A DNA stretch of 64,000 bases, from positions 1 to 64,000 of the forward strand of contig JAEPQH010000008.1 in NCBI GenBank assembly GCA_017640605.1. Reading direction: 5' to 3'. The notes under the pieces were generated by a model that was not told the origin of the DNA, ran no database searches, and was given only the letters and a program-made list of their open reading frames with translations. Source of the stretch: Balneolaceae bacterium (lineage in GTDB: Bacteria; Bacteroidota; Rhodothermia; Balneolales; Balneolaceae). The position numbers were made by a program, and so were the translations under genes. Positions 1 through 64,000 of the stretch are shown piece by piece (positions within the stretch are counted from its first letter, which is position 1; each line of letters begins with the position of its first letter).

Positions 1-226
1 AATGTGCTTTACCATACTTCTTCTTCCACCCATGAATGCTTGATGGACTACACCCGTAAAGTTTCGCAATTTCATAGGCAGTATAACGCCCTCGCTCTAT
101 TTGTTCAATCACTTGAAGTTTAAATGCTTCACTGTATCGATGGGTAATTCGTCGTGGTTTACTGTTCATTGCTATCATGTTTTGTGTAAACCTATTTCAG
201 GATGTGACCGTGACTTTGACAGCTCA
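1..226 (-). mobile_element. IS3-type insertion sequence, end fragment (runs off left edge)
   Basis: On the minus strand a candidate terminal sequence begins at 226 with TGAGCTGTCAAAGTCACGG and leads within about 57 bases into an OrfA-type transposase start. A TG dinucleotide tip followed closely by orfA is usual for IS3-family elements. The other end, orfB and any target duplication lie outside the window, so completeness cannot be judged. The exact tip at 226 is inferred. Confidence 0.6.
2..169 (-). CDS. IS3/IS911-type transposase OrfA, N-terminal part
   Basis: The first 56 residues are visible, starting at the ATG at 169. They form a basic N-terminus followed by a helix-turn-helix of the HTH_Tnp_1 kind, with RYSEAFKLQVIEQIERG then AYEIAKLYGCSPSSIHGWKKKYG. 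In this family OrfA binds the element ends and is joined by frameshifting to the DDE catalytic OrfB. The frame is open to the window edge, so the gene is cut by the window and not necessarily broken. Confidence 0.75.
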   Translation of the reverse strand, partial: MNSKPRRITHRYSEAFKLQVIEQIERGRYTAYEIAKLYGCSPSSIHGWKKKYGKAH

Positions 227-253
227 CCATTTTTAATTTTAAATCTTGAATTT

Positions 254-1480
254 TTAATTACTCAACGCTTGCTCTAAGTCGTGGATGATGTCTTCGGCAT
301 CTTCGATTCCAACTGCCAAGCGAACCATTCCATCAGTAATTCCGGCTTCTAAACGTATTTCGGGATCCATCACCGAATGAGTCATGGAAGCAGGATGTTG
401 AATCAATGTATCAACTGTACCTAAGCTAACAGCCAGCGTACATAGCTTAACAGCATTCATAAGCGCCTTTCCGGCTTCAAATCCGCCTTTAAGTTCAAAA
501 GAAAGTACTCCACCAAACCCATTACTCATCATTTCGCAGGCCAATTCGTTTTGAGGATGTGATTTCAATCCCGGATACCAAACGCATTCTACCGCCGGGT
601 GCATTTCAAGAAATTGTGCCACTTTCATTCCATTTTCGGCATGTTTTTGCATGCGAAGTGGCAAGGTTTTAATGCCATTACTCAGTAACCATGCATCCAT
701 AGGAGCAGCGATTCCACCTAAATTCTTGCGAAATTTGTGCAAGTGTGTTTCCTCGATCAACTCTGATTTAAGAACCAACGCCCCACCAATCACAGAACCA
801 TGTCCGCCTAAATATTTGGTGGTAGAATGGGCAACAATATCAGCACCATATTTTATTGGTTGTATGTGAAATGGCGTTGCAAACGTATTATCAACCATCA
901 ACAGCGCACCATGTTGATGTGCCAGCGCAGAAATTTGTTCGATATCAGCAATCGTCATAGTAGGATTAGCGATACTCTCAATGTATACAAGTTTGGTAGA
1001 TGGATTTTGCTTCAATTCCATTTCCAATAAAAACAAATCGCTCATATCTACAAACGAGCGACTCATACCTAACTCTGGTGCCTCTAAATCCAAAAACTGA
1101 CTGGTACAGCCATATAGTGCATCTTGTGCAATTATATGTCCACCTCTGGCTGCAGCGATAATCCCCGTTGTAATGGCCGCCATTCCACTTCCAAAAGCCA
1201 TTCCGGTGTATGCATCCTGATTTGGCAAACCAAAAGACTCTAGCTCAGCAATAGCACGCTCTAATTTTTCTACCGTTGGATTTCCCAGCCGCGAATAAAT
1301 ATGCGAAGCTCCACCCTCTTCACCCTGAAAAGCTTTGGCACCTGCATCAACATCTCTGAATACAAAAGTCGACGTTTGATAAATCGGATTAATATGAGAT
1401 CCATATTGATCAAAATCACGCTCACCGGCATGAACTGCGGCAGTTGCGAAGGTAGCTTGCTTTTCTTTGGATGTAATCAT
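254..1480 (-). CDS. Methionine gamma-lyase-like PLP enzyme (Cys/Met metabolism family)
   Basis: A 408-residue trans-sulfuration family enzyme (fold-type I PLP), the usual length. The PLP lysine is K222 in AHSTTKYLGGHG. The PLP-contacting tyrosine and arginine sit in the YSRLGNPT segment near residue 62. The segment LYGCT carries a cysteine (C125) where methionine gamma-lyases have their characteristic active-site Cys. This favours L-methionine cleavage to methanethiol, ammonia and 2-oxobutyrate over cystathionine gamma-synthase. The start overlaps the stop of the upstream Lrp gene by 4 bases, so the two are probably co-transcribed and the Lrp protein is a likely local regulator. Cystathionine gamma-lyase or O-acetylhomoserine sulfhydrylase remain possible. 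Confidence 0.8.
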   Translation of the reverse strand: MITSKEKQATFATAAVHAGERDFDQYGSHINPIYQTSTFVFRDVDAGAKAFQGEEGGASHIYSRLGNPTVEKLERAIAELESFGLPNQDAYTGMAFGSGMAAITTGIIAAARGGHIIAQDALYGCTSQFLDLEAPELGMSRSFVDMSDLFLLEMELKQNPSTKLVYIESIANPTMTIADIEQISALAHQHGALLMVDNTFATPFHIQPIKYGADIVAHSTTKYLGGHGSVIGGALVLKSELIEETHLHKFRKNLGGIAAPMDAWLLSNGIKTLPLRMQKHAENGMKVAQFLEMHPAVECVWYPGLKSHPQNELACEMMSNGFGGVLSFELKGGFEAGKALMNAVKLCTLAVSLGTVDTLIQHPASMTHSVMDPEIRLEAGITDGMVRLAVGIEDAEDIIHDLEQALSN

Positions 1481-1947
1481 GGTATCGGAATGTTTGTTTG
1501 TTCTTTTATCACATTTAGCACAATGCTGGTATACATGCGTTGAACATCGGGCAAGGTTGCCAGTTTAGTTCGCATGATTCTCTCGTAGTCTTCCACATCT
1601 TTAGCAACAATGTGCAGTAGAAAATCGCCATCACCTGTAGTGTTGTAACAGGCTAGTATTTCCGGAATCGCTTTAACTTCGTTGGTAAATTCATCCAACA
1701 AACGAAGCCGGTGTGCACTTAACGTAATAGTAACGAATGCATTTAAACCCAGGTCAATTGTCTCCGGATTTACTTTCGCTTCATACCCACTAATCACTCC
1801 TTCTCTTTCGAGGCGACGAACCCGCTCAAGCGTTGGAGTGGTTGTAAGATTTATTCGTTCAGCAAGATCTTTATTGGAAATCCTTCCTTCTTTTTGAAGA
1901 ATCCTTAGAATCTCTTTGTCTACGTCGTCTAATCGTACTGTACTCAT
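1477..1947 (-). CDS. Lrp/AsnC family transcriptional regulator
   Basis: 156 residues, typical for the family. The N-terminal winged helix-turn-helix (about residues 5-60) contains DVDKEILRILQKEGRISNKD and a recognition region with TTTPTLERVRRLE. The C-terminal half is a RAM/AsnC ligand-binding domain with the NTTGDGDFLLHIVAKD stretch near residue 105. Family members form octameric or dimeric amino-acid-sensing regulators. It overlaps the start of the methionine gamma-lyase-like gene by 4 bases, suggesting control of methionine or sulfur amino acid breakdown. That target is inferred from position only. Confidence 0.9.
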   Translation of the reverse strand: MSTVRLDDVDKEILRILQKEGRISNKDLAERINLTTTPTLERVRRLEREGVISGYEAKVNPETIDLGLNAFVTITLSAHRLRLLDEFTNEVKAIPEILACYNTTGDGDFLLHIVAKDVEDYERIMRTKLATLPDVQRMYTSIVLNVIKEQTNIPIP

Positions 1948-2040
1948 TGCTAACTATATGTAATTATACTAATAAATGTGATAATCAAAAGATAGATCAT
2001 CCAATGATCAGCCATATTTTAGATAAAAACACTATATAAA

Positions 2041-2108
2041 ACAAAAAAGCAGAATATCTAACTATCTCTACACCCTTAAATGCTTTGAGACAGCAGATGA
2101 TTCTGCTT
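2041..2108 (-). terminator. Long-loop inverted repeat plus T-run downstream of fadE
   Basis: AAGCAGAAT (2047-2055) and ATTCTGCTT (2100-2108) form a perfect 9-bp stem around a 44-base loop. On the minus strand the second arm is followed directly by a T-rich run. This fits transcription termination after the fadE gene, although the loop is unusually long and may hold internal structure. Confidence 0.5.
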
Positions 2109-2129
2109 TCGTACTTAATCAGGTTCTTT

Positions 2130-4616
2130 TTAACCGACTACATCTTCCGATAAAAGCCCTTTTCCGTGCGGGGATTGCACAGTTTCAGCCATAAACTCTT
2201 GCTGGCTAAAGTCATCAACTTGAATAGCATCGTTTCGAGCAATCTCAGCTTTTCTAACTTTTTCGGCCTCTTCGCTGGTGATGATCTTCTTTTCTAATGC
2301 AGGATCAATCATATCTATGACTTTGCCTTTTGGAAGTTCACGCTTTTTAACTGCTTTGTAGAGTTTTTTGTAAATGGCATCTGCATCATGAATTAAACGC
2401 ATGGTATGTTCGTAGCGCCCAACTGCATCGGTTGGGTCATCAGCAAGGTAAATTCCACTCGTTAGATGATCGCGTTGTTCGCCCACTGTTTGCATTGCCT
2501 GTGCCACCTGATGGCCCAATTTATCTGACGGATAGGTTCCAATCGGATTTAATCTTCCCCAAACCCCGGCTAGCCGGAATACCCAACTTAATCCCGGTAC
2601 TTTGATCTCACTTAAAATGCCTTCAAAAGCCAACTGCATTTGATAGAACATGTAGTTCATGCTCCAATGAAAGAAAGCTTCATCTTCTTTTCTTCGGCCT
2701 TCTGCTTCAAATCTTCGGAGTGTTGATGCAGCCAGATACATATTACTCAGAATATCTGCATAACGGCCGGCAATCTTTTCTTTCATTTTGAGAGCGCCTC
2801 CATAAGATCCTAAAGCGATATCAGCCAAAAATGCGAAGGAGGCAGAAGCCCACGCTAACCGACGGAAATACTTAGCTGATGGACCACTTACCGGTGAACC
2901 GGCCAAGCGACCCCTAGTGAGACTAAGCAGAAATGCTCGAGCTTTATTTCTACCAACATGACCGATGTGTGCCCAGAAATTTTTATCAAACGCTTTGGCG
3001 TCACCGGAGGTTAAGGCATTAATTTCGTTAAGCGCGTAAGGATGACATCGAATTGCTCCCTGCCCGAAAATCATAAGCGTACGAGTGAGAATGTTAGCCC
3101 CTTCTACAGTAATTGCTATTGGCAAAGATATGTAGCCATTTGCAAATACGTTTCGAGGTCCTCTGGAAATTCCTGAACCACCTACAATATCCATTGCATC
3201 GTTGATGATCTCCCGAGTTCGCTCAGTAAAGTTATATTTAGCAATTGCCGTAATTACAGCTGGTTTAGCTCCTTTATCGAGTCCGCCCGTTGTGTATTTT
3301 CGGGCAGCTTCCATCATGTAGGTATAGCCACCAATTCGAGCCATCGGCTCTTCAATCCCTTCGAATTTTCCGATATTTAAACCGAACTGTTTACGGATTA
3401 GCGTATATGCACCAACTACTCTGGAAGCTAATTTTGCTCCTCCTAAACCTTGAGCAGGAAGAGAAATTCCTCGCCCAACGGCTAAGGATTCCATCAACAT
3501 TCGCCATCCGTTACCGGCACCTTCTTTTCCGCCTATAATAGCATCAATAGGCACCACTACATCATGCCCTTGTGTTGGACAGTTATAAAAAGGCACACCA
3601 AGAGGATCATGGCGTCGACCAATAACAACACCTTTTGTATTGCTAGGAATTAAAGCACAAGTGATACCAAGATCTTTTCCTCTTCCTAATAGATTTTCCG
3701 GATCGGATAACTTAAAAGCTAAGCCCAAAACGGTTGAAATTGCAGCAAGAGTGATGTACCGTTTGTTCCAATTAAGTTTAAGATAAAGTTCACCATCATC
3801 ACCTTTAATTACGATTCCATGCGCTTCCATCCCGCCCGCATCAGAACCCGCATTTGGTTCCGTGAGTGCGAAACATGGCATTTCTACTCCGGCAGCAAGT
3901 CGAGGCAGGTAATATTCTTTTTGCTCATCGGTTCCGTAGTGCATCAACAATTCGGCCGGACCTAAAGAATTTGGAACCATCACGGTGGTAGCTAGTGGCC
4001 CTGATCGTGATGCTAATTTCGCTACAATTGCACTATGGGCGGTAGCAGAAAATTCATGTCCGCCAAATTTTTTGGGGATAATTAGACCGAAGAATCCCTC
4101 TTTACGCATATACTCCCAGGCTTCATCAGGAAAATCCTTATCCACAAAAATATCCCAGTCATTTACTTTCGCGCAAAGCGCTTCCACCTGATTATCTAAA
4201 AAATCTTGTTCATCTTTTGTTAACTCAGGATATGGTTCATCGAGTATTCGTTTAAAATCCGGTTTACCCGAAAAAAGTTCGCCATCTACCCAAACGGTAC
4301 CCGCATCAATGGCAGTGCGCTCTGTTTCCGAAATGGTTGGAAGAAAATTGAGTGCGTCCATGAGTTTCATAATCGGTACGCTTACCAGTGTTCTTCGAAT
4401 TGGCGGCACATTAAATACAATGGCTAGTACCGTGTAGGTGATAGTAAGCCACACTGGAGCATCTAAACCAAATAACAGGCTGTAACCGGCTATTGCCCAA
4501 ATCCAAAGCGGACTTCCGGTATAGGCGAATACCATTGCCAAAACAATGGCAGAAACAACTACTGCTACAATGGGAAATTGATATAAAAACCCAAAGCTTT
4601 CTATAAGTGAATTCAT
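2130..4616 (-). CDS. fadE: Acyl-CoA dehydrogenase FadE
   Basis: 828 residues, close to the roughly 814 of the E. coli membrane-associated FadE. Hydrophobic segments occupy about residues 10-75, as in FadE. The acyl-CoA dehydrogenase core follows at about 140-520, with FALTEPNAGSDAG in the middle domain and DIVGGSGISRGPRN in the C-terminal helical domain. A C-terminal extension of about 300 residues is characteristic of the DUF1974-containing FadE type. It catalyses the first, FAD-dependent step of fatty acid beta-oxidation. The gene lies 10 bases after a TetR regulator on the same strand, which suggests an autoregulated degradation unit. Confidence 0.93.
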   Translation of the reverse strand: MNSLIESFGFLYQFPIVAVVVSAIVLAMVFAYTGSPLWIWAIAGYSLLFGLDAPVWLTITYTVLAIVFNVPPIRRTLVSVPIMKLMDALNFLPTISETERTAIDAGTVWVDGELFSGKPDFKRILDEPYPELTKDEQDFLDNQVEALCAKVNDWDIFVDKDFPDEAWEYMRKEGFFGLIIPKKFGGHEFSATAHSAIVAKLASRSGPLATTVMVPNSLGPAELLMHYGTDEQKEYYLPRLAAGVEMPCFALTEPNAGSDAGGMEAHGIVIKGDDGELYLKLNWNKRYITLAAISTVLGLAFKLSDPENLLGRGKDLGITCALIPSNTKGVVIGRRHDPLGVPFYNCPTQGHDVVVPIDAIIGGKEGAGNGWRMLMESLAVGRGISLPAQGLGGAKLASRVVGAYTLIRKQFGLNIGKFEGIEEPMARIGGYTYMMEAARKYTTGGLDKGAKPAVITAIAKYNFTERTREIINDAMDIVGGSGISRGPRNVFANGYISLPIAITVEGANILTRTLMIFGQGAIRCHPYALNEINALTSGDAKAFDKNFWAHIGHVGRNKARAFLLSLTRGRLAGSPVSGPSAKYFRRLAWASASFAFLADIALGSYGGALKMKEKIAGRYADILSNMYLAASTLRRFEAEGRRKEDEAFFHWSMNYMFYQMQLAFEGILSEIKVPGLSWVFRLAGVWGRLNPIGTYPSDKLGHQVAQAMQTVGEQRDHLTSGIYLADDPTDAVGRYEHTMRLIHDADAIYKKLYKAVKKRELPKGKVIDMIDPALEKKIITSEEAEKVRKAEIARNDAIQVDDFSQQEFMAETVQSPHGKGLLSEDVVG

Positions 4617-4626
4617 GATGATAAGA

Positions 4627-5229
4627 TTAGTTTGTAGTAATGCGTATTAAAAACCCTTGTACAATGTGATCGATTGACTCTTCAATAAACTCATTTCTAT
4701 CAATTCGGCTATCTAAGCGTTGATTATAAACCACGTCAATTATTCCATGAAGTTGAGCCCAGATCGAATAGGCAGCAATCATTGGATGATCCAATTCCAT
4801 TACACCTTCATCCACACCTTGTCGAATTACCGACTCAAGTAATGCGTAACCTCGACGGGCTTTTCTAAATTTCTCTTTTGGATAGCGTCCCATTGCTTCG
4901 GGACGAACCATATAGATCACCTGATATTTTTCCGGTTGGTCTAATGCGAAATCAACATAGCTACGAATGATGGCCTCAAACTTGGCTATGGTTCCGCTCA
5001 CTCGTGCCGCACCTTGTTCTATTGATGCACTCAGTTCTTCAACCGATTCTTCGATAATAGTATGCACCAAGTGATCTTTGTTTTTGAAATACAAGTAAAT
5101 ACTCGTGGCAGAAACACCAATATCTTTTCCAATTTTGCGCATCGACAGGGAATCATATCCCTTCGAAAAAAGCACATTACGACTAGCTTCGAGAATTCGA
5201 TCTCTTAAAGTTGATTGATTTTTCGACAT
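4627..5229 (-). CDS. TetR family transcriptional regulator (probable fatty acid degradation regulator)
   Basis: 200 residues. The N-terminal TetR helix-turn-helix (about 10-55) reads SLSMRKIGKDIGVSATSIYLYFKNKDHL. The C-terminal ligand domain of about 140 residues, with WAQLHGIIDVV near residue 160, resembles TetR_C_13/WHG-type domains. It sits 10 bases upstream of fadE, so a repressor responding to acyl-CoA, like the TetR-type FadR of other bacteria, is the natural guess. The ligand cannot be read from sequence. Confidence 0.88.
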   Translation of the reverse strand: MSKNQSTLRDRILEASRNVLFSKGYDSLSMRKIGKDIGVSATSIYLYFKNKDHLVHTIIEESVEELSASIEQGAARVSGTIAKFEAIIRSYVDFALDQPEKYQVIYMVRPEAMGRYPKEKFRKARRGYALLESVIRQGVDEGVMELDHPMIAAYSIWAQLHGIIDVVYNQRLDSRIDRNEFIEESIDHIVQGFLIRITTN

Positions 5230-5356
5230 CTGTACATTTGGTTAACACTGTTAAGTTACGCTATTGAAGGAGAAAATCAAGACGCTAAAACTGATTGGTA
5301 AAAAAATATTATCCTCTGAATCTTAATCACTCCTAAACGTGAGACAGAAATAAACA

Positions 5357-6304
5357 ATGCGAACCAAACTTCTAATAAGTTCACTTACGATTCTATTTAG
5401 CTTGATTAGCATTCAGCAAATCGCAATAGCTCATCCTTGGGGCGGTTTAGTTGTTGATGAAGACGGGAACATCTATTTCACCTTTACGTGCCCCATTGTT
5501 GACGAACATCATTACGCCTGTGTGTGGAAACTTGATACGGATGGAAACTTAACTCAAGTTTTAAAATCTCAAAACTCGCCATCTGATATTATCCTTGCCC
5601 GTTCTCTTAATAATCAGATTTATGCAGCTGAGCGATCAGGACAATCACCCAACTACAGAAATATTCTTTGGAGATTAGATGCCAAAGTTGACCCTCCTTA
5701 CTTCGACCGCGTAAACTCCTCAGATAATTTTCACATACAAACCTACGCTGTTGCGGATAGTGCTACACTTTATTTTGCACGCGATGGAAATCTATACAAA
5801 ACTAATAACCAATCGACGGTAAATGAGATTGAAACCGGTTACTCTTTCAGAAGAATTGATTTGCTTTCATTCGATAGTAATGGAAGTTTATATCTCGTAG
5901 CCGACAATAACTTATACAAACAAATCGATAACGAGTTTGAACTAATCACACAATCATTGAGAAAAGAAAACCCACCTAACATCCCATTTCATGGTGCAAA
6001 TATTTTGTTTGATATGTGTGTTGATGAAAATGGTACGGTTTATCTCGCCTATTACGGGAATCGAGAAATATTAAAAGTAGAGCAAAGTGGTGAAATATCC
6101 TCTTTTGTAACTGCTGAAGGGCCTTGGTCGCCGAGCGGAATCGATATTTACAACGGCGAATTGTACATATTGGAATCAACTATTGGAGATGGAGCGTGGT
6201 GGAAATTTTGGCAGCGCAACGATGACTTATTAATCCCTCGTATTCGCAAAGTTGATGTAGAGGGAAAAGTATCCACCCTTTACGAGTATCAACCGGTTGA
6301 TTAA
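5357..6304 (+). CDS. Secreted protein, probable NHL/SMP-30-like beta-propeller
   Basis: 315 residues with a signal peptide (about 1-25, ending QQIAIAHP). Recurring units of the type VDEDGNIYFTFT, DSNGSLYLVAD and VDENGTVYLAYYG are spaced about 40-60 residues apart. These are the hallmark of six-bladed NHL/SMP-30 or similar propellers. No catalytic residues stand out. The gene is alone on this strand and converges on trmB, the two stop codons overlapping by 4 bases. The function is unknown; a periplasmic binding or scaffolding role is possible. Confidence 0.7.
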   Translation: MRTKLLISSLTILFSLISIQQIAIAHPWGGLVVDEDGNIYFTFTCPIVDEHHYACVWKLDTDGNLTQVLKSQNSPSDIILARSLNNQIYAAERSGQSPNYRNILWRLDAKVDPPYFDRVNSSDNFHIQTYAVADSATLYFARDGNLYKTNNQSTVNEIETGYSFRRIDLLSFDSNGSLYLVADNNLYKQIDNEFELITQSLRKENPPNIPFHGANILFDMCVDENGTVYLAYYGNREILKVEQSGEISSFVTAEGPWSPSGIDIYNGELYILESTIGDGAWWKFWQRNDDLLIPRIRKVDVEGKVSTLYEYQPVD

Positions 6305-6957
6305 GATAAGGAGAATGATAGAAATCGAATCGTTCGTCCTCTTTCTAGGTGCAGCCCTTCGTAGTAAGTTCTGATTTGTAAGAGTGAATCATTCGGGCAG
6401 TCGCGATGTACATCTTCAACATTTCGATGTAAGGTTAATCCATGTTCCTCAATCATTTCTAAGGTATAAACATAAAGCTCAGGACTATCCGTTTTTAGAT
6501 TGATTGTACCGCCCGGTTTTAATAAAGGTCGATAAATGTCTAGAAACTTTGGGGAAGTTAGTTTTTTTCGGTCTTTTTTGAGTTGAGGATCCGGAAAGAT
6601 GATCCATATCTCATCAACCTCATTTGGAGCAAAATAATCGTACAAATGATCGATATAAGCCCTGAAGAATCTCACATTTTCTAAATTTTCCTCAAGTGCT
6701 TTTGTTGCTCCCACCCACAAACGATTGCCTTTAAGATCAAAACCTACAAAATTTTTATTTGGATACATTGATCCCATACCTACGGAATACTCACCTTTAC
6801 CGCAGGCCAATTCCAAAACAATTGGGTGATCATTTTTAAAGATTTCGGAATTCCAGGTTCCTTTTGGAAAAGGATTGGCACTGTTATATTGCTTCCATAA
6901 AAACACATTATCCATGTGTTCCAATGCCTTCATCCTTTCTTCTTTTATCTTCGGCAT
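6301..6957 (-). CDS. trmB: tRNA (guanine-N7-)-methyltransferase TrmB
   Basis: 218 residues. The SAM-binding motif ELACGKGEYSVGMG lies near residue 50 and the family signature IIFPDPQLKKDRKKLTSPKFLD near residue 117. TrmB makes m7G46 in the variable loop of tRNAs. The start ATG immediately follows the stop codon of pdxH, so it is the last gene of a redoxin-pdxH-trmB unit. The start could also be the Met at residue 9. Confidence 0.93.
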   Translation of the reverse strand: MPKIKEERMKALEHMDNVFLWKQYNSANPFPKGTWNSEIFKNDHPIVLELACGKGEYSVGMGSMYPNKNFVGFDLKGNRLWVGATKALEENLENVRFFRAYIDHLYDYFAPNEVDEIWIIFPDPQLKKDRKKLTSPKFLDIYRPLLKPGGTINLKTDSPELYVYTLEMIEEHGLTLHRNVEDVHRDCPNDSLLQIRTYYEGLHLERGRTIRFLSFSLS

Positions 6958-7626
6958 TTATGGGGATAAGCGTTTAATCTTCCAGCTTCCTTCACTAAAT
7001 GAATATGCAATCCGATCGTGTAAACGAGATGGTCTGCCTTGCCAGAACTCGAAATACGTTGGGGAAATACCATAACCACCCCAGAAACTTGGCTTTGGCA
7101 CATTTCCTTCTTCAAAAGATGCTTTCATTTTCTGAAAAGTTTCATCCAAAAATTCCCGATTTGGCACTTCTTTACTTTGATGAGATGCATGCGCTCCAAT
7201 CTGACTCATATGTGGACGAGATTTAAAGTATGCTTCGCTTTCTTCTATCGGAAGCTTTGTAGCAACGCCATCAATTCGAACTTGTCGCTCCAATTCACCC
7301 CAAAAAAAGCACATCGAAACATTAGGGTTAGCCTCGATTTCAGCGCCTTTATCACTGCCGTAGTTGGTATAAAATTTAAATGCTTTACCTTCTAAACCTT
7401 TTAGGAGAACAATTCTCGAATGCGGTTTCGACTCACCATCAACTGTAGAAAGCGTGAATGCATTGGCTTCGCTAACTTCAGCTTTTAATGCCTCTTCAAA
7501 CCAAATCTCGAATTGGGCAAAAGGATCTGCTTTTACATCTGATTCATCCAAACTATGCTTGGTATAATCGAGACGGAGTTCTTGTAGTTCTTGTTCTTTC
7601 ATTTCATCCGAAATAGTCGGGCTCAT
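6958..7626 (-). CDS. pdxH: Pyridoxamine 5'-phosphate oxidase PdxH
   Basis: About 222 residues from the ATG at 7626. An FMN-dependent oxidase that converts pyridoxamine or pyridoxine phosphate to PLP. Visible signatures are SRIVLLKG, FYTNYGSDKGAEI, FFWGELERQVRIDG and the C-terminal EFWQGRPSRLHDRIAY, which carries the conserved substrate-binding RLHDR. The reading frame extends upstream to a TTG at 7656. I prefer 7626, which has a GGAAA about 8 bases upstream. An ATG at 7602, just after the redoxin stop, is also plausible. The product supplies cofactor for PLP enzymes such as the gamma-lyase and IlvE here. Confidence 0.93.
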   Translation of the reverse strand: MSPTISDEMKEQELQELRLDYTKHSLDESDVKADPFAQFEIWFEEALKAEVSEANAFTLSTVDGESKPHSRIVLLKGLEGKAFKFYTNYGSDKGAEIEANPNVSMCFFWGELERQVRIDGVATKLPIEESEAYFKSRPHMSQIGAHASHQSKEVPNREFLDETFQKMKASFEEGNVPKPSFWGGYGISPTYFEFWQGRPSRLHDRIAYSFSEGSWKIKRLSP

Positions 7627-8185
7627 TACCCGGTTTCCATTTAATATTACAACCAATACTTGGTATTTGAGGCTCTACAGGTTGTTTTCCTTCCATGAGA
7701 GCCGCAATCGCTTCCTGCAAATCCTTACCGGTAACATCTTTACCATTCCCCGGCCTGCTATCATCGAATTGACCGCGATAAACTAACGATAGATCTGCAT
7801 CAAACAGATAGATATCAGGCGTGCAAGCTGCTTGATAAGCCTTTGCCACTTCCTGTGTTTCATCGTATAAGTATGGGAAAGGATAGTTTTCTTGCTGTGA
7901 GATTTCCCTCATCAATTCAGGTGAGTCGGCCGGATAATTCTTTACATCGTTCGAGCTGATCGCTATAAACGCAATTCCTCTTTGTATATAAGAGTTTGCA
8001 AGCTCAACTAGTTTATCATTTATGTGCTTCACGTATGGACAGTGATTGCAAATAAATAATATTACGGTGCCCTTAGATTTCTTTGTGTATTTATATAATT
8101 CTACATTACCACCAGTAACACTCGGTAATGTAAACGATGGGGCTTTTGTACCTAGCTCAACCATCGTTGATTCAACTGCTGCCAT
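7604..8185 (-). CDS. Thioredoxin-fold redoxin (AhpC/TSA-like)
   Basis: 193 residues with a redoxin/AhpC-TSA domain. Redox centre FICNHCPYVKHI (C-x-x-C near residue 46) follows a GTVILFI strand, with later QAACTPDIYLFDADLSLVYRGQFDD. No signal peptide, so a cytoplasmic thiol protein. Family members with this CNHCPYV motif are annotated as thioredoxin-family or alkyl hydroperoxide reductase-like, and their substrates are generally unknown. It is first in the unit with pdxH and trmB. Confidence 0.85.
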   Translation of the reverse strand: MAAVESTMVELGTKAPSFTLPSVTGGNVELYKYTKKSKGTVILFICNHCPYVKHINDKLVELANSYIQRGIAFIAISSNDVKNYPADSPELMREISQQENYPFPYLYDETQEVAKAYQAACTPDIYLFDADLSLVYRGQFDDSRPGNGKDVTGKDLQEAIAALMEGKQPVEPQIPSIGCNIKWKPGNEPDYFG

Positions 8186-8301
8186 TTTTTCTCTTTCTTA
8201 TGTCCTAATTATCATATTTGATGAAAGCCAATGCTTGAAGACAATATACAAAAAAAAGACGGCTAAGTCTTTCGTTGTTTGATATTTAGTAAGGTATGGA
8301 T

Positions 8302-8380
8302 ATAAAAAAACCCGATACCCAAGTGAGAAGAAATAGTGGTCATCTATGTTCTAATTAAAAATCTCGATGAGGGTATCGGG
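8302..8380 (-). terminator. Perfect 10-bp inverted repeat with 50-base loop and T-run
   Basis: CCCGATACCC (8311-8320) and GGGTATCGGG (8371-8380) are exact reverse complements separated by 50 bases. On the minus strand the second arm runs into seven Ts (8304-8310). It lies in the 266-base gap between the radical SAM gene and the redoxin gene, both leftward. A terminator for the radical SAM gene is the simplest reading. A small structured RNA or attenuator upstream of the redoxin operon is also possible. Confidence 0.55.
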
Positions 8381-8451
8381 AAGCTACACCCTAAAGACGA
8401 AGAAACAGCCAAATAGTTTCCTTGTTTACGTTAAATAATTGTAAAACAAGT

Positions 8452-9498
8452 TCAGTGAAATAACCCTAATTGCTCACCGTGTTTTTTTATAAAATGATCG
8501 GTGCTTAACGCCATTGATTTCCTATTTAAACCAAGTCTGCGAGCTTGAATATCAAACACAGATTTTATCTGATGGTAAAATTCTCCTTCCCCCTTCATGC
8601 GGTCGCCAAATTCTGTGTTATTCAATTTTCCACTTCTCATAGATTTTATTCTATTCAATACTTTTTCCTTGCGATCAGGAAAGTGCTGTTCCAGCCAGGT
8701 TTCGAACTGATCTTTCACCTTAAAAGGTAAACGCAAAATTATAAAACCTGCTGATGTTGCCCCTGCATCTGCACTAGCTCGTAAAATATCTGGTACTTCA
8801 TGGTCGGTTAAACCGGGTATAACGGGCGCAACATTTACCCCAACCTGAATTCCGGCTTCAGCAAGTTCCTCAATAGCTTTAAGTCTTCTTTTTGGGGATG
8901 AAGTTCTCGGCTCCATCTTTTGCCCCAAGCTATGATCTAGAGTGGTTATCGAAACAAAAACATTTACACATTGAAAGGCTGCTAATTGTTTTAATAAATC
9001 TATATCGCGAGTAACCAGATAATTTTTAGTGATGATACCTACCGGTGCACGGAATTCAGCAAATACTTCTAAGCATTGTCGGGTAATCTTTAGTTTTCGT
9101 TCAATGGGTTGATATACATCTGTTATCCCGCTTAATGCAATAACTTGTGGTTTCCACTTTGGGGATAAAAAAGTCTTTCGAAGTAACTCTGCTGCATCGT
9201 ACTTCACCATAATCTTGGTTTCAAAATCTAAGCCTGATGAAAAACCAAGATATTCATGAAATGGACGGGCAAAGCAATACACGCATCCATGCTCACAACC
9301 GCGGTAAGGATTCAGCCCTGCTTCGAAAGGCACATCAGGACTACTGTTAAAACTGATGATATTTTTGGTATCGTCTTTAAATAATTGTGTTCGGTAATTT
9401 GGCTTTTCATCTTCGTGATAATCAATATAATTTCCTTCAAACCTATTAATCGGATTATCGCTACTGCCACGACCTCTAATTGGAAGTTCTTTTTTCAT
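8452..9498 (-). CDS. PA0069/Rv2578c-family radical SAM protein
   Basis: 348 residues. The [4Fe-4S] cluster motif is CEHGCVYCFARP (C-x3-C-x2-C) near residue 70, preceded by the family's GLNPYRGC. The N-terminal GRGSSDNPINRFE segment is also typical. The later segments SGITDVYQPIE and GVNVAPVIPGLTD fit the same Elp3/SPL-related group. The reaction is unknown for this family, which has also been annotated as DNA repair photolyase-like. It stands alone and is divergent from the neighbouring secreted protein, with overlapping 5' regions. Confidence 0.88.
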   Translation of the reverse strand: MKKELPIRGRGSSDNPINRFEGNYIDYHEDEKPNYRTQLFKDDTKNIISFNSSPDVPFEAGLNPYRGCEHGCVYCFARPFHEYLGFSSGLDFETKIMVKYDAAELLRKTFLSPKWKPQVIALSGITDVYQPIERKLKITRQCLEVFAEFRAPVGIITKNYLVTRDIDLLKQLAAFQCVNVFVSITTLDHSLGQKMEPRTSSPKRRLKAIEELAEAGIQVGVNVAPVIPGLTDHEVPDILRASADAGATSAGFIILRLPFKVKDQFETWLEQHFPDRKEKVLNRIKSMRSGKLNNTEFGDRMKGEGEFYHQIKSVFDIQARRLGLNRKSMALSTDHFIKKHGEQLGLFH

Positions 9499-9563
9499 TC
9501 AAAATGATACACATATATCATACATATTTCAAGCCAGCCATGTCTTATTCCCGTTTTCACTTA

Positions 9564-10010
9564 ATGAAACACTTATTGATAATGCTTCCATTGATGTTTA
9601 TTTCAATTACCGCGAATGCGCAAACATCTAAAGAAGAATTACAACAGCAGTATCTGGAAATTCTCGAAAACCGTGCCTTAACCGGTTTTGTGGATGAAGA
9701 TGGTGATATACAATTTGAATATCAGGAGAAGGCGTATTTCATTGGCGTGGATGAAAATGATCCTGAATTTTTCCGTGTAGTGATGTTTAATATTTGGCCA
9801 ATTTCGGATTTATTGGAAGGGAATAAAGTCTTGCTAGCACTTGATAAGGTTGGCAGAGATCACAAAGTAGTGAAAGGATACATCCACAGTGAAAACGTTT
9901 GGCTTGCTATAGAAATGTTTGTGAATTCGCCGCAAGATGCAGCTAATTTTTTAGATAGGTGTTTACAATCGTTAGAAGAAGCGGCACTCACTTTTGTAGA
10001 AGCTATGTGA
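9564..10010 (+). CDS. Secreted YbjN-like protein
   Basis: About 148 residues from the ATG at 9564, which opens a clear signal peptide MKHLLIMLPLMFISITANAQ. The upstream in-frame starts from 9480 would put a non-signal extension in front of it and overlap the radical SAM gene. The mature part (FQYQEKAY-like strand, LDKVGRDHKVVKGYIHSENVW, then a helix NFLDRCLQSLEEA) resembles the YbjN/type III secretion chaperone-like fold. Function unknown. A terminator stem overlaps its stop codon. Confidence 0.7.
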   Translation: MKHLLIMLPLMFISITANAQTSKEELQQQYLEILENRALTGFVDEDGDIQFEYQEKAYFIGVDENDPEFFRVVMFNIWPISDLLEGNKVLLALDKVGRDHKVVKGYIHSENVWLAIEMFVNSPQDAANFLDRCLQSLEEAALTFVEAM

Positions 10011-10030
10011 GTGCCTTCATCTTTTTTTTA
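9983..10030 (+). terminator. Terminator overlapping the YbjN-like stop codon
   Basis: GGCACTCAC (9983-9991) and GTGAGTGCC (10007-10015) form a perfect 9-bp stem with a 15-base loop, followed by a nine-T run at 10022-10030. The TGA stop (10008-10010) is inside the second arm, so the last codons are part of the hairpin. Confidence 0.8.
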
Positions 10031-11683
10031 ATTCATTCTTTGATAAACCTTTTTACCGGCTAACCAAGTTTGCAACACATCGATTTGCCAGATTTCTGAG
10101 GCATCCACCTCAAAATAATTCTTATCTATGATAATGAAATCTGCCCATTTACCCGGTTCTAAGCTCCCTAATACTTCTTCCTGATGCGCTGCATACGCGG
10201 CATCAATGGTAAAAGCTCTAAGAGCCTCTGTACGGCTCATTGCTTCTTCCGGATACCAACCGCCCTCGGGCTCTCCTTCATGATCCATACGAGTTACCGC
10301 AGAATACAGACCAAAAAATGGATTAGAATGTTCAACCGGAAAATCAGATCCTGCCGCAACCACGGTGCCTTGATCCAGAAATTTTTGCCAGGCATAGCCA
10401 CCTTTAATTCTCTCTGGCCCAACTCGATCTTCTGCCATGTTTTTGTCGCTGGTAGCGTGTGTAGGTTGCATACTAGCGATTAATCCAAGCTCTTCAAATC
10501 TGGGAATATCCTCTAGAGCTACAATTTGTGCGTGTTCAATTCGATTTCTTAAATCAAAGGCCTGATGCGTATTTTGAGCGTATTCCAGTGCATCCAAAAC
10601 TTGACGATTACCCGCATCACCGATAGCATGAATATTTGCCTGAAAACCTTTACCCACTACTTTTGCAGCCATCTCATTCATTTCTTCCTGTGATACAAAC
10701 AACAGGCCGTAATTACCGGGATCATCAGAATAAGGTTCAATCATCGCTGCACCTCTACTTCCTAGAGCGCCATCAGAATATAGTTTCACACTTCTTAATG
10801 AGAGCAGGTCATTGGCATACGATTCAATCGGTCCGTTAGCAGATAACGTATCGAAAGTGCTTCCAGCACCGGAAACCATCGTATAAATTCGAGAAGTTAA
10901 TTTCTCGTTATCCGCAAAGTCTTTATACAAATTCCATGTTTGCACACCTGCACCTGCATCATGCACACTGGTTAATCCCATTCGTGCAAGCTGTTTTAGT
11001 GCTTTTTCGAGTGCTAAAGATTGCTCTAACGGAGTTGGCTCGGGAACTACCGCATTGATGTAACCTTCAGCTGCATCAATAAAAATACCTGTGGCTTCTC
11101 CATTGTTGTTTCTGATGATTTTCCCTCCTTGTGGATCGGGAGTATCTTTACTTACTCCGCCATATTGCATGGCCAATGAATTACCCCAGCCGGCATGTCC
11201 ATCAACTCGACTTAACCAAACCGGTCGATCAGGGACTACACGATCTAAATCTTCAGCAGTTGGAAATTCATTTTCCGGCCATAGCGTCTGATTCCAACCT
11301 CTACCTAAAATCCATTCTAAATCGGGATTGGCATCGGCGTATTCTTTAATGGTTTGCAAGGTTTCCTCAAGGGTATTTATTCCCATTAAGTTTACTTGGA
11401 GCTCCTGATAACCAAGTCCCATCACATGTCCGTGAGCATCGATTAAACCGGGCAATAATGTTTTTCCTTCTCCATCAATCTGAACGCCCTCGTACATTGA
11501 GATAAGTGCTTCATCACCGGTTGCAACAACTTTACCATCTTCAATAATAAGTGTATTAAATTCGGTGAGCTGATCATTGCTAAATGTGTACCCTTCAACG
11601 TTGTGGATGATGGTGGTATTCGCAGGATTATCGCAACCCTGAATTAAAAAAGTGATAGTTAGTAATAATAGAATTTGTCTCAT
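10028..11683 (-). CDS. YtcJ-like amidohydrolase lipoprotein (Amidohydro_3)
   Basis: About 551 residues from the ATG at 11683. This start opens a lipoprotein signal, MRQILLLLTITFLIQGC, with the lipobox Cys at residue 17. An in-frame start at 11722 would bury it. Metal-binding HxH lies in DAHGHVMG near residue 80. Later metal or substrate residues are in NIHAIGDAGNRQ, RIEHAQI and AAGSDFPVEHSNPF. The domain order is the composite beta-sandwich plus TIM barrel of YtcJ-type N-substituted amide or formamide hydrolases. Envelope-anchored; substrate unknown. Confidence 0.88.
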   Translation of the reverse strand: MRQILLLLTITFLIQGCDNPANTTIIHNVEGYTFSNDQLTEFNTLIIEDGKVVATGDEALISMYEGVQIDGEGKTLLPGLIDAHGHVMGLGYQELQVNLMGINTLEETLQTIKEYADANPDLEWILGRGWNQTLWPENEFPTAEDLDRVVPDRPVWLSRVDGHAGWGNSLAMQYGGVSKDTPDPQGGKIIRNNNGEATGIFIDAAEGYINAVVPEPTPLEQSLALEKALKQLARMGLTSVHDAGAGVQTWNLYKDFADNEKLTSRIYTMVSGAGSTFDTLSANGPIESYANDLLSLRSVKLYSDGALGSRGAAMIEPYSDDPGNYGLLFVSQEEMNEMAAKVVGKGFQANIHAIGDAGNRQVLDALEYAQNTHQAFDLRNRIEHAQIVALEDIPRFEELGLIASMQPTHATSDKNMAEDRVGPERIKGGYAWQKFLDQGTVVAAGSDFPVEHSNPFFGLYSAVTRMDHEGEPEGGWYPEEAMSRTEALRAFTIDAAYAAHQEEVLGSLEPGKWADFIIIDKNYFEVDASEIWQIDVLQTWLAGKKVYQRMN

Positions 11684-11821
11684 AGAATTTTTTTGTTGAA
11701 AATAAAGAATATAAGTTGTCAAAATTATGAATTTGAGAGCTTTTACATTCCGTAGCTTTAATTGATTTTAATTTAATTAGCATCGGTGTTTGTTTACATT
11801 CGTTGGGCAAAAATATATCTA

Positions 11822-13810
11822 ATGCGAGCGTTTCTATTTCTTTTATTTATTACGTCTTCTATTCCGGGGTTTTCGCAATCAGTTACGGCCCCAACTCGCA
11901 GTGATACCACTCTGTTCAACGCATACACCCAACAAGCCGAACGGTTCAAATACACCAATCTGGATTCCACATTTCGATATGCCAATTTAGCTATTGATCA
12001 GATTTCTGAAGAGGAGTTTCCAGAAAAAACAGCTTTAGCATTAGGTTTGGTAACCTGGGTTCACTTTATGAGAGGCGAATACGATAAAAGTCTCGAAAGT
12101 GCGGATAGAGCATTAAGTCTTGTTTCAAGTGATCCTGATGCTGAAACGCTGAAGATTGATTTATTGCACGATCAAGGCACTATTTACGGTGCGATGGGAA
12201 TGTATGAACTTAGCCTTCGCAAGTTTTATGAGATATTGGATTATTACGATCCGGAGGAAAATCCAGAAGGCTATTATGTTACGCTAAGTAATATTGGCGT
12301 GATGTATATGAAATTGGAATTGTTTGAAAGTGCGCTGAATATTTTTCTCCGACTCGATGGAGAAATGCCAACAAATCTTGCCGCTCGGGTTAGCATACCG
12401 GTTAATTTAGGATACATTTATTACGATTTACGGGATTTTGATAACGCCAAACTTCAGCTTTACCGAGCACTCGCCCAAGAAGGTAACATCGACCCTCGGG
12501 TTTATGGGTTATCTAATTTTAAACTAGGACAAGTTTTCAATGCAGAAGGCAATTATGATGAAGCCATTGATGCTTTTAATGCTTCCATCCAAATTTTTGA
12601 GTCTAGAAAAAATGAACTCGAAACGGTTCAATCGTTAAATGGATTAGCTCAGGCTTACTTGGATACAGGCGAATTAAAAAGTGCCATTTCTTATGCCGAA
12701 CAAGGCTATGAAATTGCAGATCGATATAATGCTATTCCCGAAAAACAAGCTACATTGCAAAGCTTGTATCTTATCTCTAAAAAAATGGGTAATGCTGCTG
12801 AAGCTTTATCTTATCATGAAGAATATAAAGCGATCAGTGACTTTTTGAAGAATTCAGAAACCAATTCCCAAATTGCCCGCATCACTACAGAATATGAGTT
12901 TAAGCAAAGGGAAGCTGAATTATTGGCTGCAAACCGGCAGGCAAATCTAATGACTACAGCTAAGATTCAACAGCAGCAAACTTTACTATTTGCCTCGCTT
13001 ACTGCAATATTTTTAGCCGCTTTGGCGATTATTGGCATGTATAGAAACTATCGACAAAAGAAAGAAAACAATTACTTACTTAGCTTAAAAAATCAAGAAA
13101 TTCAGGATCAGGCAGAGAAGCTTCGTCAATCCAATCGAGTAAAGGATCGTATTTTTTCGATGATTGCGCATGATTTACGCGGACCACTTAGCTCGTTGTA
13201 TGGGGTAATCAGTTTAATTGAGATGAATAAAACCTCGCAAGAAGAACTCGACCGGTTAATACCAAATGTAGCGCGAAGATTTAAGTACACATCTACACTG
13301 CTTAATAACTTATTGCAGTGGGCACAAAGCCAAATGGAGGGTTACAAAGTAAACTCAGAAGTGTTTGATATTTCTCTGATTTTCAAAAATAAGTACGCCT
13401 TACTTCAAACAAATATCGAAGATAAAAACCTAGACATCCACTTACCTCAAAGCGAAATTTTGGTTTTCGCTGATTTGAACATGATTGATCTTGTAGTTCA
13501 AAATCTTCTTTCCAATGCCATCAAATTTAGTCACCAAAACGGTTCAATTCATATAGACACAACTCGAGAAGGTGATATGGTTTCGATTTCCGTAAAAGAT
13601 CATGGTGTGGGGATCAAAGAAAAATATCTCCCTCAATTATTCAGCGATTCTTTCTTTACTACTAAAGGAACTATGGATGAGAAAGGAACCGGCTTAGGCT
13701 TAATGCTATGCAAAGAGTTTATTGAAAAAAATGCGGGCACTATTACCGTTGAAAGTACCTATGAGCAAGGAAGTACTTTTAAGTTTACCCTACCTTTGGC
13801 TATTGAATGA
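11822..13810 (+). CDS. TPR-containing sensor histidine kinase
   Basis: About 662 residues from the ATG at 11822, which opens a signal peptide (MRAFLFLLFITSSIPGFSQS). An earlier start at 11786 would mask it. Tetratricopeptide repeats cover about 30-350, with ALNIFLRLDGEMP and YDEAIDAFNASIQIFESR. A single TM segment is near 387-410, then a coiled coil. HisKA has the phosphoacceptor His near residue 450 in MIAHDLRGPLSSL. HATPase_c follows with NLLSNAIKF, VSVKDHGVGI-like and GTGLGLMLCKEF boxes. No response regulator is adjacent. The periplasmic TPR sensor layout is common in Bacteroidota. The 3' end overlaps the convergent Nudix gene by 21 bases. Confidence 0.92.
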   Translation: MRAFLFLLFITSSIPGFSQSVTAPTRSDTTLFNAYTQQAERFKYTNLDSTFRYANLAIDQISEEEFPEKTALALGLVTWVHFMRGEYDKSLESADRALSLVSSDPDAETLKIDLLHDQGTIYGAMGMYELSLRKFYEILDYYDPEENPEGYYVTLSNIGVMYMKLELFESALNIFLRLDGEMPTNLAARVSIPVNLGYIYYDLRDFDNAKLQLYRALAQEGNIDPRVYGLSNFKLGQVFNAEGNYDEAIDAFNASIQIFESRKNELETVQSLNGLAQAYLDTGELKSAISYAEQGYEIADRYNAIPEKQATLQSLYLISKKMGNAAEALSYHEEYKAISDFLKNSETNSQIARITTEYEFKQREAELLAANRQANLMTTAKIQQQQTLLFASLTAIFLAALAIIGMYRNYRQKKENNYLLSLKNQEIQDQAEKLRQSNRVKDRIFSMIAHDLRGPLSSLYGVISLIEMNKTSQEELDRLIPNVARRFKYTSTLLNNLLQWAQSQMEGYKVNSEVFDISLIFKNKYALLQTNIEDKNLDIHLPQSEILVFADLNMIDLVVQNLLSNAIKFSHQNGSIHIDTTREGDMVSISVKDHGVGIKEKYLPQLFSDSFFTTKGTMDEKGTGLGLMLCKEFIEKNAGTITVESTYEQGSTFKFTLPLAIE

Positions 13811-14253
13811 TACCATCTTCGGATTGTGCCAATATTCTTCTTTAATAAATCCAGGTCTGATATTCATTTTTTCGATTTCTTCTCTACTAAAAAAACCAAT
13901 ATCTGATAAAAGTTGATCATCAACGGGATGCTCTGGATCTAAGCCCAACGCTAACTTCCCTCCTACCCGCTGAACTTTAAAAAAGTGTTCAATCACGTGG
14001 AAATCTTTAAAAATGATTTCATTGATGTGAAGTAATTCACGTACTGATACACTAAGCCCGGTTTCTTCCTTAAATTCTCGTACCAAGGCTTCTGGTGCAG
14101 ACTCTCCAAAATCAACACCGCCACCTGGCGGAATCCAGATATCTTCGTTAGTGATAGGTGATGGTAGTTTAACTAATAGAAGATTTCCGTTTTCTTCGAG
14201 AATACCACCTACTCGATAACGAATGTACCCTGCATAAGGTGATGAGTGGTTCA

Positions 14254-14254
<1 letters not shown>
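13790..14254 (-). CDS. Nudix hydrolase
   Basis: 154 residues. The Nudix box is complete: GGVDFGESAPEALVREFKEETG near residue 40, with the catalytic REFKEE. Such enzymes hydrolyse nucleoside diphosphates linked to another moiety; the substrate is not evident. Its ATG shares one base with the pyrG stop, so it is translationally coupled to CTP synthase. A nucleotide clean-up role is plausible from that context only. Confidence 0.9.
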
Positions 14255-15957
<1,703 letters not shown>

Positions 15958-15992
15958 TCAATCGGTGAGCACGGGAAAGCCAAATTAGTTAC

Positions 15993-16838
15993 TCACATGT
16001 TTTCCACAACCTCCTTTAGCACATCGGGATAGTCGGAAAAAATTCCACGTGCACCAGCTTCGGTAATTTTTTCCATTAACTCGGGCTCATTTACAGTATA
16101 GATAAAGAAAGGAATGTTATTAGAAGTTAGCTCGCTTATCCATTCGTCTGTTAACTCTTTATAACTGCAATTGAAGGCATCTACTGCATATTTTTCAACC
16201 AATTGTTTTGGCGATAATGAACCAGATTGCCGTTTTTCGTACAACAATGCTTTGGGGATATTCGGATCCAGTTCATTTAAATGCTCCATAACTCGGTAAT
16301 CGAATGAGGAAAAAATTACCTGATCTTGCATTTTGGCTTGGTAAACCAGTTCTAAAGCTTTATCAACAATTCCGTCTTGTGCTGTATCGGTTACGGCGTC
16401 ATGTTTTATTTCGATGTTTACTGCGACTACATCTTTGGTGTATGCAAGCACTTCCTCTAGTGTTGGTAATGGTTCGCCTTTAAATTGTTCATTAAACCAA
16501 GCACCCGTTTCCATTTCCTTTAATTCTGCCAGTGTATAATCACTCACATTGCCTTTTTCACCGGTTGTACGTTTGAGAAGTTCATCATGTATTATAACCG
16601 GAATACCATCTTTGCTAAGTAATAGATCAAGTTCAATCATTTCGGCTTTCATCTCTATCGCCATCTTGAACGCTGAATGGGTATTCTCAGGCGCATAAGC
16701 ACTCGCTCCCCGGTGGGCAATGACCACAAAATTATCGTCATTCGAGTTTGGGAGTTTGGGTAAATTGGATTGAGCCACAGTATGAATAAAAGTTCCGGAA
16801 AAAAGAAATACCGCTATTGTGAAAATAGGAATTCTCAT
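15993..16838 (-). CDS. Glycerophosphodiester phosphodiesterase, exported
   Basis: About 281 residues from the ATG at 16838, giving signal peptide MRIPIFTIAVFLFSGTF. The open frame reaches 16880 but that start adds a polar leader. The GDPD signature is clear: VIAHRGASAYAPENTHSAF with the catalytic His-Arg, then ELDLLLSKDGIPVIIHD with the catalytic His, and metal-binding Glu in IEIKH. The enzyme releases glycerol 3-phosphate and an alcohol from deacylated phospholipids in the periplasm. It is a single-gene unit. Confidence 0.92.
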   Translation of the reverse strand: MRIPIFTIAVFLFSGTFIHTVAQSNLPKLPNSNDDNFVVIAHRGASAYAPENTHSAFKMAIEMKAEMIELDLLLSKDGIPVIIHDELLKRTTGEKGNVSDYTLAELKEMETGAWFNEQFKGEPLPTLEEVLAYTKDVVAVNIEIKHDAVTDTAQDGIVDKALELVYQAKMQDQVIFSSFDYRVMEHLNELDPNIPKALLYEKRQSGSLSPKQLVEKYAVDAFNCSYKELTDEWISELTSNNIPFFIYTVNEPELMEKITEAGARGIFSDYPDVLKEVVENM

Positions 16839-16924
16839 TACATCAATGTTTGAGTTATTTTTGAAAATCAAAATACTCAAATTTGATGCATAACATCACT
16901 TTAATACTGATAAATAATCTATTC

Positions 16925-17275
16925 TTAGTTCTGATTATTAATAACGCGTTTGATAGCTCTATTAATAAGGGTATCGAATGAATTCGTGCGGCTGAACACG
17001 TAATAGGTGAAATAAATACCTGTTACAATTGCAGTGCTGCCAATCACCGACATCAATGCGGCTAATAATACAGGTTGTACCATATCCAGCACTGAAAGCG
17101 CTACCACGGTTGAACCTAAAATAATCTGAAACAACGCTGAGAGAAGATGCAATCCATTCACTGAATGCACTTTATCAAAAAATACAGAAAAACTACTAAG
17201 GCGACCGGTCGGTATATCGATTTTACTCGAGTTCTCTTGAACTAAGGAATATTTTTCTTTTGGTTCCTCGTGCAT
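16925..17275 (-). CDS. Small membrane protein of unknown function, two TM segments
   Basis: 116 residues with a polar N-terminus (about 1-35). Two hydrophobic segments follow, near residues 38-62 (LHLLSALFQIILGSTVVALSVLDM) and 68-92 (VLLAALMSVIGSTAIVTGIYFTYY), then a basic C-terminal tail. No family recognised. It is divergent from rlmB with little space between them, so their promoters must overlap. Confidence 0.6.
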   Translation of the reverse strand: MHEEPKEKYSLVQENSSKIDIPTGRLSSFSVFFDKVHSVNGLHLLSALFQIILGSTVVALSVLDMVQPVLLAALMSVIGSTAIVTGIYFTYYVFSRTNSFDTLINRAIKRVINNQN

Positions 17276-17349
17276 GTCCTTTATTTTTATCTAATACGAC
17301 CATTAACATTTCTATTATACAGAAAAGAGATTTTTATCTGAAATTAAAT

Positions 17350-18096
17350 ATGTCAAATTCCGAGAATTTTTACATTTACGGCCGAAAGCCCGTAGAGGAA
17401 CTCGCCGAAAATAACAGCAACTCGGTTAACAAAGTTTTTATCAGGAATTCTATTCCGCCAAATTCCTATAAAAATCTCTCTTCTACTCTAAAAGCAAACT
17501 CTATACCGTTTGTTACAGTTCCTGAGAAAAAAATAGAATCGTTAGTAGGCAATGTTAATCATCAAGGCTTTGTTGCACAACGCTCCTCGTTAGAGTATGC
17601 AAATTTTTATGAATGGATAGAAACCATTGATTTACGAACTAACCCTTCTGTGTTTTTGCTGAATGGTATCGAAGATCCACATAATTTTGGTGCAATTTTA
17701 AGAACTGCGGCGGCTGCAGGAATTTCTGCGGTTATAGTTCCTTCCCATAATCAGGCTCCCCTAAATGCGACTGTATTTAAAACTTCGGCTGGTACTGCAG
17801 GAAGGATTCCGGTAATTCGTGTACAAGATAGCAACCAGGCGTTCAAAGACTTGAAACTCTCGGGCTTTGAAATTTATGCCCTCGATGGTAATGCAAAAAC
17901 AACACTCTGGGAAGTAGAATTTAACTTACCAAGCGCATTTGTGATCGGAAATGAAGGACGCGGAATCGATAAAAAGATTTTAAAAAACTCCGATCACACA
18001 TTAATGCTTCCGATGGAGAACGATGTCGAATCGCTAAATGCCTCAGTAACAGCGGCATTAATTGCCTACGAGTGGAAAAGAAAACGATCAGTATAA
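17350..18096 (+). CDS. rlmB: 23S rRNA (guanosine-2'-O-)-methyltransferase RlmB (SpoU/TrmH family)
   Basis: 248 residues from the ATG at 17350. The longer frame from 17260 lacks a family-like N-terminus. The N-terminal SpoU substrate-binding domain starts IYGRKPVEE. SPOUT knot motifs are NGIEDPHNFGAILRTAAAAG, VIGNEGRGI and the C-terminal SLNASVTAALIAYE, which together form the SAM-binding trefoil knot. RlmB methylates G2251 (E. coli numbering) in 23S rRNA. Another SpoU-type rRNA or tRNA target cannot be excluded. The 3' end overlaps the convergent DUF1343 gene by 9 bases. Confidence 0.88.
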   Translation: MSNSENFYIYGRKPVEELAENNSNSVNKVFIRNSIPPNSYKNLSSTLKANSIPFVTVPEKKIESLVGNVNHQGFVAQRSSLEYANFYEWIETIDLRTNPSVFLLNGIEDPHNFGAILRTAAAAGISAVIVPSHNQAPLNATVFKTSAGTAGRIPVIRVQDSNQAFKDLKLSGFEIYALDGNAKTTLWEVEFNLPSAFVIGNEGRGIDKKILKNSDHTLMLPMENDVESLNASVTAALIAYEWKRKRSV

Positions 18097-19299
18097 CAGA
18101 TACTTCTTTCTGCTCTCGATGAACGCCTGAAATTCCAATCCCCAATCGAATTCTGGTGAGTAGGAGTCAACTTGTTTAGTACCGGCTAGCAGATATAAAT
18201 GCTCTCGCTGTGTTATTTGTGGATTGGATACTCTAAGAGCATGCAGTAACGATAGTCCAAATTCGACCGGCTTATCGAACTCTGGTGTGGTTTTTATAGT
18301 AAAGCCATTTAGCTTTTTACCCTCGAACTTTGGGTAGAGCGACTTCCCCGGAATAGAGCGTGGAATAAAACTAATACTATCTATTTGAACGTGATACATT
18401 TGGACTAATTCATTGATCGTTTGCAAAGGGATTTCAAGATTTGGTCCGCCAATTGTAAGAAACGGATTTTCAGTTCCCCGACCCTCAGAAATACTCACTC
18501 CTTCAAAGAAACACGTACCTAAGTACACATAAGCATGTTCAAAAGTTGGCAAATTGGGAGAAGGAGGAATCCATTTCAAACCGGTTTCAGGCCAACGCAT
18601 CTCTCGTTTCCACCCCTCCATTTTAATCACTTTAACCGAGGCCTTATCTGAAAAGTTATACCAATCCTCACCTATGCCCATCAATGCTAGTTCACCAAGT
18701 GTCATCCCATGCGCAATAGGAATTGGATGAGAACCAACCATAGATTCAAACTCATCTTCTAGTACCCAACCGGAAACATAATTACCACCAGCTGGATTTG
18801 GCCGATCCAGAATCCATACTTCTTTATCATTTTCTGCGGCAGCTTCGATCACATTCTTTAGAGTGGTGTTGTATGTGTAAAATCGTGCGCCAACATCCTG
18901 CATGTCAAATAAGATAATGTCAACTTCTGAGAGCATCGAAGTCGTTGGCTTTTTCGTATCCCCGTACAATGAAAAAACCGGCAAACCCGACTGAATATCT
19001 ATACCATTTTCGATGCGCTCACCGTCGGAATAGTTCCCCCGAAATCCATGTTCGGGCGCAAAAAGTGCAGTAATGTTCACCCCTTTACTCATTAACGTAT
19101 CTAAAACATGAACGTCACCAATTCTTGCCGTAGGGTTCATAACCAAGCCAACTTTTTGACCATGAAGCTCATCGAGATGATGCGCAATTAACACTTCTGC
19201 ACCGGTCTTTACCTTTACGGTATCTGGTGTTTTTGAATCGCAGTTTAAAACTACGATGATCAATAAGCTGAGAATTGCTCGAAGAATATTCATTCTCAA
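18088..19299 (-). CDS. DUF1343 protein, NamZ-like exo-beta-N-acetylmuramidase, probable lipoprotein
   Basis: 403 residues. The N-terminus MRMNILRAILSLLIIVVLNC looks like a lipoprotein signal with Cys at 20. The rest matches DUF1343 along its length: GLVMNPTARIGDVHVLD, FAPEHGFRG, SLYGDTKKPT, LFDMQDVGARFYTY, DRPNPAGGNYVSG and EGVSISEGRGTENPF. Bacillus NamZ of this family removes terminal N-acetylmuramic acid from peptidoglycan fragments, so a cell-wall recycling or scavenging role is likely. It is separated from the upstream ndk by a terminator. Confidence 0.87.
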   Translation of the reverse strand: MRMNILRAILSLLIIVVLNCDSKTPDTVKVKTGAEVLIAHHLDELHGQKVGLVMNPTARIGDVHVLDTLMSKGVNITALFAPEHGFRGNYSDGERIENGIDIQSGLPVFSLYGDTKKPTTSMLSEVDIILFDMQDVGARFYTYNTTLKNVIEAAAENDKEVWILDRPNPAGGNYVSGWVLEDEFESMVGSHPIPIAHGMTLGELALMGIGEDWYNFSDKASVKVIKMEGWKREMRWPETGLKWIPPSPNLPTFEHAYVYLGTCFFEGVSISEGRGTENPFLTIGGPNLEIPLQTINELVQMYHVQIDSISFIPRSIPGKSLYPKFEGKKLNGFTIKTTPEFDKPVEFGLSLLHALRVSNPQITQREHLYLLAGTKQVDSYSPEFDWGLEFQAFIESRKKYLLY

Positions 19300-19332
19300 A
19301 AAAAAGCCTTACACTAACATAGTGCAAGGCTT
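19297..19332 (-). terminator. Rho-independent terminator downstream of ndk
   Basis: On the minus strand AAGCCTT (19332-19326) pairs with AAGGCTT (19310-19304). An inner CACTA/TAGTG pairing and a three-base loop extend the stem, followed by eight Ts down to 19297. It ends at the start region of the DUF1343 gene, so that gene needs a promoter overlapping it or read-through. Confidence 0.85.
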
Positions 19333-19357
19333 AGATAAAATGCTTTATGTGAAATAA

Positions 19358-19789
19358 TTAGCTGTTGTTAGCTACCACTTCTGATTCGGCAAAAAAGTAA
19401 GCCGCTTCGATTTTACCATTTTCCACAGAATCTGAACCGTGAATGATATTTTCACCTACAGAATCAGCAAAATCAGCACGGATGGTACCCGGCTCGGCAT
19501 CTGCAGGATTGGTAGCTCCAATTAAGGTTCTGAAATCTGCAATTGCATTATCTTTTTCGAGAATCATTGGCACACATGCACCACTGCTCATAAATTCTAC
19601 CAACTCACCAAAAAACGGACGCTCTTTATGTACAGCATAAAAACCACCGGCAGTATCAGCTGTTAGTCGAGTTAATTTCATGGCCAGGATTTTAAAACCC
19701 GCATCCTGAATACGTTTTGTTACTTCTCCGATCAACCCTTTGCGAACACAATCAGGTTTTAGAATAGTTAATGTTCTTTCTATTGCCAT
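19358..19789 (-). CDS. ndk: Nucleoside diphosphate kinase
   Basis: 143 residues, standard length. It begins [20 protein letters not shown] and carries the active-site histidine in [13 protein letters not shown] (near residue 117). It transfers gamma-phosphate among NTPs through a phosphohistidine. A terminator lies 25 bases after the stop. Confidence 0.97.
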
Positions 19790-19888
19790 TGTTTACTTAT
19801 ATTAAAATTTTGTAACACTTAAATGAGGAATCCCTCTTCAAAACAGCGACAAAGATACGGGTTAAGTCATAAAGTAGTGTAACCAATT

Positions 19889-21739
19889 TTGAAAAACGAA
19901 GGACAACAAAGGCTATTCAATTGGTCGATACAATTAGCTGCTACGCCAGAGCAATTGTGGCCATTTATTTCTGATACCAACCAGATTTTCAGGTTGATGG
20001 GAGCTCCTTCTGTAAAACGTACGCAACTCACTCGTTCGGCACCCAAAGGCTACATCGAAGTAACAAATTCGCGCTTGAGTTCCTATTCGCTCTGGGAGCA
20101 AGAACCTTATTTTTGGGAGAAACCATATCGATTTGGTACTACCCGTTATTATAAAGTGGGGATTATCAAACAGCTTCGCTATCAGGTTGAATTAAAGCCG
20201 AACGCTGAAGGAACGCTACTTAACACGCGTATTTGGCTTACTCCGGCTAAAGAACGCTTATTCTTTCTCGCTAATTTTTATATCGAAAAGATTTTAAAGC
20301 TTCGGTATTTCCGCATTCTCAAAGAATATGATAAATGCGCTACGCAACAATTGCTACGCTATGAAATCAACAATAAGAAACCACTTGTTCGTGGTGCGGA
20401 ATCCAGAATAAGTAGGATTACCAAAGCTCTTGTTGCAGAAACGAAGAGAAAGCGAATTATCAACCATTTGATTCAATACATTACTAAAGCAGACGACGAG
20501 GATTTAATACGAATTCATCCTTTTCACTTGGCTGAATATTGGGGTGAAAAGAAGTATTCGGTGTTAAATGTATTCTTACACGCCGCTAAACTGGATCTGC
20601 TGGATTTCAATTGGGATGTATGCTGCCCAAACTGTAAATCGCCTAAATATACTGTTCGAAAGCTCAAAGAAATTCGTACTGCACATTTTTGTGAAGAATG
20701 TGATCTGGATTTTGAGCTGGATTTTAATACGAACACACACATGGTCTTTACACCGCATCCTCTTATCCGAAAAATATCACATCGTAAATACTCTTTTGGC
20801 GATCCCAACTCAACTCCGCATAAACTATCGCAGCATTTCCTAACCTTAGGTGAAGAAAAGTATCTTGATGTGAAGCTCGAAGAAGGTACCTACCTTTTTA
20901 AAAGCAATAACCATAAAGGACATTTAATACTTCATGCCCGTGAAGATGGTATTGATACCTTTTCCTTGGTAATTACCGACGATGACTTTAACGGACAGGA
21001 AGTTGAGGTTTCAACAACGCCAAACATCACATTAGTGAATAATTCTTCTCGTAAGCAAGTGGCTTTTATCGAAAAGAAAGATTGGAAACAGGAAGCTACA
21101 TATGCCAGCGAGGTGGGTTCCGCCCATGACTTTCGTTCGCTCTTTCCTCGAGAAACACTAAAGGAAGGCACGAACGCCAAAGCAAGCGAAGTTACGATGT
21201 TGTTTACCGATTTGATGAACTCGACTGAGTTATACAGAAATGAGGGCGACGAATTTGCCATTGGCAGAGTGATGAGCCACTTTAAAATAATCCAGCAAAT
21301 TATTGCTGAGGAGCGCGGAGGAATCGTTAAAACCATTGGTGATTCGGTGATGGCTGTTTTCCGTGAACCGGTTTCTGCATTAAAAGCAGTGGAAAGAATC
21401 CAACAGATTTTTACTGGCTCAACCGGCATTGGAGATTCGTTTAAAATTAAAGCCGGTATCCACTACGGCGATTGTACAACCGTAAATTTAAATGATAGAA
21501 CCGATTATTTTGGTACTACCGTAAATATTGCTGCTCGTTTGGTTGATATCGCAAAAGAAAAAGAAATCATTATCTCTGAAGCCGTTTTCGATCATCCTGA
21601 CGTACAATTATATCTGGCGAAGAAAAAGGATCATCTCTTTGTAAAAGAAAATCAGATCGAATTAAAGGGCTTTAAAGATGAAGAATTCCGCATCAAACAA
21701 ATTCGATTAGAGCGCCCAACTCTTCGATTGGTAGTATAA
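19889..21739 (+). CDS. Class III adenylate/guanylate cyclase with SRPBCC-like N-terminus and zinc-ribbon middle
   Basis: 616 residues from a TTG at 19889. Residues 1-150 look like an SRPBCC/START lipid- or ligand-binding domain (LAATPEQLWPFISDTNQIF). The middle, about 160-420, matches DUF5939-type regions and includes a zinc-ribbon CxxC pair (CCPNC near 250, CEEC near 275). The C-terminal cyclase (about 430-590) has both metal Asp motifs, MLFTDLMNST and VKTIGDSVMAVF, and the transition-state Asn/Arg in TTVNIAARL, so it should be active. The Lys before the second Asp suggests ATP use. No membrane segment. The signal sensed is unknown. Confidence 0.85.
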   Translation: MKNEGQQRLFNWSIQLAATPEQLWPFISDTNQIFRLMGAPSVKRTQLTRSAPKGYIEVTNSRLSSYSLWEQEPYFWEKPYRFGTTRYYKVGIIKQLRYQVELKPNAEGTLLNTRIWLTPAKERLFFLANFYIEKILKLRYFRILKEYDKCATQQLLRYEINNKKPLVRGAESRISRITKALVAETKRKRIINHLIQYITKADDEDLIRIHPFHLAEYWGEKKYSVLNVFLHAAKLDLLDFNWDVCCPNCKSPKYTVRKLKEIRTAHFCEECDLDFELDFNTNTHMVFTPHPLIRKISHRKYSFGDPNSTPHKLSQHFLTLGEEKYLDVKLEEGTYLFKSNNHKGHLILHAREDGIDTFSLVITDDDFNGQEVEVSTTPNITLVNNSSRKQVAFIEKKDWKQEATYASEVGSAHDFRSLFPRETLKEGTNAKASEVTMLFTDLMNSTELYRNEGDEFAIGRVMSHFKIIQQIIAEERGGIVKTIGDSVMAVFREPVSALKAVERIQQIFTGSTGIGDSFKIKAGIHYGDCTTVNLNDRTDYFGTTVNIAARLVDIAKEKEIIISEAVFDHPDVQLYLAKKKDHLFVKENQIELKGFKDEEFRIKQIRLERPTLRLVV

Positions 21740-21802
21740 CAGCAAGTTAATTACGCTTTTCCTTTTTGCTGTGTACCTTATGGGTTCACAAACTCACCAA
21801 TA

Positions 21803-22288
21803 ATGTCAGTAAAAAAACAACATCCTTCTATCGCAGATTCAACGCTGCCGATGCGACCTAAAAAAAATATTGCTTTAATTGCCCACGACCATCGAAAAAT
21901 GGATTTACTGGATTGGGCAGAATACAATAAAGAAAAACTCTCAGGACATAATCTATTTGGTACCGGAACTACCGGATCATTAGCTGCTCAACGGTTGGGG
22001 CAATCCGTTTTCACCTTCAAAAGTGGTCCATTAGGTGGCGATTTACAAATCGGTAGTGCAATCATCGATAATGAAATTGATATCATGATTTTCTTCTGGG
22101 ATCCACTGCAAGCTCAACCGCATGATGTAGACGTTAAAGCACTACTCCGAATAAGTGTGGTGTATAACATCCCTATCGCCTGTAACCGTAGTTCGGCAGA
22201 TTTTCTGATTAGCTCGCCCTTGATGGAAACTCCGTATGATCGCTTTATTGTAGATTATAGCCGAAGATTTAATAAAGATATTGAATAA
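21803..22288 (+). CDS. mgsA: Methylglyoxal synthase
   Basis: 161 residues. The family core [19 protein letters not shown] and FGTGTTGS is followed by [12 protein letters not shown], with the catalytic Asp, and [20 protein letters not shown]. It converts dihydroxyacetone phosphate to methylglyoxal, an overflow route when phosphate is low. Homologous enzymes are inhibited by phosphate. The stop is 2 bases before the next gene's GTG start, so the two are probably co-transcribed. Confidence 0.95.
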
Positions 22289-22290
22289 TT

Positions 22291-24333
22291 GTGCCTAACC
22301 GATTAGCCAAAGCTAAAAGTCCGTATTTACTGCAACATCAAAACAATCCTGTTGATTGGTATCCGTGGGGAGATGAAGCTTTTGAAGCTGCAAAAGCTCA
22401 AAATAAACCCATTTTTCTTTCGATTGGATACGCAACCTGCCATTGGTGCCATGTAATGGAGCATGAAAGCTTCGAAGATGATGCCATTGCTGAGTTGATG
22501 AATGAAGCTTTCATCAACATAAAAGTTGACCGCGAAGAACGACCGGACATCGATGCAACCTATATGACGGTATGCCAACTGATAAATGGGCATGGAGGCT
22601 GGCCACTATCTATTGTGATGAATGCCGACAAAGAGCCTTTTTTTGCAGCAACCTACATTCCTAAAGAAGCACGTTTTGGCAGAATTGGAATGCGACAATT
22701 GATTCCAGGGATCACTGGAATGTGGAATAATGAGCCCGAGCGTATCCAAAAAGCAATTGCTCAAATCAAAAAAGGATTCGGGCAAACACAGGAATTTAAA
22801 CACGGACACTTTCCCGGTACCGAAGCCATCGATTATGCCGCCGAACAACTTGCCCAAAGTTTTGATGAAACTCATGGTGGATTTGGTGCAGCACCAAAAT
22901 TTCCGTCACCGCATAATCTTATGTTTCTGATGCGGCAGTATCATCACACCGGAGAGCAACGATTCTTAGACATGGTTTCAGACACACTGATTTCAATGCG
23001 ATTGGGTGGTTTATGGGATCATGTAGGTTTTGGCTTTCATCGGTACAGTACAGATGCCGATTGGTTACTCCCTCATTTCGAAAAAATGCTTTACGATCAG
23101 GCTTTATTGATGATGGCATATAGTGAAGCCTGGCAACTCACCCAAGAACCACTATTTAAGCAAACGGTAGATGAAATTGCGACCTATGTCTTAAGAGAAC
23201 TTACACATTCTGATGGGGGATTTTATTCAGCTGAAGATGCCGATAGTGAAGGCGAAGAAGGAAAGTTTTACGTGTGGAGCGCTGATGAATTAAAAGAGTT
23301 TTTTCTAAAAGAGTATGATTTCGTCGCATCACACTTCAATATTGACGAAGAAGGAAACTTTGAAGATGAAGCCACCAAACAAAAAAATGGGACTAATATT
23401 CTTCATCTAACCGCTCCCCTCAATGCTGAACAACAGGAAAAGTGGGATAAATGTAGAGCAGGTTTATTCAGAGAAAGAGAAAAGCGTGTTCGTCCATTAC
23501 TCGACGATAAGGTTCTAACCGACTGGAATGCCATGATGATCGCCGCTTTTGCTAAAGCTGGAGCAGTGTTCAAAAATTCTGATTACCTAAATGCTGCGAA
23601 AAGCTCTTGGGATTTTATTCAAAACCAGCTAATACATAAAGGACAACTATTGCATCGGTTTCGTTGTGATGAAGCAGATATAAAAGCATTCGCTGACGAT
23701 TATATTTACTTGGCTTGGGCTGCATTGGAATTATACAACGCAACATTTGAGCCTGAGTATTTAGAAAAATCTGTAGATCTAGTTCATCAAGCTATTGAGC
23801 ATTGTTGGGATGCAGAGCTTGGCGGCTTTTACCTTACTAAAGACCTCACTGATCAGGCTTTAGGCTTGCAAAAACAGATTTATGATGGGGCCATTCCATC
23901 CTCCAATTCGTTGGGTTTAAACCTGCTACTAAAACTAGGTCGAATCACAGAAAATGAAGATTGGCTAAATTTAGCCGATCAGTTAGGAAAATTATTTTCA
24001 AGTGAATTGATACGGTCGGGTTCCAGCATAACCATGGGCATGATGGCTTTACAGTTTCAGATGCATCAACCCGGAGAAATTGTGGTAGTTGAAGGAAATG
24101 GTAATAATTCTGAAATAAAAGATTTCCTAAACACTACATTTTTACCTTCTATGATTACACTTTGGAAATCAGAGGATTCTGCGATTCAGAATATCGCTCC
24201 ATTTACTAAGTTTTATTCAAGCATTGATAATAAAAAGGCAATATACCTGTGCAAAAACTATAGTTGTGAAGCTCCGGTTAGCAATTTAGATGATTTGGTT
24301 GCATTATTGTCGCATCGAAAACAATCCAACTAA
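22291..24333 (+). CDS. DUF255 thioredoxin-fold / glycosidase-like protein (YyaL, SPATA20 family)
   Basis: 680 residues from a GTG at 22291. The N-terminal thioredoxin-like domain has [20 protein letters not shown] (C-x-x-C near residue 48) and [13 protein letters not shown]. The remainder is the (alpha/alpha)6 barrel typical of the YyaL/SPATA20 family, with [22 protein letters not shown] and [12 protein letters not shown]. The family is widespread but its biochemical role is unsettled. It is coupled to mgsA by a 2-base gap. Confidence 0.9.
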
Positions 24334-24368
24334 CGAATAACTTCGTACTCATTAGCAAATAGCCATAT

Positions 24369-24983
24369 ATGCTCTATTTTTTTATAAGTCTGGCCGGCGA
24401 ATTCCTGGTCAAAAATGATAAACGTGATCGCGCATTATTGCGCCGGATTGTTGCCAAAGAACCAAAGGCACTAGGTGAATTGTATGATCATTACAATCGG
24501 TTGTTGTTTGGTTTGCTGCTTTCCATCCTAAAAAAGAGAACCGAAGCTGAAGATTTACTTCAGGAGGTGTTTACTCAAATCTGGGAAAAAGCAGATCAGT
24601 TCGATACAGCATCAGGTAGTGCATATACCTGGATTTGTACCATCACAAGAAATAAAGCTATCGATCGCTTAAGATCGAAAGTTTACAAAGAACAAAAGAA
24701 ACAGAGCTCAAGTCTGGATGACGATGACGTACATGTAACACTGTATTCATCCGAAAATAATCCACTTGAGGATACCATATTAAATGAACGTGCAAAATTG
24801 GTGAAACAAGCCATGGAACAATTATCAGACAAACAACGCGAAGTGATTGAGGTTGCCTATTTCGAAGGTAAAACTCAGTCGGAGATTTCCGAAGAATTTG
24901 ATGTTCCACTAGGCACTATTAAAACAAGAATGAGAGACGCGATGATTAAATTACGAACACTATTGGCAGATGAGGCGGTGTAA
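24369..24983 (+). CDS. ECF RNA polymerase sigma factor (SigK-like)
   Basis: 204 residues. Region 2 (about 25-95) has LYDHYNRLLFGLLLSIL, EAEDLLQEVFTQIWEKA and WICTITRNKAIDRLR. Region 4 (about 135-195) has LSDKQREVIEVAYFEGKTQSEISEEF and a helix-turn-helix GTIKTRMRDAM. The next gene's ATG overlaps the TAA by one base (TAATG), pairing this sigma factor with its RskA-like anti-sigma. The first 15 or so residues are hydrophobic and unusual, so the true start may be slightly downstream. Confidence 0.9.
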   Translation: MLYFFISLAGEFLVKNDKRDRALLRRIVAKEPKALGELYDHYNRLLFGLLLSILKKRTEAEDLLQEVFTQIWEKADQFDTASGSAYTWICTITRNKAIDRLRSKVYKEQKKQSSSLDDDDVHVTLYSSENNPLEDTILNERAKLVKQAMEQLSDKQREVIEVAYFEGKTQSEISEEFDVPLGTIKTRMRDAMIKLRTLLADEAV

Positions 24984-25777
24984 TGAGCGATATAGATAAC
25001 AAATTTGAAGAATACTGTGCAGCCTCTGTGTTAGGTGCACTTTCTGCAAAAGAAGAACAAGAATTTGCAGAACTCTTGGCGAACGCTACCGAAACTCAAC
25101 TTTTGTTGCATAACGAAATGAAAGCAATTGCAGCTGAGCTTGCACTTGGTGCTAATCCCGAAAAACCAAGTCAATCGGTTCGAGATGAACTTATGGCTAT
25201 GGCATGGGCATCGGTAGAGCGAAAACAACAAGCCACGATTTTTAATATTCCTGTTTCCAGATTCAGTATTGCGGCTTCGTTTATTCTACTTTTAACTACG
25301 ATGGGTTTATTTTTCTACAGCCTCCGTTTGAACTCTGATATTGAAATGAGAAGCCAGGTTATTAATGATCAGGCCATTAAAATTCAGCTATTGGAAACCG
25401 AAGTTGAACGTAAAGAGGCGCTGCTAACAATACTGGAAGCCCGCGATGTCGACTTAATCCTAATGGATGGATTAGATGTTAATCCGGAGGGATATGGAAA
25501 AGTAGTTTGGGATAAGAATAACGGCCGTGCACTGCTCCAGGTGGCAAATCTTCCGGAAATACCCACAACTCGCGATTACCAGCTTTGGTTTATTTTAGAT
25601 AATCAACCTATCAGTGCCGGTGTATTTGCCGTTCGAGACTCAGAACGCGATGATTTCTTTACCATAGAGAATCTTTCTAATGAAGCGAACGAAGGTGCTT
25701 TTGCAGTTTCGCTAGAACCAAGCGGGGGTTCTCAACAACCAACCGGAGACATTTTCATGTTGGGCGCCATGAACTAA
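24983..25777 (+). CDS. RskA-family anti-sigma factor
   Basis: 264 residues. The N-terminal cytoplasmic anti-sigma domain (EEYCAASVLGALSAKEEQEFAELLA) is followed by one TM segment near residues 88-110 (ISRFSIAASFILLLTTMGLFFY). A short coiled coil and the periplasmic RskA domain follow (GYGKVVWDKNNGRALLQVANLPEIPTTRDYQLWFI). It should hold the preceding ECF sigma factor at the inner membrane until a periplasmic signal arrives. It overlaps the sigma gene by one base and is followed by a terminator. Confidence 0.88.
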   Translation: MSDIDNKFEEYCAASVLGALSAKEEQEFAELLANATETQLLLHNEMKAIAAELALGANPEKPSQSVRDELMAMAWASVERKQQATIFNIPVSRFSIAASFILLLTTMGLFFYSLRLNSDIEMRSQVINDQAIKIQLLETEVERKEALLTILEARDVDLILMDGLDVNPEGYGKVVWDKNNGRALLQVANLPEIPTTRDYQLWFILDNQPISAGVFAVRDSERDDFFTIENLSNEANEGAFAVSLEPSGGSQQPTGDIFMLGAMN

Positions 25778-25830
25778 GAGTATTTAAGGCATTCAGGAAC
25801 AATTTCCTATTTCATAAGTAATTATCTAAT

Positions 25831-25866
25831 AGGCACCTATCGAACGATATGTGCCTTTTTCTTTTT
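25831..25866 (+). terminator. Terminator of the sigma/anti-sigma operon
   Basis: AGGCAC (25831-25836) pairs with GTGCCT (25851-25856), continued after one mismatch by TATC/GATA around a GAAC loop, then T-rich sequence to 25866. It isolates the sigma operon from the CHRD gene, which therefore has its own promoter. Confidence 0.8.
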
Positions 25867-25962
25867 GTGGATGATGTAAAACCAATCCAATCATCAAGAG
25901 TCTGCGTATTCATTCACAGTTCTACCCCAATTGGGTTTTAATTATAAATAAAACTAACACTT

Positions 25963-28227
25963 ATGAAAATGATAAAACAGATACTATCTATTTGTACAGT
26001 TTTAGGCTTGATGTTAGTAGGAATGACATCCTATGCACAAGCTCAAACTGAATTTACAGCACACCTTAGCGGAAATAGCGAAGTACCTTCCATTGTAACC
26101 TCTGCCAGCGGTAATGTTACCGCAACCTTAAATGGCAGCCAGCTTGTAGTTGAAGGTAGCTTCGAAAATTTAAGCGGCGATTTTGCTGCAGCTCATATCC
26201 ACTCGGGTATGGCCGGCCAAAATGGTGGCGTTGTAGTAGCATTAACTCCAACCATTAATGCTGATAACAAAAGCGGTACTTTTGTAGCTGCTAGTAATAC
26301 ATTCGAGCTTACAGCCGAACAACAAGCAATGCTTGAAAAGCAGGGAATGTATATCAACGTGCACAGTGCTACTTTTGCAAGCGGTGAGTTACGCGGGCAA
26401 TTAGTACAAAGTGCAGATGCTTATTTCCGAACTAACTTATCCGGTGCTTACGAAATGCCGGCTGCTAAAACCATGGCATATGGTGGCATGGTGTTTCAAC
26501 TTAAAGGAGACTCTTTAATCGCCTCAGGTTCATTTGCGAATCTTTCCGGCGAATTTGATGCCGAAATTGCAGGTGGTTCTCACCTTCATATGGGCGAAGC
26601 CGGTGCTAACGGAAGCGTAATGATTTCGTTGAACGCAACTTTATCGGAAGACAAACTTTCAGGTACTTATTCTCCTGAAAATAATCGATTCGAACTTACT
26701 TCAGAGCAGAAAACTGCGCTAATGAATCGAATGATGTATGTAAACATTCATACAAAAGCTTACGGAAGCGGTGAATTACGCGGACAAGTAACTCCTCCGG
26801 TAACTGCTGCATTTTATGCAACTTTATCAGGAAGTGCCGAAGTGCCAAGTGTTAAAACTGAAGCTTCAGGTGCTGTTTTAGCAGAAATTCAGGGCGATTC
26901 ACTTTTCCTATCCGGTTCATTTGCAAATTTGAGTTCAGATTTTGATGCCAACGTAGCTGGTGGATCTCACTTACATAATGCACATGCCGGTACAAACGGT
27001 GGTGTTGACTTTGTGTTAACTGCAGAAGTTGCCGCTGATTTAAGATCGGGTTCATATTTAGCATCAGAAAATGCTTTTGAACTTACTGCAGAGCAAAAAA
27101 CCGAGTTAATGGCTCGTAATTATTATCTGAATATCCACACCAAAGAGAATGGTGCAGGAGAATTGAGAGGACAATTATTAGCCGAAGCAACAGCCTACTT
27201 CAAAACCACCCTTTCTGGTGTAAACGAAGTACAACCGATTGTAACTAATGCAATGGGTAAATTGAATGTTGAGGTAAATGGTAATGTAGCTACAGTAGTA
27301 GGTGGATACACTGGGTTAAGCGGTGCAATTGATACTGGAATAGCTGGTGGAGCTCATTTACACAATGGTTCAGTTAATGCCAATGGCGATGTTTCCGTAC
27401 TTATTAATACTACCGTTGACATGGATACAGCAGGTACTTACACCGCTGCCATGAATACAATTGAATTAACTACCGAGCAGATGACTGCCCTTTACAATGA
27501 GCAGTTGTACGCTAATATTCACTCAACAGCATTTGCATCCGGTGAATTACGCGGTCAGCTTTTATTTGGCGATAATATGTTTCCGGATTCTTCGGAAATA
27601 ACATCACCGGAAGAAGGTGCGATGCTATCAATTACCGGTAGCGGAACTACGATGTTTGAAGCAACGTGGACAGAAGCCATCGACGAAAATGACATTGCCT
27701 ATATTTGGCAATTAGCTACCGACTCAGCATTTACTAATATTATAGTAAACGCAAATGTTGGTGCTGAAACTTCATTCATGGCAGATTTCACCACTTTAGA
27801 TGAAATTCTTGCCGACTTAGGAGTAGATATTGGAGCTACAGCGAAAGTTTATCACCGTGTATTGGTTAGCGATGGAAGCGATCAAACAGCGAGTGAACCA
27901 AGATCTGCAAATTTAGAACGTGGACAAGTAGTTTCTAATCAAGATGAACCAATAGGTGCTGTAGAATCTTTTGAACTAGAACAGAATTATCCTAATCCGT
28001 TCAATCCTTCTACAAATATTGCATTCAGTTTAGCTGAAGCAGGTAATGCAACGATCAAGGTGTATAATCTAATTGGTCAGGAAGTAGCTACAATCGCAAA
28101 TGAGCGTTTTTCAGCTGGTTCTCATACCGTACAGTTTGATGCAAGCGCACTTGCATCGGGTGTTTACATTTACCGATTAACCTCCGGTACAAATACTATC
28201 ACCAAGAGAATGACACTAATTAAATAG
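25963..28227 (+). CDS. Four-repeat CHRD-domain surface protein with type IX sorting signal
   Basis: 754 residues. Signal peptide about 1-27. Four CHRD (chordin-like) domains lie at roughly 30-145, 150-280, 283-410 and 413-537. Each opens with an LSG-x-x-E-V/M-P-like strand and closes with INVHS/INIHT...GELRGQ. A spacer (about 545-655) with fibronectin-like strands leads to the C-terminal Por sorting domain (NYPNPFNPSTNI ... GVYIYRLTSG). In T9SS bacteria that domain directs export across the outer membrane and surface attachment or release. CHRD function in bacteria is unknown. Its position after a sigma/anti-sigma pair hints at control by that sigma factor, but a terminator separates them. 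Confidence 0.9.
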   Translation: MKMIKQILSICTVLGLMLVGMTSYAQAQTEFTAHLSGNSEVPSIVTSASGNVTATLNGSQLVVEGSFENLSGDFAAAHIHSGMAGQNGGVVVALTPTINADNKSGTFVAASNTFELTAEQQAMLEKQGMYINVHSATFASGELRGQLVQSADAYFRTNLSGAYEMPAAKTMAYGGMVFQLKGDSLIASGSFANLSGEFDAEIAGGSHLHMGEAGANGSVMISLNATLSEDKLSGTYSPENNRFELTSEQKTALMNRMMYVNIHTKAYGSGELRGQVTPPVTAAFYATLSGSAEVPSVKTEASGAVLAEIQGDSLFLSGSFANLSSDFDANVAGGSHLHNAHAGTNGGVDFVLTAEVAADLRSGSYLASENAFELTAEQKTELMARNYYLNIHTKENGAGELRGQLLAEATAYFKTTLSGVNEVQPIVTNAMGKLNVEVNGNVATVVGGYTGLSGAIDTGIAGGAHLHNGSVNANGDVSVLINTTVDMDTAGTYTAAMNTIELTTEQMTALYNEQLYANIHSTAFASGELRGQLLFGDNMFPDSSEITSPEEGAMLSITGSGTTMFEATWTEAIDENDIAYIWQLATDSAFTNIIVNANVGAETSFMADFTTLDEILADLGVDIGATAKVYHRVLVSDGSDQTASEPRSANLERGQVVSNQDEPIGAVESFELEQNYPNPFNPSTNIAFSLAEAGNATIKVYNLIGQEVATIANERFSAGSHTVQFDASALASGVYIYRLTSGTNTITKRMTLIK

Positions 28228-28247
28228 TTGTCACTCCCAGATAAAAC

Positions 28248-28280
28248 AAAAGCGACTCCGTTAGTTCGGAGTCGCTTTTC
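28248..28280. terminator. Bidirectional terminator between convergent genes
   Basis: AAAAGCGACTCCG (28248-28260) and CGGAGTCGCTTTT (28267-28279) are exact reverse complements around a six-base loop. A and T runs at both ends let it act in both directions, for the CHRD gene from the left and the DUF4412 gene from the right. Confidence 0.9.
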
Positions 28281-28312
28281 TTATTTAGAGAATCTTATTA
28301 TTGATGAATAAA

Positions 28313-29065
28313 TTAGTTGCTAATCATCGCTTTCATGATCATTTCCTGAAGGCTAACCAGTTGAAGTCCGGCAGGCATTTCTACCATATCTTTAGCAATT
28401 CGTGATTTTTTAACCTTAGTGACTTCGAAAATAGTTGACGTCTTTCCTTTTTCTGTTACCTCAATCAACAACGGAAAATTTCTAGACTTAAACTCCTGGG
28501 TCATTTGATTAACCTGTCCCGACATTGAACCTGGTACATTCTTCCATGGTTCTGAAAGCATTCCCCAATCGATATCTAAATCATTTGTTAACCATATAGA
28601 TAGGTAATTCTTTTGCTCCTTTCCGTACACGCGTAATTCTGTGGCTTGCAATCCTTCAATGGTTCTCACTTCGTTGGTGTACGTATAGTTCATATCAGAG
28701 TCGCTTTTATCCATTTCGCCGCCACTCATCATGTTTATCATAGAAAACATGCCCTCTAACTCTTCTTTCGTAAATCTCAAGGCTTCTTTCTCTCCCATCA
28801 TAATTACAAAATCGCGCATGTCGCTACGAATCAGTATTCCACTTGCTTCCATCATGCCATCAGAGATATTGATCTTATCCTCTCCTTTGATAAGTATACG
28901 CTCCTGAGTTGTGTATAAATTCACCACATTTTCTTCAGTGATGTCTCCATTTTCCTGATTATAGATGGTCATGCTGATTTGCCCTTCAAACTGAGCATGT
29001 ACTAGTTGGGTAATTACAAGCATAACAACAAATGTCATACTCGCTAGAATTTTCGGAAACTTCAT
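28313..29065 (-). CDS. DUF4412 domain protein, exported
   Basis: About 250 residues from the ATG at 29065, which gives the signal peptide MKFPKILASMTFVVMLVITQLVHA. The open frame extends to 29137 and into mnmA, but that start would bury the signal. The mature part matches DUF4412 in pattern: FEGQISMTIYNQENGD, then ERILIKGEDKINISDGM, MRDFVIMMGEKEA, and a C-terminal MVEMPAGLQLVSLQEM. This family of periplasmic beta-rich proteins in Bacteroidota-like bacteria has no known activity. Confidence 0.75.
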   Translation of the reverse strand: MKFPKILASMTFVVMLVITQLVHAQFEGQISMTIYNQENGDITEENVVNLYTTQERILIKGEDKINISDGMMEASGILIRSDMRDFVIMMGEKEALRFTKEELEGMFSMINMMSGGEMDKSDSDMNYTYTNEVRTIEGLQATELRVYGKEQKNYLSIWLTNDLDIDWGMLSEPWKNVPGSMSGQVNQMTQEFKSRNFPLLIEVTEKGKTSTIFEVTKVKKSRIAKDMVEMPAGLQLVSLQEMIMKAMISN

Positions 29066-29133
29066 AAATCCTGAGTTTGGTTTAAATAAATAGTCGAGTG
29101 CTTTAACGAACGGTAGGTTAAAGTTGTTTCGTA

Positions 29134-30264
29134 TCAAGCGGAAACTAAATCTTCGAAGCCAACGCTTACTTTCTTAATCCATCCGCCGGCTACTACATCA
29201 TTTCCTTCGTAACAAACAACGGCTTGTCCCGGAGTTATAGCCTCTCGCCCAGCCGGGAAATGGACTTTGACTTCATCATCAGCGGTTTGAGTGATGGTAC
29301 CGTGCGCGCCTTCATCGTTGTAGCGAATTGCGCCAATTATGTCCATTCCACCATCAGGAATTCGATCGTATTTAATCAGATTTAATTCTCTTGCAATCAA
29401 TGTAGAGCTAATCAAATCTTCTTTATCACCAATTGTGATGGTGTTCGTAAATGGATTGATATGCGTAACGTAAACAGGTCGACCCATTGGGAGGTTCAAA
29501 CCACGTCGTTGGCCAATGGTGTAAAAAGGATACCCTTCGTGTTCTCCCAAAATATTTCCATCCTGATCAACAAACTTTCCACCTTTTAACTGTTCTATAG
29601 CTTCCGGTTTTTTGTCTTTAAGGAACCGACGATAGTCGTCATCAGGGACAAAACAGATTTCGTATGAATCCGGCTTATTTGCAACATTGAGCAGGCCGTG
29701 GTCTTCAGCAATTTGGCGAATTTCTGTTTTAGAGTATCCACCTAACGGAAAAATAGTGCGTGCAAGATGCTCTTGAGCTACGCCCCAAAGTGCATATGAC
29801 TGATCTTTGCGCGGATCCAATCCTCGTGAAATTACAAAGCGATTGTTCTCTTCCCGAACCCTTGCATAATGTCCGGTTGAGATGAAGTCACAACCTAAAG
29901 CATCGGCACGTTTTAGCAGCGCTGCCCATTTGATGTGTGTATTACAAAGCACGCAAGGATTTGGGGTTCTCCCTCCTAAATAATCATCCACAAATCGATC
30001 AATAACCCAATCGCCAAATTCTTCGCGGATGTCTACAATAAAATGCTTAAAACCCAAATTCACAGCAATGTGTCGCGCATCATTCATACTTTCTACAGTG
30101 CAGCAACCTGTTTCTTTTCCATTATTACCACCACTTCGGTGGTAATCCCAAGTCTTCATGGTGATTCCAATCACCTCATAACCTTGTTCGTGTAGCATAA
30201 CCGCTGCAACCGACGAATCAACACCGCCACTCATTGCAACCAATACTCTGCCTTTTTTACTCAT
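29134..30264 (-). CDS. mnmA: tRNA-specific 2-thiouridylase MnmA
   Basis: 376 residues. The PP-loop VAMSGGVDSSVAA is at residues 9-21. The catalytic cysteines lie in TPNPCVLCNTHIKW (near 107) and YEICFVPDDDY (near 205). The C-terminal beta-barrel domain is present with FYTIGQRRGLNLP and PGQAVVCYEG. It thiolates U34 of tRNA Lys, Glu and Gln. A variable insert, HRSGGNNGKETGCCTVES, contains a double Cys. Confidence 0.96.
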   Translation of the reverse strand: MSKKGRVLVAMSGGVDSSVAAVMLHEQGYEVIGITMKTWDYHRSGGNNGKETGCCTVESMNDARHIAVNLGFKHFIVDIREEFGDWVIDRFVDDYLGGRTPNPCVLCNTHIKWAALLKRADALGCDFISTGHYARVREENNRFVISRGLDPRKDQSYALWGVAQEHLARTIFPLGGYSKTEIRQIAEDHGLLNVANKPDSYEICFVPDDDYRRFLKDKKPEAIEQLKGGKFVDQDGNILGEHEGYPFYTIGQRRGLNLPMGRPVYVTHINPFTNTITIGDKEDLISSTLIARELNLIKYDRIPDGGMDIIGAIRYNDEGAHGTITQTADDEVKVHFPAGREAITPGQAVVCYEGNDVVAGGWIKKVSVGFEDLVSA

Positions 30265-30422
30265 GGTTGTATACCTCTTGATTAGCCTTTAAAGATACGC
30301 TTTTTTTATTTTAGGATTGAAATAGGTTGATTGTTATTGATTATCTAAGGGATAGTTTTCTATCTAATGATTTTTAACCAATTATTCTGCTAGATTAAAA
30401 GCTAGTCATCAATTTAACGCTC

Positions 30423-32198
30423 ATGAAAAAACTACTCATCCTCTTATCTTTTTTTGCGCTTTCTTCTACTGTAGTCGCACAGTCTATTCAGGTTCAACTG
30501 ACACAAAATTCTGATGGCGGTTGGCAATTATTAAGAAACGGTGAACCTTATTTTATACAAGGTGCCGGTGGAGGTGGTTCTCTCGAGTTGCTCGCCCAAT
30601 ATGGGGGTAATACTATCAGAACGTGGGGAATTGGTGATGATACCGAAGAATTACTTGATGAGGCTCATTCGTATGGACTTGCGGTAATTCTTGGCCATTG
30701 GTTAGGACATGAACGCCACGGTTTTGATTATGATGATGAGGAAATGCTTAAAGATCAACGCGAACAAGTAAGGCGCGATGTTTTACGATTTAAAGATCAC
30801 CCGGCAGTATTAATGTGGGCACTTGGCAACGAAATGGAAGGTTTTGATGATGGAGGTAACCCCAAAATTTGGAATCATGTACAAGAACTCGCGGCTATGG
30901 TTAAAGAACTTGACCCCGATCACCCAATTATGACAGTTACTGCTGAAATTGGTGGTGCTCGTGTGCAAGCCGTAAACAAAATAACCACCGATGTAGACAT
31001 CCATGGTGTAAATACTTATGGTGGTTTACCTTCCATGATTGATCGTTATAAAGCTACAGGTGGAACTAAGCCTATCATCATAACCGAATTTGGTCCGCCC
31101 GGTACTTGGGAAACAGGCACAACTTCTTTCGGGGCTCCGATTGAATTAACCAGCACGCAAAAAGCAATGGTTTATCGGGAAGCATATCAGCAAGGGTGCC
31201 TTGATCATCCGGATTTATGTCTTGGCGGTTTAGCGTTTACCTGGGGATCAAAAATGGAAGCAACAGCCACCTGGTTTGGTATGTTTTTACCAAGTGGCGA
31301 AAAATTAGCAGCTGTTGATGCTATGGCTCAAATTTGGTCTGGACATCCACCTGAGAATCTTTCTCCGGTAATTGAAAGTTTTGAATTACAAGGCACAAAC
31401 CAACTAGAGGCCGGCGATCTTTTTGAAATTCAATTGAATGCATACGACCCGGAAGGAAAAGAATTGCGGGTAGAATGGATTGTTCGCGGAGAGGCCACTG
31501 AATACTTCACCGGTGGAGATGTACAGCAAACTCCATTTGAATTGGATGGCATCATTATTGAATCAAATAATGAAAGCGCGACACTAAAAGCACCAACAGA
31601 GGGCGTTTATCGTATCTATGCTAAGGTATTTGACCCTGATGGCGCAGCTGCGGTGGCAAATATTCCGGTAAAAACAACAGGCAAAACTAATCCTGTTCAA
31701 TTGGCTCTCCCACTCGCTGTTTATGCGGATGATGCACCGCAACCTTGGTTTAATTCCGGTTGGATGGGTAACACCGAAAAAATTGAGATGAATCTGAATT
31801 CGACCACAGACCCACATAGTGGAAAGCATTCACTCGAAGTAAAATATCTTGGATTTGATGGTTGGGCCGGGGTTGCCTGGCAACACCCTTTAAACGATTG
31901 GGGACAATTACCGGGCGGTTTTAATTTAAATGGAGCGGAAAAACTAACTTTCTGGGCACGAGGTAAAAAAGGTGGCGAAAAAGTGAGTTTTGGAATAGGA
32001 ATATTAGCTGATGATGTGCCTTACAATGATACAGTGATGAAAGAGCTGAGCGAAGTAAAACTTTCTGAAGAATGGAAACAATATTCAATCAATTTGAAGG
32101 GAGAAGATCTATCTCAAATCAAAACGCCTTTCTGGTGGAGACTCGCAAGCCCCGGATTACCTGTAACTTTTTATCTGGATGACATCCAATTTGAATAA
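30423..32198 (+). CDS. Secreted clan GH-A (GH2-like TIM barrel) glycoside hydrolase
   Basis: 591 residues. Signal peptide 1-19. A TIM barrel covers about 25-320. The likely acid/base Glu is in MWALGNEMEG and the nucleophile in PIIITEFGPPG, the Asn-Glu and strand-7 Glu pattern of clan A (GH2 C-terminal barrel and relatives). A middle domain (about 325-420) looks like an Ig/cadherin-like fold (LSPVIESFELQGTNQLEAGD ... DPDGAAAVANIPV). A C-terminal jelly-roll (about 440-590) ends GLPVTFYLDDIQFE, typical of carbohydrate-binding domains. Substrate unknown; a beta-glucan is a guess. Confidence 0.82.
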   Translation: MKKLLILLSFFALSSTVVAQSIQVQLTQNSDGGWQLLRNGEPYFIQGAGGGGSLELLAQYGGNTIRTWGIGDDTEELLDEAHSYGLAVILGHWLGHERHGFDYDDEEMLKDQREQVRRDVLRFKDHPAVLMWALGNEMEGFDDGGNPKIWNHVQELAAMVKELDPDHPIMTVTAEIGGARVQAVNKITTDVDIHGVNTYGGLPSMIDRYKATGGTKPIIITEFGPPGTWETGTTSFGAPIELTSTQKAMVYREAYQQGCLDHPDLCLGGLAFTWGSKMEATATWFGMFLPSGEKLAAVDAMAQIWSGHPPENLSPVIESFELQGTNQLEAGDLFEIQLNAYDPEGKELRVEWIVRGEATEYFTGGDVQQTPFELDGIIIESNNESATLKAPTEGVYRIYAKVFDPDGAAAVANIPVKTTGKTNPVQLALPLAVYADDAPQPWFNSGWMGNTEKIEMNLNSTTDPHSGKHSLEVKYLGFDGWAGVAWQHPLNDWGQLPGGFNLNGAEKLTFWARGKKGGEKVSFGIGILADDVPYNDTVMKELSEVKLSEEWKQYSINLKGEDLSQIKTPFWWRLASPGLPVTFYLDDIQFE

Positions 32199-32431
32199 TG
32201 TAAACGAGTTATTTCTCTCACATAATTTATCATAATTAAGATATAGGTATCACACTATCCATTTTTACTTATCATTAGTTATACATAATGAATTTCATTT
32301 GGAAACCGTACCACGTCTACCGTATATTTGTAGAAGTTACTTCAAACAAAAGCAGCTGGCAGCAATAGTCGGCTTTTTTTATGTCCGGTTTTCAAGCTCT
32401 CTTTTCCCATAACCGACATCCTGTTTCTATT

Positions 32432-32965
32432 ATGAAATTTTTCCTCTCACTTCTTATTGCGATACTATTTGTAACCCCAACTACCGCTCAGGAAGCACAA
32501 TTTCCGATCATTGAAAACTTTGGCGGTATTTATGAAATAGAAGGGGCAACTTCACTTGATTCTCAAATGGAGTACAAGATTGTGATTGATCTTAAAACGC
32601 TTCAACGGGATAAGGAGAGTATCAATCCTGGTTTAAATAATGTTGCCCGGATGATGAACCTTCATGGGTTGGGCGGAGTAAACGCTGAGAATTTAAATGT
32701 AGCGGTGATTGTGCATGGCGGAGCTACCGATATTATCATAAATAACGAGGCCTACCAAAAGCGATATGAGCTGGATAATCCGAATATCGAATTAATTACT
32801 ACGCTTAAAGAAGCTGGCGTTAATATCTATGTATGTGGACAGTCCCTACTCTCGCGGCAGTATGCACGAAATGAAGTGAATGAAGACGTAATTGTAGCTT
32901 TATCGATGCTAACCACATTTACTACCTATATGCACAATGGATATGTGCCTCTAGTATTCAACTAG
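32432..32965 (+). CDS. Exported DsrE/DsrF-like protein
   Basis: About 177 residues from the ATG at 32432, which gives signal peptide MKFFLSLLIAILFVTPTTAQ. The frame extends back to 32381 but that leader is polar. The DsrE-like fold shows YKIVIDLKTLQ, LNVAVIVHGGATDIIINNEAY and LKEAGVNIYVCGQSLLSR, with a Cys near residue 140 at the DsrE active position. DsrE-family proteins carry sulfur in the cytoplasm. This exported form probably acts in the periplasm, and its partner is unknown. Confidence 0.78.
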   Translation: MKFFLSLLIAILFVTPTTAQEAQFPIIENFGGIYEIEGATSLDSQMEYKIVIDLKTLQRDKESINPGLNNVARMMNLHGLGGVNAENLNVAVIVHGGATDIIINNEAYQKRYELDNPNIELITTLKEAGVNIYVCGQSLLSRQYARNEVNEDVIVALSMLTTFTTYMHNGYVPLVFN

Positions 32966-33462
32966 GTCATGTACAAGTACGGCTTCCAAGGCTCCTGAAC
33001 ACTACCATTGTAATCTCTGAAAAAGGTAATCGGAACCGGTCGGTACGGCTTTTTCTTAAGTGGCATTTCTGCTTCTTTAGGCGTTTTGTTTCCTTTTTTC
33101 ACATTACACTTTTCGCAAGCAGTAGTTAGATTTTCCCATACATCGCCTCCGCCTCTACTTTTAGGAATTACATGATCGATGGTCAGATCAGATTTCTTCC
33201 CACAGTACATACAGGTGAAATTATCTCTTCTCATAATATTTCTTCGAGAAAGAACCACCTTTGTGTAAGGAATACGTATATAATTTCGCAAACGAATTAC
33301 AGACGGATATTGATACGCCTCTCTGATGGTACGTAGTTCACGATGAGGATCGTCGTGCAATAACTCAGCTTTTTCCAGAAATAAAAGTTTCATTGAGCGT
33401 TGCACCGAGCAAATACTCAGTGGTTGATAGTCTTGATTCAGCACAAGTACGGTCGCGTTCAT
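32962..33462 (-). CDS. HNH endonuclease family protein
   Basis: 166 residues from the ATG at 33462 (a TTG two codons upstream is also in frame). The N-terminus NATVLVLNQDYQPLSICSVQRS is the common leader of this stand-alone HNH family. The HNH core has CMYCGKKSDLTIDHVIPKSRGGGDVWENLTTACEKCNVKKGN, with two CxxC zinc pairs and the catalytic DH. It is found widely in Bacteroidota as a single chromosomal gene, and no restriction partner is nearby. It converges with the DsrE-like gene with a 4-base overlap. Confidence 0.9.
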   Translation of the reverse strand: MNATVLVLNQDYQPLSICSVQRSMKLLFLEKAELLHDDPHRELRTIREAYQYPSVIRLRNYIRIPYTKVVLSRRNIMRRDNFTCMYCGKKSDLTIDHVIPKSRGGGDVWENLTTACEKCNVKKGNKTPKEAEMPLKKKPYRPVPITFFRDYNGSVQEPWKPYLYMT

Positions 33463-33531
33463 TAGCAAAACCTGTTAGGGTTAAGATTAATAGTATGTAG
33501 ATGTTTTCTTTCGAAGAGAACGCAGGATTTA

Positions 33532-33571
33532 TCAATAAAAAAAGGGTACGTGCTAATAGCAGGTACCCTTT
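33532..33571 (-). terminator. Terminator downstream of the PiT-like gene
   Basis: AAAGGGTAC (33541-33549) and GTACCCTTT (33563-33571) are perfect 9-base arms with an inner TGCT/AGCA pairing in the loop. On the minus strand a T-rich run follows at 33540-33532. It lies 26 bases after the stop of the leftward transporter gene. Confidence 0.88.
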
Positions 33572-33596
33572 AGTATGATACATTTTATTTGAAAAT

Positions 33597-34727
33597 TCAA
33601 TAGCCGATGGCGTTTAATAACTGTTCCCTAACATCATCATTTATTGAAATAGCTAATAAGATCGAAACCAATAGTCCAAATAGTGCATACGATAGATCTT
33701 TGAATACAATTTTGAGTACTTTTTTCATTGGTTTACCAATACCTAAAGCGTCCATAACGCTCATCCCAACTTCTCTACCTGCCAGTAATCCTAAAAATAC
33801 CCAGGTTGTACTCATAGGCACGGTGCTCACTGTTAATTTATACACTAACAATAGGGCGTAAATGAAATCAATAATGGTTGCTGATCTGATATCGGTTACT
33901 CTCGACTTTTCCGTTACAATTTGCTGAATACGATCACCCCGTAAGTAGAACAACAATCCTAATCCGAAGAAAATGAAGAGTGCAAAACCTAAAAATTGGC
34001 CTAAATCGAGCGAGCGCGGTAAATATACAGCTACATTAGCGGCATCCTGCATTACCCAAACAGCCCATAACGATCCGGATGTAATCCACTGGATTGGGAG
34101 CCAATACTTAGCAGGCTCACTGTTATTGAATTTCTTTTCAAGTGTTTTGGTAACTGTTAACCAAACAATTAAACCAGCTGCAAATGCCAAAAAATACCCG
34201 CTTAAACTTTTACCCAATACAGAAGTAATGGCTTCTGCATCAGCCGCGAAACAGCTAAGTAAAAGGAATGTGGTAGAAACCGGCATGCGCATTCTGGTAA
34301 GAATCAGCAAAAAGACCGGTGCTGCTACTTGTAAAAATGTAAATGAAGTTGGGGCTTCGCTAAATCCTTTACTCGACAATCGCTGATAGCTAACATCGCC
34401 ATCAAACATGACCCAGCTTACCGTTACCGTAACCAAAAATATCCCGCCAATATAAATCCACAGCGCCCACCATTTTTTATCCTGATTAGATGCGAGAAAA
34501 GTGCCAATGGTTTGGATAGAGTCGTTTGCAATGGCCGAATATCCCGCAAAAACAAACCCAACCCACATTGCTATTTCCGCATAAGGGAATGAAACTCCTG
34601 CAACAAAAAAGAACAAACCTATTAATCCAATAAAGATGCGTTCTTGTTTGATGATTGTGAAAAAGCTACTTGGGATGAGTGAATCTATAAATCCCGTACC
34701 GTTACCATTAGTGCCGTTTTGTGCCAT
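33597..34727 (-). CDS. PiT-like inorganic phosphate transporter family protein
   Basis: 376 residues, about 9-10 hydrophobic segments. It carries divergent versions of the PiT duplicated signature: FAGYSAIANDSIQTIGTFL near residue 78 (usual form GANDxxNAxGT) and MPVSTTFLLLSCF and VPMSTTWVFLGLLAGREVG where PiT proteins have the P-x-STT motif. The repeat architecture is retained but the length is short for PiT permeases. Phosphate or another anion is the likely substrate; the divergence means the ion is not assured. Confidence 0.75.
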   Translation of the reverse strand: MAQNGTNGNGTGFIDSLIPSSFFTIIKQERIFIGLIGLFFFVAGVSFPYAEIAMWVGFVFAGYSAIANDSIQTIGTFLASNQDKKWWALWIYIGGIFLVTVTVSWVMFDGDVSYQRLSSKGFSEAPTSFTFLQVAAPVFLLILTRMRMPVSTTFLLLSCFAADAEAITSVLGKSLSGYFLAFAAGLIVWLTVTKTLEKKFNNSEPAKYWLPIQWITSGSLWAVWVMQDAANVAVYLPRSLDLGQFLGFALFIFFGLGLLFYLRGDRIQQIVTEKSRVTDIRSATIIDFIYALLLVYKLTVSTVPMSTTWVFLGLLAGREVGMSVMDALGIGKPMKKVLKIVFKDLSYALFGLLVSILLAISINDDVREQLLNAIGY

Positions 34728-34946
34728 AATTTCGGATGAATAGTCAGATAAATATCTGTTGTGAGGTTTCTGATCAAATATCAGTGAAAAGTAAGGAAAG
34801 CATATTAAGAGAGTATTATCTGAGAACTGCTCTTTTTATTGAAATGTTGAAAGCTGCAGTTACTTTAACTTATCGAGTAATATTCATCTACTTTCATTTT
34901 GTTATATCCTTGTTAAGTGATAGTATTGAGCCGATAATATTTCGGT

Positions 34947-35348
34947 ATGGAGTTAACAATCACATATGAACTTTCCTCAACCTACGAGGAACTAGAGCGA
35001 GTTGAACATCTGCTTAACGAATTGCAGGAACAACTTGGTTTTGATGATGAATTCTATGCGCGCCTTATGCTTACTGTAAGTGAAGCGGCTACCAATGCTG
35101 TGGTGCATGGAAATAAATTAGACCCTTCTAAAAAAGCTACTATTACAGCCGAAGCGGACGAAAAAGTACTCACTATCATAACCACCGATGAAGGCTCAGG
35201 CTTTGTGCCTGAGGAAGTCCCAAATCCGCTGGCAGAAGAGAATTTACTCAAAACTTCGGGGCGCGGAGTGTTTCTGATGCAAGAGTATGCCGATGAAACC
35301 GAGTATAAGAATGATGGGCGGACTTTAGTACTTAAATTTTATCTCTGA
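34947..35348 (+). CDS. RsbW-like serine kinase / anti-sigma factor (HATPase_c_2)
   Basis: 133 residues forming a single GHKL domain: LMLTVSEAATNAVVHGNK (N box), ITTDEGSGFVPEEVPNP (G1) and TSGRGVFLMQEYADE (G2). Proteins of this size act as anti-sigma factor kinases in partner-switching circuits with STAS and PP2C proteins. None of those partners is adjacent, so its target is elsewhere. The 219 bases upstream hold no other gene. Confidence 0.88.
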   Translation: MELTITYELSSTYEELERVEHLLNELQEQLGFDDEFYARLMLTVSEAATNAVVHGNKLDPSKKATITAEADEKVLTIITTDEGSGFVPEEVPNPLAEENLLKTSGRGVFLMQEYADETEYKNDGRTLVLKFYL

Positions 35349-35356
35349 GATACCGA

Positions 35357-36685
35357 TTAATCTAGTCTATTTACGAGCACTCCACTTAATCGAAGTAATT
35401 CTGTTTCTGCCAGTTTAGCCTCGATTTTTGCGGATATAAGTCTGTTTTCTGCATTCAACAAGCTCAATTGAGCTTCACGCAACTCCACCGAATTGATAGT
35501 GCCCAAACGATAACGTTCTAACGCGATATCCAAACTCTCCTGATTGATATTGAGGTTTTCTTCTTCTAATTGAATCAAAGCTAATGCATCATCATACGCT
35601 TCGAAAGTTTGTACAATTCGTGCATTTATCTCAAAGTGCTGCTCTTCATTTCTGATTTGCTCGTTCTTTAACTCAACACTGGCGTTTTGCCTTCTTCTGC
35701 TTTTGTTCAATCCATCAAAAAGATTAACTCTTGCAGTGATGCCATAACTAAAGCCGGAACTCTCATTCAATTCACTAAATCCTTGCGAAGCTTCCACTCG
35801 GTTAAAGCGATAGCCACCACCTAAAGTGATTTGCGGAAACCATTCACCAGTAATTTCTCTGATTTCTGCTGCAGCAACCTGTTCGCTTAGTCGCGCAGCG
35901 TTTAGTTGAAGATTTTGTTCGTTGGCGAGACTTAACACCTGATCTAAATCTAATGGTTCACCTAATTGAATAAACGACTGAACATTGAGTTTTTGGTCGA
36001 CAGGAATGGCTAATATTTGATTTACTAGCACTTTGGCTTGTTTCAACCCGGTTCCGGTTCTAATTAGTGCAGCTTGATCAGCATTAAAATCGGCCTGTGC
36101 TTGCAATAAATCGTATTTGGAACCCGAACCTAAATCTAACTTTGTCTCTGCAATTCGAATACGTTCTCTACTTATTTCCAGAGTATTTTCAAGCACATTA
36201 TACGCCTGTTGTTGCCCTACAATTTGAAAATATCCGCTGATAATATCAGATAAAACCGCCTCTATCTGAAGTTGAGTTTCCAGCTCAGAACGTTCGCTTT
36301 CAATTTCCAATCGATCTGCAACTGCAAACATAGAGAGTCCATCAAAAATGGTCCAGTTTGCGTCGATCCCGTAATTTATTACGGTTGTTTCTGCACCTCT
36401 GTCATCTCGGTCGGGGATAGTCCCGGCGGCAAATACCGTTCTGTTATCCTGAATCCGATTAGTTAGCGATGCATCGGCAGTTACCGAAGGCAAAAATCCG
36501 GCATTTCCAAGTGTGTTATTATTGGAAGCAATAGTCTGATTATTTCTGGCAATTTGAATCGAAAAATTATTTTCGATCCCTAAACGTATTGCTTCATTAA
36601 TATCAAGGGTATCGGCTTTTTGAGCAAAAAGTGCACCCGGAATAAGCAACATCGTGATAATCAAAAAAGGTTTAAATACTCTCAT
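35357..36685 (-). CDS. TolC-family outer membrane efflux protein
   Basis: 442 residues with a signal peptide (MRVFKPFLIITMLLIPGALFAQ). The two-fold repeated long-helix OEP pattern is visible, with ALERYRLGTINSVELREAQLSLLNAENRLISAK near the C-terminus and AETKLDLGSGSKYDLLQAQADFNADQAALI in the first repeat. It forms the outer-membrane channel for the RND pump. It starts 1 base after the RND permease stop, as third gene of a tripartite operon. Confidence 0.95.
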   Translation of the reverse strand: MRVFKPFLIITMLLIPGALFAQKADTLDINEAIRLGIENNFSIQIARNNQTIASNNNTLGNAGFLPSVTADASLTNRIQDNRTVFAAGTIPDRDDRGAETTVINYGIDANWTIFDGLSMFAVADRLEIESERSELETQLQIEAVLSDIISGYFQIVGQQQAYNVLENTLEISRERIRIAETKLDLGSGSKYDLLQAQADFNADQAALIRTGTGLKQAKVLVNQILAIPVDQKLNVQSFIQLGEPLDLDQVLSLANEQNLQLNAARLSEQVAAAEIREITGEWFPQITLGGGYRFNRVEASQGFSELNESSGFSYGITARVNLFDGLNKSRRRQNASVELKNEQIRNEEQHFEINARIVQTFEAYDDALALIQLEEENLNINQESLDIALERYRLGTINSVELREAQLSLLNAENRLISAKIEAKLAETELLRLSGVLVNRLD

Positions 36686-36686
36686 G

Positions 36687-39600
36687 TTAAACTAGCTGAG
36701 CCTCTTTTCTATATTCTTCTTCTGCTTCGCGAATTGTTTCTGCATCAATGATGTCGTCATCCGATTTAACCGGACTAAACATCGAATACATAGCCGGAAT
36801 AACATACAGCGTTAAAAAACTTCCGATAATCAATCCACCAATCACAGCGATACCCATCGAAGTTCTACTTTCTGCTCCAGCACCTAATGCAAGCGCAATG
36901 GGTAATATTCCGAGAACAGTAGAGATGGATGTCATCAAAATGGGACGGAAACGAGCTGCTGATGCATCCATAATGGCTTCTTTTATCGATAAACCTTGTC
37001 GCTGTCGTTGATTGGCAAACTCTACGATCAGGATTCCATTCTTTGTAACCAATCCAATCAACATAATCATCCCAATCTGGCTAAATACGTTTAAAGTCTG
37101 ATTGAAATACCACATACTAAGCAGTGCACCTGCCAATGCTAATGGTACGGTTAACATGATGGTAAATGGATCTCTAAAGCTTTCGAATTGTGCGGATAAC
37201 ACTAAGTACACAAGCACCAAAGCGAGCAAGAAAATGAATAATAAGCTTGAAGAACTTTCCACATAATCACGCGATGGACCACTTAATGAGGTCGAAAATG
37301 TTTCGTCAAGTACTCGATCGGCAATTTCATCCATCACTGCAATTCCATCAGCAATTGTATTTCCAGGGGTAAGACTCGCAGAAATAGTAGCAGAGGCGTA
37401 GCGGTTGAAGCGGTACAATTGTGGCGGACTACTTTGCTCATCAAGTTTTACAAGATTATCAAGCTGAATGAGCCGTCCCTGATTATTTCTCACGTACAAA
37501 CTTCTTAGATCTACCGGTTCGTCGCGATCATTTCGCCCAACTTGCCCGATCACCTGATATTGTTTGTTATTCATGATGAAGAAATCGAAGCGCTGTCCAG
37601 ATAGGGATAATTGCAACGTTAAAGCGATGTCCCGAACGGAAACCCCTAGTGCTTGTGCACGATCACGATCTATTTCAAGTTGTAGTTCGGGTTTATTGAA
37701 CTTTAAATCCACATCCTGATAACCAAAGGTAGGATCTTCACGCACGGCTTCTAAAAAAGTAGGAATAGCCTCTTTCAGGCGTTCGAAATTCTGATTTTGA
37801 AGTACATACTGAATCGGCAATCCACCTCTCGAACTTCCAATAGTCTGTTCCTGAGATACAAAAGTTTGCGCACCGCTTTGCAGGGTTACCAATTCCGAAA
37901 GCTCGTCGGCTACCTGCATCTGAGATTTTTCGCGATCTTCCGGATCTTTCAGAATAGCGAATGCAAAACCGGAATTCACCGAACTTGAAGCCCCAAATCC
38001 CGGAGAAGTCACTGAGATTACAGCTTCGGCTTCAGGTACACTGTCTTGAACCATTTGAACGAGACGATCCATGTAATTATCCATGTATTCGTACGAAGCA
38101 CCTTCCGGGGCCTGTGAAAACATGCGAACGCGGCTACGATCTTCGAGTGGGGCAATTTCTTTCGGTATGTAATTCGCTAAGCCATAAATGAGTAAACCTG
38201 AACCGATAATAATCACAAACGATACCCATCTGAATTTCATAAAACTTTCCAGTGAGCGCTTGTAAGAATTATTGATTGCTACAAAAAACGGCTCAGTGAA
38301 TTCGTAAAAACGATTATGCTTTTCTCTTTTCTTCAGCAATTTGGTAGATAGCATTGGTGTTAAAGTCAACGCTACAAACGATGAAATCAAAACTGCGCCG
38401 GCAATCACTATTCCGAATTCCCGAAATAAACGACCCGTGATTCCCCCTAAAAACAGGATGGGCATAAATACCGAAACCAAAGCGGCGGTAGTAGCAATAA
38501 CTGCAAAGAATATTTCTTTCGAACCAATAATACCTGCAATGGTAGGTTCCTGACCGGCTTCAATTTTGCTGTATATATTTTCCAGCACAACGATGGCATC
38601 ATCCACCACCAATCCGATAGCTAATACAATAGCAAGAAGCGTTAAAACATTAATTGAAAACCCTGCAATGTACATCACAAAAAATGCCCCAATCAAAGCA
38701 ATTGGAATTACCACAACCGGAATAATGGTGGTTCTCCAATCTCTCAAAAACAAAAAGATGATGGTGATTACCAGAATGAATGCAATAAATATGGTTTGTT
38801 GTACCTCGTTGATGGAAGCCCGAACATAAGTGGTAGTATCAAAACCAGTGGCTGTTTCTATATCAGCAGGAAGGTCTTTTTCGATATTGGCAACACGACG
38901 GTAGAATTCATCAGCAATTTCTATTTGATTGGCACCGGGCTGAGGAATGAGTACAACTCCCACCATCGGAATCCCATCTCTTTTTAAGATAGTGCGCTCA
39001 TTTTGTGGCCCTAGTTCAGCATATCCAATGTCACGCAGTCTGATGGTACTTCCATTCGATTGCTTAACAATCAGATTATTGAATTCCTCTACCGAGGTCA
39101 TTCTACCCATTGTTCTAACCGTAAGTTCGGTAAGTTGTCCTTCAATTCTACCTGATGGAAGCTCTACATTTTCATTCAATAGCGCATTTCTCACATCCAA
39201 TGGAGTAAGATCGTAAGCAGCAAGTTTCATAGGATCGAGCCATAAGCGCATCGAATAAGTCTTATCACCCCAGATCTGAACATTACTTACGCCGGGTATG
39301 GTTTGCACTCGCTCCTTGAAGTAATTATCTGCAATATCGGTTAACTGAAGCAGATTTCGAGAATCACTTTTAATGTTGAAGAAAATGATAGGAAAGGAAT
39401 TTGCATCTGCTTTGGTAACTACCGGCGGATCGGCATCAGGAGGTAAATTACCAACTGCTCGTCCTACTCGGGATTGAACATCACTCGCCGCTGTTTCAAG
39501 ATCGATACTCAATTCAAATTCTACGGTGATGGTACTTCTTCCCTCTCGACTAACGGAAGTCAGATTTTTGATTCCGGCTATTCCATTTATCTGATCTTCG

Positions 39601-39800
39601 AGTGGTTCTGTAATTTGCGATTCGATTACATCTGCATTCGCGCCAATGTAACTCGTGCTCACTGTAATAATTGGAGGATCAACCGCCGGATATTCCCGAA
39701 CCGGTAAATAATTAAATCCGATAATCCCAAACAGTACAATTACAATGGAAAAAACGGTTGCCAGTACAGGCCTTCGAATACTAATTGACGATAAACTCAT
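36687..39800 (-). CDS. RND efflux permease, HAE1 (AcrB-like) family
   Basis: 1037 residues, AcrB length. It begins SISIRRPVLATVFSIVIVLFG and has two six-TM halves. The TM4 proton-relay motif is GLVVDDAIVVLENI, and FGIVIAGAVLISSFVALTLTPM and GTNIADGIAV-like porter segments are present. It pumps drugs, dyes or lipophilic compounds from the periplasm using the proton gradient. It lies between the adaptor gene and the TolC gene with 1-base gaps. Confidence 0.96.
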   Translation of the reverse strand: MSLSSISIRRPVLATVFSIVIVLFGIIGFNYLPVREYPAVDPPIITVSTSYIGANADVIESQITEPLEDQINGIAGIKNLTSVSREGRSTITVEFELSIDLETAASDVQSRVGRAVGNLPPDADPPVVTKADANSFPIIFFNIKSDSRNLLQLTDIADNYFKERVQTIPGVSNVQIWGDKTYSMRLWLDPMKLAAYDLTPLDVRNALLNENVELPSGRIEGQLTELTVRTMGRMTSVEEFNNLIVKQSNGSTIRLRDIGYAELGPQNERTILKRDGIPMVGVVLIPQPGANQIEIADEFYRRVANIEKDLPADIETATGFDTTTYVRASINEVQQTIFIAFILVITIIFLFLRDWRTTIIPVVVIPIALIGAFFVMYIAGFSINVLTLLAIVLAIGLVVDDAIVVLENIYSKIEAGQEPTIAGIIGSKEIFFAVIATTAALVSVFMPILFLGGITGRLFREFGIVIAGAVLISSFVALTLTPMLSTKLLKKREKHNRFYEFTEPFFVAINNSYKRSLESFMKFRWVSFVIIIGSGLLIYGLANYIPKEIAPLEDRSRVRMFSQAPEGASYEYMDNYMDRLVQMVQDSVPEAEAVISVTSPGFGASSSVNSGFAFAILKDPEDREKSQMQVADELSELVTLQSGAQTFVSQEQTIGSSRGGLPIQYVLQNQNFERLKEAIPTFLEAVREDPTFGYQDVDLKFNKPELQLEIDRDRAQALGVSVRDIALTLQLSLSGQRFDFFIMNNKQYQVIGQVGRNDRDEPVDLRSLYVRNNQGRLIQLDNLVKLDEQSSPPQLYRFNRYASATISASLTPGNTIADGIAVMDEIADRVLDETFSTSLSGPSRDYVESSSSLLFIFLLALVLVYLVLSAQFESFRDPFTIMLTVPLALAGALLSMWYFNQTLNVFSQIGMIMLIGLVTKNGILIVEFANQRQRQGLSIKEAIMDASAARFRPILMTSISTVLGILPIALALGAGAESRTSMGIAVIGGLIIGSFLTLYVIPAMYSMFSPVKSDDDIIDAETIREAEEEYRKEAQLV

Positions 39801-39801
39801 A

Positions 39802-40863
39802 TCAATCCACCACTGAGTTTACCATTACCTTCATACCCGGTCTAACTTGGAGAAGACCCGTTGTTAACACCGTATCTCCTGCCTGAACTCCGTTAGTAAT
39901 TTGAATTTTTCTATCGGTTCGGATTCCCGTTTCCACACTTTGTGGTTGAACAACTCCATTTTTAAGTAGAAATACTTTTTGTCCTTGAAGTTCGGGCACC
40001 AAAGAAACCGTGGGTACGAGCAAAGCACCGTTTATAGTATCTAGGGTGAGTTCTAAATCAGCAAATGCGCCGGGCAGCAATGCTCCATTCGAATTTTCGG
40101 ATCTTGCTCTCACCTGTAAAGTTCTCGTTTCTGTATTGATGCGAGGCTCTTTTGCATATACGGTTGCTGATAGCTCTTCATCGATGCCTTGCACACTAAA
40201 GGTAATTTTGGATCCAACGTTTACTTGTGCCGCGTATCTTTCGGGGACAGAAAAATCCAACTTTATGGGATCTATATCCTGCAATGTTGCAATGCGAGTT
40301 GTAGGTGATATATAACTTCCATCGCTCACGTATTTGAGTCCAAGTATTCCTGAAAATGGAGCTCTTACCTCTGTTTTTTCAATTTGTGCTTTGATTAATG
40401 AAACTTCGGCACGTAAAACATTTACCTCGTTCAAGGTTGCATCATACTCTTCCTGACTGATCCCTCCTTTCGATAACAATTGTTCTTGCCGACGTTCTCT
40501 TTCTTCAGCTAATTTTAAGCGAAATTCTGCTCTGGTCAGCTGAGCTTGTAAATCCTTATCGTTGATTTTGACAAGCAAATCCCCTTCTTTGACAGTTGCT
40601 CCTTCATTCAAATATAATTCCTGAATAATTCCTGGGCTCTCAGCTGATAATTCCACTTCTTCGTTGGGGATGAGTGTTCCCGTTGTAAATATCTTGTTGT
40701 CTAGAGTGTCCGCTTTTATGACAAATACATCCACCAATAACGGGCTGTTACTACTACCTGATGATGATGCATTGGACGAATTATTGAAGTAACCCTTTAC
40801 TTTTGGATAGGCAATGATCATTAATACAACGGCGATACCAATGATGCTTATGACTCGTTTCAT
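39802..40863 (-). CDS. RND periplasmic adaptor subunit (membrane fusion protein)
   Basis: 353 residues. An N-terminal hydrophobic anchor (residues 5-20) is followed by a lipoyl half-motif (LSAESPGIIQELYLNEGATVKEGDLLVKIND). An alpha-hairpin (about 105-165) comes next, then the second lipoyl half with VRAPFSGILGLKYVSDGSYI and a beta-barrel ending GDTVLTTGLLQVRPGMKV. It links the RND pump to TolC. First gene of the operon; no regulator is adjacent. Confidence 0.95.
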   Translation of the reverse strand: MKRVISIIGIAVVLMIIAYPKVKGYFNNSSNASSSGSSNSPLLVDVFVIKADTLDNKIFTTGTLIPNEEVELSAESPGIIQELYLNEGATVKEGDLLVKINDKDLQAQLTRAEFRLKLAEERERRQEQLLSKGGISQEEYDATLNEVNVLRAEVSLIKAQIEKTEVRAPFSGILGLKYVSDGSYISPTTRIATLQDIDPIKLDFSVPERYAAQVNVGSKITFSVQGIDEELSATVYAKEPRINTETRTLQVRARSENSNGALLPGAFADLELTLDTINGALLVPTVSLVPELQGQKVFLLKNGVVQPQSVETGIRTDRKIQITNGVQAGDTVLTTGLLQVRPGMKVMVNSVVD

Positions 40864-40978
40864 GAACTATTTTCGAGATTGATGATTTTCGCTAACGTTA
40901 ACTGTTATAAGCGATTAATAAATCCTGATTTTATTTTTCTACTTGTAAAAATTTATTTGAATCAGTAACTGCAAGACA

Positions 40979-41012
40979 CAAAAAAAGCCGACTCGAGCAA
41001 ACGAATCGGCTT
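40979..41012 (-). terminator. Terminator downstream of trxA
   Basis: AAGCCGACTCG (40985-40995) pairs with CGAATCGGCTT (41002-41012), an 11-bp stem apart from one wobble position, with a six-base loop. A T-run follows on the minus strand. It lies 22 bases after the trxA stop. Confidence 0.9.
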
Positions 41013-41033
41013 CAGAATTAAGACTCAAAATGA

Positions 41034-41360
41034 TTAATTCAATTGAGCGTCTAATTGCTTAGTAAGGTGTGTTTTTGGAACAGCACCGATGATTTGGTCA
41101 ACAACTTCACCATCTTTGAAAATTAATAATGCCGGAATTGAACGAATACCATATTTCACAGACACTTCCGGGTTTAAATCTACATTTACCTTTCCAATTT
41201 TTGCTTTTCCGTCGTATTCACCTGCCATCTCTTCTACAACCGGACCGATCATGCGGCAAGGTCCGCACCATTCTGCCCAAAAATCAACCAAAACCGGTTG
41301 ATCAGATTTCAAAACTTCTTGTTCAAAATTTCCATCAGTTAATTCAACTGTCTTCGACAT
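41034..41360 (-). CDS. trxA: Thioredoxin
   Basis: 108 residues. The redox centre is [15 protein letters not shown] (WCGPC near residue 32) and the conserved cis-Pro is in [12 protein letters not shown] general cytoplasmic disulfide reductase. It is monocistronic, with its own terminator. Confidence 0.97.
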
Positions 41361-41490
41361 GATTTTTCCTTTTATTTGATTAAATAATCTTTTTCTATAA
41401 TTCGATACAAATATCAGAATTATTTTTTACTCACACACATTGGTATTCGTTATCAATTGCATTGCGTTCGCTTATTAAACTCTGTATTAC

Positions 41491-44400
41491 TCATCCGGTT
41501 AAAAAGAGCTCAACTGATTCCTCGCCAAGTACTTCCCGCAAGCCAGAGAGTAGTTCATCAGAGGGTTCTACCACAAAATTGCGCAAATTCATTTTGATTG
41601 GTGCATTCGCCTCTTTACTAAACACATTCAATTTTACCATGGTATTTCCTTTGTTCAATTCGAACAAAGTTTCCATTTGAGTGAGATCATTCGAGGTAAT
41701 CTGCTCAGTTTGAATATTCAGTTTCAAGCGTAGTTTATCCTGAAATTTTTCACGAAGATTTTCGATCCGCTCCATATTATTTACAATCAGGCTATTTCCG
41801 CGCTCCCGCTTTGCATACTTCCCCGTAATGTACACCACGTTATCTACTTCAATCAGCGGAGCAAATTTATCAAACTCTTTGCTGAATACGGCTACTTCAA
41901 GGGAAGAATGAAGATCTTCCACCATCAAAAATGCAATCGGCCGGCCTTTTCTATCCACAGCCTGACGTTTAGAGGTAATGATGGCGATAAACCGAAGCTC
42001 TGAATCATGTTGAAGCTGGTTTATGAATTCATCACTCAGATTTTGCTTTCCGAACAACCGGATGTCTTCTTTGTACCTATTTAGGGGATGCCCACTCAAA
42101 TAAAACCCGATTAACTCGCGCTCTTTATTCAATCGTTCGATGCTACTCCACTTCGGAACCGGTTTTAGCTTAGGTTCTTGTAGCACTCCACCGCCTCCGG
42201 CTCCACCAAACAAATTCCCTTGATTCAGACGAGCTTCTTCCTGCTTTCGCTGTGCGTAGGCCACAATATCTTCCAAACCCATCAATAGCTCGGCGCGATT
42301 GTCATTTAAATCGTCGAAAGCTCCGGCTTGAATTAAGCTTTCCAGCGTTTTTTTGTTGCAGGTACGCAAATCCACACGTGATGCAAAATCAAACACACTT
42401 TGGAAGATGCCATTTTCTTCCCGCTCCTGAACGATGTGAGCAATTGCACTGGATCCCACGCCTTTGATCGCGCTCATTCCATATTGCACGCGACCTTCTT
42501 TAGCTACAAACTTCCCACGCGCTGTGTTGATATTTGGTGGATCAACCGGGATGCCCATTTTTTGACATTCTTCAATAAACGCAGCCACTTTCTTGATGTC
42601 GTTCATGTTGTGGCTCATCACCGCAGCCATGTATTCAGCTGGATAATTGGCTTTAAAGTACATCGTGTGATATGCTACCACTGAATAGGCCGCTGAGTGC
42701 GATTTGTTGAATCCATAGCTCGCAAACATTTCCATTTTTTCGAAAATGGCTTTGGCCGTGGCTTCATCTACGCCGTTTGCTTTGGCGCCTTCCACAAACT
42801 TGGGCTTCTCCTTCTCCATTACTTCGCGCTTTTTCTTACCCATCGCACGTCGTAATAAATCCGCTTGTCCTAAACTGTAACCTGCAAGTTTCTGCGCCAC
42901 ATTCATGATCTGCTCCTGATAGATCATGATTCCATAAGTTGGCTCCAGAATATCTCGAATCAACTCATGATCGTATTCTGCTTCTTCCTCACCATGTTTT
43001 CTGCGGATGTAATCAGGGATGAACTGCATCGGTCCGGGCCGATATAATGCGTTCATCGCAATCAAATCGTTGATGTCGGTAGGCTTCAGTTCTTTCAGAT
43101 ACTTCCGCATCCCTTCACTCTCAAACTGAAACGTACCGAGAGTTCCCCCTTTTTGATACAGCTTGTAGGTCACTTCATCATCTAAAGGAATTTCATCTAG
43201 ATCATATTCCTTGCCATGATTTTCTTTCACGTACCCGATGGCCGTTTTCAGAATGGAAAGAGTTTTCAATCCTAGAAAATCCATCTTCAACATTCCAGCG
43301 CTTTCGATCACGCTTCCATCAAACTGTGTAACGGTGAGATCGGCATCTTTGGCAGTGGTAACGGGGATGTATTCCGTCAAATCATCGGGAGCGATTATCA
43401 CCCCGGCAGCATGAATTCCGGTATTTCGAACCGAACCTTCCAGAACATGCGCCATTTTCATGGTTTCAGCTTCCAGCCCTTCCCCGGCTTTGATATCGCG
43501 CAATTCTTTCACTTCCGAAAAGGCATCATCCAGCGAAGTGCCCGGACGTTCAGGCACTAATTTCGCTAAACGATCGGCATCAGCTAAAGGTAAATCCAAC
43601 ACTCTTGCTACATCACGAACTGACGATCGAGCTGCCATCGAACCAAAGGTGATGATATGCGCCACCTGATCTTTCCCGTATTTTTCTACTACGTAATCAA
43701 TCACACGAGCACGACCGTCATCATCAAAATCGATATCGATATCTGGCATTGAAACCCGTTCCGGATTCAAAAACCGCTCAAATAGCAGATCGTATTTCAA
43801 TGGGTCGATGTTGGTGATTCCCGTACAATACGCCACTACCGATCCGGCCGCAGATCCACGTCCCGGACCAACGTACACGCCCATATCACGCGCTGCGGCG
43901 ATAAAATCCTGTACAATCAAAAAGTATCCGGGAAAGCCCATGTCTTTAATGATGCCCAACTCGAGCTCGATTCGATCGCGTACTTCCTGCGACATTTCCG
44001 GATATCGCGGTTTGGCTCCTTCGTAGGTCAGATGACGTAAATAGTCATCTTCGGTCTCGAATTGTTCGGGAATCTCGAATTTGGGAAGAATTACATCCCG
44101 CGCGAGTTTTACTTCCTCGATTTTATCCACGATTTCCTGCACATTGGCAATAGCCTCAGGCATATCATGGAAGAGATCAATCATCGCTTCGGTATCCTTG
44201 AACCAGAATTCCTGATTTGGGAATCCATAACGGTATTCGCGACCTCTACCAATCGGAGTGCTTTTCAACGTGCCATCATCGATACAAATTAGGGCATCGT
44301 GGGCATCGGCATCCTTCTGATCGATGTAAAAGGTATTGTTGGTTGCAACGAGCTTCACTCCATACTTCTGCGAAAACTCACGGAACACCTGATTGACCCG

Positions 44401-45699
44401 TTGCTCTTCATCCAATCCGTGATTGATCACCTCCAGATAAAAATCATCGCCGAAAGTTTCCATCCACCATTTCAATTCTTCCTCGGCAAATTGCTCGCCC
44501 TTGTTCAAAATCAAATCACCAAGCACTCCTCGAGTACCACCGCTCAGGCAAATCAGATCATCTTTGTGGGCTTCAATCACCTCTTTATCAATCCGCGGAA
44601 ATTTATAATAATAACCCTCTGTGAATCCGATCGAGCAGATTTTGGCCAGGTTTTTATATCCATTCTGATTTTTCGCAAGCATCACAATCTGAAAGCGATG
44701 ATCGCGATGTTCACGCGTAAATTTCTTTTTAAGGCGATCTTCAACCAGATACAATTCACAGCCGATGATTGGCTTAATTCCTTCAGCATAGGCCGCTGAG
44801 GTGAACGAAAACGCCCCGTACATATTCCCCAAATCGGTGAGAGCAACAGCGGGCATTCCAAATTCTTTGGCTTTGGCCACCAGTTCTTTAACTCCGGCCG
44901 TGGATTGAAGCACCGAAAATTTCGAGTGATTGTGAAGATGGGTAAACACCACATCTTCGGAAAGCTCAACCGCCGGTTCGACGTCTAATTCGCTACCGGA
45001 ATCGGCCTCCGTAATTTCGCTGTCTTTTTTTTTCAGCCTTGATGGGGAAACCAGATCGATGTAATGATCCCGAACGATATAACTTTGAGCAGGTTCATAC
45101 AGTCGGGCATCCAGCGGGAAATTCACTTTGATGATTCCCATTCGCACCAATTCGAGGAACGCCCGGGTTGTTGCTTCTACATCGGCGGCGGCATCGTGAG
45201 CGTCTTCAAAGCCTTTATCGAACAATTTATGATGCAACTCTCCGAGCGTTGGCCACTTGAATCCACCCCGGCCATTCGGAATGCCTACAAATTCTGTGGA
45301 TTCATCTTTGGTGTCAATTTTGGGCTTATCCATGATTGCCGATGGAATCCGCTTTCGAAGAAACTCAGCGCCCATCACCGACTCATCAAAACTTACGTTA
45401 TGCCCTATCAGGAAATACGATTTGTCGATGTCTTTCCGGAAGATTTGAAGTACTTCTTCCAGATCATGGCCTTCGTCGATGGCGCGTTGGGTTGAAATCC
45501 CGTGAATCTTCTCTGAGTTAAACGGAATGGTAAAGCCTTCCGGCTTAATGATGTAATTCCCATGACTAACCAACATTCCGGTGTGATCATGCATCTGCCA
45601 CGCAAGTTGCACCAGTCTCGGCCAATTGTCTAAATCGGTGATGGGTGCGGAATAATTACGTGGTAAACCGGTAGTTTCGGTATCAAAAATCAGGTACAT
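41491..45699 (-). CDS. dnaE: DNA polymerase III alpha subunit with fused N-terminal proofreading exonuclease
   Basis: 1402 residues, about 240 longer than E. coli DnaE. Residues 1-190 are a DEDDh exonuclease: FDTETTG (5-11), GHNVSFD (99-105) and H168/D173 in AHDAAADV, so all catalytic residues are present. After a linker rich in acidic and basic residues the PHP domain begins near 252 (FTHLHNHSKFS). The polymerase catalytic aspartates lie in PDIDIDFDDDGR near 655. A QGNLF motif in the C-terminal third matches the beta-clamp binding consensus, and an OB-fold (YITGKYAKRERGNS) follows. Polymerase and proofreading are thus in one chain, in place of a separate epsilon subunit. Confidence 0.95.
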   Translation of the reverse strand: MYLIFDTETTGLPRNYSAPITDLDNWPRLVQLAWQMHDHTGMLVSHGNYIIKPEGFTIPFNSEKIHGISTQRAIDEGHDLEEVLQIFRKDIDKSYFLIGHNVSFDESVMGAEFLRKRIPSAIMDKPKIDTKDESTEFVGIPNGRGGFKWPTLGELHHKLFDKGFEDAHDAAADVEATTRAFLELVRMGIIKVNFPLDARLYEPAQSYIVRDHYIDLVSPSRLKKKDSEITEADSGSELDVEPAVELSEDVVFTHLHNHSKFSVLQSTAGVKELVAKAKEFGMPAVALTDLGNMYGAFSFTSAAYAEGIKPIIGCELYLVEDRLKKKFTREHRDHRFQIVMLAKNQNGYKNLAKICSIGFTEGYYYKFPRIDKEVIEAHKDDLICLSGGTRGVLGDLILNKGEQFAEEELKWWMETFGDDFYLEVINHGLDEEQRVNQVFREFSQKYGVKLVATNNTFYIDQKDADAHDALICIDDGTLKSTPIGRGREYRYGFPNQEFWFKDTEAMIDLFHDMPEAIANVQEIVDKIEEVKLARDVILPKFEIPEQFETEDDYLRHLTYEGAKPRYPEMSQEVRDRIELELGIIKDMGFPGYFLIVQDFIAAARDMGVYVGPGRGSAAGSVVAYCTGITNIDPLKYDLLFERFLNPERVSMPDIDIDFDDDGRARVIDYVVEKYGKDQVAHIITFGSMAARSSVRDVARVLDLPLADADRLAKLVPERPGTSLDDAFSEVKELRDIKAGEGLEAETMKMAHVLEGSVRNTGIHAAGVIIAPDDLTEYIPVTTAKDADLTVTQFDGSVIESAGMLKMDFLGLKTLSILKTAIGYVKENHGKEYDLDEIPLDDEVTYKLYQKGGTLGTFQFESEGMRKYLKELKPTDINDLIAMNALYRPGPMQFIPDYIRRKHGEEEAEYDHELIRDILEPTYGIMIYQEQIMNVAQKLAGYSLGQADLLRRAMGKKKREVMEKEKPKFVEGAKANGVDEATAKAIFEKMEMFASYGFNKSHSAAYSVVAYHTMYFKANYPAEYMAAVMSHNMNDIKKVAAFIEECQKMGIPVDPPNINTARGKFVAKEGRVQYGMSAIKGVGSSAIAHIVQEREENGIFQSVFDFASRVDLRTCNKKTLESLIQAGAFDDLNDNRAELLMGLEDIVAYAQRKQEEARLNQGNLFGGAGGGGVLQEPKLKPVPKWSSIERLNKERELIGFYLSGHPLNRYKEDIRLFGKQNLSDEFINQLQHDSELRFIAIITSKRQAVDRKGRPIAFLMVEDLHSSLEVAVFSKEFDKFAPLIEVDNVVYITGKYAKRERGNSLIVNNMERIENLREKFQDKLRLKLNIQTEQITSNDLTQMETLFELNKGNTMVKLNVFSKEANAPIKMNLRNFVVEPSDELLSGLREVLGEESVELFLTG

Positions 45700-45850
45700 A
45701 CAGGCTGGAAATTCGTGCGTGATCTACTTCGTTGCTAACTATTTAATATAGGAGTTGAACCGGCCGATTTCAGATGAAGTTTTCCACAAGATTTAAACCT
45801 CAATAACATCACATTTAAACAGTAATTGTATCTTTTCAAATAGTTTCGTC

Positions 45851-45878
45851 TAGTCTTTTGTTAGACTATTGTTTTTTA
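45851..45878 (+). other. Short hairpin with T-run upstream of the AT-rich gene pair
   Basis: TAGTCT (45851-45856) and AGACTA (45863-45868) can pair around TTTGTT, followed by T-rich sequence to 45878. It lies 47 bases before the start at 45925. It looks like a weak intrinsic terminator or an operator. No rightward gene ends before it, so it would act on a leader transcript. Confidence 0.35.
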
Positions 45879-45924
45879 ATACAATTACCTATACTAATCA
45901 AAACTTAATTTTGAAATATCTGCC

Positions 45925-46887
45925 ATGCGTACCAAGATCGACATATATACAATAAAGATCAGACAACAAAGAGAAAAAGATAGCTATTTTCCTTTAGACG
46001 ATATAAATGGAGATCATTTTATAGATTTATTTTCGGAGTTTGAGACATGGTTAGAACAGAACCCTCAAAACCTTAATAACTACAATAAACTTTTAAAATA
46101 TCGGGATCCAGAAGATTCTGAACGATTGCTAGTTCAAGAAGACAATGGAAACATCAGACTATTTCACGGAACCTTTAGGTCGGGTGATTTTGGTTATTCT
46201 TCAAATTTAGACGATATAAATACTGGAGTTCGTTTGCATGTCCAGACTCCAGATCAGGCAAGTACATACCCTTTATTTGCTTCCGTATATATAAACTCTG
46301 GATATCACACTGGTTTGATAGGTCTTCAGATTGACGGTCGCTTCTCAATGAAAACACAATTAGAATTAGCTTTTAGAGAATTTTTACGAGCTAATTATGA
46401 AGGATTATATATAGAATTCAATACGTATTTACCAAGTGAAGCTATTGATGAATTAATTGAAGATAGTATAGCTTCCGAATTTACATTTATTAAATATAAT
46501 GCAGATAGAGATGCTTTTAATAATATTGGTGGGCTCCAACCAGAATCAATTAAAGCAAAACTATCATTAAAGGTTGAAGGATTTAACGAAGGTTCTCTTA
46601 ATCCATTCAGGAATAATTTGAAGAATGCTATACGTGACAGAAATAGTCGATACATTGAGATAAGCACAGGTGGTGATGTATTTGATTATGATGACTTAAA
46701 CATTAAGATTAAGCGAAATGGCTTAGAAAAAACTTTAACATTAGGTAGGTTAGAAAGAATTCGAGGAAGTATTGATATTACCGACGAAGTAGAAAGAAAT
46801 CTAGAAACGAATAACACTATATTCGATAGCTTTAGAAGAGTTTCACAGAGAGAATTAATGGAAATAGGAGAAACAATTGTTGATTAG
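45925..46887 (+). CDS. Unrecognised 320-residue soluble protein, first gene of AT-rich pair
   Basis: No family recognised. The N-terminus MRTKIDIYTIKIRQQREKDS leads into a FPLDDINGDHFIDLFSEFETWL segment. The middle (about 105-180) alternates beta strands and helices, with YPLFASVYINSGYHTGLIGLQ and QLELAFREFLRANYEGLYIEFNTYL. The C-terminal part is rich in charged residues. No signal peptide, TM or obvious catalytic motif. The base composition is clearly more AT-rich than dnaE before it and umuC after it, which suggests acquisition by transfer. It lies 8 bases before a four-TM protein gene and is very likely co-transcribed with it. A soluble-plus-membrane pair like this recalls two-gene phage defence modules (for example the sizes of KwaB and KwaA), but this is not supported by any motif I can name. 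Confidence 0.6.
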   Translation: MRTKIDIYTIKIRQQREKDSYFPLDDINGDHFIDLFSEFETWLEQNPQNLNNYNKLLKYRDPEDSERLLVQEDNGNIRLFHGTFRSGDFGYSSNLDDINTGVRLHVQTPDQASTYPLFASVYINSGYHTGLIGLQIDGRFSMKTQLELAFREFLRANYEGLYIEFNTYLPSEAIDELIEDSIASEFTFIKYNADRDAFNNIGGLQPESIKAKLSLKVEGFNEGSLNPFRNNLKNAIRDRNSRYIEISTGGDVFDYDDLNIKIKRNGLEKTLTLGRLERIRGSIDITDEVERNLETNNTIFDSFRRVSQRELMEIGETIVD

Positions 46888-46895
46888 GATTTAGC

Positions 46896-47474
46896 ATGTC
46901 TAATAAAATTAACGTTACAAACATCATTCGCGCTCACCTTAAAACATTGTATAATAATAAATTATATAAAACAGACGATGATGTAAAAAAACTTGATAAA
47001 CATGATGTTTTTTGGTTCTATGTTTTCCCTCTTCTCTTGGTTGTTTTATTCATTTTCATTGATCTGAATCATAAACTGATTACTAACTCAATCTCTATTT
47101 CATTATCAATATTTATCGGACTGCTACTTAATTTGTTAGTGTTAATTAGTACACAGTTGAAGAAAGAAACTAAAGCTTCTCTAAAAAAAGTTAATCCTGA
47201 TTTAACAAATAGAGATTTAGAATTCAGACTTAAAAAAAATGTATTAATTCAAGAGTTATATAATAATATATCTTACTCGATAATTATCTCTGTAGTTAGT
47301 TTAGTCATCGTCTTTCTAGGAATAATTTTAAAAGGTATTTGTATACCCTACTTTGGTATTGACGCTTCACATATTCCAAATTTTATTGCCTATTATCTTT
47401 ACATAAACTTACTCTTAACTTTGTTTATGATTCTTAAAAGAACCTATTTAATACTCGAATCGGAGTTTAGTTAG
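46896..47474 (+). CDS. Unrecognised four-TM membrane protein, second gene of AT-rich pair
   Basis: 192 residues. Four hydrophobic segments are visible at about 33-55 (VFWFYVFPLLLVVLFIFI), 63-86 (ISLSIFIGLLLNLLVLI), 121-148 (ISYSIIISVVSLVIVFLGIIL) and 157-187 (NFIAYYLYINLLLTLFMIL). A basic cytoplasmic-looking loop lies between TM2 and TM3 (KKETKASLKKVNPDLTNRDLEFRLKKN). No signal peptide or known family. The gene begins 8 bases after the preceding gene and shares its AT-rich composition. It ends about 70 bases before umuD. Confidence 0.6.
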   Translation: MSNKINVTNIIRAHLKTLYNNKLYKTDDDVKKLDKHDVFWFYVFPLLLVVLFIFIDLNHKLITNSISISLSIFIGLLLNLLVLISTQLKKETKASLKKVNPDLTNRDLEFRLKKNVLIQELYNNISYSIIISVVSLVIVFLGIILKGICIPYFGIDASHIPNFIAYYLYINLLLTLFMILKRTYLILESEFS

Positions 47475-47503
47475 GAACAGTAAGGCAGTTTTTTTACATT
47501 GCG

Positions 47504-47540
47504 CACACATATTTTATACATATATTATGTGTGGAGGAAA
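47504..47540 (+). promoter_or_regulatory. Palindromic operator-like site and ribosome binding site before umuD
   Basis: CACACATA (47504-47511) and TATGTGTG (47526-47533) are perfect 8-base inverted arms with a 14-base AT-rich centre containing TATAC/ATATATT -10-like sequence. It overlaps the expected promoter and directly precedes the Shine-Dalgarno GGAGG (47533-47537), which fixes the umuD start at 47545. An SOS (LexA) operator is the natural guess for a umuDC promoter, but the LexA box of this lineage is not known to me. Confidence 0.5.
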
Positions 47541-47544
47541 AATT

Positions 47545-47976
47545 ATGAGCAACTGGACATCCTATCAGGTTCAAAAAGACCGGGAGGACAATGATTTACT
47601 ACAGCTTTCAAGGCGAATTGAAACCGGATTTCCGTCGCCGGCGGGTGATCATCTCGAACGCGCGTTGAATTTGGAAGAGCTGATTGTTCGTCGGCCAACT
47701 TCTACTTTTTATGTTCGGGTGGAAGGTGATGCGATGAAGGCCTCAGGCATTCATGATAAAGATATTCTGGTAGTTGATAGATCGCTGAATGCCACCAATG
47801 GATCCATTCTTGTGGTTACGATTGACGATGAGGTGCTCATCCGCAGATTAATCAAACAAGGTGATCGTCGATTCCTGGTTACGGATGATGCTTCAATGCC
47901 GCCCATCCCTGTGGAGCACAACACCCAATGGATGATTTGGGGAGTGGTTACGTATTTAATTCACAAGTTTAGTTAG
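47545..47976 (+). CDS. umuD: UmuD homologue with both catalytic dyad residues replaced
   Basis: 143 residues from the ATG at 47545, chosen because GGAGG sits 7 bases upstream; an earlier in-frame ATG at 47527 has no such site. It aligns with UmuD throughout: GFPSPAGDHLERALNLEELIVRRP, then VEGDAMKASGIHDKDILVVDRS and the C-terminal WGVVTYLIHK. The nucleophile of GDSM is alanine (A63, codon GCG at 47731-47733). The general-base lysine is arginine (R100, codon CGC at 47842-47844). The spacing of 37 equals Ser60-Lys97 of E. coli. The arm before the usual cleavage site is retained, with T27-G28 where Cys-Gly or Ala-Gly is usual. It should bind UmuC but not self-cleave. Confidence 0.85.
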   Translation: MSNWTSYQVQKDREDNDLLQLSRRIETGFPSPAGDHLERALNLEELIVRRPTSTFYVRVEGDAMKASGIHDKDILVVDRSLNATNGSILVVTIDDEVLIRRLIKQGDRRFLVTDDASMPPIPVEHNTQWMIWGVVTYLIHKFS

Positions 47977-48008
47977 CAGAGTACCAAAGAGACACAGTTA
48001 CAAAGTAA
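47977..48008 (+). repeat. Degenerate 8-bp repeat array upstream of the S23 gene
   Basis: Four consecutive octamers, CAGAGTAC CAAAGAGA and CACAGTTA CAAAGTAA, are variants of CAGAGTTA. They start at the first base after the umuD stop codon. CAGAGTTA is the reverse complement of the TAACTCTG unit of the array at 48548, so the two arrays are in inverted orientation around the S23 gene. Confidence 0.55.
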
Positions 48009-48021
48009 AATTTCAAAATAG

Positions 48022-48444
48022 ATGAGTATGAAAACTGAGATAAAAAGGAAGAAATTGAACAAAAGTGCTATCACCATATTTTCAGATTTTGGAATTAAAA
48101 CGTTTAGGGATTTGAAAGTTTGGCAAAAAGCGATGACACTTGTTAATAAAGTTCATGATGCTACTAACTATTTCCCAGATTCTGATCAAAACCCATTGAG
48201 TAATCAACTAAAAGCAAGTTGTATTGCAATCCCATCGTTAATTGCAGAGGGATTTCGATTGAAGGAAAATGATGAATTTGCAGAGTTTCTAAACCAAGCA
48301 ATAGGACATTTATATGCGGTTCAAACTCAAATAGAGATTGCGGTAAATCTTGAATACATGAAAAGAGAGTGGTTTAATGTGTTGTATGAAGATTGCCGTG
48401 AACTTGAACGCCTACTCTCCAACATGATTTTCAAACTTGAGTAA
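48022..48444 (+). CDS. Four-helix-bundle protein (S23 / 23S rRNA intervening-sequence family)
   Basis: 140 residues. After a basic N-terminal extension, the core is typical S23: FRDLKVWQKAMTLVNKVHDATNYFPDSD, LSNQLKASCIAIPSLIAEGF, EFAEFLNQAIGHLYAVQTQIEIA and a last helix with ECRELERLLSNMI-like sequence. The family includes proteins encoded in 23S rRNA intervening sequences and the Avd accessory protein of diversity-generating retroelements. No reverse transcriptase is nearby, so no such element is claimed. It separates umuD from umuC, which are normally adjacent, and is flanked by octamer arrays in opposite orientation. Confidence 0.88.
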   Translation: MSMKTEIKRKKLNKSAITIFSDFGIKTFRDLKVWQKAMTLVNKVHDATNYFPDSDQNPLSNQLKASCIAIPSLIAEGFRLKENDEFAEFLNQAIGHLYAVQTQIEIAVNLEYMKREWFNVLYEDCRELERLLSNMIFKLE

Positions 48445-48547
48445 CTCAAAAACTTATCTACTCTGTGCCTCTCTTCGGTTCTCGAGCCTGCCTAGAGAGC
48501 CCTCTGAAACCCTGTTTCAATCAACGAAGCTCATTGAGCGCAGTTGA

Positions 48548-48611
48548 TAACTCTGTAACTCTGTAACTCTGTAACTCTGTAACTCTGTAACTCTGTAACT
48601 CTGTAACTTTG
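48548..48611 (+). repeat. 8-bp tandem array (TAACTCTG)n directly before umuC
   Basis: Seven perfect copies of TAACTCTG occupy 48548-48603, followed by one imperfect copy (TAACTTTG). Each frame meets a TAA within three units, so the array cannot be translated. It lies 42 bases before the preferred umuC ATG, in the position of a promoter or leader. Copy number could change by replication slippage. Confidence 0.9.
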
Positions 48612-48653
48612 CTAAATCCAGAACCCAATTCAACACCAACAACCGCCTACGCC

Positions 48654-49937
48654 ATGATCGACTGCAATAATTTTTATGCGTCGTGCGAGCGAGTGTTTGA
48701 TCCTCGGTTGATTGGAAAGCCCATTGCAATTTTATCGAATAACGATGGCTGCGTGATTGCCCGATCGGAGGAAGCCAAGGAAGCCGGAATCGAAATGGGA
48801 GCGCCGGAATTCAAGTATCGAACTCAGTTTAAAGAACAAGGCGTGGTTATTCGGTCTTCGAATTATGCATTGTATGGAGATATGAGTCATCGAGTGATGG
48901 AAACGCTGCGATACCTAACGCATGATATCGAAGTGTATAGTATTGATGAAGCCTTTGCTGAATTATCAACCAATATCTTTCCGAATCTGACGGATTATGG
49001 AAATCTGATTCGAGAGACTATTTTTAAGTGGACTGGTCTGCCGGTTTCGGTAGGAATTGCATCCACGAAAACATTGGCGAAGGTTGCTAATCACATCGCA
49101 AAAAAGAATCCCGAATATAATGGCGTGTTTGATTTTACAGCTGCTCCAAATAAAGATGAGTTGCTAGAATCATTTCCGGTAAGTAAGATCTGGGGAATTG
49201 GTCATGGTTTAACCATTCGACTTAATCGATTTGGCATTCAAAACGCCAACCAGTTGAAACAATCCATCAGCAATAAAAAATGGGTGCGCAAGCAAATGGC
49301 GGTTACCGGTTTGAGAACCGTGCTTGAATTAAACGGAAAGCCTTGTTCGGGATTGAGCGTTGGTCGGGATTCAAGAAAAGGCATTTTGTCTTCTCGCATG
49401 TTTGGTAAGCCATTGTATGACCTTGAGAGTATTCAGGAAGCACTTTCTACTTTTACCACCCGAGCAACTGAAAAACTACGGGCTCAGAATTCGGTGGCTT
49501 CATGTATCCAAATTCAACTCATCGGCGATAAATATGACAATATTCGCGGTAAGTATAAATTCAGTGCGTATTCACCACTTCTAGTGCCCACAGCACATAC
49601 TCCTACCATGATTCAAATCGCTAAAAAACTGGCCGAGAAAGTTTTTGAACCTGGACGTAAATACAAGAAAGCCTCGGTAATGTTAACGGGCATCATCCCA
49701 CAAACTGAAGTACAGATGGATTTATTCGACCCAGAGTTATACACCCAAAAACAGCACCAATTGATGGAATGCGTGGATAAAATCAATGCAAAATTTGGAA
49801 GAAATCACGCCGCATTTGCTGCTACGGGATTGCATAAAGAAGGAGATCACCGGAATAAATGGTTGATGAATCAGAATTATCTGAGCAAACGCTATACAAC
49901 CCGATGGGATGAACTTATGGTGGTAAAAGCGCAATAA
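48654..49937 (+). CDS. umuC: Y-family DNA polymerase V catalytic subunit UmuC
   Basis: 427 residues from the ATG at 48654, where the family N-terminus MIDCNNFYASCERVF begins; the frame continues upstream to a TTG at 48611 region without family similarity. Catalytic residues are intact: the first Asp in MIDCNNFY, and Asp-Glu in YSIDEAFAEL near residue 100. The helix-hairpin-helix segment (KIWGIGHGLTIRLNRFGI) and the little finger domain follow. QMDLF near residue 355 matches the beta-clamp binding motif. No Shine-Dalgarno is visible. It performs error-prone translesion synthesis with a UmuD partner, here unusual. Confidence 0.94.
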   Translation: MIDCNNFYASCERVFDPRLIGKPIAILSNNDGCVIARSEEAKEAGIEMGAPEFKYRTQFKEQGVVIRSSNYALYGDMSHRVMETLRYLTHDIEVYSIDEAFAELSTNIFPNLTDYGNLIRETIFKWTGLPVSVGIASTKTLAKVANHIAKKNPEYNGVFDFTAAPNKDELLESFPVSKIWGIGHGLTIRLNRFGIQNANQLKQSISNKKWVRKQMAVTGLRTVLELNGKPCSGLSVGRDSRKGILSSRMFGKPLYDLESIQEALSTFTTRATEKLRAQNSVASCIQIQLIGDKYDNIRGKYKFSAYSPLLVPTAHTPTMIQIAKKLAEKVFEPGRKYKKASVMLTGIIPQTEVQMDLFDPELYTQKQHQLMECVDKINAKFGRNHAAFAATGLHKEGDHRNKWLMNQNYLSKRYTTRWDELMVVKAQ

Positions 49938-49950
49938 ATAACGAATAAAA

Positions 49951-49977
49951 TATTCCTAATTCCCCTATTCCTAATTC
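49951..49977 (+). repeat. Short direct repeat after umuC
   Basis: TATTCCTAATTC occurs at 49951-49962 and again at 49966-49977, a 15-base period. It lies in the gap between umuC and the hydroxyacid dehydrogenase and looks like a degenerate relative of the other short tandem repeats here. Confidence 0.6.
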
Positions 49978-50021
49978 ATAATTAACCGCACACCTCTGTA
50001 TTTTGAAGAAAAAGTATAATT

Positions 50022-50948
50022 ATGTCCCTACTTCTCATTGCCAAAAACCGAGATCTTGAACCTTTAAAGGAATCGCTGCTTGCTGTCGATCCAAATCTGG
50101 ATGTTGAAATCTGGCCTCGTGTGGAAAATAAAGAGCGAGTTACTTTCGCGGTGAGTTGGAATCATCCGGAGAAAGTGCTCCAGAACTATCCGAACTTAAA
50201 AGTGGTGAGTAGTCTGGGTGCAGGTGTAGATCATCTACTAAAAGATTCATCCATTGATGAAAAAGTAGCTCTTACGCGTGTGGTGGTTCCGTCGTTAAAA
50301 GATCAGATGGCAGAATATGTGCTGAATGCCGTTCAAAATTACCGTTTCAATACAGCAAGGTATGTAGATCAGAAGCGTGAAGGCTTTTGGAGCGCTCACG
50401 ACGCTGTACCTAAATCGGAGTGTGTGGTTGGTGTGATGGGTTTGGGGGAAATGGGTCAGGCTGTCGCTAGTTCGTTAATCGTTAATCGTTATTCGGTAGT
50501 TGGGTGGTCTCGAACTAAGAAAGATGTTAATACATTTGAATCCTTCGCAGCTGATGAATTAGATGAATTTCTTGATCGAACGAATATCTTGGTTTGTTTG
50601 CTGCCGCTTACTGAGGAAACCGATGGTATTCTAGATCTTGAATTGTTCAAAAAACTGAAGAAGCCGGCTTATCTGATTAATGTGGCTAGAGGTCAGCATT
50701 TGATTGAGGAAGATTTGATTTATGCATTGGATACCGGCGTATTGGAAGGTGCAACACTCGATGTATTTGAAGAAGAGCCCTTACCGGCGAATCATTTATT
50801 TTGGAATAGACCTAAGATAATGATTACCCCACATGTTGCATCCATCACTGATCCTAAAGAAGCGGCCTCCCTTATTGTAGAAAACTACAAGCGCTCTCTT
50901 TCGGGGATGGATTTGTTATTTGAAGTAGATCGGACGAAGGGTTATTGA
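50022..50948 (+). CDS. D-2-hydroxyacid dehydrogenase (GhrA-like glyoxylate/hydroxypyruvate reductase)
   Basis: 308 residues. The Rossmann motif is VGVMGLGEMGQAVASSL near residue 140, followed by GWSRTKK, the NADPH-favouring Ser-Arg. Catalytic Arg lies in INVARGQHLIEEDL (near 232), Glu in DVFEEEPLP and His in ITPHVASIT. Size and pattern match GhrA, which reduces glyoxylate and hydroxypyruvate. A run of three heptamers (50471-50496) encodes SLIVNRYS in the loop after the Rossmann helix; the length of that loop looks normal. Confidence 0.9.
   Translation: MSLLLIAKNRDLEPLKESLLAVDPNLDVEIWPRVENKERVTFAVSWNHPEKVLQNYPNLKVVSSLGAGVDHLLKDSSIDEKVALTRVVVPSLKDQMAEYVLNAVQNYRFNTARYVDQKREGFWSAHDAVPKSECVVGVMGLGEMGQAVASSLIVNRYSVVGWSRTKKDVNTFESFAADELDEFLDRTNILVCLLPLTEETDGILDLELFKKLKKPAYLINVARGQHLIEEDLIYALDTGVLEGATLDVFEEEPLPANHLFWNRPKIMITPHVASITDPKEAASLIVENYKRSLSGMDLLFEVDRTKGY
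50471..50496 (+). repeat. Heptamer repeat inside the dehydrogenase coding region
   Basis: Three consecutive CGTTAAT/CGTTATT units lie in frame. The 26 bases differ at only two positions from the intergenic array at 59517-59542. They encode SSLIVNRYS just after the NADP-binding helix. Confidence 0.7.
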
Positions 50949-51016
50949 TGCAAATCCCTTAGCAAACGGGCACTATAGATTATGGTTTAATTTCCAATCT
51001 GATTAACGTTGAATAA

Positions 51017-51218
51017 TTAATCGTTTGCACACATATACTTAGCTTTTATATCATCGTGTGACACAATATTCCCCGGAACGGATATCCTCTTTTCCTCTCT
51101 TAATTGATTCGCGAACATAGATTGCGTACATGACATCTTCCCACTCAGCATTTTCATCGAGCTTCTCTGCCATTTTCTTTACTTCATCTTTGATATTCTC
51201 AGCCATCTCTTTTTCCAT
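51017..51218 (-). pseudogene. Frameshifted antitoxin-like gene
   Basis: From the ATG at 51218 the frame gives 55 residues ending at a TGA at 51051-51053. They include EWEDVMYAIYVRESIKRGKEDIRSG, the pattern of small antitoxins (often WEDVMYxIYVRxKIExGLxDIxxG) that precede RelE/ParE toxins. The family normally continues with a (V/T)VSHEEVK-like tail. That tail, NIVSHDDIKAKY, is present in the next frame and ends at a TAA at 51017-51019. The break is at the four-base C run 51071-51074 (G run on the coding strand), so one extra base explains it. It starts 4 bases after the crcB stop. No toxin gene follows. A sequencing error in the run would give an intact gene. Confidence 0.6.
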
Positions 51219-51222
51219 TTAA

Positions 51223-51615
51223 TTAGCTCAATAATCTAGTTAACAAATACCCCAACCAAACGCAAAGTAGCCCAACCAGAACCTGTCCGCCAGAATTAAT
51301 GAGTGCGGCAAGCATCTCTCCTTGTTTGCCTAGTAGAAAAGTATCGTTAGCGAAGGTCGAAAAGGTGGTGAATCCGCCTAATAAACCAACAAACACGAAA
51401 AGGCGAAGTTCGACATTCATCCATGACTTCAATTCGAACAACCCGGCAAGGAACCCGATTAACAAACAACCCAAAATGTTAACTACAAATATCCCGATTG
51501 GAAATTGCTCGGGTTTCAGCTGATTTTGAACCGCCGTAGAAAGCAGATATCTGGCAATGGAACCTATGAATCCTCCGCTACCAATTGCCAATAAATTAAT
51601 TAAGGTAGGTTTCAC
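51223..51615 (-). CDS. crcB: CrcB/Fluc fluoride channel
   Basis: 130 residues from a GTG at 51615. Four TM segments and the family signatures GGFIGSIARYLLS, GIFVVNILGCLLIGFLAG (Asn in TM2) and LLGGFTTFSTF, which holds the TM-break and phenylalanines, are present. Dual-topology dimers export fluoride. The GTG overlaps the TGA of a toxin remnant (GTGA), suggesting crcB is translated from the decayed toxin-antitoxin operon. No fluoride riboswitch was seen. Confidence 0.92.
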   Translation of the reverse strand: MKPTLINLLAIGSGGFIGSIARYLLSTAVQNQLKPEQFPIGIFVVNILGCLLIGFLAGLFELKSWMNVELRLFVFVGLLGGFTTFSTFANDTFLLGKQGEMLAALINSGGQVLVGLLCVWLGYLLTRLLS

Positions 51616-51764
51616 GGAAATATATTGTAGATATCTTTTCTGTGAGCGCCTCGGGCAAATTCTACAGTATTATCAACTACAAATACTCCGATCCGCCCGT
51701 CTCCTTTTAGGATTCGATAGGCATCAGAATAACCCACTAACTTTTTTAAGAAAGCGATCTGCAC
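51612..51764 (-). pseudogene. N-terminally deleted RelE/ParE toxin remnant
   Basis: A 50-codon open frame begins with a GTG that overlaps the antitoxin stop (TAGTG) and ends with a TGA overlapping the crcB start. The product contains KLVGYSDAYRILKGDGRIGVF and TVEFARGAHRKDIYNIFP, which is the C-terminal half of a RelE/ParE toxin (usual pattern YRIRVGDYRIxF ... HRKDIYR). The first 40 or so residues of the family are missing. It is almost certainly inactive as an mRNA interferase. Confidence 0.75.
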
Positions 51765-51961
51765 TACGCAGAAAGTTTATTCATTACTTCCTGCTCACTA
51801 ACAGTTTCTTTTCGATCAACCTGCTTCATCAGTAAAGTTAGTCCGGCATCTTCTAAATCTTCATCTGATAAAGATGCACTTTGAATCCCAAGTTTCTTCA
51901 TCAGTTGAGTTAAAAAAGCTAACTCCTCTTTATTCTTTGGTTTGATAAGTAATGAATCCAT
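51764..51961 (-). CDS. Antitoxin of a decayed RelE/ParE-type toxin-antitoxin pair
   Basis: 65 residues: MDSLLIKPKNKEELAFLTQLMKKLGI, then a charged middle and C-terminal SEQEVMNKLSA. The layout, a beta-strand plus helix DNA-binding or dimerisation region and an acidic toxin-binding tail, matches small antitoxins found before RelE/ParE toxins. Its stop overlaps the truncated toxin's GTG. It lies 10 bases downstream of ilvE's start-side neighbour on the same strand, so it may be read from the ilvE transcript. Confidence 0.75.
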   Translation of the reverse strand: MDSLLIKPKNKEELAFLTQLMKKLGIQSASLSDEDLEDAGLTLLMKQVDRKETVSEQEVMNKLSA

Positions 51962-51971
51962 AACAAGTAAA

Positions 51972-53060
51972 TTAAACGTTCACTGAATGTACCCAACCAT
52001 GGCGATCTTCAATTCGTCCGTATTGAATGCCCGTGATTTCATCGAACAAACGCTTAGCAAAATCACCAATTTTACCGGTTCCGATTTCGATTTTCTCGCC
52101 ATTATGTTCTATTAATCCTACCGGTGAAATTACAGCAGCCGTTCCGGAACCAAATACTTCTTTCAGCGATCCATTTTTCGAAGCTTCAAAAACTTCAGAA
52201 ATCGAAATCTTACGTTCTTCTACCTTAAGGCCCCATTCTTCAGCAAGTGCAGTTACCGATTTTCTGGTTATTCCCGGTAGTACAGACCCTGAAAGTTCCG
52301 GAGTAACTAGGGTGTCATCAATTAAAAAGTGAATGTTCATTGTACCCACTTCTTCAATAAACTCGTTGTGATGAGCATCCAACCATAAAACTTGCGTATA
52401 TCCTTTTTGATTAGCTTCTCGAGCCGGCAAGAAACTCGCCGCGTAATTTCCGCTGGTTTTTGCCTCACCTGTTCCGCCTTTAACCGCACGAACAAATCCA
52501 TTTGGAGTGGTTAGTGAAACGGGATTAAATCCTTCGGCGTAATAAGCGCCAACAGGACTTGTAATTATATAATAGCTGTATCTGCTAGAAATGCGAGCTG
52601 CGAGATAATTCTCACTGGCAAATATGAAAGGTCGAATATACATGGCGGTACCAGCTGATTGCGGAACCCATTTTTTATCTAATTTGATAAGCGTTTCAAG
52701 AGCTGATATAAAAGTTTCGTAATCAGTTTCGGGAATACACATTCTGCGGCAAGAGCGATTAAAACGTGCATGATGCTCATCCGGGCGAAAGATATTGATC
52801 GTTTTGTCATCCACATAAAACGCCTTCATACCCTCAAATACAGCCTGACCATAATGAAAAACATTCATTGCCGGTTCAATTTCGATGGTTCCATAAGGCT
52901 TAACCATGGGTTCTCCCCAGGCTCCATTCTCGAAAACCATTTCGAACATGTGATCACCAAAAAGTCGGCCAAATTGTAGATTTGAAAAATCAACTTCACT
53001 GATTCGGCTGTACGCCGCAGGTTCAATTTTGATAGGTGTTTTCGTAAGTGTATCGCTCAT
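51972..53060 (-). CDS. ilvE: Branched-chain amino acid aminotransferase
   Basis: 362 residues, the longer bacterial/eukaryotic-type BCAT. The PLP lysine is in GTGEAKTSGNYAASFLPA. Other signatures are YGQAVFEGMKAFY, RPDEHHARFNRSCRRM and FIEEVGTMNIHFLI. It carries out the last step of valine, leucine and isoleucine synthesis and the first of their breakdown. The downstream antitoxin starts 10 bases after its stop. Confidence 0.95.
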   Translation of the reverse strand: MSDTLTKTPIKIEPAAYSRISEVDFSNLQFGRLFGDHMFEMVFENGAWGEPMVKPYGTIEIEPAMNVFHYGQAVFEGMKAFYVDDKTINIFRPDEHHARFNRSCRRMCIPETDYETFISALETLIKLDKKWVPQSAGTAMYIRPFIFASENYLAARISSRYSYYIITSPVGAYYAEGFNPVSLTTPNGFVRAVKGGTGEAKTSGNYAASFLPAREANQKGYTQVLWLDAHHNEFIEEVGTMNIHFLIDDTLVTPELSGSVLPGITRKSVTALAEEWGLKVEERKISISEVFEASKNGSLKEVFGSGTAAVISPVGLIEHNGEKIEIGTGKIGDFAKRLFDEITGIQYGRIEDRHGWVHSVNV

Positions 53061-53126
53061 AATTCTATACTCTTTTTCATGGATTTGGCAGGGCTATTAG
53101 TATACGAATTTTTGCCCGCTAATTCA

Positions 53127-55928
53127 TTAGCCGGTACTCTGCATTGCAGCTGCTATCCCGTTAATATTTAAGAAAATTAATTCCATAAGTTCCTGTTTAC
53201 GTTCCTCATCTTCTGCATCATCCCACTGTCGTAGCAATTCACTTTGTAGAATATTTAACGGATAGGTAAATGGATTTCTGAATTTAATGGAGTTTTGGAT
53301 TACCGGATTATGATCCAGAATGTTCTCCATGCCTGTAATTTTTGTAATGTTTTTACAGGCTTTCTCAAAGTCATCGGCAATCATGGTGTGGAAACGTTGA
53401 TTTTCTTCCCGATTATAAACCAGAGAAGTAGCTAAATGTGTACGTGCAATTTCGCGTTGAGAGTTGTTCATCACTGTAAAAAAGAAACTCCACTCTTTCT
53501 GCCAGCGACTTATTATTTCTAAAGCATCGGGATATCGGTCAAGCACCTTTTCTAATCCGTCTCCTATACCATACCAACCCGGTACGTTGTAACGTAGTTG
53601 TGTCCAAGAAAACACCCAAGGTATAGCCCGAAGTCCATCAAAACTTAATTTCCCACCTTTTCCTCTCGATACAGGTCGCGAAGCAATTGGTAATTTCCCA
53701 ATGTGTTCAACCGGTGTATGGCTTACAAACCAATCCCAAAATTCATCATCATCTTTAAGTGATCGGTAGCTTTGCATCGTCTCGCGAGCTAGATCTTGCA
53801 TCATATCCCACTCGTAATCGGAATCACTTAAGTAACCCGGTTTATCTTTTTGAGCTCGAACCGCACCGGCCATAGCATTAACCAATTGCTCTAAATGGCG
53901 ATGCGCAATAGACGGCAAGGAATATCGGAAAGAAATCACCTCACCCTGTTCTGTAAATCGAATTTTTCCATTATTTGCTACATGTGGCATAGCGGCAATG
54001 GCTTTGTTCGATTGCCCACCACCTCGGCCTACAGTTCCGCCCGTTCCGTGAAACAATCTGAAATCGACGCCATATTCTCGGCACACCATGCCCAAATCGT
54101 ATTGAGCTTTATTGAGCGCCCAGTTGGCCATCCAATAGCCACCATCTTTATTACTATCGGAATAACCCAACATGATTTCCTGGAAATTACCTCGCGCTTT
54201 AATCTGCTTACTAAACAATGGGTGCTCAAAAATGTGCGCCATTTGATTGGAGCTTTCTTCCAGATCCTCTATGGTTTCAAATAGCGGAACTACATCTAGT
54301 TTGGAATGGATTTCATCGCCCTGAATGCTCCACAAGCCCAACTCTTTGGCAATAAGCAGAACTTCGAGCATATCACTTACTCCGTGAGTCATACTTATGA
54401 TGTAACTGCCAAATGAATTTGGATCGAGCGCCAGCATATCCCGAATTTCCTCGAAAACCGACATCACTTTAATCGCCACTTCAGAACGCTTGCTGTTAAA
54501 AGGACTCAGTGGTCGAGGGTTGCTCAACTCTTTTTCGAGTATCTCAATTTTTTCTTCTTCGGTTAGATCAGCGTAATTGTCGATTACTTTCCCTTTCGTC
54601 AACAATTCTGAAACGGTTTCTTCGTGTAATGCGCTGTGCTGACGTACATCTAACGAGGTTAGATGGAAACCAAAAGTTTTGGCACACACGAGCAAGTCAT
54701 GCAATCGACCCTGCTCACTCAGCCCTTCTAAACCGTTTTCGATGAGGCTATTTTTGATGAGCTCCAGATCCTTCACAAAGTCTGTGGCCGTATACTTTTG
54801 CCCGATTTTCATTACTTCATCTTTATCCAATCCCAACGCTGCCTGCTGTTCGCGAATATACTGCATCATATGCGTTAGCTTTCTGCGATAAGGCTCCCGC
54901 TGATATCGTCTTTCATACAAATCGCTGAGTGGATTTGCTTTCTCTTCGTGTCGTAGCGATTCCCTCAATGCATCTGAAATATTAGTTTCTTTGTACGATA
55001 TACTGAGATAGCGACGTAAGTGATCGAGTTTTTTCAGATACATGGCAAATACCGTTTTGCGCTGCTCCATCAATGTTCGCCAAGTAACCGACGATGTCAC
55101 ATTTGGATTTCCATCACGATCACTCCCAATCCATGATCTATATTTTAGAATGATGGGCAGCTCGCCTGAATCGCCGTAATATGTTTCCAGAGCAAGTCGA
55201 ATATCTTTGTAGAGGGTTGGAACTACATCCCAAATAGTGTGAGTAAAGAAATACATTCCGTTTTCCACTTCATCCTCTACCGACATCCGTTCGGCGCGCA
55301 CTTCATCGGTCATTATCAGCAAAAGCATCTGATTCACGATTTCGCTTTTCGTGATCTTGGTTTCTTCAACCGTAAGATGTTGATCGCCAAGTTTTGCTAT
55401 TAGTCGACTAATCTCATGCTGCTTGGTTAGCACACTACGGCGGCGGGCTTCGGTAGGATGAGCCGTGATAGTGGGTTGAATATCCATCTGACGGAACACA
55501 TCGAGCGCTTCATCAAGCGATAAACCCGCTTCTTTCATTTTATATACTGCCTGCAGAATGCTCTCATTCCTTGGCTTTTCAGCCGTTTCAGCGTGTTCTC
55601 TGCTTCTGTTAATTCGGCTGATTTCGTGTTGCTCCAGTGAATTCACCAAATGGAAAAATGTGGTATAAATCCGTAAAAACTCCTTTAACTCTTTAGCGGA
55701 TGCATCCTTTACAAACCCTTTGAGTTCTTCAAGTGCTACTTCATCGCCATTATCCAGGGCATCAATCGACTTTTGAGGTAATTCCCCAAGTATTTTGATA
55801 AAATCCTCTCCTAATCGTTCGCGACAAACAACCTCAAGCAGTTGCGTAAGTGTGGTTATATTTTTTGCCAGATGTTCATTTATTTCGCTGGCTTCGGCTA
55901 AACGGCGTACAGTCTCTACCCAATGCAT
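53127..55928 (-). CDS. ppc: Phosphoenolpyruvate carboxylase
   Basis: About 933 residues from the ATG at 55928; a TTG at 55985 would add 19 polar residues. Catalytic motifs are TAHPTEARRRSVL (His), SDRDGNPNVTSSV, GYSDSNKDGGYWMANW and RLFHGTGGTVGRGGG. The C-terminus ends AAAMQSTG, where the family has a conserved NTG that closes on the active site. It makes oxaloacetate from phosphoenolpyruvate and bicarbonate to refill the TCA cycle. Confidence 0.96.
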   Translation of the reverse strand: MHWVETVRRLAEASEINEHLAKNITTLTQLLEVVCRERLGEDFIKILGELPQKSIDALDNGDEVALEELKGFVKDASAKELKEFLRIYTTFFHLVNSLEQHEISRINRSREHAETAEKPRNESILQAVYKMKEAGLSLDEALDVFRQMDIQPTITAHPTEARRRSVLTKQHEISRLIAKLGDQHLTVEETKITKSEIVNQMLLLIMTDEVRAERMSVEDEVENGMYFFTHTIWDVVPTLYKDIRLALETYYGDSGELPIILKYRSWIGSDRDGNPNVTSSVTWRTLMEQRKTVFAMYLKKLDHLRRYLSISYKETNISDALRESLRHEEKANPLSDLYERRYQREPYRRKLTHMMQYIREQQAALGLDKDEVMKIGQKYTATDFVKDLELIKNSLIENGLEGLSEQGRLHDLLVCAKTFGFHLTSLDVRQHSALHEETVSELLTKGKVIDNYADLTEEEKIEILEKELSNPRPLSPFNSKRSEVAIKVMSVFEEIRDMLALDPNSFGSYIISMTHGVSDMLEVLLIAKELGLWSIQGDEIHSKLDVVPLFETIEDLEESSNQMAHIFEHPLFSKQIKARGNFQEIMLGYSDSNKDGGYWMANWALNKAQYDLGMVCREYGVDFRLFHGTGGTVGRGGGQSNKAIAAMPHVANNGKIRFTEQGEVISFRYSLPSIAHRHLEQLVNAMAGAVRAQKDKPGYLSDSDYEWDMMQDLARETMQSYRSLKDDDEFWDWFVSHTPVEHIGKLPIASRPVSRGKGGKLSFDGLRAIPWVFSWTQLRYNVPGWYGIGDGLEKVLDRYPDALEIISRWQKEWSFFFTVMNNSQREIARTHLATSLVYNREENQRFHTMIADDFEKACKNITKITGMENILDHNPVIQNSIKFRNPFTYPLNILQSELLRQWDDAEDEERKQELMELIFLNINGIAAAMQSTG

Positions 55929-56006
55929 ATTATTCTCTATTCTTCGATGTGTTGTTTTGTGAGTGTGATCATCTAATGTAAACAAAAAGTTTGGGGATTA
56001 TTAGGA

Positions 56007-56069
56007 TATCAATTATCAATTATCAATTATCAATTATCAATTATCAATTATCAATTATCAATTATCAAT
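56007..56069. repeat. Perfect 7-bp tandem array, nine copies of TATCAAT
   Basis: Nine uninterrupted copies fill 63 bases between the divergent ppc and tag genes. The array occupies much of the shared promoter space, so copy-number change could affect either gene. Confidence 0.97.
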
Positions 56070-56110
56070 AATGATGTACATTCTTGTTGTGTTAACCAAA
56101 TGTGAAATTT

Positions 56111-56683
56111 ATGGATGAGATACTAACACGATGCGAATGGGCCGAAGGTACTTTTGAGCAATACATTCAATATCACGATGAAGAATGGGGTGTTCCGGTA
56201 CATGACGATAGAAAACATTTCGAGTTTTTGATATTAGAAGGTGCGCAAGCCGGATTAAGCTGGGCAACTATTCTTAAACGTCGTGATGGTTATAGAAAAG
56301 CTTTTGCTGATTTTGATCCTGTAAAAGTTGCCCGGTTTGATGAAGCCAAGATTCAGGAATTGCTGCAATTTGAGGGGATCATCCGAAATAAATTAAAAGT
56401 TCGGGGTGCCGTAACCAATGCCCAAAAGTTTCTGGAGATACAAAACGAGTTTGGATCATTTGATGAGTATATCTGGAAGTTCGTTAATGGAAAGCCGATC
56501 GTGAATCATTGGAAATCGATGAAGGAAGTTCCGGCTACTTCCGCCGAATCTGATGCATTAAGCAAAGACCTAAAAAAGCGAGGATTCAAATTTGTAGGCA
56601 GCACCATCATGTACGCTCACATGCAAGCGTGTGGATTGGTGAATGATCATACTATTGACTGTTTTAGGTTTGATCAGGTTTGA
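56111..56683 (+). CDS. tag: DNA-3-methyladenine glycosylase I
   Basis: 190 residues from the ATG at 56111 (an in-frame GTG lies at 56102). TagI signatures are RCEWAEG with a zinc Cys, YHDEEWGVPVHDDRKHFEFLILEGAQAGLSW and the C-terminal zinc ligands in MYAHMQACGLVNDHTIDCF. It removes 3-methyladenine from alkylated DNA. A 10-base duplication (AGGTTTGATC twice) forms the last codons and stop. Confidence 0.95.
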   Translation: MDEILTRCEWAEGTFEQYIQYHDEEWGVPVHDDRKHFEFLILEGAQAGLSWATILKRRDGYRKAFADFDPVKVARFDEAKIQELLQFEGIIRNKLKVRGAVTNAQKFLEIQNEFGSFDEYIWKFVNGKPIVNHWKSMKEVPATSAESDALSKDLKKRGFKFVGSTIMYAHMQACGLVNDHTIDCFRFDQV

Positions 56684-56696
56684 TCAATATTCAATA
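56683..56696 (+). repeat. Left arm of 14-bp inverted repeat flanking vapB
   Basis: ATCAATATTCAATA begins at the last base of the tag stop codon. Its exact reverse complement is at 57092-57105, on the other side of the vapB gene. Confidence 0.8.
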
Positions 56697-56811
56697 TTCA
56701 ACAAAGAATAATCAAGGATCATCCGTTTCTAACCAGATTCAATCGAAAGCACCTTCTTAACTTTACGCTTTTTTTCTAGACACAGTAATGTGTAATTTTA
56801 AATAAAAAGTT

Positions 56812-57012
56812 ATGCCTACAAATCTAGCCATCGATGATAAGCTAATTAACGAAGCTAAAAGACTCGGAAATCATAAAACAAAAAAATCCGCTGTTATAGA
56901 GGCCTTAGTCGAATATATCCAACGCAGAAAACAGCAGGAAATAATTAAACTATTTAATTCTATCGATTATGAAATCGATTATCATTACAAAGTCCAACGA
57001 AAAAAATCTTGA
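56812..57012 (+). CDS. Orphan VapB-type antitoxin
   Basis: 66 residues: MPTNLAIDDKLINEAKRLGNHKTKKSAVIEALVEYIQRRKQ is the ribbon-helix-helix or VapB (DUF2191-like) DNA-binding part. The tail IIKLFNSIDYEIDYHYKVQRKK is the toxin-binding pattern of these antitoxins. A PIN-domain VapC gene is expected within a few bases after it. The 97 bases before the next stop codon hold no PIN-like frame. It may be a solitary regulator or an anti-addiction relic. Confidence 0.8.
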   Translation: MPTNLAIDDKLINEAKRLGNHKTKKSAVIEALVEYIQRRKQQEIIKLFNSIDYEIDYHYKVQRKKS

Positions 57013-57091
57013 AAGGTCATCTACTAGAAATTAGAACTTATTTTTAAATCGGACTTTTAGCGAAATTGCACGTTGAATATCTAATGTTGTC

Positions 57092-57105
57092 TATTGAATA
57101 TTGAT
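57092..57105 (+). repeat. Right arm of 14-bp inverted repeat flanking vapB
   Basis: TATTGAATATTGAT is the exact reverse complement of 56683-56696 and lies 5 bases before the stop codon of the convergent DUF5916 gene. Confidence 0.8.
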
Positions 57106-57109
57106 ACCG

Positions 57110-59344
57110 CTAAAATCGATACGTGTAACTCACTTTCATAATCCCGGCTTGATTAATGGTTTCATATCTACCCAGAGGATTTTCTTCCCAATTGTGGTTA
57201 TACACCAGGAATAAATCGGAGCCCGGAGTGATTATCCATCGTAATCGATTGTTCATCCCCACTTCATTACTCAGGTTATCATATTGCACATTCAAGGTTA
57301 GGAATAGCTCTGTAGAAAGATCCCAAATTCCTTCGAATAGGAATAGATTGGTATTAAAATCGCCTTCTGGCAATCGAACCATGGTTCGCTCGAAACTTGG
57401 GGTTAGCTCAATTCCGGGAATGGGACGAAGGCGCAATCCTCCTTCAATTTCGGTATACGTACCCGACCAAAAACCGCCATACTCAACTTCAAAACCGGCT
57501 GAAATTTTACGAAATTCAGCGGTTTCGGCACCAACTTCGGCAACCCAATTTGTATAATCACCAGCCGGGATAATTATGCTTCCATCCCGCTTGATATCAA
57601 AAGGTTGTTCGAGCAACTCATAGTTTCTGCCCACATTTAGTGCGATTTCTTCACCTGATGAAAACTGCACTTCACCCAGATTAAATACTAAGTCCTGAGT
57701 TAACAAGGTGAAATCCAAATCCATTAAATGTTCAAATCGAATTCCCCATTCCACTTGATCTATAACCTTACTATTTGCGAATTGTGGGGCATAGCCAATG
57801 GAAGGTTGCAATCGGCGAAAACCAACCCGACGCGCAAAACCAACCGCAGGATCAAAAGCATCTCCAAATTCGCGGTACGAGACGTGACCGAACCACGGTC
57901 GGTTTGGGAAATTTAATCGAATTCCACGAGACGATCGATCGGAAATAGTAGTAGAGTCATCGCTTACTGTTGAAGGATTGTGAAACACATAAAAGGCCTG
58001 AAATTGTAGATTTTTATCACCTAAAAAGCTGGAAGTTGCGAGTTCCAAATCTGCACCAAGAGTATGACGGTCTTGCATATCAGAACCGACAGTATCGACA
58101 GTTGCTCTTCGAGTGTAAATCAAACCGAAGGTACTTTCTTGGCCAATATTTCTCTTGGCACGGGCAACGGTAAAATTCTCCACAGGCGTAGCACCACTTT
58201 CGCCGGTTTGAACATGCATTAAAGCCAGATTATTCGAGCCCACATTTCCCAGTAACCTAGCACCAAAAGTAATTGGGATTGGATTCCCTTGATCTAAGCC
58301 AATTCTTCGGCTGAAATATGGATTTATACCACTGCTAGGTGCAAAAGAATAGATATTTGCTCCCTCCAGAAAGAAATCTCTGCGCTCGGGAAAGGCAATA
58401 GCAAAGCGAGTTAAGTTTACCTGTCGCTGATCTACTTCGGCTTCTGCAAAATCAGTGTTAAACGTAAGGGATGCCTTTAAACTTGGCGTGATACTGTAAT
58501 TGATATCTAGCCCTGCATCAGGATTAATTTCTACTTCGGATTGGCTAACCGTAGCATCTTTTGAAACGGGTAAAATCCCAAAAGGAACTACTTCTAAACC
58601 TAAACCTTGAGAAACACCGGTTAATCCGCTAAGCACACCAGCGTTTTGTGGACGTGAAATCCCTTGATTTCGTCTATGCCCGGTCCATAAAACCGTTTCG
58701 TTTTTTCGACGGATTACTCGCATGAAGTTTACGCCCCATTGTTGGCTATTTTCATCAAAATTAAGCGAACTAAACGGGATTTTGATTTCGGCCGACCATC
58801 CAAATTCGCCAATGTAGGTTTGCGCATCCCAGATGCCATCCCAGCTTAGATTGATTCCGCCACCCTGACCAGTACTTACCAAACCATCCGTGCGCATTCC
58901 GTTTGGGTTGATTTCCATGAAATACGCATTCCGCTGATCGTTGAAGGTGTCAAAAATCCACACAAAGCGTTCATCTGCGGTAATTCTTTGATCCCGTCTT
59001 TTTTGAAAAGCTTTAATTTGATCGGGTTCACTATCGAATAAAATTACTCCGATATAAAGGTTTTTATCGTCGAAGGCGATTCGCACCTCTGTTTTTTCAG
59101 TTGCAGCTGCACCTTCTATGGGTGCTTGTTGCGTAAATCCAGAAGCAGCCGGAATACTGTTCCAGAACGATTCATCAAGCTTGCCATCAAATTTAAAATC
59201 GGATTGTTCCTGCGCATTCATCCGAATAGATTGAATCACTTTCGATTCAGAATCCTCCACTATCTGAAAAGCCATCACCGTTTGAGTAAACAGTGAAAAG
59301 AATAGCAGTAACAAAAAAGCGCTGATCATTTTAAAAGCTTTCAT
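57110..59344 (-). CDS. DUF5916 outer-membrane protein with N-terminal CBM9-like domain
   Basis: About 744 residues from the ATG at 59344 (a TTG at 59356 is also in frame). Signal peptide about 1-26. Residues 45-230 form a carbohydrate-binding family 9-like sandwich (DFKFDGKLDESFWNSIPAASGF, YIGVILFDSEPDQI, WSAEIKIPFSSL). The rest is a DUF5916 beta-barrel with alternating strands and an aromatic C-terminus (IMKVSYTYRF) typical of outer-membrane barrels. It shows FPERRDFFLEGANIYSF, a family hallmark. Function unknown; polysaccharide or metal uptake has been suggested for relatives by context. Confidence 0.88.
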   Translation of the reverse strand: MKAFKMISAFLLLLFFSLFTQTVMAFQIVEDSESKVIQSIRMNAQEQSDFKFDGKLDESFWNSIPAASGFTQQAPIEGAAATEKTEVRIAFDDKNLYIGVILFDSEPDQIKAFQKRRDQRITADERFVWIFDTFNDQRNAYFMEINPNGMRTDGLVSTGQGGGINLSWDGIWDAQTYIGEFGWSAEIKIPFSSLNFDENSQQWGVNFMRVIRRKNETVLWTGHRRNQGISRPQNAGVLSGLTGVSQGLGLEVVPFGILPVSKDATVSQSEVEINPDAGLDINYSITPSLKASLTFNTDFAEAEVDQRQVNLTRFAIAFPERRDFFLEGANIYSFAPSSGINPYFSRRIGLDQGNPIPITFGARLLGNVGSNNLALMHVQTGESGATPVENFTVARAKRNIGQESTFGLIYTRRATVDTVGSDMQDRHTLGADLELATSSFLGDKNLQFQAFYVFHNPSTVSDDSTTISDRSSRGIRLNFPNRPWFGHVSYREFGDAFDPAVGFARRVGFRRLQPSIGYAPQFANSKVIDQVEWGIRFEHLMDLDFTLLTQDLVFNLGEVQFSSGEEIALNVGRNYELLEQPFDIKRDGSIIIPAGDYTNWVAEVGAETAEFRKISAGFEVEYGGFWSGTYTEIEGGLRLRPIPGIELTPSFERTMVRLPEGDFNTNLFLFEGIWDLSTELFLTLNVQYDNLSNEVGMNNRLRWIITPGSDLFLVYNHNWEENPLGRYETINQAGIMKVSYTYRF

Positions 59345-59516
59345 AAAATGTCCCAAAATTATTGTCGCCTAAAATAATGAACTCTGATCCTTGTCTCGGT
59401 AAAACTTTGTGATTGCAAAACACTCTGAATCATTGCCATTTGAAGAAGAGTAAATTCTGCCACGAAAGCACTAAACCACGAATTTTGCTGTATTAGTCTC
59501 AATCTTAAAATCGTAA

Positions 59517-59542
59517 TTCGTTACTCGTTATTCGTTATTCGG
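59517..59542. repeat. Imperfect 7-bp tandem array (TTCGTTA type)
   Basis: About four heptamer units, the last two perfect, in the 280-base gap between divergent DUF5916 and permease genes. The 26 bases match the in-gene copy at 50471-50496 at 24 positions. Confidence 0.8.
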
Positions 59543-59624
59543 AGGTCGTTCACAGCCATGAATTATAATGCGCTACTTGCTACTCAAACTTCATCGGTTC
59601 GCTAAAATCCTCTACATTCCGCCC

Positions 59625-60923
59625 ATGCAAAATCAACCTTCTACTCTCGAAAACGAAAAACTTCCACGTCAGCTAGGTGTATGGGGCATTTGGTTACTCG
59701 TAGTTAACGGACTAATTGGCGCCGGAATTTTTGGTCTTCCAAGCGGTGCCTCAGCATTAGCAGGAGATTATAGCGTCTGGATTTATGTTATTTGCGCCAC
59801 ACTTATGCTTCCTGTAATTCTTAGTTTTGCTGAAGCAGGTTCATATTTCCGGGGCACTGGCGGACCGGTTCGTTACGGAACAGAAGCTTTTGGTCCATTT
59901 ATCGGATTTCAGGCCGGTTGGTTGTATTACATGGCGCGACTTATTTCCTTTTCTGCCAATTCTGTGCTTTTAGTAGAAAGTATCGGCTTCTTTTTTGCGC
60001 CAGCTGGGGAAGGCGTTGGGCGATTAATTGCTCTTGCCCTGGTTTGCGGTGGATTGACTTTCGTAAATGTCCTCGGATCCGTTGAATCTATTCGCTCGTT
60101 AGCCATCTTTACCATAATCAAATTTTCGGTGCTCATCTTGCTGGTTTTCGGTGGTTTGGTAATGTTAGGATCGGAAGTGCTTCCTTCCATTGACCAATCT
60201 CCTCCAATCTTTAGTGATATTGGTGCAGCTACATTGTTACTGATTTATGCTTTTGTTGGATTTGAAGGTGGAGTAGTTCCAGCCGGTGAAACCAAAAACC
60301 CGGAAAAAGATATGCCAAAGGCCCTCATCCTTGGATTAGGTTCTATCGTGATTCTTTATATGTTTATTCAATTAGTAGCCGAAGCGGCTGTTCCAAATTT
60401 AGCTTCTTCTGAATCGCCTTTATTAGATGCTTCTTCAGCCTTATTCGGAGATTTTGGCGCAGTTATTTTGATGATAGGAATTGTGACCTCAGTTACTGCG
60501 AATCTTATGAGTAATATGTTTTCCTCTCCCCGACTTACCTATGCGTTAGCACTCGATAAATCATTACCGGGTTGGTTTGGTAAAGTTCACCCTAAATTGT
60601 TAACCCCGGCAAATTCTGTCGTCTTTTTTGGTTTGATAGCCTTCCTTGGTGCTGCATTTAGTTCGTTTACTGTACTTGCTGCAATGACCGTCCTGTCCAG
60701 ATTATTCCTCTATATCATAACTTGTGCGGCGATTCCCAAACTGCGTTCGAAGTTTAAATCTGAAAATAGCTTCGTATTAAAAGGCGGTTTTCTTGTTCCA
60801 GTTCTAGGAATTATTGCCTGTATATGGCTTATGTTTCAAGTGAGCTTCACCAATATTTGGATGACCATCCTGTTTATATTGATCGGTAGCATATTGTTTT
60901 GGCTAGGCCGACGAGGTAGTTAG
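59625..60923 (+). CDS. APC-superfamily amino acid permease
   Basis: 432 residues from the ATG at 59625, the point where the family N-terminus starts (an upstream ATG at 59568 would add 19 basic residues). About 12 TM segments. TM1 has the unwound GLIGAGIFGLPSG motif and TM6 has FVGFEGGVVPAGETKNPEKDMPKA, the classic APC signature. It is probably an amino acid importer or antiporter; the substrate cannot be read. Confidence 0.92.
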   Translation: MQNQPSTLENEKLPRQLGVWGIWLLVVNGLIGAGIFGLPSGASALAGDYSVWIYVICATLMLPVILSFAEAGSYFRGTGGPVRYGTEAFGPFIGFQAGWLYYMARLISFSANSVLLVESIGFFFAPAGEGVGRLIALALVCGGLTFVNVLGSVESIRSLAIFTIIKFSVLILLVFGGLVMLGSEVLPSIDQSPPIFSDIGAATLLLIYAFVGFEGGVVPAGETKNPEKDMPKALILGLGSIVILYMFIQLVAEAAVPNLASSESPLLDASSALFGDFGAVILMIGIVTSVTANLMSNMFSSPRLTYALALDKSLPGWFGKVHPKLLTPANSVVFFGLIAFLGAAFSSFTVLAAMTVLSRLFLYIITCAAIPKLRSKFKSENSFVLKGGFLVPVLGIIACIWLMFQVSFTNIWMTILFILIGSILFWLGRRGS

Positions 60924-60930
60924 GATCTGA

Positions 60931-60981
60931 TTGCTGGTTGCTGGTTGCTGGTTGCTGGTTGCTGGTTGCTGGTTGCTGGTT
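60931..60981. repeat. Perfect 7-bp tandem array, seven copies of TTGCTGG
   Basis: Seven exact copies plus two bases fill 60931-60981, starting 8 bases after the permease stop. It lies in the 101-base gap between the convergent permease and TauE/SafE genes, where a terminator would be expected but none is seen. Confidence 0.97.
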
Positions 60982-61000
60982 AATTGAAATAATGATTTTC

Positions 61001-61024
61001 ACTCATCACTCATCACTCATCACT
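61001..61024. repeat. 7-bp tandem array, three copies of ACTCATC
   Basis: Three exact heptamers plus ACT, ending on the last codon of the leftward TauE/SafE gene's 3' boundary (stop at 61025). It is a second, unrelated heptamer array in the same gap. Confidence 0.9.
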
Positions 61025-61780
61025 TTAAAAAATATTAGTCCCAAGAATGTAGATCCCCATTACCACTAGAAAATAGCCGAATCCTTTTTTTAGTGTTTTC
61101 TGAGGTACGTAGCGGCCAACTCTGCCTCCAACAAAACTGCCGATAATTCCAACTACAGTGAATATTCCAAGCAATTCCCAGTTTACATCTAGGCTTTCCG
61201 CCCGAAGAACATCCAGATATTTATAAAAGCCAAGTGTACTTTTTGCGGCAATAATGAACAGACTTGTTCCAACTGCCACGCGCATATCAAGTCCGGCAAC
61301 TAATACCAGTGCAGGAATAATCAAAAACCCACCGCCAACGCCAACCAATCCGGTTATAACACCAACAACGAGTCCTTCAATAATCAAAAGATACTTCGAA
61401 ACATTGAGCTTCTTTTCCGGATTAGCTTCGTCTCCGTTTTTGATCATCATCCCGGCAGCAAGGATCATTACAACGGCGAAAATCAGTAGTTGAGTAGTAC
61501 CGCTCAAATAGCTTGATAAAGCAGCACCACCGTAGGTTCCTGCCATTCCGGGTATCCCAAAAAAGAACACACTTTTCCAGTCAACTTCTTTTCTAATGGC
61601 ATAAGGAATCATCCCAACCATACTAATTGCAGCCACTACACCCAGCGATTCTGCAATCGCAACCTTTTCAGGTTCTCCAACCAAATAGATGAGAACAGGT
61701 ACCGTTAAAATAGAACCACCGGAGCCAAGCAGCCCCAGTGATATTCCAATTAAAAGGGCACCCAAAAGGGCCCAAAACAT
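61025..61780 (-). CDS. TauE/SafE family sulfite exporter
   Basis: 251 residues, 7-8 TM segments. It has the paired family motifs GISLGLLGSGGSILTVPVLIYL and GVITGLVGVGGGFLIIPALVL. The family exports sulfite, sulfoacetate or related anions. It starts 1 base after the MBL-rhodanese stop, so export of the sulfite produced by that enzyme is a coherent role. Confidence 0.92.
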   Translation of the reverse strand: MFWALLGALLIGISLGLLGSGGSILTVPVLIYLVGEPEKVAIAESLGVVAAISMVGMIPYAIRKEVDWKSVFFFGIPGMAGTYGGAALSSYLSGTTQLLIFAVVMILAAGMMIKNGDEANPEKKLNVSKYLLIIEGLVVGVITGLVGVGGGFLIIPALVLVAGLDMRVAVGTSLFIIAAKSTLGFYKYLDVLRAESLDVNWELLGIFTVVGIIGSFVGGRVGRYVPQKTLKKGFGYFLVVMGIYILGTNIF

Positions 61781-61781
61781 C

Positions 61782-63197
61782 TTAAGCCTGTACCAATCGG
61801 TTGGTACGTTCTAGCCAAGGCTCAACCTTATCATCTACATAAAATACGGTATGGCCTTTATTTTCGAGCAGAGAGCTAGCTGCAGATGCTCTCGCACCTG
61901 ATTTACAATGAACAATCACAGGTTGATTGGAAGGCACCTCTTCAACTCTCTCTAATAAGCGAGTGTGCGCAATATTTAATGCTCCTTCTCCATGACCTTC
62001 ATCATATTCTGATTTTTTGCGCACATCCAATAAGGTGTAGCCACCTTTTTGAAGCAACTCATCAACCTGATCAAAATTAATTGTCTCGGTTGATACCATC
62101 TCAACCTTACCGTCCATCAAATCCGCAGGAGTGGCAAATCCTTTGATGTTATCCAATCCTATTCTGATCAGATCAACAACAGCTTCATCCACTTTCGACT
62201 CATCGATAATGAGGTAGATATCCTGATCTTCGGTCACATACGATCCAGCAATGGTATTAAAGGTCTTGTTCATAATTGCAAGAATAGAACCTTTGAGATG
62301 CCCTGACATAAATTCCGTTCGATTACGGGTATCAATCACCACAGCATTATCACTTTTTGTTGCTTCAACAATTTCGTTTACAGCTATACGCTCCGGTTTT
62401 GGGAGTTCACCCAGTACTTTTGGCCCCAATTTATTGTCGCGCTTCATGCGAGCAAAGTATAATGGAGGTTCCGGCTGTCCATCCAGAATGAAATCTACAA
62501 AGCTCTTCTCGTTGATGGTTGTGGCAATAGATTTATTGAATTTTTGCTCGTAACCCACCGTAGATTTTGGAACCGCTCCTAGAGCCTTTCCACATGCTGA
62601 ACCTGCTCCGTGGCCGGGCCAAAGCTGTAAATACTCAGGGAGTGATTTAAATTTTTCAAGGCTTTTATATAACACTTTTGCAGAACCTTCCATGGCTCCT
62701 ATTTGTCCTGCAGCTGTTTCCAGCAAATCAGGCCTGCCAACATCACCTACAAAAACGAAATCTCCTGAAAGAATTCCCATTGGTTCGTCTGTAGCTGCAC
62801 CATCAGTTACCAAATAGCTCACATGCTCTGGGGTATGCCCCGGACTGTAAACGGTGGTGAATTTTATATTTCCGATATTAAACTCATCACCATCTTTGAG
62901 TAACTGGTAGTCGTAGTCACTTCCGATGATGTATTCGTACTTCCAATCAGCATCACCTTCGTCAGAAACGTATACCTTAGCACCTTTTTCGGCGAATTCT
63001 CTTACTCCTGACAAATAATCTGCGTGGATGTGAGTTTCTGCTACAGCTACAATTTTTAGTCCGTTTTTAGCCGCTAATTGTTCGTAGCGCTCGATATCTC
63101 GCATCGGATCCACTACAATGGCTTGTCCATTTCGTTGGCAACCGATTACATATGCATATTGTGCTAATTTCTCTTCAAATATTTGTTCAAAAAACAT
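61782..63197 (-). CDS. MBL-fold persulfide dioxygenase-like protein with two rhodanese domains
   Basis: 471 residues. The N-terminal metallo-beta-lactamase domain (1-240) has ETHIHADYLSG (HxHxDH variant), YSPGHTPEHVSYL and SGDFVFVGDVGRPDLL, the ETHE1-type iron ligands. Rhodanese domain 1 (about 265-355) has VVIDTRNRTEFMSGHLKGS, but its active-loop position (YLIIDESK) has no Cys, so it is probably non-catalytic. Rhodanese domain 2 (about 370-468) has the nucleophile in VIVHCKSGARAS. It should oxidise glutathione-type or protein persulfides to sulfite. Co-transcribed with TauE/SafE and YeeE/YedE genes. Confidence 0.93.
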   Translation of the reverse strand: MFFEQIFEEKLAQYAYVIGCQRNGQAIVVDPMRDIERYEQLAAKNGLKIVAVAETHIHADYLSGVREFAEKGAKVYVSDEGDADWKYEYIIGSDYDYQLLKDGDEFNIGNIKFTTVYSPGHTPEHVSYLVTDGAATDEPMGILSGDFVFVGDVGRPDLLETAAGQIGAMEGSAKVLYKSLEKFKSLPEYLQLWPGHGAGSACGKALGAVPKSTVGYEQKFNKSIATTINEKSFVDFILDGQPEPPLYFARMKRDNKLGPKVLGELPKPERIAVNEIVEATKSDNAVVIDTRNRTEFMSGHLKGSILAIMNKTFNTIAGSYVTEDQDIYLIIDESKVDEAVVDLIRIGLDNIKGFATPADLMDGKVEMVSTETINFDQVDELLQKGGYTLLDVRKKSEYDEGHGEGALNIAHTRLLERVEEVPSNQPVIVHCKSGARASAASSLLENKGHTVFYVDDKVEPWLERTNRLVQA

Positions 63198-63221
63198 CTT
63201 CTTATCCTTATAAAATTAAAG

Positions 63222-63629
63222 TTAGTGAGGGAGTTTACTTTGCAACATCCCGTACACCCCTGCCCCAACAATGGCTGCTAACAGAGGCACAATAAAAATC
63301 AAATAACCGGTGCCGATTAACGCATACAATGGCCCGGGACATGCTCCAACAATTGCCCAGCCTAGCCCGAATAATGTACCGCCAACAATATAACGGGTTG
63401 TTAGGCTATTATCCTTTGGTTTGATGGAAATTTCGTTGCCTTCCAAATCTTTAATGTTCCATCTTTTTATGATTTGAGTTCCAATCAATCCCACCAAAAT
63501 GGCTGAACCGATTACTCCATACATGTGGAATGCATCAAATAAAAACATTTCCTGAATTCGGAACCATGATACTACTTCTGACTTGATGAGTATAAATCCG
63601 AAAACGATACCTGCGATTATAAATCTCAT
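63222..63629 (-). CDS. YeeE/YedE half protein (DUF6691 type)
   Basis: 135 residues, about four TM segments. The motif GLGWAIVGACPGPLYALIG holds the conserved Cys-Pro-Gly of YeeE/YedE family sulfur transporters. Such short proteins work as a pair with a second half, here encoded 7 bases upstream. It probably imports thiosulfate or a related sulfur compound. Confidence 0.9.
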   Translation of the reverse strand: MRFIIAGIVFGFILIKSEVVSWFRIQEMFLFDAFHMYGVIGSAILVGLIGTQIIKRWNIKDLEGNEISIKPKDNSLTTRYIVGGTLFGLGWAIVGACPGPLYALIGTGYLIFIVPLLAAIVGAGVYGMLQSKLPH

Positions 63630-63636
63630 GTCTCTC

Positions 63637-63999
63637 TTAACTTAGAATTAGTGGTAGAATGAAATAGGTACTGATAATACCGCCTACAAAAAAACCAATT
63701 ACTGCAATCAGCGAGGCTTTTTGAAGTGTGGCAAGTCCCGTGATAGCATGGCCTGAGGTACAACCGGAAGCGTAACGAGTTCCAAATCCTATTAAAAGTC
63801 CGCCCAACACCAGCAGTACAATTCCTTGGAAGGATCCAAGAACTTCCCAATTGAAAAGCTCAGCAGGTACAAATCCGCTGAAGTTTGTGATGCCTAAATC
63901 TCGTAAGTGAGAAACAGTACTGTCCGCGATTTGGATAGTGTAACCTTCGGGCGTAAAAAACGACGCCAATACTCCACCCAGAATTATTCCAAGTGAAAG
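63637..63999 (-). CDS. YeeE/YedE half protein, start beyond window
   Basis: About 120 residues are visible. The frame is open to the right edge, reading LSLGIILGGVLASFF before the first in-frame TTG, so the true start lies outside. The conserved GFGTRYASGCTSGHAITGLATLQ carries the sulfur-binding Cys of YeeE/YedE. It pairs with the DUF6691-type gene 7 bases downstream and heads the visible sulfur operon. Confidence 0.9.
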   Translation of the reverse strand, partial: LSLGIILGGVLASFFTPEGYTIQIADSTVSHLRDLGITNFSGFVPAELFNWEVLGSFQGIVLLVLGGLLIGFGTRYASGCTSGHAITGLATLQKASLIAVIGFFVGGIISTYFILPLILS

Positions 64000-64000
64000 C

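Follow-up and report, generated by a model that had tools for sequence, protein, structure and literature searches.

The window, a stretch of Balneolaceae DNA of 64,000 nucleotides, carries a umuD gene whose product is, judged from its sequence, non-cleavable. This form of UmuD is conserved throughout the family, and its Pol V operon is normal in other respects. In the textbook scheme, cleavage of UmuD, driven by RecA, is the gate by which error-prone Pol V is delayed after DNA damage. According to the alignments, catalytic dyad, scissile bond and arm anchor are lost together as a family-wide trait in Balneolaceae. No earlier description of a dyad-less or pseudoprotease UmuD was found in the literature searched, subscription papers not being covered.

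The umuD homologue of the window and its operon

The locus comprises the following features:
47503..47522, + strand: LexA box GCACACATATTTTATACATA upstream of umuD, with 2 mismatches to the published Balneolaeota motif TTACACATATTTTWTACATA (PMC7739468)
47545..47976, + strand: umuD homologue without Ser-Lys dyad, 143 aa (family profiles, alignment, AlphaFold, fold match)
47545..47625, + strand: uncleaved N-terminal arm, 27 residues, without the Pro-Leu-Phe/Tyr anchor (arm comparison; AlphaFold pLDDT 31–41 over residues 1–30)
47602..47607, + strand: Gln20-Leu21 at the place of the E. coli arm-anchor residues Leu17-Phe18 (alignment)
47623..47628, + strand: Thr27-Gly28 (ACC GGA) at the former cleavage junction (alignment, codons)
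47731..47733, + strand: Ala63 (GCG) replacing catalytic Ser60 (alignment to E. coli UmuD)
47842..47844, + strand: Arg100 (CGC) replacing catalytic Lys97 (alignment to E. coli UmuD)
48022..48444, + strand: four-helix-bundle gene (23S_rRNA_IVP, PF05635) between umuD and umuC (family profile; shared with G001 and G034)
48548..48608, + strand: 8-bp tandem repeat TAACTCTG, 7.6 copies, between the four-helix-bundle gene and umuC
48654..49937, + strand: umuC, 427 aa, with its catalytic and interaction motifs preserved (profile matches, motif alignment)

The UmuD of the window scores 95 bits against Pfam S24 and 129 bits against the NCBIfam pol V autoproteolytic subunit, and its top fold match is E. 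coli UmuD' (1AY9, TM-score 0.90 on the target), so that its alignment to E. coli UmuD is unambiguous. It has the S24 (LexA-like) fold with UmuD-specific similarity and lacks both hallmarks of autocleaving S24 peptidases, with Ala63 and Arg100 in place of the Ser-Lys dyad and with neither an Ala-Gly (Cys-Gly) scissile bond nor a docked arm. Ala63 and Arg100 are 37 residues apart, as are Ser60 and Lys97 of E. coli UmuD. The GFPSPA segment beside the junction is kept. The original prediction, made from the letters of the window alone, had named both replacements and their spacing as well as a retained N-terminal arm with a Thr-Gly junction, and all of this was confirmed at the level of codons. 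A whole-genome search with the S24 family found two S24 proteins in the genome of the window, this UmuD and one LexA with intact Ser and Lys; a second UmuD, which the original prediction had also considered, was not found in this search.

The UmuC of the window keeps the equivalents of Asp6, Asp101 and Glu102, and also has a clamp-binding motif (QMDLF), a RecA-NT-like stretch and a UmuD-binding C-terminal tail; the RecA-NT motif and the tail have been described for UmuC (PMC6511836, PMC11791011). Its catalytic residues were invariant in all 38 Balneolaceae UmuCs examined. The description of umuD as lying beside an intact umuC is correct as regards the motifs, but not as regards direct adjacency, since the PF05635 gene and the 8-bp repeat intervene. 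This gene was also seen between umuD and umuC in G001 and G034 (L004, L005) and was absent from the other relatives checked, and therefore appears to have entered the umuDC operon recently, by insertion. UmuD of the window's family is genomically linked to and co-occurs with UmuC, the two genes being neighbours in 34 of the 38 genomes with both; the exceptions belong to genus g7. There, umuD is broken by stop codons in G008, G074 and G068 (L085, L086, L087), in which umuC is broken or absent too, and the genes are no longer adjacent in intact members. A UmuD-UmuC complex carrying out translesion synthesis is predicted, the kept C-terminal tail of UmuC being indirect evidence. Upstream of umuD, two proteins are encoded at 45925–46887 (320 aa) and 46896–47474 (192 aa); neither gave a Pfam match, and the 192-aa product is apparently membrane-bound.

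LexA of Balneolaeota binds TTACACATATTTTWTACATA, as determined by motif discovery and EMSA, and Pol V belongs to the LexA/SOS regulon of this group (PMC7739468). The predicted box of the window stands 22 bases upstream of the umuD start codon, and the window holds two matches to the motif at ≤3 mismatches, compared to 0.03 expected by chance. The other Balneolaceae umuD genes outside genus g7 have a LexA box at 1–6 mismatches, which nearly always beats the best of 20 shuffles; a recognisable box was not found upstream of umuD in genus g7. Because the box is present both at umuD of the window and at the family's umuD genes outside g7, the transcriptional tier of Pol V control appears to be kept, and umuD of the window is predicted to be expressed under LexA control from its match to the published motif.

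Loss of dyad, junction and anchor across Balneolaceae

The survey covered 92 Balneolaceae genomes, about half of which are without any umuDC, and yielded 40 intact umuD genes. Ser and Lys occur together in none of the 40 products: Lys97 is lost in every one, and Ser60 is kept in three. Positions 60 and 97 are Ala/Arg in 22 of them, spread over six genera including that of the window, Gly/Arg in four (genus g7) and Glu/Arg in one. The 13 genes of genera g19 and g20 encode Ser, Asp, Glu, Gly or Asn at position 60 with Cys at 97. Named carriers of a dyad-less UmuD include Balneola sp. EhC07 and several Balneolaceae MAGs. The best homologues outside Balneolaceae, taken from one public genome collection with search patterns that contained neither Ser nor Lys of the dyad, are Ser/Lys in 77 of 77 cases; family f4 of the same order has Ser/Lys with Ala-Gly.

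Since all intact UmuDs of the family, but none of the 77 homologues sampled elsewhere (one collection), have lost the dyad, chance or sequencing error falls far short of explaining the loss. The clade-wide conservation that the original prediction had proposed to test was thus found, with 22 Ala/Arg proteins among the 40, and close relatives with Ser and Lys at the two codons, which would have spoken against it, were absent from this set. A base error at both codons or a pseudogene confined to one genome was rejected, as the loss recurs in 40 genomes and dN/dS argues against it.

Two genomes, G090 and G099 (L083, L084), have umuD without umuC. Their UmuDs carry DYPAP in place of GFPSP, which is otherwise invariant in intact Balneolaceae UmuDs, apart from GFVSP in genus g4. 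As a natural control, these two suggest that the GFPSP segment is kept for UmuC. Their umuD adjoins a hydroxyacid dehydrogenase gene of a kind that is also present in the window. Both were left out of the arm statistics, which are based on 38 family UmuDs.

In E. coli UmuD, the arm docks on the globular domain, where Leu17 and Phe18 hold it (PMC5342242). Hydrophobic residues occupy both of these positions in 66 of 72 Ser/Lys UmuDs, but in only 1 of 38 Balneolaceae UmuDs; for Pro16, the corresponding counts are 65 of 72 and 1 of 38 (Fisher p < 1e-20 for these contrasts, though related sequences are not independent). The residue before the junction Gly is Ala in 71 of 72 Ser/Lys UmuDs, Cys in E. 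coli and Thr in all 38 Balneolaceae proteins, 37 of which have Glu before this Thr. The arm is 27 residues long in almost all of the Ala/Arg group. Given this narrow length and the near-invariant Glu-Thr, the arm may have some function and not simply hang free. In AlphaFold models of monomers, built from alignments of 41 rows, pLDDT is above 90 for the globular domains and 31–41 for the arm of the window UmuD, compared to 62, 61 and 46 for the arm of a Ser/Lys control with an equally deep alignment; the lower value is weak support for an undocked arm. An internal start giving UmuD' directly was rejected because no in-frame start codon is found near the junction in the window; Met at position −3 of the junction occurs in some g17 and g18 relatives only.

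The dN/dS comparison proposed with the original prediction gave median pairwise values within Balneolaceae of 0.19 for umuD (0.15 for its core and 0.38 for the arm) and 0.036 for umuC. Between the window and its nearest relative, umuD differs by a dN of 0.037 and a dS of 1.2, which corresponds to a dN/dS of 0.03. Relative to UmuC, the UmuD core changes at a rate of 1.2 in Balneolaceae versus 0.8 among Ser/Lys pairs, i.e. about 1.5 times faster. Constraint on the core thus appears to be partly relaxed but clearly not absent, and the protein is kept. The earlier suggestion of selection for a non-cleaving form is supported by the clade-wide pattern and a dN/dS of about 0.2, whereas the faster core qualifies its assumption of a fold that is otherwise simply conserved.

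In the UmuC tree, Balneolaceae form one clade (SH-aLRT 100), which fits a single ancestral loss of the dyad followed by vertical descent. In trees based on UmuD only, Balneolaceae fall on one side of a branch in one case (SH-aLRT 75) and are split in another.

Dyad-less UmuDs in other Bacteroidota and in phages

Dyad-less UmuDs were also found in the Bacteroidota families f24, f21, f7, f17 and f51. Those of family f24 (L242, L244, L247, L249; four genera) form a second coherent group with Ala/Arg and Thr-Gly and without anchor; their junction reads ANAT-GFGAAADDY, and three of the four genomes have umuC next to umuD. A Ser/Arg form occurs in family f15. In G399 of family f41 (L280, 1741–2723), one UmuD is Ala/Arg and has a normal, docked-type arm (Leu-Pro-Leu-Tyr) and an Ala-Gly junction. 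It lies next to another S24 copy, which is Ser/Lys and shows no clear cleavage junction, and the two may be a catalytic/non-catalytic UmuD pair. The UmuDs of f51, f15 and f41 retain an anchor-like arm and Ala-Gly.

By parsimony, six changes are needed for the dyad-less state, both on the UmuD tree and on the UmuC tree, and a repeated origin across families is likely. We do not claim convergence because AU tests do not reject fewer origins, be it Balneolaceae grouped with f24 (p 0.77, 0.73) or with f7 (p 0.84), or all dyad-less rows as a clade (p 0.10). Altered dyads without a normal arm were also observed in UmuD-like proteins of phages, Tyr/Arg in Hafnia phage yong1 (L222) and Thr/Lys in phage N15 (L221).

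Control of Pol V and comparison with known systems

The E. coli variant UmuD 3A (T14A L17A F18A), in which the arm is freed, is full-length, non-cleavable and a UmuD' mimic (PMC5342242). We consider it fairly probable that the UmuD of the window is a naturally evolved, UmuD-3A-like subunit of a Pol V without UmuD proteolysis as a switch. An undocked arm would leave the full-length protein permanently UmuD'-like, as in the engineered variant. It would bind UmuC once LexA no longer represses the operon, and activation of the complex by RecA would still take place via the RecA-NT-like motif of UmuC. Pol V would then be controlled by self-cleavage of LexA and, presumably, by RecA handover, and would lack the delay that results from UmuD cleavage in E. 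coli. That uncleaved UmuD supports lesion bypass together with UmuC is inferred here from the loss of the anchor, because full-length UmuD carrying only the S60A exchange is a brake in E. coli (PMC3901139). The original prediction had left three options for Pol V, of which activation without cleavage is the one favoured by this reasoning; a locked enzyme is disfavoured, as the anchor residues are lost too, and another UmuD acting in trans is unavailable in this genome.

Broader and clearly more tentative is the proposal that UmuD proteolysis has been replaced in this lineage, with dyad, scissile bond and anchor lost together and the uncleaved arm now a fixed working part of the polymerase. The same package (Ala/Arg, Thr-Gly, no Leu-Pro-Leu-Phe anchor) is seen in at least one further Bacteroidota family, where it may have arisen independently. 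Selection on UmuD and UmuC in a whole family without the cleavage gate would mean that the gate is dispensable, and would provide a natural test of what cleavage adds in terms of timing, restraint of mutagenesis and checkpoint function. Balneolaceae UmuDs may also let an uncleaved Pol V complex be studied or solved.

A permanent brake and cleavage in trans both fit less well than the UmuD-3A-like reading. As the brake form of UmuD is thought to depend on a docked arm, the observed pattern resembles that expected of a cleavage-free, UmuD'-like state and is unlike the need of a locked brake: the docking residues are lost along with the dyad, a loss of anchor that yields a UmuD' mimic in E. coli, and a pure brake would not need the UmuC catalytic residues that are invariant in 38 of 38 proteins. 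It is therefore rather unlikely that uncleavable UmuD holds UmuC in a checkpoint (non-mutagenic) form, slowing replication after damage with little translesion synthesis, although the arm is retained at near-constant length and, in E. coli, UmuD S60A with UmuC lowers UV mutagenesis and full-length UmuD prevents mutagenesis (PMC3901139). Removal of the arm after damage by another S24 peptidase or an unrelated protease, resulting in UmuD', has a precedent in E. coli UmuD S60A, which is cut in trans within a heterodimer with active UmuD (PMC5342242), and the paired copies of G399 from another family would suit such a scheme. We regard it as improbable for Balneolaceae, where the junction is Thr-Gly throughout the 38 proteins and the docking part of the arm is gone; the genome of the window yielded no S24 protein besides this UmuD and LexA, and an internally started UmuD' is also unlikely for want of a start codon near the junction.

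The retained arm could instead have a new switch role through contact with DNA, RecA or UmuC, another signal replacing proteolysis. Its constant length and the fixed Glu-Thr before GFPSPA are in favour of such a role, as is the position of the UmuD' arm end near the UmuC active site and DNA in a published Pol V model (PMC11791011). However, the distal arm is poorly conserved between genera (dN/dS of 0.38 versus 0.15 for the core) and is without confident structure in the AlphaFold model, which leaves this explanation unlikely, though not far-fetched. Relaxed decay, with the protease lost by drift and umuD on its way out, would account for the faster UmuD core relative to UmuC (1.2 versus 0.8), for the absence of umuDC from about half of the genomes and for genus g7, where umuD lies apart from umuC, is without a recognisable LexA box and is broken in three genomes. 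For the clade of the window it is disfavoured and improbable, given dN/dS values well below 1 (0.03 against the closest relative), Ala/Arg fixed across six genera, a strictly kept UmuC alongside and Thr and Glu fixed at the junction.

The Balneolaceae protein shares its fold (TM-score 0.90 to 1AY9), GFPSPA, the operon with umuC and LexA control with E. coli UmuD/UmuD', the S24 peptidase and Pol V subunit, but differs in the missing Ser-Lys dyad, in Thr-Gly for Cys-Gly and in the missing Leu17-Phe18 anchor. Like engineered UmuD 3A, it is full-length, non-cleavable and unanchored in its arm as far as can be deduced from sequence; UmuD 3A, however, is a laboratory mutant with the arm alone altered, whereas Balneolaceae have lost the dyad too, naturally and across the family. 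Phage P1 HumD, a UmuD-like protein, likewise occurs naturally and does not depend on UmuD cleavage (its record annotation states that it complements UmuD'). HumD is armless and keeps Ser and Lys in the alignment, while the UmuD of the window has a 27-residue arm and no dyad, and scores 74 bits against HumD, below the cut-off of 120. Acinetobacter UmuDAb also departs from the E. coli UmuD scheme, but, unlike Balneolaceae UmuD, acts as a repressor that cleaves itself and has a DNA-binding domain (PMC8565304).
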